From positions 1 to 29,052 of IMG/VR virus record IMGVR_UViG_3300035698_011799: a stretch of 29,052 nt of DNA. The stretch is one strand, 5' to 3'. Below the pieces are notes generated by a model, which worked only from the letters and a program-made list of their open reading frames with translations, had not been told where the DNA came from and did not search any database. This stretch comes from a virus. A program made the translations under genes and the position numbers. Every line of letters begins with the position of its first letter. The stretch's first letter is position 1. Shown here piece after piece: positions 1 through 29,052 of the stretch.

Positions 1-14
1 AACGTAGTTTTTTA

Positions 15-51
15 TTGTAATTTTTTACAGCCCTAAAGTGTTGTATCTTTG
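15..51 (+). promoter_or_regulatory. Type B promoter of the first gene
   Basis: A perfect Bacteroidetes -7 box, TATCTTTG, lies at 44-51 and is preceded by GTTG. There is no TTG at the usual distance; instead GTAATTTTTT starts at 17, after a T-tract. The same arrangement in the same register occurs at 16573-16607 and 26909-26943, which is why it is called a separate class. It reads into the helix-turn-helix gene. Confidence 0.65.
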
Positions 52-165
52 TAATTCGCGAATCAAAAACTCGTTAAAAATAATACCATTAAAAAAAGTA
101 AACAGATAAATATAGCACCTGAATTATTTAAACAACTACATGGAGCGGTTGAGTTAAACAGCTAT

Positions 166-1029
166 GTGCTATACTATTTGATTAAAAGTAAATTTAAAAA
201 GAGTATTATTTATAATTACAGCCCAGAGAAAATATCATTATTATCTGGATTATCACCAAACACAGTTCGTAAATACGTTTCTATATTAAAGAAAAACGGA
301 ATGACTGAATTAAGAGACGGGAATCTCTTATTTAGAGGTCAATTAAAGGTATGTAATAATCATAAAGTCTCCTCAAAATATGTTTTAGTAGATGTTAAAG
401 CATGGACTACCTTTAAACAATTAAAATTTAGAATATTATCAAAAATAATAGAATATAACCACTCTCAGCAGAGTTGGTTAGAAAAGTGCAGGCACGCTAC
501 TGAAAATGGCATGCAATATAAAGTAAATAATCTTGTGTCTCAGAAAGATCTGAAACGTTACAAAAAACGTTATGAACAAAAGAGGCAAGAAACATTTCGT
601 ACAGGCATACACTTTTCGACTTTTAGCATTTCAAAATTATGGGGAGTAAGTAAAGCTACAGCAGCTCGTTACTTACATATTATGGAAAAAATGGAATATA
701 TTAGTATAAAGGAGCGTGTTATTTCTATGGAAGCAGCAACTCCTAGTATGGTTAATGTATGGAATCTCTATAATAAAGGATATTCTTACTTTAGAGGCGG
801 GCGCAGAATTGTTCATCTCGGATTAAGTATTAAATGTCTTTACTCAAATTATTTTAAAGGGCTAAAAGAAAAAAAGAGTGAATATTTCAAATCGGTTAGT
901 AAGAAGAATAGCGAGAGAAATGTATATCCCGATAATAAGGATATTATTTCAGCAAGGGATAAACATATGAAGAAATCTACATACGAACTCCCCTCACATT
1001 CTTCTATTAATATTGAATTGGAATATTAG
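166..1029 (+). CDS. Protein with two helix-turn-helix segments (regulator or replication-type)
   Basis: The 287-residue protein has two segments that read as winged helix-turn-helix: residues about 19-46 (SPEKISLLSGLSPNTVRKYV) and about 151-180 (FSTFSISKLWGVSKATAARY), joined by a basic linker rich in K, R and Q. The C-terminal third is basic and polar without obvious domains. Two DNA-binding helices suggest a transcription regulator or replication initiator-like protein; the sequence does not decide which. The start given is a GTG, the first conventional start codon, but the same frame is open from 55 and encodes a plausible N-terminus from an ATT at 88 (MKKSKQINIAPELF if ATT is read as Met), so the real protein may be 26 residues longer. 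It is transcribed from the promoter at 44-51 and followed by hairpins at 1040-1099. Confidence 0.75.
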   Translation: MLYYLIKSKFKKSIIYNYSPEKISLLSGLSPNTVRKYVSILKKNGMTELRDGNLLFRGQLKVCNNHKVSSKYVLVDVKAWTTFKQLKFRILSKIIEYNHSQQSWLEKCRHATENGMQYKVNNLVSQKDLKRYKKRYEQKRQETFRTGIHFSTFSISKLWGVSKATAARYLHIMEKMEYISIKERVISMEAATPSMVNVWNLYNKGYSYFRGGRRIVHLGLSIKCLYSNYFKGLKEKKSEYFKSVSKKNSERNVYPDNKDIISARDKHMKKSTYELPSHSSINIELEY

Positions 1030-1039
1030 ATGTAGGAGG

Positions 1040-1060
1040 AACTTATAGACTTTATAAGTT
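1040..1060 (+). terminator. Hairpin just after the first gene
   Basis: AACTTATA (1040-1047) pairs with TATAAGTT (1053-1060) around a 5-base loop; T-rich sequence follows. The stem is AU-rich, so it may be a weak terminator or a 3'-end stabiliser working with the next hairpin. Confidence 0.4.
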
Positions 1061-1081
1061 TATCTTATTTTTAAACACATT

Positions 1082-1099
1082 CCCCAACAGGGGCTTTTT
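1082..1099 (+). terminator. Short GC hairpin with T run
   Basis: CCCC (1082-1085), loop AACA, GGGG (1090-1093), then C and five T. The stem is only 4 bp but is all G-C and stands out in AT-rich DNA. It separates the first gene from the promoter at 1154. Confidence 0.5.
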
Positions 1100-1153
1100 G
1101 TCGTATATATAAGTTATTAATTAATACTTTTTTAAAAATATTTCCTAATTTAC

Positions 1154-1184
1154 TTGACTTTACTATTTTATTATATTATCTTTG
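1154..1184 (+). promoter_or_regulatory. Type A promoter before the small early-type genes
   Basis: TTGAC begins at 1154 and TATCTTTG lies at 1177-1184, with 20 bases between TTG and TA. This is the same geometry as at 4349, 5938, 10342 and 13801. It sits in the 312-base gap 1030-1341, which otherwise holds the two hairpins upstream, a second -7-like TATATTTG at 1310-1317 without a good -33 element, and a small dyad TAGTC/GACTA (1296-1300, 1307-1311) that could be an operator. No gene is seen in the gap. Confidence 0.75.
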
Positions 1185-1309
1185 TTGAAACAAAATTCAT
1201 TTCCATTAGTTACTAAAAATAACTACAAGCAGAAACAAAAGATAGTTTAACAAAATGGTTACTTAATAAAAGAAAAATAAATCACAAAGCGGGATTAGTC
1301 TTAATTGAC

Positions 1310-1317
1310 TATATTTG
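1310..1317 (+). promoter_or_regulatory. Possible second -7 box (TATATTTG)
   Basis: TATATTTG ends 24 bases before the ATG at 1342, the same leader length as other promoters here. However, the -33 position reads AAG, and the box overlaps the dyad TAGTC...GACTA. It may be a weak or activator-dependent promoter, or chance in AT-rich DNA. Confidence 0.35.
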
Positions 1318-1341
1318 TAAATTAAACTAAAACACAAAAAA

Positions 1342-1701
1342 ATGAAAAATAAAGAATTAACACCAGAGGATTTTATAGCGGTAAAGTCAAAATATAAAAC
1401 TTGCGAAGGTTGTTTTTTTTACGGTAATCCATTATATAGCTGTACTGGTAATAATAGAAATTTATACGAAAAAATAGGTAAATTAACACATCGTTGCGAA
1501 GAAGGCTACATCTACAAACTCAAAGAAATACTACCCAAAGAATCAGCTATAAAAGAATTAGAGTACCAAAACTTACTTATTGATAAAAAAATATTAATAG
1601 ATTATCTTAAAATAGCTGTAAATCTTTTAATATATAAAAATACATCACTCGAAATTATTGTAAAATTTAAAAACGTTATAAAAGATCTTGAACTTAAATA
1701 A
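1342..1701 (+). CDS. Small Cys-containing protein of unknown function
   Basis: The 119-residue protein has four cysteines in its first half: C21 and C24 (CEGC), C34 and C52, spaced like a zinc-binding site. The second half is predicted helical and rich in K, I and L. Small phage proteins with a CxxCxF start of this kind are common but uncharacterised. ATG at 1342 follows an A-rich leader, typical of this phage. It leads a run of four small genes to 2617, probably one transcript from the promoter at 1154. No function is assigned. Confidence 0.7.
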   Translation: MKNKELTPEDFIAVKSKYKTCEGCFFYGNPLYSCTGNNRNLYEKIGKLTHRCEEGYIYKLKEILPKESAIKELEYQNLLIDKKILIDYLKIAVNLLIYKNTSLEIIVKFKNVIKDLELK

Positions 1702-1709
1702 AAAAACCC

Positions 1710-1937
1710 ATGAACCCATTAAATGAATTATTAGGATTAATTGAGTTTCGAGCCAGAGATGATACTTTTACCATTCCATATATAAAAGTGTTTTTAGGGG
1801 ATTGGCACAGAGAACAAATTAGATGGAAAACTTCTTTAAAGTTACCTGATTTTTTACATGAAGTTGACGGTGAAATATTTAACCTAAACGGTGATAATGT
1901 AACAATGGATTGGAATATATTTAAAGATCAATTATGA
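1710..1937 (+). CDS. Small hypothetical protein
   Basis: The 75-residue acidic protein starts 8 bases after the previous stop. Its TGA overlaps the ATG of the next gene (ATGA at 1934-1937), which suggests translational coupling. It is rich in W, D and F with no motif I recognise and no membrane segment. Position and tight packing support it as a real gene; the function is unknown. Confidence 0.65.
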   Translation: MNPLNELLGLIEFRARDDTFTIPYIKVFLGDWHREQIRWKTSLKLPDFLHEVDGEIFNLNGDNVTMDWNIFKDQL

Positions 1938-2158
1938 ACCTCCAAGAAATAACCAACCGCTCTGAAACATCTCCTTTCGATCAATCTGAAATGGTATTTG
2001 TTGTGGAGAAATATATTGAAGCAAAAAAGGGTAGTATAAAGCGTATTAATATCGAAAAGAATATTAATAATTCACTTCATTATATCCGAGATATATATAT
2101 GCTATCTAGCTTTTTTGCTGTAGCTTGTGCTTATTTTAGAGAGAAAGAAAAGAAATAA
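1934..2158 (+). CDS. Small hypothetical protein
   Basis: The 74-residue protein overlaps the preceding gene by 4 bases (ATGA). Residues about 55-68 (YMLSSFFAVACAYF) are hydrophobic and could form a short membrane or buried helix; the ends are charged. I recognise no family. It belongs to the same small-gene run. Confidence 0.6.
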   Translation: MNLQEITNRSETSPFDQSEMVFVVEKYIEAKKGSIKRINIEKNINNSLHYIRDIYMLSSFFAVACAYFREKEKK

Positions 2159-2173
2159 ATTTAAAACAATATT

Positions 2174-2617
2174 ATGGGAATTATAGGATTTATATTAGGC
2201 GTTATATTTTTTTTATTAGCTTTTGTATTAATAGAAAGGCTAATAAAAAAAATAGATAAATATAAAACATCGAAAATATATGAATTAGCTAACAATTATA
2301 GAACAGGTAATGTAAGATATCTTTCTAATAAATGGGCTGAGTTTTTTAAAGACGAAAACTATATGAGAGGGTTTTCAAATAGAGTAACATTTAAATACTA
2401 TGGTGGTACATGGCAATTAAATGGAGTGAGTGAATTATATTGGGTTAATCAATCATTTAGAGGGATAAAAGAAGAAGAACCCGAATATAAGTCAGATTGG
2501 AATTATTGGAGAAATGATTTTAAATCCATGAAATATATAATGGAAAATCATCCTAATTTAGATTATGCTAGGAAAAAATTAAAGTCAGAAGATAAAATTC
2601 CAAAAATTATTGAATAA
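2174..2617 (+). CDS. Membrane-anchored hypothetical protein
   Basis: The 147-residue protein opens with a strong transmembrane helix at residues about 2-22 (GIIGFILGVIFFLLAFVLIE), followed at once by positive residues (RLIKKIDKYK). That predicts an N-out, C-in anchor with the soluble domain in the cytoplasm. The domain is rich in aromatic residues (W, Y, F) and has no cysteines. No catalytic motif is recognised. A role at the host membrane during infection, such as exclusion, is possible but not shown by the sequence. Confidence 0.65.
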   Translation: MGIIGFILGVIFFLLAFVLIERLIKKIDKYKTSKIYELANNYRTGNVRYLSNKWAEFFKDENYMRGFSNRVTFKYYGGTWQLNGVSELYWVNQSFRGIKEEEPEYKSDWNYWRNDFKSMKYIMENHPNLDYARKKLKSEDKIPKIIE

Positions 2618-2640
2618 ATAAATTTGTCTTAAATATACCG

Positions 2641-2648
2641 TATATTTG
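2641..2648 (+). promoter_or_regulatory. Possible -7 box before the RNA ligase gene
   Basis: TATATTTG ends 20 bases before the ATG at 2669, the distance seen at good promoters here. The -33 position (2618-2620) reads ATA, so half of the consensus is missing. Confidence is limited. Confidence 0.4.
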
Positions 2649-2668
2649 TGACAAAAAACTTAAACAAA

Positions 2669-3307
2669 ATGAAACAATATCAAAAAATTCAAACAGTTTA
2701 TTTAAGAGACCCTGAAAATAACTATAAAACACTACTTGAGGGAATTTGGTCAAAACCTGAATTTAAATTACTAAAAGACGTTGATTGGGTATGTACTGAA
2801 AAAATTGATGGTACAAATATTCGTATTATGTGGGATGGTAAGAATGTTAGATTTAGTGGTAAAACCGACAATGCTCAAATACCAACTATTTTAATTAGTG
2901 TTTTACAAGATATTTTTACAAATGAAATAATGGAAGAGTGTTTTTCTGATTCTAATAATGTTTGTTTATATGGTGAGGGATATGGTAAAAAAATACAAAA
3001 AGGCGGTAATTATATTCCAAATAGAGCTGACTTTATTTTATTTGATGTAAAAATAGGCAATTGGTGGCTTACAAGAGATGTAATAAAAGATATTGCAACT
3101 AAATTAAATATTAAGATAGTTCCCATTATTGGAATATGGAAACTTAAACAGGCTATTGAGTATGTAAAAAATGGCTTTAAGTCAACTATTGCTGATAATA
3201 AAGAATATATTGCAGAAGGCTTAGTTATGAAGCCACTTATTGAATTATTTAATAGAAAAGGCGAGCGTGTGATTACTAAAATTAAACATAAAGATTTTTC
3301 TAAATAA
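2669..3307 (+). CDS. RNA ligase, Rnl2-like family
   Basis: The 212-residue protein shows the covalent nucleotidyltransferase motifs in order: motif I K45-I-D-G (TEKIDGTNIRI), the presumed AMP-accepting lysine; RFSGKTD at 61-67; motif III LYGEGYG at 100-106; motif IIIa-like FILFDVKI at 122-129; motif IV AEGLVMKP at 182-189; motif V ITKIKHKDF at 202-210. This is the RNA/DNA ligase superfamily, and the compact size fits Rnl2-like RNA ligases that seal nicked RNA, as in phage repair of tRNAs cut by host anticodon nucleases. No separate C-terminal domain is present. The frame opens earlier with a GTG at 2648, but that codon lies inside the -7 box, so ATG 2669 is chosen. No polynucleotide kinase is seen nearby. 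Confidence 0.85.
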   Translation: MKQYQKIQTVYLRDPENNYKTLLEGIWSKPEFKLLKDVDWVCTEKIDGTNIRIMWDGKNVRFSGKTDNAQIPTILISVLQDIFTNEIMEECFSDSNNVCLYGEGYGKKIQKGGNYIPNRADFILFDVKIGNWWLTRDVIKDIATKLNIKIVPIIGIWKLKQAIEYVKNGFKSTIADNKEYIAEGLVMKPLIELFNRKGERVITKIKHKDFSK

Positions 3308-3315
3308 TAATAACA

Positions 3316-3395
3316 TGTACAGATTTTACTATTTTATGTACATATAAGTTAAATGTGTACAGTTTTAGTGGTTTTCTTTACATATAAATTAAAAT
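3316..3395 (+). repeat. Two imperfect 40-bp tandem repeats
   Basis: Unit 1 (3316-3355) and unit 2 (3356-3395) both start TGTACAG and share TACATATAA and TTAAA at the same offsets; about 30 of 40 positions agree. They fill the gap between the RNA ligase and the glycosyltransferase gene, ending 6 bases before its ATG. They may hold repeated regulator sites or mark an insertion junction. Confidence 0.65.
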
Positions 3396-3401
3396 AATTA
3401 A

Positions 3402-4073
3402 ATGAAAAAATGTATTTTTACAGTAAACTTCGGTGGATACGATAAACTGAGAAAACCTCACACTAAAACAAAAGGCTGGGATTATATCTGCTTCACCAAT
3501 AATGATATTACAAGTGAAGATTGGGAAATAAGAAAGGTAGATTTAGATTTACCTAATTTTTCAGCAGCAAGGCATGTATATATCAACTCCCATAAATATC
3601 TCCCCGAGTATGATTATTCTATTATGGTCGGTGGTCAGATTGAAGTTAAAGGTGACTTAGATAAATTTGTGAGAGAGCAATTTGATACGAGTAAGGACTT
3701 TAATTTAATGAAACACCCTTGCCGAACTGATATTTACCAAGAAGCTGCTTGTGTAGTTAGGGAAAATATTGATAAAGACTATAATGTAAATCCGCAGATA
3801 GAACGTTACAAAAAACAAGGCTTGCCTGAGAATTTTGGATTATCAGCCTCTGGTATCATTGGCAGAAAACATAATACGCAAGTTGCTAAATTTGAAAGAT
3901 TGTGGTGGCATGAAGTTATTAATGGCAGTACCAGAGACCAGCTTAGTTTTGACTACGTTCGATGGCGTTACGCTGCTGAGTGTACCCATCATTGGTTTCC
4001 GATATTTTATTGGGATTTATTACATGGAGAATTTTTCGATATTTATAAACATGGTACAGATAGATTTGCATAA
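3402..4073 (+). CDS. Glycosyltransferase-like protein, DUF616/TOD1-MUCI70 type
   Basis: The 223-residue protein begins with a Rossmann-like strand followed by FGGYDKLRKP (residues 10-19), then WDYICFTNND (26-35), ARHVYINSHKYLPEYDYSIM (55-74), GGQIEVKGDL and MKHPCRTDIYQEA. This order matches the DUF616 (TOD1/MUCI70) glycosyltransferase-like domain, where the YDYS(I) segment is followed by a metal or sugar-nucleotide site; here that site reads VGGQ rather than the DxD-like DGN I would expect. It likely transfers a sugar to an unknown acceptor in the cytoplasm. It starts directly after the 40-bp repeats and is followed 2 bases later by the next gene. Assignment is from motif memory, not a search. 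Confidence 0.65.
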   Translation: MKKCIFTVNFGGYDKLRKPHTKTKGWDYICFTNNDITSEDWEIRKVDLDLPNFSAARHVYINSHKYLPEYDYSIMVGGQIEVKGDLDKFVREQFDTSKDFNLMKHPCRTDIYQEAACVVRENIDKDYNVNPQIERYKKQGLPENFGLSASGIIGRKHNTQVAKFERLWWHEVINGSTRDQLSFDYVRWRYAAECTHHWFPIFYWDLLHGEFFDIYKHGTDRFA

Positions 4074-4075
4074 TT

Positions 4076-4333
4076 ATGAGCATGAATAATTTTAGTGTTT
4101 ATAGAAGTCCTTGCGAGGTGTTAAGAAAGATTAATGACTTATTTCAAGGCGATACAGAATTAGATAAAAAAGTTAGAAACCTACTTGCTGAATCCGAAGA
4201 TAAGTCTAAGCGGATGAGCATAGCATTAACTAAATATGAACCTAATTTTTATAAGGTATGGGATAAAAACCCAACTGCCAATGAAGATGGTATCAGGAGA
4301 AAAAGTAATAATTATAAATATGGTAAGGAATAA
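4076..4333 (+). CDS. Small hypothetical protein
   Basis: The 85-residue protein is polar and mostly helical, with basic residues throughout. Two ATGs, 4076 and 4082, are possible. It begins 2 bases after the preceding glycosyltransferase stop, so the two are probably co-translated. It has no cysteines except one at residue 13 and no membrane segment. Not recognised. Confidence 0.6.
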   Translation: MSMNNFSVYRSPCEVLRKINDLFQGDTELDKKVRNLLAESEDKSKRMSIALTKYEPNFYKVWDKNPTANEDGIRRKSNNYKYGKE

Positions 4334-4348
4334 ATATTTGTAATTTAC

Positions 4349-4379
4349 TTGACTTTTACATTTTGGTGTTGTATATTTG
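4349..4379 (+). promoter_or_regulatory. Type A promoter of the epimerase gene
   Basis: TTGAC starts at 4349 and TATATTTG is at 4372-4379, with a 20-base gap after TTG. The ATG follows 22 bases later, giving a short leader. It is one of the two best type A matches. Confidence 0.8.
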
Positions 4380-4401
4380 TAGAAAATAAAATAAAAAGAA
4401 T

Positions 4402-5322
4402 ATGAAATGTTTAGTTACAGGAGCAGCAGGCTTCATAGGCTCACATCTTTGCGAGGAGTTAATCGTTAAAGGATATGATGTAATAGGAATAGACAACCTT
4501 TCTGCGGGTAAGATGAAAAATATACAGCATTTAGATTTAAGGTATTTTAAATTTATAAAATGCGATATATTAGATACTCCGTTATTAGAATGGATTTTTA
4601 AGAATTACAACCCTGAAATAGTTTTTAACCAAATGGCTTCTAAAAAGACTGTTTGTTTAGCCGATCCTAAAAAAGACTGTGATGTAAATGCCAAAGGAAC
4701 ATTAAACCTACTTCAATTATCTAAAAAATATAATGTTAAGAAATTTATACATGCCTCTACTGGTAGCGTATATGGTGAACATAAGGTTGCTTTATGTGAG
4801 AGCACTTACCGCACCCCTTGTTCTTACTATGGTATTTCTAAGTTAGCTGGTGAAAATTATGTCAACCTCTATGCCAAACATCATGGATTAAATGCTACCA
4901 TACTACGATACTTTCACGTCTATGGAGAAAGACAAGATTGCTCTAATGTAGGCGGGGTTGTTGCTATTTTTATCAATAATATGCTTAATGGGATACCAAT
5001 GACTATTTTTGGTGATGGTGAACAAAAGAGGTTATTTACATACGTTAAAGATGTAGTTTTCGCTAATATTGCTGCAATAGATTATGATTGTGGTATATTT
5101 AATGTGGCTAATAACAAAGCTATTACCCTACATGAGTTAGTTCGAGAGATTCAGACTATTATTAATGATGATTCAGGTAAAAATAGAGTTGAATATACAT
5201 ATTGGCAAGAAGGTGATATTATTAACTTTAAAATTGATAATTCTTTAGTTAAAAAAGAACTTGGGATTAAATTTACTGATTTTAAAGTTGGGTTAAGAAA
5301 AACTATTGATAATTGGAAATAA
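4402..5322 (+). CDS. NAD-dependent nucleotide-sugar epimerase/dehydratase (extended SDR)
   Basis: The 306-residue protein is a complete extended short-chain dehydrogenase. It has the NAD-binding TGAAGFIGSH (6-15, the GxxGxxG loop), an acidic end of strand 2 (GIDNLS, 29-34), the NAG-like VNAKGT (95-100), the Ser region ASTGSVYGE (118-126), the catalytic pair Y143xxxK147 (YYGISK), and RYFHVYGERQ with the substrate region after it. This family includes UDP-glucose 4-epimerase and sugar-nucleotide 4,6-dehydratases; the exact sugar cannot be told. It probably supplies a modified nucleotide sugar to the glycosyltransferases in this window. It has its own promoter at 4349 and is followed by 41-bp repeats. 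Confidence 0.9.
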   Translation: MKCLVTGAAGFIGSHLCEELIVKGYDVIGIDNLSAGKMKNIQHLDLRYFKFIKCDILDTPLLEWIFKNYNPEIVFNQMASKKTVCLADPKKDCDVNAKGTLNLLQLSKKYNVKKFIHASTGSVYGEHKVALCESTYRTPCSYYGISKLAGENYVNLYAKHHGLNATILRYFHVYGERQDCSNVGGVVAIFINNMLNGIPMTIFGDGEQKRLFTYVKDVVFANIAAIDYDCGIFNVANNKAITLHELVREIQTIINDDSGKNRVEYTYWQEGDIINFKIDNSLVKKELGIKFTDFKVGLRKTIDNWK

Positions 5323-5323
5323 A

Positions 5324-5410
5324 GTATGATATATTATTCATTAAGTGGTATTATACCCAATAAGGTATGATATATCATTCATTGGATAATATTGTACCTA
5401 ATAAGGTATA
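5324..5410 (+). repeat. Imperfect 41-bp tandem repeats
   Basis: Unit 1 (5324-5364) and unit 2 (5365-5405) both begin GTATGATATAT and end in AATAAG; a third unit begins GTATAAAATAA at 5406 and decays. Unit 1 contains the dyad GGTATTATACC (5347-5357). The array fills the gap after the epimerase gene up to the ATG at 5424. The period is close to that of the 40-bp repeat at 3316, but the sequence differs. Confidence 0.7.
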
Positions 5411-5423
5411 AAATAAATAATTA

Positions 5424-5549
5424 ATGAAAAAAACCAACAACCTAAAACCTAATAAAAAAGAAGAAAAAACATGTCCACATTGCGGGCGCAAACATAACGA
5501 AACTCAATATAATGGATTTTGCTGTGTTGCCTGTTTGTGGGGGTATTAA
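5424..5549 (+). CDS. 41-residue zinc-ribbon mini-protein
   Basis: ATG at 5424 opens a 41-codon frame with a Lys-rich start and CPHCG (C17, C20) followed by FCCVAC (C33, C34, C37). This is a zinc-ribbon or rubredoxin-like knuckle. It follows the repeat array by 13 bases and is 10 bases upstream of the next zinc-ribbon gene, so the two are probably one operon. The function is unknown. Given its size it is less certain than its neighbours, but the Cys spacing argues that it is translated. Confidence 0.6.
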   Translation: MKKTNNLKPNKKEEKTCPHCGRKHNETQYNGFCCVACLWGY

Positions 5550-5559
5550 AAATAAAATT

Positions 5560-5898
5560 ATGGAAACAAAAGATTTAGAATGCCCTTATTGCGGAAAAGA
5601 ACTTGATGTAAACCACGATGATGGTTTTGGATACGAGGAAGGTATAAAACATGAAATGGAGTGCAAATATTGTGGTAAATCATTTGTGTTTGAAACATCT
5701 GTTTTATTTTTTTACGAACCCGAAAAAGCTAATTGTCTAAATGACGGTAAACATAATTATAAAATAACTCAAACTTATCCAAATGAATTTTCTAAAATGG
5801 AATGTTCAATATGTGGCAAAAGGAGAAAATTAACTAATGATGAGAGAAAACATTTTAAAATAGGAACTATTAAAAATTATTTTAAAAAGCTAAAATAG
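5560..5898 (+). CDS. Zinc-ribbon protein with three Cys pairs
   Basis: The 112-residue protein has C8/C11 (CPYCG), C35/C38 (CKYCG) and C82/C85 (CSICG), plus C59. The first two pairs make one four-Cys zinc ribbon; C59 or H65 with the last pair could make another. The frame is open from an ATG at 5512, but that would overlap the 41-residue gene; ATG 5560 after an A-rich leader is preferred. It may bind nucleic acid or protein; no more specific role is visible. Confidence 0.7.
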   Translation: METKDLECPYCGKELDVNHDDGFGYEEGIKHEMECKYCGKSFVFETSVLFFYEPEKANCLNDGKHNYKITQTYPNEFSKMECSICGKRRKLTNDERKHFKIGTIKNYFKKLK

Positions 5899-5937
5899 TA
5901 TTAACTTTAAAATAATCAAAAATAATCCTAAAAAAAC

Positions 5938-5968
5938 TTGACTTTTATGTTTTATTGTATTATATTTG
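5938..5968 (+). promoter_or_regulatory. Type A promoter of the packaging operon
   Basis: TTGAC starts at 5938 and TATATTTG lies at 5961-5968, with 20 bases between TTG and TA. The leader to the ATG at 6085 is unusually long, about 110 bases, and contains no convincing gene. Confidence 0.8.
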
Positions 5969-6084
5969 TATTTTCATTTTAAGTTTTTAGTTAATAATTA
6001 GTTTTTGAGATTACGTGGTGATGTTAAAGTGTAGAAAGATTAGAGAGAGAAGGATTAACATTGCCACTTTTCTTATTTTTTTAT

Positions 6085-6603
6085 ATGGCAGTACAAAAGA
6101 AAAAGTGTAGCATTTGTGGGAAATTAAAAAAGATTGAGGAGTTCCATAAAGATAGAATGGTAGCCGATGGTTATAATATTGCCTGCAAAGAATGTGTAAA
6201 CGTGGGTGAAAATGGTCGTAATAAACCAGAACCTAAATTTAAAGGTAAAAACCCTTACCGAAGGGGAACAGAGGATTATAAACGTTTCTCTGGTGAATTA
6301 AAAAAGCAGAAAAAGAAAGAGATTGCAAAAGAGATAGCTGACCCCGAAAGGATGAAGGGTTGGATTGAGCATTTTAATTATGGTCAAAAAAAGAAAATTC
6401 AGGCTGAGCTAAGAGGTTTGCATGGTATAGAATATTTAAAAATAATGTTACAAATTTTAGAATTTTCCCAACCTAAGATTAGCAGGGTAGAATCTAAAGT
6501 CGAAAATAGTGAAGGCATTACTATTAATTTAACAGCACTCACAGGTGATAATAATGTTAAAGAGATAGAGAATAAAACGATTGATATTAGTGTAGAGAAA
6601 TAA
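6085..6603 (+). CDS. Putative terminase small subunit with N-terminal zinc knuckle
   Basis: The 172-residue protein starts with CSICG (C8, C11) and IACKEC (C31, C34), a four-Cys knuckle, followed by a basic linker and a helical domain around DPERMKGWIEHFNYGQKKKI that resembles small terminase oligomerisation regions. The C-terminus is acidic. It lies directly before the large terminase (the stop and the next ATG are adjacent at 6601-6606), the usual place for the small subunit, which recognises phage DNA for packaging. The frame can be extended to a TTG at 6061, but ATG 6085 fits better. The role is inferred mainly from position. Confidence 0.65.
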   Translation: MAVQKKKCSICGKLKKIEEFHKDRMVADGYNIACKECVNVGENGRNKPEPKFKGKNPYRRGTEDYKRFSGELKKQKKKEIAKEIADPERMKGWIEHFNYGQKKKIQAELRGLHGIEYLKIMLQILEFSQPKISRVESKVENSEGITINLTALTGDNNVKEIENKTIDISVEK

Positions 6604-7950
6604 ATGGCGAATAATATTGATTTAAAAATTAACGAACACTTTATACCTTTTTTTAAAACAAGAAAAAGGTATGCAATTAGCTATGGAGGTGCTGGTAGTG
6701 GTAAATCTGTATCAATTGCACAAAAAATAATCACACGATGTTTAGGTGAGGCTAAAGGTGGAAATACACATAGAATTTTATGTGTTAGAAAGGTAAAATC
6801 ATCTATTAAAGAATCGGTTTTTAAATTATTAAGAGATCAAATTAGTGATTTAGAATTAAGCACTTATGTAAAGGTTAATCAAACCGATATGTCTATTAGA
6901 TTTAACAATGGTGCTGAAATTATTACCTCTGGACTTGATGATGTTGAAAAATTAAAATCTATTACCAATATTACCTCTATTTGGATAGAAGAAGCTACGG
7001 AGCTTGATGAAGGAGATTTAACTCAGTTAGATTTACGTTTACGTGGTATTTCTCCTTATTATAAGCAGATAATGATTTCCTTTAATCCAATATCAGAAAC
7101 ACATTGGCTTAAAAAAGTATTTTTCGATAGAAAATCTAATGATGTGTTCACTATTCACTCTACTTTTGAACATAATGGTTTTTTAGATACACCTTATAAA
7201 AAAATGCTAAGAGAGCGATATATATATGATGAAAATATGTATCGAATTTATGTAGAAGGTAAATTTGGAAGGATAGTTACAGGTCAGGAATTTTACTCAG
7301 CATTTAAATATTCAAGACATGTAATAAAATCAGATTTATTATTTAAGGGTTCTGCTTATCATCTTAGTTTTGACTTTAACGTAAATCCTTACATGCCAGC
7401 TACTTTATGGCAAATACAGCGTAATGAAAAAGGAATTTATAATGTTTTTTGTATAGATGAATTTGCGTTAAAAAATCCTAGAAACATGACTGAGTATGTT
7501 TGTGATGAATTTATCAAAAGATATGGTGTTGGATTAAAGCGTGGTGATTTATTTATTTATGGAGATGCTTCGGGAAGATCAAGACGAACCGCTAATAACT
7601 TTCACGATTATGATGTTATTGAATCTACCTTAAAAGATTACCTCAATAATACGTCAATAAGAGTGCCAAAATCTAACCCACCAGTACGGCAACGGCGTGT
7701 ATTTATAAATAAAATATTTAAAGGTGGTTATAATATAGATATAACCGTTAGCGATAAATGTAAATTACTTATTACTGATTTTGAATCTGTAATCGAGGAT
7801 GCTGATGGTAAAAAGAAAAAACAAATAGCTAGAGATAAAGAAACTAAGGTGGCATACGAAAAGTATGGTCATTTATCTGATTCTGCTGATTATTTTTTAT
7901 GCTCTGCTTTTGAAAGTTATTTTGATGATTTATTATTAAATGGATACTAA
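6604..7950 (+). CDS. terL: Terminase large subunit
   Basis: The 448-residue protein has both activities of a large terminase. The N-terminal ATPase has Walker A GGAGSGKS (28-35), Walker B SIWIEEATE (125-133) and the coupling segment SFNPIS (159-164). The C-terminal RNase H-like nuclease has acidic residues at FDFN (D257), YGDASG (D321) and LSDSADY (D426, D429). The overall plan matches the PBSX/Terminase_3 type. It threads DNA into the prohead through the portal encoded downstream and cuts it. It starts immediately after the small-subunit stop, and its end overlaps the next ORF by 11 bases. Confidence 0.95.
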   Translation: MANNIDLKINEHFIPFFKTRKRYAISYGGAGSGKSVSIAQKIITRCLGEAKGGNTHRILCVRKVKSSIKESVFKLLRDQISDLELSTYVKVNQTDMSIRFNNGAEIITSGLDDVEKLKSITNITSIWIEEATELDEGDLTQLDLRLRGISPYYKQIMISFNPISETHWLKKVFFDRKSNDVFTIHSTFEHNGFLDTPYKKMLRERYIYDENMYRIYVEGKFGRIVTGQEFYSAFKYSRHVIKSDLLFKGSAYHLSFDFNVNPYMPATLWQIQRNEKGIYNVFCIDEFALKNPRNMTEYVCDEFIKRYGVGLKRGDLFIYGDASGRSRRTANNFHDYDVIESTLKDYLNNTSIRVPKSNPPVRQRRVFINKIFKGGYNIDITVSDKCKLLITDFESVIEDADGKKKKQIARDKETKVAYEKYGHLSDSADYFLCSAFESYFDDLLLNGY

Positions 7951-8149
7951 AAGGAAAAATAAAATATTGTCCGATATAGCTAATATTAATGCTGCATTAT
8001 TATCTTTAGATTTTGACAAAGATGTTTTATTAACTGAATTAGATGAATTAAGAAATAGTGATCCACCAAGAGCTGTTATAAAAGGTTTTGAATATGGAAG
8101 AAAGAAGAAAAATGGTACGCCCAAAGGGCGCAAGCGGAAAAATGTTTAA
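7940..8149 (+). CDS. Small basic protein, unknown
   Basis: The 69-residue protein overlaps the end of the terminase gene by 11 bases. It has a helical, Leu/Asp-rich first half (INAALLSLDFDKDVLLTELD), perhaps a coiled coil, and a strongly basic tail (GRKKKNGTPKGRKRKN). The tail resembles those of nucleic-acid-binding proteins. It lies between terminase and the HU-like gene, so a link with DNA packaging is conceivable, but nothing more can be read from the sequence. Confidence 0.6.
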   Translation: MDTKRKNKILSDIANINAALLSLDFDKDVLLTELDELRNSDPPRAVIKGFEYGRKKKNGTPKGRKRKNV

Positions 8150-8483
8150 GAAGCGTAAATCTGAGATAGATAATGATATTTCAGAGGAATTAGGTCTTAG
8201 TAGAGCTGTAGTAGCATCAACAACTGCTGCATTTGTGAGACATATAGGTTTTAATCTACGTGAGGGGAATAATGTAGCTATTAAAGATTTAGGTTCATTT
8301 CGCTTACATTATATACTTGGTAGAAGATTTTATGATGGAGTTAAAAGAGAAACTTATCAGAGAGCAGCGCATTTTGTTGTTAAGTTTAAAGTATCAAGTA
8401 TATTACAAAAGGAAATTAGAAAAGTAAAAATAGATACTATGACTAAATGGAAGAAAAAAATGAGAATAACTAAAAATATATAA
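8142..8483 (+). CDS. HU/IHF-like DNA-binding protein
   Basis: The 113-residue protein follows the HU/IHF plan: a helical N-terminus (KSEIDNDISEELGLSRAVV, 7-24), a second helix to about 40, then the hallmark beta entry NVAIKDLGSFRLHY (44-57; compare V-x-l-x-x-f-G-x-F in HU). An arm-like stretch with RR and a C-terminal helix follow. HU proteins bend and compact DNA as dimers. The usual conserved Pro at the arm tip is not obvious, and a basic 20-residue tail is added. The frame extends upstream to 8088 (TTG) with ATGs at 8094 and 8112; ATG 8142 is chosen because it leaves only an 8-base overlap and matches the family's start. Confidence 0.75.
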   Translation: MFKKRKSEIDNDISEELGLSRAVVASTTAAFVRHIGFNLREGNNVAIKDLGSFRLHYILGRRFYDGVKRETYQRAAHFVVKFKVSSILQKEIRKVKIDTMTKWKKKMRITKNI

Positions 8484-8485
8484 CC

Positions 8486-10333
8486 ATGAATGAACTACAA
8501 ACATTAATAAATGTAATAAAAAAAAGTATTAGACATTCTATTTACATTAGAACTGTTGATAAAGCAGAACTTTACCTAGCTTTAATTACAGGGGAAAACA
8601 TGAAACCTTATATGAAAAGGTTTAATAAAAGAGAAAGTACTACAATGTTTAATCAACGTTGCGATATCACACAACAAATAACATCAACTGTAGCACGAAA
8701 TTTAATTAAACCCGAATATAAAGTACCAAGAAGCAATGCCGCTCAAAGGATTTTAGCTTATACTGAAGATAATGAAAATCAGAAAAAAAATAAGTTTGAG
8801 AAGATTCTTAAAAAGTTTTGGGGAGATGAAAGTTTTGATAAATGGATGCAGACCAGATGGATTGAGTTAAACAATACTGATCCTAATACTTTCATTGCTA
8901 TAGAGTGGGGTGGGTTCGATAATAAAATTGAACACGCTTCTCCATATCCCTTTGAAATATCTTCAGAGGCAGCTATAATGTATGAATATAGTGAAAAAAG
9001 TATTTTACAGTATTTAATTTCTAAAAACATTATTACTTATTATGACGATAAAGGAGATAAAAAAGAGAGAACACGTTATACTCTTTATGGATTAAATAGT
9101 AGTATTGTTTTAGAAACACTAGAGGATGATGAACTTAAAAACTTTCCTAATATTGCAAAAGATGAAATAGTTTATGCTAATCCTAATGATACAACTGATT
9201 CAACTCAAATTATTAGAATTAATAACAAAACATATAGTCATAAAGAAAGCATACATAATTTAGGTTATGTACCAGCTTTTATGGTTGGGTATAATAGAGA
9301 TTTATATACAGATGGAATAACTAAGCTATCTACTATAGATGATGCCGTGCCAATATTAATGAAGTTAGTTAAGGCTAATTCTGAATTAGATTTAACTATG
9401 GCATTACACGCATTTCCTCAAAAGATTCAACTTGTACGAAGATGCCCTGCTCAAGACTGTAATAACGGTCAAAGGGCTGATGGTAGTAAATGTCCTGTAT
9501 GTGGCGGAACAGGAAAAGAGGTTCATAAAACCGCTCAAGATGTTATGTGGATTGAAATTCCTAAAAATAAAGAGGATGTTATTAATTTTGATAATGTTAT
9601 AAAATATATATCCCCTCCTGTTGATTTAGTTAAATTTCAAGATCAATATACTAAAGATTTAACAGCTTATTGTAAGGAAGCACTTTATAATACAGAAATA
9701 TTTAGTAAAAAACAAGTTGCAGAAACAGCTACGGGAAGAAGTATTGATTTAGATAATGTTTATGATGCTTTATACCCATTAGCTATTGCTTTTTCTAAGG
9801 ATTGGAAATTTGGTGTGCAAACTATTGCTGATATAACCGATTTAGAGGAAAATCTTGTTTCTGAATATATTTTTAATAAGGATTTTAAATTAAAAACAAA
9901 AACCGATCTTTACAATGATTTAAAGATTGTTGCTGACAGCAAAGGAGATAATTTTATAAAAGCCGATATTCAACATGATATAGCACGTATTATGTACACA
10001 GATGATGAACAAGGTTATATGAAATATCAAACTGAAAGAAACTTTTTTCCTTTCTCTGGTAAAACTGAGAAAGAAATAGCTATGTTGGTTTCTGGTGATT
10101 TACTACCCTTAGAAGTTAAGGTTTTGTGGGCTAATTTTGGATGGATATTTGATTTTTTAGCACTTCAAATTTCTAAAGACAATAAAGGTATAAACTTTTA
10201 TGAATTAGATAAATCACGTCAGAAAAAATTTATTGATAAAAAAATAGCTGATTTAATTAAGGATATTGAAAAAGAGATAAAGGATAGAGAACCTATGTTT
10301 ATAGAGCCTACAAATATTACAGAAGAAATATAG
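8486..10333 (+). CDS. Portal protein with zinc-knuckle insertion
   Basis: The 615-residue protein lies after terminase and before a MuF-type head protein, where the portal is expected, and its size and mixed alpha/beta composition fit. The first 130 residues are helical, the middle (about 135-270) is beta-rich with GYVPAFMVGYNRDLY, and the later part is helical with VAETATGRSIDLDNVYDAL, resembling portal stem segments. Portals form the dodecameric ring for DNA entry and tail joining. The unusual part is a DnaJ-like four-Cys knuckle: C320, C325, C336, C339 followed by GGTG. I did not recognise a portal Pfam motif with certainty. Confidence 0.75.
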   Translation: MNELQTLINVIKKSIRHSIYIRTVDKAELYLALITGENMKPYMKRFNKRESTTMFNQRCDITQQITSTVARNLIKPEYKVPRSNAAQRILAYTEDNENQKKNKFEKILKKFWGDESFDKWMQTRWIELNNTDPNTFIAIEWGGFDNKIEHASPYPFEISSEAAIMYEYSEKSILQYLISKNIITYYDDKGDKKERTRYTLYGLNSSIVLETLEDDELKNFPNIAKDEIVYANPNDTTDSTQIIRINNKTYSHKESIHNLGYVPAFMVGYNRDLYTDGITKLSTIDDAVPILMKLVKANSELDLTMALHAFPQKIQLVRRCPAQDCNNGQRADGSKCPVCGGTGKEVHKTAQDVMWIEIPKNKEDVINFDNVIKYISPPVDLVKFQDQYTKDLTAYCKEALYNTEIFSKKQVAETATGRSIDLDNVYDALYPLAIAFSKDWKFGVQTIADITDLEENLVSEYIFNKDFKLKTKTDLYNDLKIVADSKGDNFIKADIQHDIARIMYTDDEQGYMKYQTERNFFPFSGKTEKEIAMLVSGDLLPLEVKVLWANFGWIFDFLALQISKDNKGINFYELDKSRQKKFIDKKIADLIKDIEKEIKDREPMFIEPTNITEEI

Positions 10334-10341
10334 TAATTTAC

Positions 10342-10372
10342 TTGACTTTTAAATTTTAATATAGTATATTTG
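10342..10372 (+). promoter_or_regulatory. Type A promoter before the MuF-like head gene
   Basis: TTGAC starts at 10342 and TATATTTG is at 10365-10372, with a 20-base gap. The annotated GTG start is only 5 bases after the box, so the mRNA would be leaderless or the protein starts later. Confidence 0.75.
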
Positions 10373-10377
10373 TATCA

Positions 10378-11238
10378 GTGAATAATATATCAAAACAGAA
10401 AATAGAATTTATCGGGAAATCTGAAGAAAACCTAAAAGCAGAGGTTAAAAAGATGCAAGATGCGTTACTGGCATTAATATTGTCATCGTATTTAACTAAG
10501 TTTAGTACCACTCAAGGTAATCTAAGGTTTTCAGGTAGTAATCTATCAAGGGTTTCCATAAATTCTATCTTTAAAAAGTTTAACAAAAAGTACCAGATTC
10601 CATTATTACAGGGGCTTGTAACCGATTTATTTAAAATAAACAAGTTTCATTCAGAGTATTTCACGGAGATTGCATCTTCAGCGGAAATACTTAAAATTAC
10701 AAATCAATTAAAGTTTTTATACACGAAACTTGGAATTTCTAAAGGTGCTATTGTTAAAGGTGGTTGGTTAGGCAATGTAGTTGAAAGTGCAGCGATTAAA
10801 GATGAACTACAACGCTATGTAATTAATTCCCTTTCACAGGGAAAGTCCTTAACTGAGTTTGCTAAAGGATTTGAGGAGATAGTGGTAGGAAGTGGAGAGA
10901 AGTCGGGGATATTGCAGAAGTATTATAATCAATATGTGTACGATACTTATATGCAATTCGAGCGTACTGGAAACAATTTCTATGCAGACAAATTAGGATT
11001 AAATTATTTCTTTTACACAGGAGGGTTGATTGAAACATCCAGAGAGTTTTGTATCAAACGTGATGGCAAGTTATTTAGCCGAGACGATGCTAAAACATGG
11101 AAAAACGACATTAGCCTTCCGCAACCATCTACAAAGGAAAGTTATAATCCCTTAATTGAATTAGGCAGATGGAATTGCCGCCATCACCTTGAGTATGTGA
11201 CAGACATAGTTGCTAAAAAATATAAAAGTGGAAAATAA
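10378..11238 (+). CDS. Phage head morphogenesis protein, SPP1 gp7/MuF-like
   Basis: The 286-residue protein has the MuF C-terminal signature: GGLIETSREFCIKRDGKLFS (215-234) followed by a Trp and, after a Pro-rich link, LGRWNCRHH (262-270). In the family this reads T-x-R-x-F-C ... G-x-x-C-R-H and marks minor head proteins that join portal and capsid. The first 200 residues are helical. The GTG at 10378 is the upstream-most start, but the promoter -7 box ends at 10372. Methionine 26 (10453) is the next conventional start. The start is therefore uncertain; the domain assignment is not affected. Confidence 0.85.
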   Translation: MNNISKQKIEFIGKSEENLKAEVKKMQDALLALILSSYLTKFSTTQGNLRFSGSNLSRVSINSIFKKFNKKYQIPLLQGLVTDLFKINKFHSEYFTEIASSAEILKITNQLKFLYTKLGISKGAIVKGGWLGNVVESAAIKDELQRYVINSLSQGKSLTEFAKGFEEIVVGSGEKSGILQKYYNQYVYDTYMQFERTGNNFYADKLGLNYFFYTGGLIETSREFCIKRDGKLFSRDDAKTWKNDISLPQPSTKESYNPLIELGRWNCRHHLEYVTDIVAKKYKSGK

Positions 11239-11492
11239 TGTCGAAGAAAGAAGCAATAAAATCAGCCATATTACTTGGAAAAGAAATTGGTGATATTTTT
11301 GGTGACATACATATTGTAAAGTTTAAATACGGATGGGATTGTGTTACCGATGAATATTTTAAAAAATATAAAAAGAGAAAAATTTATCATACAATTAAAA
11401 CAGAGCCGCCTAAAGATGTAGAGCTTACAAAAGAGGATACTGATAAATTAGCTGTTATTTTAAAGGCGTGGGAAAAAAAGCGTAAGAAATGA
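11238..11492 (+). CDS. Small basic hypothetical protein
   Basis: The 84-residue protein overlaps the preceding stop by one base (TAATG) and the next gene by 4. It has a Lys-rich sequence with FKYGWDCVTDEYFKKYKKRK near the middle and a charged C-terminus. There is no known motif. Tight coupling to the MuF-like gene suggests it is part of the head operon. Confidence 0.65.
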   Translation: MSKKEAIKSAILLGKEIGDIFGDIHIVKFKYGWDCVTDEYFKKYKKRKIYHTIKTEPPKDVELTKEDTDKLAVILKAWEKKRKK

Positions 11493-12115
11493 AAGCATCT
11501 TTTAGCATAATTATGCCTTCATATTTAGGTGATTACCCCACTGCTGCAACCAACAGAGAGGAAAAACTCGAAAGAGCCATTAAATCTGTTATTAGTCAAT
11601 CTTATAAAAAATGGGAATTGATTATTGTATCCGATGGTTGTAATAAAACCATAGAGGTTGCTAAAAAGTTTACAGGTGATAAAAGAGTGAGGCTTTTTAA
11701 GATTAAAAAGCAAAAGATGTGGGGTGGGCGTGTTAGAAACACTGGTATATCTAAAGCTGTAAATGATTGGATTATTTACCTCGATTCTGATGATAGTTAT
11801 AATAAGGATTATCTAAAAAACTTAAACGATGAGATAGACAACACTTTTGATTGGTTTTGGTTGGATGAATATTCTTGGGATAAAGGTAAAAAAGTATTTA
11901 ATGTGCGTACCGCTAATGTAAAAAGAAAAGGGCAGTGTGGCACTTCAAATATTCTTCATAAAAAGAGTTTAGGTTTATATTGGTATGTTGAAACAAAATA
12001 TGCCTTAGATGATTTTATGTTTATTAATTTATTGAAATTAACAAGTAAAAAATATAAAAAATTAAAAACCGTTGGGTATGAGGTTTGCCATGTGCCTAAT
12101 TTATTAGATCATTAG
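11489..12115 (+). CDS. Family 2-type glycosyltransferase
   Basis: The 208-residue protein has a GT-A fold: FSIIMPSYLG (5-14), LERAIKSVISQSYKKWELII (27-46), VSDG (47-50), RNTGISKA (83-90) and the metal-binding IYLDSDD (96-102, DSD as the DxD motif). ALDDFMF (172-178) may supply the catalytic base. Only the catalytic domain is present, with no membrane segment, so it should act in the cytoplasm. It overlaps the upstream gene by 4 bases and begins a cluster of three glycosyltransferases inside the head gene block. Donor and acceptor cannot be told. Confidence 0.88.
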   Translation: MKASFSIIMPSYLGDYPTAATNREEKLERAIKSVISQSYKKWELIIVSDGCNKTIEVAKKFTGDKRVRLFKIKKQKMWGGRVRNTGISKAVNDWIIYLDSDDSYNKDYLKNLNDEIDNTFDWFWLDEYSWDKGKKVFNVRTANVKRKGQCGTSNILHKKSLGLYWYVETKYALDDFMFINLLKLTSKKYKKLKTVGYEVCHVPNLLDH

Positions 12116-12183
12116 TAATTAACTACAAGTTTTGAATGTAATCGTAAACTAAAAACAAAAAACGAAAAAAAATAAGATATAAT

Positions 12184-12306
12184 ATGAAAGCAACCTATAT
12201 ATGTGTAAAATGTGGGAATATATTTACTCACTCAGGGTGTAAATGTGGCGCAAGGTGCAAAAAATGTGGTTCAAAAAAAATAAAATTACATGATACAAAG
12301 GCGTAG
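12184..12306 (+). CDS. 40-residue zinc-ribbon mini-protein
   Basis: The frame from ATG 12184 encodes 40 residues with six cysteines: C7/C10 (CVKC), C19/C21 (CKC) and C25/C28 (CKKC), a dense zinc-binding pattern. It overlaps the start of the next glycosyltransferase by 17 bases. The leader is A-rich, like those of established genes here. It was too short for a standard length cut-off. It might bind nucleic acid or a partner; the function is unknown. Confidence 0.6.
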   Translation: MKATYICVKCGNIFTHSGCKCGARCKKCGSKKIKLHDTKA

Positions 12307-12868
12307 AGTTGTTTTATCTATTCTTCTCTGCGGAACTACACGCAGATTAATAGAGGGAAGAAGTTTTAAAATAATCAAAAAATTAGAATCACAAATAGGT
12401 AAAAGACCTGTTGAATTGATTTATATAATAGATAATAAAAAAAGACTTGTAGGAACTAAGAGAAATAATCTTTTAGATATGGCACAGGGTAAATATGTGG
12501 CATTTGTTGATGATGATGATGATATATCAGACGATTATGTAAAAAGCCTATTAGGTGCAGTTCAGGTAAATGCTGATGTAATTGTATTTGATGTAAATGT
12601 TTCTATTGAGGGCGGTAAATATAAAAAAGTTGTTTATGATGCTGGCTTCAAAAAGGATTTAAATTTAGCTAATAGTTTTCAGAGACTTCCTAATCATATT
12701 ATGTGTGTCAAAAGAGATATTGCTAAAAAGGTAAGATTTCCAGATGTACAAATGGGTGAGGATACTGCATATGCTGTAAAGTTAAAGAGTTTTATTAAAC
12801 GTCAAGCAAGAATTAGTAAGGTTTTATATTATTATAATTTTTCACACTCAATAAGCGAAACTCAATGA
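12290..12868 (+). CDS. Family 2-type glycosyltransferase (small)
   Basis: The 192-residue protein has the GT-A features VVLSILLCGTTRR (7-19), ELIYIIDN (42-49), GTKRNNLLDMAQGKYVAFVD (55-74) and a run of five Asp at 74-78 that includes the DxD metal site. MGEDTAYAVK (155-164) resembles the ED motif that carries the catalytic base in GT2 enzymes. The N-terminus RRR is basic. It ends with a 4-base ATGA overlap with the next glycosyltransferase, indicating coupled translation. Confidence 0.85.
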   Translation: MIQRRRVVLSILLCGTTRRLIEGRSFKIIKKLESQIGKRPVELIYIIDNKKRLVGTKRNNLLDMAQGKYVAFVDDDDDISDDYVKSLLGAVQVNADVIVFDVNVSIEGGKYKKVVYDAGFKKDLNLANSFQRLPNHIMCVKRDIAKKVRFPDVQMGEDTAYAVKLKSFIKRQARISKVLYYYNFSHSISETQ

Positions 12869-13572
12869 CGTTTGATATAATATTAGTAAGTAATGCTAAA
12901 GGAAGAGGAAAACTTTTTACAGAAAATGCTATAAAATCTATTTTATTAAGTAAAAATCAAATAAACTTTAATATTATTGTAGTTGAGCAAATCAAGGGAA
13001 TAACTTACAAAAATGCTACAACCATTAATTATGATTTTAAATTTAATTATAATAAATGTTTAAATTTAGGTATTTCTAAAACCAAAAATAAATATATAGT
13101 TTTATGTAATAATGATTTACAGTTTCACCCATTATGGGCTGAAAATTTATATAGAGGATTTAAGGCAGGGTTTATATCTTTATCACCTTATTGTAAAAGA
13201 ACATTAGGTAAAAAAGATATTGGAAATCATATATTACAGGGTTATCAGATAGCAAGACATGTAGCTGGATGGTGCATCGCAATAGATAGAGGTATATTTA
13301 AAAAAATAGGAAAAATTAATGACGATGTAGAGTTTTGGTATTCTGATAATATTTATGCAGATCAGCTTATAAAAGCTAAAATAAAACATGGTTTAATTTG
13401 TAACTCGTTTGTTACACATACCAACGGTGGTAGCAATACTTTAAATGTTCAACCGAAAGAAAAAAACTTAGATTTAACAGGAAATCAATTAAAAAAATAC
13501 AATAAAGCAAAAAGAAAAGTAAATTATGCCAAGAAAAAAACCATTTATTCTGACGATGGAGGAGATTTATAG
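12865..13572 (+). CDS. Family 2-like glycosyltransferase
   Basis: The 235-residue protein has a GT-A layout: FDIILVSN start, NINFN-like strand with IIVVEQ (37-42), FNYNKCLNLGISKTKNKYIV (60-79) and the metal site CNNDLQFHP (81-89, NND replacing DxD). GWCIAIDRGIFKKIG (135-149), FWYSDNIYADQL and FVTHTNGGS resemble the acceptor half of rhamnosyltransferase-like GT2 proteins. The Lys-rich tail overlaps the next gene by 47 bases. It is the third member of the cluster and likely acts on the same glycan. Confidence 0.8.
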   Translation: MTFDIILVSNAKGRGKLFTENAIKSILLSKNQINFNIIVVEQIKGITYKNATTINYDFKFNYNKCLNLGISKTKNKYIVLCNNDLQFHPLWAENLYRGFKAGFISLSPYCKRTLGKKDIGNHILQGYQIARHVAGWCIAIDRGIFKKIGKINDDVEFWYSDNIYADQLIKAKIKHGLICNSFVTHTNGGSNTLNVQPKEKNLDLTGNQLKKYNKAKRKVNYAKKKTIYSDDGGDL

Positions 13573-13804
13573 GAATGATAAGATAGATGATTGGATTTTT
13601 TCATATATTCAAGGTGCGCAAAAAGTTTTGCCATCATTAAGTTTAAAGCAAGCAGCATTGCTGTTTATTGAAGATTTTGGAATGTTTGAAGATAGTATGC
13701 CACTATCCAATGTATTAATGAGTTACTATAGAACTTTGAAAAAATACAGAGATGAAAGAAAGAGAATTTTAATAAAAAATAAAAATAATTGTAAAAAAAC
13801 TTGA
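13526..13804 (+). CDS. Small hypothetical protein
   Basis: The 92-residue protein begins MPRKKP and is helical, with IDDWIFSYIQGAQ and LKQAALLFIEDFGMFEDSM, then a Lys/Arg/Asn-rich end. ATG 13526 lies inside the preceding gene; ATG 13556 would cut the overlap to 17 bases. Its TGA stop is inside the TTGAC element of the next promoter (13801-13805). Compact helical proteins like this can be DNA-binding, but no helix-turn-helix is clear. Unknown. Confidence 0.65.
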   Translation: MPRKKPFILTMEEIYRNDKIDDWIFSYIQGAQKVLPSLSLKQAALLFIEDFGMFEDSMPLSNVLMSYYRTLKKYRDERKRILIKNKNNCKKT

Positions 13805-13831
13805 CAAAGCTATTTTTATTTTGTACCTTTG
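13801..13831 (+). promoter_or_regulatory. Type A promoter of the scaffold-capsid region
   Basis: TTGAC begins at 13801 and TACCTTTG is at 13824-13831, with 20 bases between TTG and TA. The ATG at 13858 follows 26 bases later. It overlaps the end of the preceding gene. Confidence 0.8.
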
Positions 13832-13857
13832 TTTTTTAATAAAAAGAAAAAGAAATT

Positions 13858-14265
13858 ATGGCAGAAAGTGAAATTATTTATTGGATAGATACTAAAGATG
13901 GTAGAACAGGTCATATGAGTAGATATTCATGGGATATACTCGGCGAAGGTGGAAGGGAAAATTTAGCAGAAACATCAAATGCTGATAGTGAGAAAAATTT
14001 AATTGAAACCAGTATTGGGGAAGAAAAAATTCCTATTAGTATTGAAGAAATTAAGATTCCCCTTAATGATGATGTAATTATCGAGCAAATAAGTCAGGTT
14101 AAACCTGCTATTGTTACTATAAAAGAGTATCCTTTTAATTTATCATATGCTAAGATAAAAAATATGCTATCTAATAATGAGTTATCTCAAGAGAATATTG
14201 ATAAACTTAGTACTGATAGCAGAAAATCTGTAGTTAAATTAGTTAAACCAAAACTAACAAAATGA
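13858..14265 (+). CDS. Hypothetical protein of the head operon
   Basis: The 135-residue protein starts with a small domain containing TKDGRTGHMSRYSWDILGE (12-30), then an acidic Ile/Glu-rich middle and a helical end (SYAKIKNMLSNNELSQENID). The W-containing N-terminus resembles that of the next gene product (see findings). It overlaps the next gene by 4 bases. Position before the scaffold and capsid suggests a head role; nothing more is visible. Confidence 0.65.
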   Translation: MAESEIIYWIDTKDGRTGHMSRYSWDILGEGGRENLAETSNADSEKNLIETSIGEEKIPISIEEIKIPLNDDVIIEQISQVKPAIVTIKEYPFNLSYAKIKNMLSNNELSQENIDKLSTDSRKSVVKLVKPKLTK

Positions 14266-14600
14266 TAATAGAATCAACAAAAAACGGAAATATACAAGAC
14301 ATTAGTCAAGAGGGATGGGCTAAATTAAAAAAACTTGGTTTTAGTTCTAATTTTAAAGTAATTAATGGTTCTGATGATAATTTAAGGTCAAATAAAATTG
14401 CGTTTCCATCTAAAGTTGAAGAAATTTTTATTAAAGATATAATAAAACCAATTAAAAAAACTATAATTAAGGAGAAAAAAATTCCACTTAAAGAAGTAAA
14501 ACCAAGAAGAAAAGGAACACAAAAAAATAAAGAAGAGAATGGCAACCGAGAAGGAAGTACTGTTGTCGCTGACAACAAAAATGTTAAACAAGACAGATGA
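14262..14600 (+). CDS. Hypothetical basic-tailed protein of the head operon
   Basis: The 112-residue protein has an N-terminal TKNGNIQDISQEGWAKLKKL (6-25), a middle rich in I and K (IIKPIKKTIIKEKKIP) and a disordered, charged C-terminus. The similarity of its start to the previous protein suggests a duplicated small domain. It overlaps the previous gene by 4 bases and the scaffold start by 62 (or 20 if the scaffold starts at 14581). Possibly a structural accessory protein; unproven. Confidence 0.6.
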   Translation: MIIESTKNGNIQDISQEGWAKLKKLGFSSNFKVINGSDDNLRSNKIAFPSKVEEIFIKDIIKPIKKTIIKEKKIPLKEVKPRRKGTQKNKEENGNREGSTVVADNKNVKQDR

Positions 14601-15405
14601 AGAACTAACCGCTCTTTTATATGATAAAGAAGGTAAATTAAAAGAAGATGCAGCAACATTGTTGATAGAAAGCGATGCTACCAGAGTTACTAGGCTTAAA
14701 GAAGAAAGCACTACTAAATTTAATGACGGCCATGCTAAAGGAAAAAGCGAAAGTTTAAGTAAACAAGAAAAGGATTTTAAAGAAAAAACAGGTTTTGTTT
14801 CTGATTTAACAGGTAATGATTTGTATATTGCTTATGCTGATAGCCTAAAAACAACTATAAAAATTACTGATGATGATATTAAAAAGCATCCTTTATTTTT
14901 ATCGCTTGAAACATCTTCAGTTCCAAAAGAAGATTATCAGAAGATAATGGATGATTTTGATAATTATAAAAAGGATCAAACCAAAGGAACTGTTCTAAAA
15001 GATGTTCAAACAGATGCTTGGAGTGATACATTAAAACGTAATCCAAATATTGAAAAAGGTGTTGTTGGGGAACAGCGTAGAAAAGACTTTCTTGAAAAAT
15101 TGGGTGAATATGATTATGAAATAGTTAATAACGAGAAGATAGTATTGAAAGATGGTAAAAGGTTAGAAACGCCACATGGAGCTTTAATAAATTTTAATTC
15201 ATTTGTGGAAGGTTTAGCAAATAAACATTTTACATTTGCAGCACAGAACTCTAAAGAAAGTGCTGGAAACCATAATAAAAATACAGGTACACCTCAAATA
15301 CCAACAAATAAAGCTGAGTATTCGAGAATGGTAGCTGAAGCAAAAACACCAGAGGAGAGAATTGCCATTAAACAGGCATACGATAGTGCAAGAGGAGCAA
15401 ACTAA
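14539..15405 (+). CDS. Probable capsid scaffolding protein
   Basis: The 288-residue protein directly precedes the major capsid gene, is highly charged and helical, has no cysteines, and contains long K/E/D-rich stretches (GKSESLSKQEKDFKEK; EDYQKIMDDFDNYKKD). Those are the features of scaffolds that template the prohead and are then removed. No protease domain or catalytic triad is seen. The ATG at 14539 lies 62 bases inside the previous gene; M15 at 14581 is an alternative with better spacing. The C-terminus AKTPEERIAIKQAYDSARGA resembles scaffold tails that touch capsid subunits. Confidence 0.7.
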   Translation: MATEKEVLLSLTTKMLNKTDEELTALLYDKEGKLKEDAATLLIESDATRVTRLKEESTTKFNDGHAKGKSESLSKQEKDFKEKTGFVSDLTGNDLYIAYADSLKTTIKITDDDIKKHPLFLSLETSSVPKEDYQKIMDDFDNYKKDQTKGTVLKDVQTDAWSDTLKRNPNIEKGVVGEQRRKDFLEKLGEYDYEIVNNEKIVLKDGKRLETPHGALINFNSFVEGLANKHFTFAAQNSKESAGNHNKNTGTPQIPTNKAEYSRMVAEAKTPEERIAIKQAYDSARGAN

Positions 15406-15435
15406 AAATTTGCTATGGTGAGTTCGCAACTACTC

Positions 15436-15483
15436 TTTTAAAAAGTTGATGCAAATTATTTATTTTTAATTAACTTTTTAAAA
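15436..15483 (+). repeat. 12-bp perfect inverted repeat in the capsid gene leader
   Basis: TTTTAAAAAGTT (15436-15447) is the exact reverse complement of AACTTTTTAAAA (15472-15483), with a 24-base loop. It ends 10 bases before the ATG of the major capsid gene. As RNA it would form an AU-rich hairpin in the leader. No type A or B promoter is clear in this gap. Confidence 0.65.
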
Positions 15484-15493
15484 CAAAAAAATT

Positions 15494-16513
15494 ATGAGTA
15501 CAACCGCAGGTTACTTTGATGAAACCATTTTGACGGACATTCGGGTGAAAGCCGATGAGATAATGTTCGATGATAGAATTAAACAACAGTTTGTACCAGA
15601 TGTAGATATTTTTAAAGCTATTTCTGCTGTACAAACTGCAACAGTATATCCAAGCAAGGCACGTAACAAAATAGTTGGTGTTGATGTAATGTGGCAAAAT
15701 GTTTGTGGACAGTCCGCAGAAACTAATGTTACATGTGAAATTGGTGGAGCTAAATCCTCTACTAATATTAAGGATTATGACTTATCATTTGAAAGAATGG
15801 TTAAGTTTACTGAAGATGAAGCTGACTTTATTGATAACGAATTTGATATTGAAACAGCAATAGCTAAAGATTTACTAAATGCTGATAAAACAATGGCAGA
15901 AGCATTTGCTGTTTATTGTGTTGGTAGAATTAATACTTTTAAAGGTGTTAATACTTTAGGAACTAATGGAAAAGGTGTTGTTGACGGAACTGACACATAC
16001 ATCCTTCCAGCATATTGGGATGCTACTTTAGCAGCCTATTTAAAACGAGTAGAAAAATCAAATAAAATTACAGCTCCCGCTTATGCGAGTGGTCAGAATT
16101 TATTTGAACAAATGTTTGTTGCAGAAGCAAAAAGAAGCAACGCAGATGGTAAAGGTGATGCTATTCTTTATAACGGAATGAGATTTTACTTTGATCTTGT
16201 AAACATTGATGCTGTTAATAGCACCGATTTAGTTACATATATGTTATCTTCAGGTTCTTTAGCCTTAGCTAGTAGAAATCTTAATCCCGATGTACCAGAA
16301 GTAGTTAATGGAGTTTTTACTCGTTATACTATGAATAGTAAGTTTATACCAAACATGAAATACGATGTATTTTATGATAATGACTGTACAACTAATGATT
16401 TGATTCAACATAATTTTAAAATCAAATTAGTAGCTGATTTATTTAATAACCCAACTGGATGTGACGACCATAATACAGGAGTTCTTTCATTCATTTGTGG
16501 CGCACCAGCGTAA
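15494..16513 (+). CDS. Major capsid protein
   Basis: The 339-residue protein sits after the scaffold and before a strong terminator, the usual place of the major capsid gene. The sequence is balanced in composition, with long regular alpha/beta stretches: a helical N-terminal arm (YFDETILTDIRVKADEIMFD), an E-loop-like part with VTCEIGGAKSS, a helix FDIETAIAKDLLNADKTMAE typical of the spine, and a beta-rich C-terminus ending in cysteines. This fits an HK97-type capsid subunit, though no diagnostic motif was read. It has a separate leader with an inverted repeat. Confidence rests on position, size and composition. Confidence 0.8.
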   Translation: MSTTAGYFDETILTDIRVKADEIMFDDRIKQQFVPDVDIFKAISAVQTATVYPSKARNKIVGVDVMWQNVCGQSAETNVTCEIGGAKSSTNIKDYDLSFERMVKFTEDEADFIDNEFDIETAIAKDLLNADKTMAEAFAVYCVGRINTFKGVNTLGTNGKGVVDGTDTYILPAYWDATLAAYLKRVEKSNKITAPAYASGQNLFEQMFVAEAKRSNADGKGDAILYNGMRFYFDLVNIDAVNSTDLVTYMLSSGSLALASRNLNPDVPEVVNGVFTRYTMNSKFIPNMKYDVFYDNDCTTNDLIQHNFKIKLVADLFNNPTGCDDHNTGVLSFICGAPA

Positions 16514-16534
16514 TCATTAAATTGAACTAATATT

Positions 16535-16569
16535 AAAAGCCTAACAAAATAAATGTTAGGCTTTTTTTT
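16535..16569 (+). terminator. Intrinsic terminator after the capsid gene
   Basis: AAAAGCCTAACA (16535-16546) pairs with TGTTAGGCTTTT (16554-16565) around a 7-base loop, and eight T in total follow C16561. It is the strongest terminator in the window. Its T tract is shared with the upstream part of the next promoter. Confidence 0.92.
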
Positions 16570-16607
16570 ATGGTTATTTTTTAATGATATTTTATGTTGT
16601 ACTTTTA
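16564..16607 (+). promoter_or_regulatory. Type B promoter of the connector-tail operon
   Basis: GTTATTTTTT begins at 16573 and GTTG precedes TACTTTTA (16600-16607), in the same register as the promoters at 15-51 and 26909-26943. There is no TTG at -33, and the last base of the -7 box is A, not G. It lies directly against the terminator and leads to the ATG at 16638. Confidence 0.6.
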
Positions 16608-16637
16608 CTCTATAATTATTTAAAAAAAAATAAAAAG

Positions 16638-17720
16638 ATGTCAATAAATTTAGACTGTTTTGATAATATTATAGGTTTATCAAGAACCGCATGTGCTTGT
16701 TACGAAGCAGTGCCTACGAAAATATCCAACTCTGGATTATATCTTGATGAGTTGTCTGGATTAAGAAGAATTTCATCTTTATTAAATTGTGAAACAGGTA
16801 GTGATATTTGGAATTATTTTAGTAATGCCAGAGATCAAGCTATTTTATCTTTTAAAGGAGACTTTAATGGATTAGCGGCTTCTCAATATACTTTAAGAAG
16901 AAAACCGTTTTATGGTAAAATTGGTAAACAAAAAAACACTAAAACATTAGACACTTTAACTACAGGTAATTATGTAGGGGTAAGACTTAAATGTGCTAAT
17001 ATTGTATCAGGGGAATTGGTACTAAATAAGGTTACTACCTTAATGAATAGCGTTGGTGCTATTACCTTATATATATATAATAATCTTAATGAATTAGTTG
17101 ATTCGGTATCCTTAATCACTTCAGCTGGTGTAACCGAAAACAATATTACAAATATAACACTACCTTTAGAAAACAGCTATGCTGATAATATGGAATATTT
17201 TTTAATATTCAAACTAGATAGCACTATTTATCCTAAAAACAACGAAAATTCCGACACAAGTAATTTATTTTACAGAAGTAACGCTCCCGATAGAACTTAT
17301 GGATGGAGTGATTACTTAACAGTAGAGGGTGTTAATATGTCAGATATTTCAGATTTATCTGATATTACTGGAACTTCGTCTTATTTAATGTATGGACTTA
17401 TATTAGATATAACTCTTAGGTGTAAAATAGGTGAGTTGCTTTGTAAAGATAGCTTAGATTTTGAAGCTAATCCTTTAGCAATGGTGTTATCACATACTAT
17501 AAGATATAAAGCTGCTTCGCTTCTATTACAAGATATTTTAAGAAGCCCTCAGTTAAATATTGACACTATAACAAACAAAGATCAAGTAAGGGCGGATATT
17601 GACACTTACGAAGAAAAATATGAAGGGTTATTATCTTACATAGTTGATAATGTAGATATAACAAACAATGATTGTTTTATGTGTAAGCATAGTATGGGTG
17701 TAGATGGTATTTTATCATAA
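16638..17720 (+). CDS. Virion structural protein, probable head-tail connector
   Basis: The 360-residue protein is the first gene after the capsid. Residues 1-100 are mixed, about 107-235 are beta-rich (VGVRLKCANIVSGELVLNKV; AITLYIYNN), like a carbohydrate-binding or jelly-roll insert, and 265-340 are helical (VLSHTIRYKAASLLLQDILR; ADIDTYEEKYEGLLSYIVDN), like adaptor proteins. It ends with FMCKHSMG. An adaptor or neck function is inferred from position. The frame extends upstream to an ATG at 16584, but that start lies in the promoter, so 16638 is chosen. It overlaps the next gene by one base. Confidence 0.7.
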   Translation: MSINLDCFDNIIGLSRTACACYEAVPTKISNSGLYLDELSGLRRISSLLNCETGSDIWNYFSNARDQAILSFKGDFNGLAASQYTLRRKPFYGKIGKQKNTKTLDTLTTGNYVGVRLKCANIVSGELVLNKVTTLMNSVGAITLYIYNNLNELVDSVSLITSAGVTENNITNITLPLENSYADNMEYFLIFKLDSTIYPKNNENSDTSNLFYRSNAPDRTYGWSDYLTVEGVNMSDISDLSDITGTSSYLMYGLILDITLRCKIGELLCKDSLDFEANPLAMVLSHTIRYKAASLLLQDILRSPQLNIDTITNKDQVRADIDTYEEKYEGLLSYIVDNVDITNNDCFMCKHSMGVDGILS

Positions 17721-18202
17721 TGGACAAGTTTTTTGATTATATAGCTAATTTTAAGGTTACTGTGGATACTTTACATCCAGCGGTTGTTGCTTTTATGGAA
17801 CAGGAAGCTCAAAAACTTTCGGTAACTATAAAAGAAAGGACTATTTCTGGTAAGAGTGAAACAGGTGGCTCATTTTCACCTTATACAAGTAAAAGTCATA
17901 GAGCAAAACGAAGAAAAGCTGGTTTAGGCACTTCTAATAAGAATTTCAAGTTTACAGGTGCTATGTGGAATAATTTTAACTTAAATTCAGAAAAAACTAT
18001 TTCAGAACCGAATAAGGTAACTGTTGTTATTGGGTTTAATGATAATAAAGCTAATAAAATTGCTTCAGGGCATGATAGTGTTGAAAAAAGACGTGGTACG
18101 GTAGCTAGTTCTATTATAAGCCCTTCTAAAAATGAGACAGGTGTGTTTTGGAATAAGGTTAATAAATTTATAAGTGATTATTTGAAAAAGAATGGTATAT
18201 GA
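17720..18202 (+). CDS. Tail-completion protein (virion morphogenesis/HK97 gp10-like)
   Basis: The 160-residue protein has a helical start, then TGGSFSPYTSKSHRAKRRKA (47-66), then FKFTGAMWNNF (77-87) and a beta-rich end. The order G-x-F-x-x-Y ... K ... TG-x-M-x-x-x is typical of phage virion morphogenesis and HK97 gp10-like proteins, which complete the tail or its junction with the head. It is basic (pI clearly high). It overlaps its neighbours by 1 and 4 bases, so translation is coupled. Confidence 0.65.
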   Translation: MDKFFDYIANFKVTVDTLHPAVVAFMEQEAQKLSVTIKERTISGKSETGGSFSPYTSKSHRAKRRKAGLGTSNKNFKFTGAMWNNFNLNSEKTISEPNKVTVVIGFNDNKANKIASGHDSVEKRRGTVASSIISPSKNETGVFWNKVNKFISDYLKKNGI

Positions 18203-18786
18203 TAAGTAAAATAGCAAATCTTTTGAAAGATAAAATTTCATCTGTTACTTGGGTAGAAACTATAGGTGGATTGGCAAAAGCTACAAAAACAGCAGGGTTA
18301 AATGATACTGAAATTATAATTCCTACTTGTAAGAATGTATCTTCCGCTTGTGATAATAGTGATTTAAAATCATTAGTGCCTACTAGTGTGAAAAAGAGTG
18401 TTTTGTTTTTTGAAGCCGAACCCGCAATAGCTGAAAAAAATATGATTAATCATGTTGAATGGAGTGTTAATATAAAACTTCTTGTATGGGTTAATTATAA
18501 GTTAATAGATCAAGATATGGTAGAACCCAGTAGATTAATATTGGATATATTACATAATATGCCAACAATTCTACCAAATATACCAAACTATCTTAATGGT
18601 ATGGTTTTAGAATATGTAGGACAAAATGAAAATAAAGAAGATATGTTTAATAAATATACATTTTTTGAAAAAGAAACTCAATATGTTACATATCCCTATG
18701 ATTGTTTTTCATTAACATTTAACGTATCTTTTAGAACGCCTAAAACATGTTTAGATGACACAGAATTAGATCCGATAGTATGTTAA
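18199..18786 (+). CDS. Putative tail terminator protein
   Basis: The 195-residue protein follows the gp10-like gene, where tail terminators usually lie. It has an alpha/beta mix with a strand VEWSVNIKLLVWVNYKL (about 86-102), a helix SRLILDILHNM, and a final strand CFSLTFNVSF, compatible with the ring-forming tail terminator fold. Four cysteines are scattered, with no motif. The assignment is positional and tentative. It overlaps the next gene by 7 bases. Confidence 0.5.
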   Translation: MISKIANLLKDKISSVTWVETIGGLAKATKTAGLNDTEIIIPTCKNVSSACDNSDLKSLVPTSVKKSVLFFEAEPAIAEKNMINHVEWSVNIKLLVWVNYKLIDQDMVEPSRLILDILHNMPTILPNIPNYLNGMVLEYVGQNENKEDMFNKYTFFEKETQYVTYPYDCFSLTFNVSFRTPKTCLDDTELDPIVC

Positions 18787-19091
18787 GTATAGAACAAATA
18801 TTTTTATCATTTCAAATAGCTGTATTGGCATGGGTTTATACAGAAATATTGACTGAACCTAAAGAGGTATTGGGTTGGTGGTGTAAATGGTTACACAAGG
18901 TAATTAAGAATGAATTTTTATTAAAACCATTATGTGATTGCCCATATTGTGTAGCAGGGCAGTTATCTTTGTGGGGATATTTATATTTTAATTGGGATAC
19001 TTATAATTTTGTAAGTCACTTATTATTTATAGGTATGGGTATTTTTATGATAGTATTATTAAAAACAACAAAAAGGATAATAAATGAATAA
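18780..19091 (+). CDS. Small membrane protein with CxCPYC motif
   Basis: The 103-residue protein has hydrophobic helices at about 7-24 (IFLSFQIAVLAWVYTEIL) and 78-95 (VSHLLFIGMGIFMIVLLK), with a third weaker stretch at 60-72. Between them is C52-D-C54-P-Y-C57-V-A-G-Q. The CPYC/CxxC with GQ resembles small membrane proteins seen in Bacteroidetes prophages, whose role is not established. It lies where the major tail tube gene would be expected. Holin or entry function is possible, but there is no endolysin beside it. Confidence 0.65.
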   Translation: MLSIEQIFLSFQIAVLAWVYTEILTEPKEVLGWWCKWLHKVIKNEFLLKPLCDCPYCVAGQLSLWGYLYFNWDTYNFVSHLLFIGMGIFMIVLLKTTKRIINE

Positions 19092-19599
19092 GGAATTAAA
19101 ACACATTTCTCTTGATGCAAAGTCTTTTAAGGCTAACGGAAATGAGTATTTTATAAAAAATACTTTAAATATCAAGAGATTTAGGGAATGGGAGAAGTTA
19201 GAAAATCACTTTGCATTTGGTAAATCTTTTAAGGAAATTTATGATGACTTAAAAAACTGCGTAGAGTTTGCTAATAAAGGTAAAACTATTGAGGCTTGGA
19301 ATATCATTTTAAATTTAATGGAAGGAATTGGTAATAAATTAGAAGATAAACAACATCCAGCTTTATTAGCTTGTACTTTGTTTATGGTTACTAAAGATGA
19401 AGATTTAACCCAATGGGATGAATTCTTTGCAGAGCAAAAGATTTCTGATTGGGAGAAGGAGGGGATCGCAATGGCTGATTTTTTTCGCTTTTCGGCAAAT
19501 TTCGCAACAGACTTTATACCAATTTACGAGGAAATTTCTCAAAATACTTTAATGGAAAAAGTGAAGAAGGAATTAGACTCTATAAAGAAAGATGTATAA
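19084..19599 (+). CDS. Tail assembly chaperone, short form (gpG-like)
   Basis: The 171-residue helical protein ends before the tape measure gene, the place of lambda gpG/gpGT-type chaperones. The downstream stretch 19600-19754 has no start codon but is open in the -1 frame, giving a gpT-like extension (separate entry). It starts 8 bases inside the upstream gene. Helices such as IEAWNIILNLMEGIGNKL and EWEKLENHF suit a coat for the tape measure. It assists tail-tube assembly around the tape measure. Confidence 0.8.
   Translation: MNKELKHISLDAKSFKANGNEYFIKNTLNIKRFREWEKLENHFAFGKSFKEIYDDLKNCVEFANKGKTIEAWNIILNLMEGIGNKLEDKQHPALLACTLFMVTKDEDLTQWDEFFAEQKISDWEKEGIAMADFFRFSANFATDFIPIYEEISQNTLMEKVKKELDSIKKDV
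19479..19485 (+). other. Slippery heptamer T_TTT_TTT for -1 frameshift
   Basis: Seven T lie at 19479-19485. In the chaperone frame they read as the last base of GAT, then TTT TTT, the X_XXY_YYZ arrangement, followed by CGC. It is the only canonical heptamer in the window where both frames are open (19449-19599). Slipping back one base leads into the -1 frame that stays open to 19754. Confidence 0.7.
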
Positions 19600-19754
19600 A
19601 ATCTGACCTTTTTTGGGCGGATTTGTTGACTAAGATAGCTTCTCAAGGTGCTTTGAGTTATTTTGAGTTACAAGTATTGGATATTAATGAGTTTTTTTTA
19701 TTAGTTGTGAATTACGAAAACCAAGCTAATAAACAAAAACAAAAACAGAAATAA
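19485..19754 (+). CDS. Tail assembly chaperone -1 extension (gpT-like)
   Basis: In the -1 frame, 89 codons run from the slippery site to a TAA at 19752-19754, one base before the tape measure ATG. The part beyond the short-form stop reads KSDLFWADLLTKIASQGALS and then YFELQVLDINEFFLLVV, with the aromatic helix pattern of gpT-type domains that recruit the tail tube protein, and ends in KQKQKQK. With the first 134 codons of the short form it gives a 223-residue long form. There is no ATG that would start it independently. Confidence 0.75.
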   Translation, partial: SLFGKFRNRLYTNLRGNFSKYFNGKSEEGIRLYKERCIKSDLFWADLLTKIASQGALSYFELQVLDINEFFLLVVNYENQANKQKQKQK

Positions 19755-19755
19755 A

Positions 19756-22700
19756 ATGCCACAAGTTGAACTAACAGCAATGGTTGACCAATTGGTCAAT
19801 TTAAAACAACAGTTACAGAGTTTAAATACTGTTGCGGGTAATTTTAAGAAACAATTACAGGATGTTGGTAATCAAGGGTATAAACAATTAACAACTGAAA
19901 GTCAGCTATTAAATAATAAGCTTCGTAAAGAATTAAGTATCCTTCAGCAGTTAATAATATTAAGACAAAAGGCTAAAAAAGGATATAATACAGCAGAGGA
20001 TATTAGACAGCTTAAAGCTATAGAAAAAAAAGTTAAGGAAATTAATAAAGAAAGAATAGCTGTTAAAAAATTAGATACTGAATTAAAGAAAAATGCTTCC
20101 GTAAACAAACAAGTTGCTAGTACTAATAATAGAGTAGCAGCTTCTCAAAACAGAGTTACTAAATCTACTCAGAAATCAAACATGATATTTAGGCAACTAA
20201 GAGGGGTAATGTTATCTACTTTTGGAGCGTATGCTGTTATTGGGGGAATAAAAAATACTATAAATATAATTAAGGATTTTGAACTTGCAATGGCTAAAGT
20301 TAGAGCTATTACGGGAGCTACAAGTAAAGAGATTGATATATTATCTCGTTCTGCTATTAGTTTAAGCTCTGGAAGTATTTTTGATGCAAAAACCATAGCA
20401 ACACTACAAGTTCAATTAGCTAAATTAGGGTTTTCCGTTCAAGAAATTGCTAACTCAACAGAGGGTGTTCTTAAATTAGCAACAGCAGCAGGTGAGGAGT
20501 TAGCACCAGCAGCAGCTTTATTGGCATCTACTTTAAGAGGGTTTAATTTAGAAGCGATAGAAACAGAAAGAGTTGCTAATATAATGGGTAAAGCATTTAC
20601 TACTTCAGCTTTAGATTTGGCTAGATTCAAGGAATCTATAAAATATATTGCCCCTATTGCATATAATTTAGGTATAACCGTTGATGAAACAGCATCTTTA
20701 TTAGGTAAGTTAGCAGACCAGCAAATTTATGGTTCTTTAGCTGGTACTGGTTTAAGAAATATAATGATAGCAATGTCGGACACTAGCGGGAAATTAGCAG
20801 CTAGAGTAGGGTTTGCAGTTAGAAATTTTGATGACTTAGTTAAAGCATTAAGGATTTTAAGCACAGAGGGTGTTACATTATCTGATGTTTTACAACTTGT
20901 AGATAAAAGAGCCTCGTCTGCATTTTTAGGGTTATTAGAAAATGTAGATGCACTAGAGGAATATCAGAAGGAATTAAAAAATTCAAGCGGTGATATTGAC
21001 GAAATGGCAAATATTCAACTAGAAACATTATCTGGTAAATTAGATATAGCAACAAATAAATGGAAGTCTTTTGTATTAGAAATAGATAAAGGAGATGGAG
21101 TTATATCTAAATCCCTGAAGTTTGTAGCTGATTCTTTTGGTGACTTCTTTTTAAGAGCCGGGGGTAACTTTAAAGAATTTTATTTATTTGAGGATCTTAA
21201 AGAGGGATTTGATTTACAATCAGAAAATAAAAGTTTAGAAGAAACACTGAGATTATTAGAACAATTAGGTTCTTCTAAAATGTCTAAAAATATTGTAGGT
21301 GGAGAGGAGTTTACAACACTTATAGACTATAAACCCTTCCTTGACTGGCAGAAGAAGATATATTCAGAGATTTATAATGAAATGTATAAAGTAGGGGGAT
21401 TGTTGGATGAGATAAAAGATACCGAGGAAGAATACTTTAAAGGTGGATTATCTTTAGAGGATGCTAGAAAAAAATCAATTAAAGAGTATTTAGATTTACA
21501 TAAAGGATTGCTTGTAGAATATGAATTAGAGCAAGAAGGTATAAATAAAAATACTACTCTTATAGATACAGCGGGTGTAAAAAGAAAAGCACAGCTAAAG
21601 TTTCAAATAAAGAGCGAGGAATTAAGAGTTAAAAACGCTGAAAAAGCATTAAATGTATGGAGTAAAAGTGAAATATCAATTAATGAAGTGCAGGAAAAAA
21701 TAGATCAATTAACTGAGGCACAAAGAGCTTTGTCTATTGTAGCTGAAGAAAAAGGACTTCCAACTCTTACAAAAGAAGGACAAAAGGCTTATGATATAAT
21801 ACAAAAAGATATAGATAAATATCAGGAATTTTTAAAATTACTTAAAAAAGATACAGGTGTAGATAAAAAAATAAAAGAAGCATATGATTTACTTAAAAAA
21901 GAAGTCAAAAGTAATAAAAAATTACTAAAAGCTAAATACGAACTTGCTGAAGCTGAATTAGAATTAATAAAAGATACTAAAGAAAAAGAAACTAAACTTT
22001 CTGAACTTGGGCTTAAATATAAAAATGATGTTTTACTTCAAGAAGTAAGGTTAGTAAAAGGTAATGCTACTGAAATCGAAGCAATAGGGGTAGAAAAAGA
22101 AAAAAATTATCAAGAACACTTAAATAATCTTTTAGAAATAAACGGTAATTCTATAGATGCTGTAATTGAAGTAGAAAAACTTAAAAATGATAAATTAAAA
22201 TCTGAAGGTAAAAAGGTTTTTGCTGAAAAAAAAGCACAGTGGGAAAAAGATGGTGATACTGAAGTTGAAATAAGAAGAAAAACAGCTATTGAAAAAGCAA
22301 AATTAGATCAAGAGATGTTAGAGGCAGAAGTAGCAGTAGCACAAATGGAATTAATGTTAAGAAGCAATGGAACTAACGCAACCGCTGAAGAAATTGAACA
22401 GTTAAAATTAAAAGTAGATAATTTAATAATTCAACTTGAGGCTGCTGGTGTAAAAGTTAAAATGTTAGAAGGTAAACCACCTGAACTTGCTGGTTGGGAT
22501 AAACTCGTAGATGATTTAAAAAACAACGCAGAAAAATTTGCACCCGTTATGGGTAGTATTGTAGATGCCTATGGAAGTATAGCAGATGCAGCAGTTGATA
22601 AATCAGAAAGAATTGTAGATGCTTTAAATACACAAGTGTCAGAACAACAAAACGCATTAGAAATAGAAATGCGTTTATCTGCACAAGGTCTTGCAAATAA

Positions 22701-23349
22701 TGTAAATGTAAGGAAAAAAGAGTTAGAAGATGCTAAAAAAGCAAGGGATCAATCATTAAAAGATAGAGAAAAAGCACTTAAAAGGCAAGAATATATTGAG
22801 AGTGTATCTCAGTCTATAAATTTAGCAAGTACAGCATCTATTCTTTTAAAAGATTATGTTGGCAAAATTCCTGTTGTTGGATTAGTATTAGGTATAATTG
22901 CAATAGCAACACTATTACAAGCATTTAAGGGCTTTAAATCAGATGCTTCTGCTTTAACAAAATATGAAAAAGGTGGACGGGAAGTATTACAAGGTAATAG
23001 CCATCAAAATGGTGGAATATCTTTAGGTGGCAATAGAGAAGCACAAGGCGGTGAGATGGTATCAATATTTAATAGAAGTGCTACCAAAAAGCACCAACCC
23101 CTAATAGCTGATTTAACTAATGCTATAAATAAAGATAAATTAGATGTGTTTTTAAATCAAGGTGCATTTGAAAAGGTTAATGATTCTAATATTAATGTAA
23201 GCCAAAGCGTAAACCTTGATGATAGCAAGCAGATAAATAAAATGAATGTTTTATTATCTAAAAACCTAAAACAAAGAAATATTAGATTTGAAGGAAATAA
23301 AAGAATTGAAAAATTTGGTAGTAGAACACGAATTATAATAACAAATTAA
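19756..23349 (+). CDS. Tail tape measure protein
   Basis: The 1197-residue protein begins with a coiled-coil region (about 1-130), then the tape-measure core at about 145-445 (FRQLRGVMLSTFGAYAVIGG; FELAMAKVRAITGATSKEID; later LLGKLADQQIYGSLAGTGLR), then long charged coiled coils (about 600-960). A hydrophobic segment lies at about 1036-1057 (GKIPVVGLVLGIIAIATLLQ). The C-terminal GGREVLQGNSHQNGGISLGG and EAQGGEMVSIFNRSA is a small domain often seen at the end of such proteins. Length sets the tail length, at about 1.5 angstrom per residue of helix, so a tail of roughly 150-180 nm if all is stretched. Its ATG follows the gpT stop by one base. Confidence 0.93.
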   Translation: MPQVELTAMVDQLVNLKQQLQSLNTVAGNFKKQLQDVGNQGYKQLTTESQLLNNKLRKELSILQQLIILRQKAKKGYNTAEDIRQLKAIEKKVKEINKERIAVKKLDTELKKNASVNKQVASTNNRVAASQNRVTKSTQKSNMIFRQLRGVMLSTFGAYAVIGGIKNTINIIKDFELAMAKVRAITGATSKEIDILSRSAISLSSGSIFDAKTIATLQVQLAKLGFSVQEIANSTEGVLKLATAAGEELAPAAALLASTLRGFNLEAIETERVANIMGKAFTTSALDLARFKESIKYIAPIAYNLGITVDETASLLGKLADQQIYGSLAGTGLRNIMIAMSDTSGKLAARVGFAVRNFDDLVKALRILSTEGVTLSDVLQLVDKRASSAFLGLLENVDALEEYQKELKNSSGDIDEMANIQLETLSGKLDIATNKWKSFVLEIDKGDGVISKSLKFVADSFGDFFLRAGGNFKEFYLFEDLKEGFDLQSENKSLEETLRLLEQLGSSKMSKNIVGGEEFTTLIDYKPFLDWQKKIYSEIYNEMYKVGGLLDEIKDTEEEYFKGGLSLEDARKKSIKEYLDLHKGLLVEYELEQEGINKNTTLIDTAGVKRKAQLKFQIKSEELRVKNAEKALNVWSKSEISINEVQEKIDQLTEAQRALSIVAEEKGLPTLTKEGQKAYDIIQKDIDKYQEFLKLLKKDTGVDKKIKEAYDLLKKEVKSNKKLLKAKYELAEAELELIKDTKEKETKLSELGLKYKNDVLLQEVRLVKGNATEIEAIGVEKEKNYQEHLNNLLEINGNSIDAVIEVEKLKNDKLKSEGKKVFAEKKAQWEKDGDTEVEIRRKTAIEKAKLDQEMLEAEVAVAQMELMLRSNGTNATAEEIEQLKLKVDNLIIQLEAAGVKVKMLEGKPPELAGWDKLVDDLKNNAEKFAPVMGSIVDAYGSIADAAVDKSERIVDALNTQVSEQQNALEIEMRLSAQGLANNVNVRKKELEDAKKARDQSLKDREKALKRQEYIESVSQSINLASTASILLKDYVGKIPVVGLVLGIIAIATLLQAFKGFKSDASALTKYEKGGREVLQGNSHQNGGISLGGNREAQGGEMVSIFNRSATKKHQPLIADLTNAINKDKLDVFLNQGAFEKVNDSNINVSQSVNLDDSKQINKMNVLLSKNLKQRNIRFEGNKRIEKFGSRTRIIITN

Positions 23350-25217
23350 TGAATTTCGATTATTACATATATAGATTAACTGATACAACATCCGATCCGT
23401 ATGACGTTGATAGTTATACGCAAATAGTTAGACAGGTTTATCCTATTAATGCGGACACACAAAAAAAGACTTGGACTAAAGATGATAAAAGTTTTTTCTT
23501 TAGAGAGGGATTGTCAGGAAATTTAGTATTTAAAAACACTCCCTCGCATAATGATTTTACATTCTTTAATGATTTACAAAGCGATGATGTGTGGAAGTAT
23601 TACAGGCATTTGTTCGTGATTCAAGACAGAAGTGATAGTAGTATATACATGCGGGTATTTTTCTCTATAACAGACGGAGAATATGATTTAGATACATGTA
23701 GTGTTTCCTTTAAAACACAACCTTTAGATAAATATTCTTGCATTAAAGAAAAAGAGGATGTAATTGTAAATGTTTTAGACCAAACTCCTAGAGTTACAGT
23801 TACAGCAAAATTACCTGAAAATTTAGGTTATGATGTGGTTCTTCAGGAAAGACATCATAAAGGTGGGTATTATAGAGGTATATATTATGAAAAAAGAGAA
23901 GATTTATTAGAAGCTATACCACAGGCTTATGATTATCCATCGAGTAAATGGTGTACATCAAGTGGTTCTCTAATTGAAATAATAGTTGATGGGGAATCTG
24001 TTTGGTGTTATATAATGGTACAGGCTAGAGCTAGCTTTGATTGTGAGGGTGGTGCAATACCTACGGTTGTTGATTATACAGCATTGCAAGGTAGTTGTAA
24101 TGTAGATGGAACTATATTAATGTATAAAAATTGTAATGCTTATGAACGTCTTATAGAAGTTACTGAATGTTTAGAAAATATTCCCCAAAAACCAACTATT
24201 GATGGGAATTGGAGATTGATATATTTTGACTGTAATTTTAATATAGCTTTATGGGTAGAAATGACTTATACAGAATTAACAATATCTAATGGCAGAACCT
24301 TAAAAGCTGTAATTGAAAAATTAGTAGAAGATTGTGGTTTTGAGTTTAAAAGTACATTTTTATATTTTGAAGGTGATAATAAAATTACAGGTGAAACTAA
24401 TAAACTTAATAATTTAATTGTTTTTCAAAAGTCTGATGTAAAAAGACCTAATGCAAGTAATGATGCAAGAATTTTAGATATATCATTTGGTGAGTTTATG
24501 GATGAATTTTCTATATTATTTAACGGTGGTTATTTTATTGACGATGATAATTATTTAAGATGGGAACATATTCATTTCTTTGAAAACGGAGGTGGTTATG
24601 GTGTAGTTAATAATTCTGATACTGATTTAACTGAAAGTGGTTCTTATGCTAAGTTTATTAAATCAAAAAGTAAATACTCTTATGATAAGTTTGATTTACC
24701 TGAAAAAGAACGTTGGGAAATATTAGATGGTGAATTAGAAGATTTTAAACCAAATGAAATAACTTATGATTTCGGATGTGTTGATAAAGGAAATATTTTA
24801 GAAAGAAACACGGCACAACTCGCAACAGATATATTTACTATTTATTTTAAAAGTGAATATGTTTCCGATCAAGGGATGGTTTTATTACAATGTAATTCTG
24901 ATAATGAATTAGAAAATGAGATAGGGGTTTTATCTAATGACCTTATAGCTAATGGTCATTTATCAATTGCTAATCTTTTAAATAATTATTGGAAATATAA
25001 TAGACCTTTTAATACAGGTACAATGAATAAAATTTTAACAACTTTTGAATCTACTAAAAAAATAAAAAAACAAACCACATTAAGCTATCAATTATGTTCT
25101 AATGATTTTGACCCAGATAAGTTAAAAACAACAGAGCTTGGAGATGGTGAAGTACAAGATGCTGAACAGGCTCTTAATACAGGAGTGGTTGATGTTAATT
25201 TAATGTATGAATTATAA
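23349..25217 (+). CDS. Tail tip/distal tail-like protein
   Basis: The 622-residue protein follows the tape measure with a 1-base overlap, the usual place for the distal tail or hub protein. It is beta-rich and aromatic, with acid-rich surface loops (FFNDLQSDDVWKYYRHLFVI; FSITDGEYDLDTCSVSFK) and a mid-protein HHKGGYYRGIYY segment. About 15 cysteines occur, some near Asn/Cys-rich loops (SCNVDGTILMYKNCNAYERL). No enzymatic motif is seen. It ends with TTELGDGEVQD (594-604), which has a counterpart in the next protein. It probably forms the baseplate or hub under the tail tube. Confidence 0.7.
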   Translation: MNFDYYIYRLTDTTSDPYDVDSYTQIVRQVYPINADTQKKTWTKDDKSFFFREGLSGNLVFKNTPSHNDFTFFNDLQSDDVWKYYRHLFVIQDRSDSSIYMRVFFSITDGEYDLDTCSVSFKTQPLDKYSCIKEKEDVIVNVLDQTPRVTVTAKLPENLGYDVVLQERHHKGGYYRGIYYEKREDLLEAIPQAYDYPSSKWCTSSGSLIEIIVDGESVWCYIMVQARASFDCEGGAIPTVVDYTALQGSCNVDGTILMYKNCNAYERLIEVTECLENIPQKPTIDGNWRLIYFDCNFNIALWVEMTYTELTISNGRTLKAVIEKLVEDCGFEFKSTFLYFEGDNKITGETNKLNNLIVFQKSDVKRPNASNDARILDISFGEFMDEFSILFNGGYFIDDDNYLRWEHIHFFENGGGYGVVNNSDTDLTESGSYAKFIKSKSKYSYDKFDLPEKERWEILDGELEDFKPNEITYDFGCVDKGNILERNTAQLATDIFTIYFKSEYVSDQGMVLLQCNSDNELENEIGVLSNDLIANGHLSIANLLNNYWKYNRPFNTGTMNKILTTFESTKKIKKQTTLSYQLCSNDFDPDKLKTTELGDGEVQDAEQALNTGVVDVNLMYEL

Positions 25218-25756
25218 TGGAAAATAGAATAGAATATAAACAACCCTTACCTTTTCCTTTCTATGATAGCTTGGAAAAACAGAATAGATATAAAACGCAA
25301 TGTGCTGAATATACGCATAGTGAGTATTTAATTATGGTAGGGTGTTACATATTACCATTTCAGATAAGAAGGGTTCATAGTACAATGGAAATTATAGATA
25401 TTGAAATGACATTGGTAAATGTAACGGAAAAAACTGAAGAAGATATAACGGGTTTTTTAACTACTGCTGATTTTGATTTAACTACAGCTGAGTTGGGTGA
25501 TGGTAGAGGACAAGATAGAGACTTTATTAGCTATTATGGTAGAAACGAAGTAATAGATACAAAAGAGCTTGATTGTGTTTTTAATGAAGATTGTATATAT
25601 TATTTAAAGCTATTTGATGGTGAGGATTATTATTACTCAGAATTATTTAGATATTTTGCAACAGATGATTATGTTACAAATATAATTAAATGGAACGCTG
25701 CGGATTATTTAAAACATAATGGAGGGGTTACAGATTTATTAATAAGTAAAAAATAA
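25217..25756 (+). CDS. Small tail-tip protein, unknown
   Basis: The 179-residue protein overlaps the previous gene by one base. It is acidic and beta-rich, with MVGCYILPFQIRRV and EDCIYYLKLFDGEDYYYSEL. Residues 89-100 (TTAELGDGRGQD) repeat a peptide at the end of the upstream protein, suggesting that the two are related or touch the same partner. Likely part of the tail tip; function unknown. Confidence 0.65.
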   Translation: MENRIEYKQPLPFPFYDSLEKQNRYKTQCAEYTHSEYLIMVGCYILPFQIRRVHSTMEIIDIEMTLVNVTEKTEEDITGFLTTADFDLTTAELGDGRGQDRDFISYYGRNEVIDTKELDCVFNEDCIYYLKLFDGEDYYYSELFRYFATDDYVTNIIKWNAADYLKHNGGVTDLLISKK

Positions 25757-25762
25757 GATATT

Positions 25763-26455
25763 ATGGCAAATAAAGAGATACATGAATTAACAGCTGCGGC
25801 AGTAAGTTTACCTGTAGCGGCTGTTATTGCAGGTGTGGTTGGAGTGGCAGAAGCAAAAAAATACACAGGAGCAGAAATAACAGCCCTAGAAGCAATAGCA
25901 CGAGCGGCGCAAGATGATGCTATTATTTTAGGAGTAGGATTAAACGCAGATGGAACTTATGCTATACCCCCTGGTACAACTTATTTAGGTGCTTCTACTA
26001 GCACATTAGATGCTTTAGATAAATTAGATACAGCAATAGGTACTTTTGTAGTCTCTGGTATTTATAAAAAAGAAGGATTTTTAAGTAATGCTGAAGTACA
26101 AAATTTAGGCACTTTTCAGGAAATGATTGCAGCACCAGGTGTTGGTAAGGTTATAGATGTAATTGATTGTGTATTATATATTCAAGTTACTACACAATTA
26201 GATGTAGGATCTCAATTATTATATTTAGAATTTGAGGGAGGTGATGCTACTCTAAGAATACATAATGCAGATGTAGAAACCGCAGCATCCTCATGGTTTA
26301 AAATGAATGGGTATCTTACAACAGCAATGGATGAAAATACTGCTGTAGGGTTTAGGTTATCAGCGGATGCTAACCCAATTGCGGGTAATGCAATAATAAG
26401 ATTTAAGGCATTATATAGAATAGCTGATAGAGATACAATGATTTCACCTATATAA
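25763..26455 (+). CDS. Tail fibre/appendage-like protein
   Basis: The 230-residue protein begins MANKEIHELTAAAV, an N-terminus frequent in short tail fibre proteins of Bacteroidetes phages, followed by a hydrophobic Ala/Val stretch and KYTGAEITALEAI. The middle has repeats of Asp/Thr/Leu (TSTLDALDKLDTAIG) and the end is beta-rich (YLEFEGGDATLRIHNADVET). A trimeric fibre with a globular tip is a plausible shape. No enzyme motif is seen. It follows the tail-tip gene with a 6-base gap. Confidence 0.6.
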   Translation: MANKEIHELTAAAVSLPVAAVIAGVVGVAEAKKYTGAEITALEAIARAAQDDAIILGVGLNADGTYAIPPGTTYLGASTSTLDALDKLDTAIGTFVVSGIYKKEGFLSNAEVQNLGTFQEMIAAPGVGKVIDVIDCVLYIQVTTQLDVGSQLLYLEFEGGDATLRIHNADVETAASSWFKMNGYLTTAMDENTAVGFRLSADANPIAGNAIIRFKALYRIADRDTMISPI

Positions 26456-26456
26456 A

Positions 26457-26894
26457 ATGGAATATTTAAAAATAGAATATAGTAACACATACGATTTTGG
26501 AGACAGAATTTTATATCAAACAGACTTTGGAAACATAGTTTATTTAGATGTAAATGTAAAATCTCCAACATATCCTATTGAAGAAGAAGCTGTAGAAAAT
26601 GGAGATAAAGATATTTCTCTAACTTTTCAGAAGTGGCAAAAAAGATATAGTTTTTCAACTTTAGTATTTGAGTTTATGGCTGATGCTTTAACCCTTTTGC
26701 CGTTACACGATTATATTTGGATTACATTTCCAAACGGAGAATCCAATAGAGTTACAGATGTAGAAGTTGAAGTAGATTTTCAAGATTTAGGAAATACAGA
26801 TGAAACTAATGCCTGTATGTGTCGTGTAAATGTTAGCTTTGCGGTTGATTCTATTATAACTACAGGTTGTAATAATAATATGGAAATAGCGTAA
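26457..26894 (+). CDS. Tail-associated structural protein, unknown
   Basis: The 145-residue protein starts one base after the previous stop. It is beta-rich, with ISLTFQKWQKRYSFSTLVFE, WITFPNGESNRVTDVEVEVD, and a Cys-containing C-terminus (NACMCRVNVSFAVD). It resembles neck or tail-tip accessory proteins only in a general way. It is the last gene before the intergenic promoter at 26909. Confidence 0.55.
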   Translation: MEYLKIEYSNTYDFGDRILYQTDFGNIVYLDVNVKSPTYPIEEEAVENGDKDISLTFQKWQKRYSFSTLVFEFMADALTLLPLHDYIWITFPNGESNRVTDVEVEVDFQDLGNTDETNACMCRVNVSFAVDSIITTGCNNNMEIA

Positions 26895-26899
26895 AGTAT

Positions 26900-26943
26900 T
26901 TTTTTATTGTAATTTTTTCAGGGTCAATAATGTTGTACATTTA
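26900..26943 (+). promoter_or_regulatory. Type B promoter of the late tail gene
   Basis: GTAATTTTTT begins at 26909, after a T-tract, and TACATTTA is at 26936-26943 after GTTG, in the same register as the promoters at 15-51 and 16573-16607. The ATG follows 49 bases after the -7 box. The rest of the 98-base gap is AT-rich without a gene. Confidence 0.65.
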
Positions 26944-26992
26944 TACCCTAACAAGTAAATAATAATAATTTTATTAATTAAATTTTAAAAAA

Positions 26993-27550
26993 ATGTCAAT
27001 TACAAATCAAATTACATGTCCTTCAAGTTGCGGAAGTTTTCTTCCCGTTGTGACATCTGATTATTGTGATCCACAAATTGAGTTCGGTGAAATTTCTAAG
27101 GTTTTTGTCATGGGATATGATGGAAGTGATCTTGCAAATTGGGAACTTTTATCTGATTGGACTTCAAGATTAGATCAAACCGATGTTGCAGACATAGACA
27201 AAATCAGAACATTAACTGTTTCAGGGGATCAACCTCTTCCTGAAAAAGAGATTTTAGAAATTTCTGATAACAGAAAAGTATCAACACCATCATCATTTAC
27301 ATTAAATATAGATATTGATGATGTTACAGATGAAATTTACGAATTTTTCAGAACAATGGAATGTAATACTAGGGTGAAAATATGGTACACCGCTGGTAAT
27401 TTCATTTTTGGTGGAAATGAAGGAATTATAGCTGATATAGACCTCAGTTACATGATCGAAAGAGGACAGAAAGTTCCTCAAAAAATAACAGGAACAATTA
27501 AATGGGATGCAGCACATAGCCCAGCTAGAGGTGCTAATCCATTTGTATAA
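26993..27550 (+). CDS. Candidate major tail tube protein (or abundant tail protein)
   Basis: The 185-residue protein has its own promoter and a size, acidity and beta content that fit a tail tube subunit: LTVSGDQPLPEKEILEISDN, TPSSFTLNIDIDDVTDEIYE and IADIDLSYMIERGQKVPQKI followed by a final strand (TGTIKWDAAH). N-terminal CPSSCG and CD may be a metal or disulfide site. Tail tube genes normally lie between the terminator and the chaperone; none is seen there, so this displaced gene is the best candidate. It could instead be another abundant virion protein. No family motif was recognised with certainty. Confidence 0.5.
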   Translation: MSITNQITCPSSCGSFLPVVTSDYCDPQIEFGEISKVFVMGYDGSDLANWELLSDWTSRLDQTDVADIDKIRTLTVSGDQPLPEKEILEISDNRKVSTPSSFTLNIDIDDVTDEIYEFFRTMECNTRVKIWYTAGNFIFGGNEGIIADIDLSYMIERGQKVPQKITGTIKWDAAHSPARGANPFV

Positions 27551-27563
27551 TAGGAGGTAAATC

Positions 27564-27938
27564 ATGGCAGATAATTTTTTAAGTTGTACAAATAATTCTA
27601 TTAGTTTTTTAACGTTACTCCAATCACTGTTTACACAGGATACTAATGGAGATAACTATATTAGAATAATAAAGGCAACAGCAGCCGATCCTTCTGTTGG
27701 TTCTCCTATTACTTGTAATAATAACGATGACTTCGTTCAATTGTTTAATAAATCTATTGCTTTAGCACCAGATGGTTTACCCGCAATAAGAATGATTTCA
27801 GGTGATTTTATAGAAGGCACAGGGTTATCAGCAAGTAAAGAATGTGGAATGGAATCTTCATTAGATTTATTAAGCAGACTAATGTTTATATTAGATGAAG
27901 ATGGTAATGTTGCTGTAAACCTTGCAAATATAGTATAA
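27564..27938 (+). CDS. Cys-repeat protein, three repeats
   Basis: The 124-residue protein consists of three copies of a degenerate 43-residue repeat beginning with Cys: C8, C51 and C94 are exactly 43 apart. Each copy has Cys-x-(N/M)-N/E, a helix with Leu/Phe, an Asp/Asn-Gly turn and a strand (YIRIIKA; AIRMIS; AVNLANI). The next two genes carry the same unit. A ribosome-binding-like AGGAGG lies 10-5 bases before the ATG, one of the few in the window. Function unknown; probably a virion appendage or collar part. Confidence 0.7.
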   Translation: MADNFLSCTNNSISFLTLLQSLFTQDTNGDNYIRIIKATAADPSVGSPITCNNNDDFVQLFNKSIALAPDGLPAIRMISGDFIEGTGLSASKECGMESSLDLLSRLMFILDEDGNVAVNLANIV

Positions 27939-27940
27939 CT

Positions 27941-28144
27941 ATGGATTGCGGGAATAAGAATCTATCAAACGAAGCATTATTTAAAGGTGCTATCGAAAGC
28001 GATGGTATTAACTTATTTTTAAATGTAGAAACAAGCGGGGAAACTTACATAAACTTAGATTGTAGTAATACGCTAAGTTGCTCCGCTTTTTTTCGTAGTT
28101 TATTTACGGATGATAACAGAATAAGAATTATAGAAGATAGTTAA
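27941..28144 (+). CDS. Cys-repeat protein, two repeats
   Basis: The 67-residue protein carries two copies of the unit seen in the previous gene: MDCGNKNLSNEALFKGAIES with DGINLFLNVE, and LDCSNTLSCSAFFRSLF with DDNRIRIIED. C3 and C41 are 38 apart, so the copies are a little shorter. It starts 2 bases after the preceding stop. It probably makes a complex with the neighbouring repeat proteins. Confidence 0.65.
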   Translation: MDCGNKNLSNEALFKGAIESDGINLFLNVETSGETYINLDCSNTLSCSAFFRSLFTDDNRIRIIEDS

Positions 28145-28145
28145 G

Positions 28146-28412
28146 ATGGCAATACATACAACATGTGAAAATAAAGCTGAAAGTCCTGAATCTTTATTTA
28201 AACAAATGATAAGAGTATTAACTGATGGCAGTTTAGTTTTAGCTGTTCAGGGTTCTGGTACGGTGGACAATGAACTTGAAATTATAGCTACAGGAAATAC
28301 AGGGTCAGGGCAAAATGGTAATTGGCGTTTATATATAGACGGTAGTTTAGATTTGTTAATACAAAAACGTAAAGGCGGTGTTTGGGTTACAACTGAAACT
28401 AATGGCTTTTAA
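28146..28412 (+). CDS. Cys-repeat protein with beta-rich end
   Basis: The 88-residue protein has one repeat unit (TTCENKAESPESLFKQMIRV, then LTDGSLVLAV), followed by a beta-rich tail: ELEIIATGNTGSG and NWRLYIDGSLDLLIQKRKGG. The tail differs from the repeats and might be a small fold for contact with the next product. It starts one base after the previous stop. Confidence 0.65.
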   Translation: MAIHTTCENKAESPESLFKQMIRVLTDGSLVLAVQGSGTVDNELEIIATGNTGSGQNGNWRLYIDGSLDLLIQKRKGGVWVTTETNGF

Positions 28413-28422
28413 AAACAATAAT

Positions 28423-29052
28423 ATGAGAAGAATAATTTTAATAATTCTTTTGAGTGTTTTTTATATAGGAGTATTTGCACAAGATAACCCTATGGTATTT
28501 AATGGGTTTACAAAATATATATTTTGTGATGATGTTATGCTTGATTCAGCATTAATAGATTCAGATGGTGATAAAGGAACTTTAGGACAATTATTTAGCA
28601 GCACGGCAAAGGGGACTAATTGGATTTATTCCAATTCAATAGTTCCTGACAGTATAAGATTTAAAGTAGATGCTTCAAATGGTTCACAAGTAATGTTTAT
28701 TGTTGGAAAAGACACAATAAAAGAAAGTTTTGGTATTGATTATATAAAATACTTTTTAAAAACAGGCGGCGATATTTCTGGGTTTGCTACCATATCGGAA
28801 TCAGGTTTAATTTTAAGTGGTTCGGATTCTTTAATTGATGCTGATGCTGTTTTTAAATATTTAGATACAACAAATGTTCTTTATTGGTCAGATACTTTGC
28901 TTTTTCTTGCAACTGATTATGATGTCGATACTTTGACAACTTCTGTTTATGATTCATTAGCGCACCATTTAGATACTTTGCAAGACCATAATGTTAGAAT
29001 ATCAGCAAATGTAGCAGACATTAATATATTATATGACACATTAAATAACTAT
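28423..29052 (+). CDS. Secreted-looking appendage protein, partial at window end
   Basis: ATG 28423 opens a frame that runs off the window after 210 codons. It begins with a clear Sec signal peptide: MRR, then a hydrophobic helix (IILIILLSVFYIG) and VFA before Gln 20, a likely signal peptidase I site. The rest is rich in D, S, T and hydrophobic residues: repeated LDT and DTL, then VRISANVADINILYDTLNNY, resembling a trimeric fibre or coiled stem. It follows the Cys-repeat genes by 10 bases. A phage gene product exported across the inner membrane is unusual. The C-terminal end is unknown. Confidence 0.75.
   Translation, partial: MRRIILIILLSVFYIGVFAQDNPMVFNGFTKYIFCDDVMLDSALIDSDGDKGTLGQLFSSTAKGTNWIYSNSIVPDSIRFKVDASNGSQVMFIVGKDTIKESFGIDYIKYFLKTGGDISGFATISESGLILSGSDSLIDADAVFKYLDTTNVLYWSDTLLFLATDYDVDTLTTSVYDSLAHHLDTLQDHNVRISANVADINILYDTLNNY

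Follow-up and report, generated by a model that had tools for sequence, protein, structure and literature searches.

A cysteine-led repeat spread over three adjacent small tail-region genes of an uncultivated Bacteroidota-type phage

The closest described systems are the Bacteroides phages B40-8 and B124-14, the Parabacteroides phage PDS1 and the Croceibacter phages P2559S and P2559Y, in which homologues of the flanking tail-tip proteins occur in the same order as at the locus described here. In phages with related tail modules, the tail-tip protein is followed by a large fibre gene, which either comes directly as the next gene or is fused into the same long gene, and none of the five phages has the three small genes or the repeat unit found at this locus. 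The window (the whole stretch of DNA analysed, a virus record of 29,052 bases) carries ORFs for a terminase, a portal-like protein, capsid, tape-measure and tail proteins on the plus strand. Its terminase matches those of cultured phages, and the window is a fragment of an uncultivated long-tailed phage of the Bacteroidota type. The ORFs at 23349-25217, 25217-25756 and 26457-26894 (622, 179 and 145 aa), all 5' of the three small genes, match tail or tail fibre proteins of Bacteroides, Parabacteroides and Croceibacter phages, with 23-33% identity to their counterparts in the cultured phages named above.

Between 25217 and 26894, the tail protein of approximately 290 aa found in related phages (phrog_35885) is represented by two of these ORFs, 25217-25756 and 26457-26894, and a foreign or unrelated 230-aa ORF (25763-26455) sits between the two halves. 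From this arrangement, an earlier splitting and interruption of genes in this stretch was deduced.

The three small genes, here designated P1, P2 and P3, lie between a tail-tip protein on their 5' side and a signal-peptide-bearing, fibre-like ORF on their 3' side. By location they belong to the tail-tip/fibre module, as they lie in the tail gene cluster and adjoin homologues of known tail proteins. The genes and their immediate neighbours are as follows.

26993..27550, plus strand: 185-aa tail-tip-region protein, upstream neighbour of P1, with a relative beside the tail proteins of contig L013 (phmmer E 1.5e-11 to the L013 ORF, 27% identity)
27564..27938, plus strand: P1, 124 aa, three units (U1 from C8, U2 from C51, U3 from C94), AGGAGGT 5' of the start
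27941..28144, plus strand: P2, 67 aa, two units (U4 from C3, U5 from C41), ATG two bases past the P1 stop codon
28146..28412, plus strand: P3, 88 aa, one unit (U6 from C7) and a C-terminal GNWRLYIDGSLDLLIQKRKGGVWV stretch
28423..29052, plus strand: downstream ORF, cut by the window end, with a signal-peptide-like N-terminus (MRRIILIILLSVFYIGVFAQ) of Bacteroidota type, probably fibre-like

L013 (IMG/VR contig 3300020043_006108) was the only record found to have a relative of the 185-aa protein. On the 3' side of that relative it has genes of the lysis type, among them a small membrane-protein ORF, and it has no repeat units. A profile of the 185-aa protein gave no match in 395 genomes. For the downstream ORF, no relatives were found in phages. 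A comparable ORF, with a signal peptide and fibre-like sequence and likewise downstream of tail genes, is present at 12315 in another phage contig, L086.

P1, P2 and P3 are genes, as is evident from their codon usage and tight packing. Their in-frame codon usage was like that of other phage genes, at 0.38, 0.15 and 0.40 bits per codon, respectively, while the other two plus frames over the same region gave about -0.9 to -1.4 bits per codon; third-position GC was 0.16-0.25. The gaps from stop to start are 2 bases for P1/P2 and 1 base for P2/P3, which suggests coupled translation. The ribosome site ahead of P1 (27547-27566) is strong, and the other tail-region ORFs inspected were without one.

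The sequence-only reading had described six cysteine-led units over three back-to-back ORFs, with cysteines at residues 8, 51 and 94 of P1, 3 and 41 of P2, and 7 of P3. All of these were found exactly as described, and one further cysteine, C47 of P2, was absent from that description. The units are diverged copies of roughly 30 residues.

27585..27680, plus strand: U1 (CTNNSISFLTLLQSLFTQDTNGDNYIRIIKAT), leave-one-out score 21.3 bits, reached by 0/500 shuffles
27714..27806, plus strand: U2 (CNNNDDFVQLFNKSIALAPDGLPAIRMISGD), 0.7 bits, 68/500 shuffles; pairwise p 0.016 with U1 and 0.018 with U6
27843..27935, plus strand: U3 (CGMESSLDLLSRLMFILDEDGNVAVNLANIV), the weakest member, 1.8 bits, 49/500 shuffles
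27947..28036, plus strand: U4 (CGNKNLSNEALFKGAIESDGINLFLNVETS), 12.0 bits, 0/500 shuffles; p about 0.002 with U6
28061..28141, plus strand: U5 (CSNTLSCSAFFRSLFTDDNRIRIIEDS), 8.6 bits, 1/500 shuffles; p about 0.002 with U1, 48% identity
28164..28256, plus strand: U6 (CENKAESPESLFKQMIRVLTDGSLVLAVQGS), 8.1 bits, 2/500 shuffles; p about 0.002 with U4

Helical and solenoid repeat proteins in general likewise consist of short degenerate tandem units, which here are 38-43 residues apart within a gene. Unlike those proteins, this array is split over three genes and matches no Pfam, NCBIfam, PHROG or PDB family.

As a set, the six units are similar far beyond chance in sequence, but the similarity is uneven. 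The 15 pairwise local alignment scores summed to 553, compared with 375±21 (maximum 470) for within-unit shuffles and 350±22 (maximum 442) when fragments were drawn from six different proteins of this phage, in which case 0/1000 sets reached 553. All six unit cysteines were aligned by MAFFT unaided. The best pairs were U1-U5, U4-U5 and U4-U6, each with the cysteines in register and with p about 0.002, which is the floor of the 500 shuffles used. The expectation in the sequence-only reading that a profile would recover all six units held for U1, U4, U5 and U6, each recovered by the other five, but failed for U2 and U3 taken singly, even though U2 had significant pair matches. A relaxed regular expression for the unit motif matched 4/6 units, and among the roughly 4000 remaining plus-strand ORFs of related loci it matched none, although it was composed after the units had been seen and so does not constitute an independent test.

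Relatives of the unit were sought in several collections. Neither P1, P2 nor P3 had a significant profile match in Pfam, NCBIfam or PHROGs (curated cut-off or significant E-value). Against PDB sequences, the best E-values were 0.37-0.39 (P2 and P3), with none for P1 and none below 2.8 for the unit profile. The earlier statement that no family name was known thus agrees with every family library searched. IMG/VR yielded no unit relative with three query designs, and neither did 50,697 phage records, in which a tblastn search with the consensus unit returned unrelated proteins only. Scans of viral contigs with single proteins (P1, P3, and the 185-aa and 622-aa neighbours) gave only a near-identical truncated relative (L002), and alignment-based scans with unit pairs gave none. 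Degenerate DNA motif scans gave two chance matches and then none. Of 395 Bacteroidota genomes, chance alone would be expected to give about 40 with a unit-profile match at E up to 0.1; 27 had one, and none of the matches inspected was noteworthy as repeated or cysteine led. No unit relative turned up among 80 tail-module relatives, nor when the full records of 49 of them were scanned; one match in a tape-measure-like protein was without the cysteine and was rejected. Literature searches brought up nothing relevant. Because a unit this short and degenerate is hard to detect with the search methods used, these results do not prove the absence of relatives. With no match in these collections, the unit would be an orphan repeat, a real but modest finding from one uncultivated phage, with a putative function.

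When the six units were folded as a six-row alignment, the prediction (mean pLDDT 73) was a helix at 8-15 followed by a short hairpin at 16-18/24-26, the alignment itself imposing a single fold on all units. This unit model gave no significant match among viral structures. P1 folded alone gave no usable model (pLDDT 34); its low-confidence secondary structure comprised helices at 15-21, 54-63 and 97-105 and strands at 34-37 and 73-77, so that each cysteine is followed by a helix, and each of the first two Gly turns by a strand. The helix, turn and strand proposed earlier for each unit therefore fit both the unit model and the secondary structure of P1, with the reservations that the fold of the former is imposed and that the confidence of the latter is low.

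The interpretation given in the sequence-only reading was supported in part; the modular surface that it envisaged is conjectural, and differing unit numbers in other phages are a prediction. Its history of duplication followed by splitting is best considered in two parts. Common origin was supported by the leave-one-out profile, pairwise and whole-set tests, and by these comparisons of sequence at least four to five units were shown to share it. The DNA-level repeats are only 12-15 nt long, and the duplications were therefore concluded to be old. U2 is backed by its pair matches with U1 and U6, and U3 is a doubtful member. It is possible, if somewhat unlikely, that only U1, U4, U5 and U6 are homologous, with U2 a likely addition, U3 a chance look-alike and the exact spacing of 43 residues a coincidence. 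The leave-one-out scores of U2 and U3, which lie inside the shuffle range, and the pairwise p of 0.58 between the two are consistent with this, but the subset of U2, U3, U4 and U6 exceeded all 500 shuffles (much of that being carried by U4-U6), and the subset U1-U2-U3 gave p 0.03. The splitting, for its part, is compatible with the spacing and the junctions: successive unit cysteine codons are 129, 129, 104, 114 and 103 nt apart, the units run on over both gene junctions, and both junctions (P1/P2 and P2/P3) lie between units. Splitting is one of two possible histories, as serial duplication of small genes predicts the same spacing and junctions. It is improbable that P1-P3 were once one six-unit gene, broken when two frame changes offset each other, or that they remain a single gene whose broken look is due to assembly or sequencing indels. 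The spacings across the junctions, 104 and 103 nt (34 codons with 2 nt and 1 nt left over, respectively), do sum to whole codons, P1 and P3 share one frame with P2 in another, and the P1 and P2 frames are both open across 27908-27938. Each ORF, however, begins independently at a unit boundary and shows normal codon usage by itself, and no break is seen in the contig's other long ORFs, which makes indel errors unlikely. The P1/P2 overlap also contains no slippery heptamer, so a programmed frameshift, as in tail-assembly chaperones, is unlikely.

As to function, the likeliest reading, which we suggest tentatively, is that P1-P3 serve as accessory proteins of the tail tip or fibre base and assemble through like units. 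This is favoured by units that are significant as a set and run on over both gene junctions, normal codon usage and tight packing, the predicted helix and hairpin, the tail-module ORFs upstream, whose counterparts in cultured phages are followed by or fused to a large fibre, and the position ahead of a fibre-like ORF. Against it, no relative was found, leaving no virion proteomics or structure for comparison, U2 and U3 were not recovered, P1 alone gave no usable model, and a signal peptide, as on the downstream ORF, would not be expected on a part put together in the cytoplasm. That signal peptide would fit a non-virion role, in which P1-P3 would be accessory proteins of the "moron" type or chaperone-like assembly proteins that merely occupy a variable slot before the fibre gene, perhaps acting with the secreted 28423 product, for example by altering the host surface. 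Small size, orphan status, the variable slot and the strong ribosome site of P1 itself are also in keeping with such a role, which is nevertheless considered somewhat unlikely, since the tail genes are on the same strand and tightly packed with P1-P3, and the comparable signal-peptide ORF of L086 has fibre-like sequence, favouring a fibre link.

For the tail-tip/fibre-base assignment, the following scheme is envisaged. One module of approximately 30 residues (a Cys-x-Asn cap, a helix and a β-hairpin with an Asp-Gly turn) would have been duplicated repeatedly to give P1, P2 and P3, which are probably translated serially off one message, given a strong ribosome site only before P1 and the minimal gaps. 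The modules would most likely pack together within and between the three proteins, and we infer a small hetero-oligomeric collar or adaptor in the virion, linking the conserved tail-tip proteins (ORFs 23349-27550) to the fibre-like ORF from 28423. If true, this would offer a clean example, on a small scale, of a tandem repeat with gene boundaries between units and one array delivered as three proteins, and a simple natural system for the change from homo-repeat to hetero-oligomer in phage tails; the weight of the finding is limited because it comes from a single uncultivated phage without relatives. A bolder and very improbable extension is an alternating A-B-A-B-A-B array (A, U1, U3 and U5; B, U2, U4 and U6) over three co-translated genes, with A and B pairing between proteins as a self-complementing split-repeat tail set. 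Of ten possible partitions, this alternation came second, all but level with the top-ranked one, and is suggestive only.

Elsewhere in the window, the candidate major capsid ORF (15494-16513) had no tblastn match at E 1e-3 among the 50,697 cultured phage records. By eye, three consecutive glycosyltransferase-like ORFs were noted between the portal region and the capsid genes (11489-13572), as was a nucleotide-sugar-epimerase-like ORF at 4402-5322.
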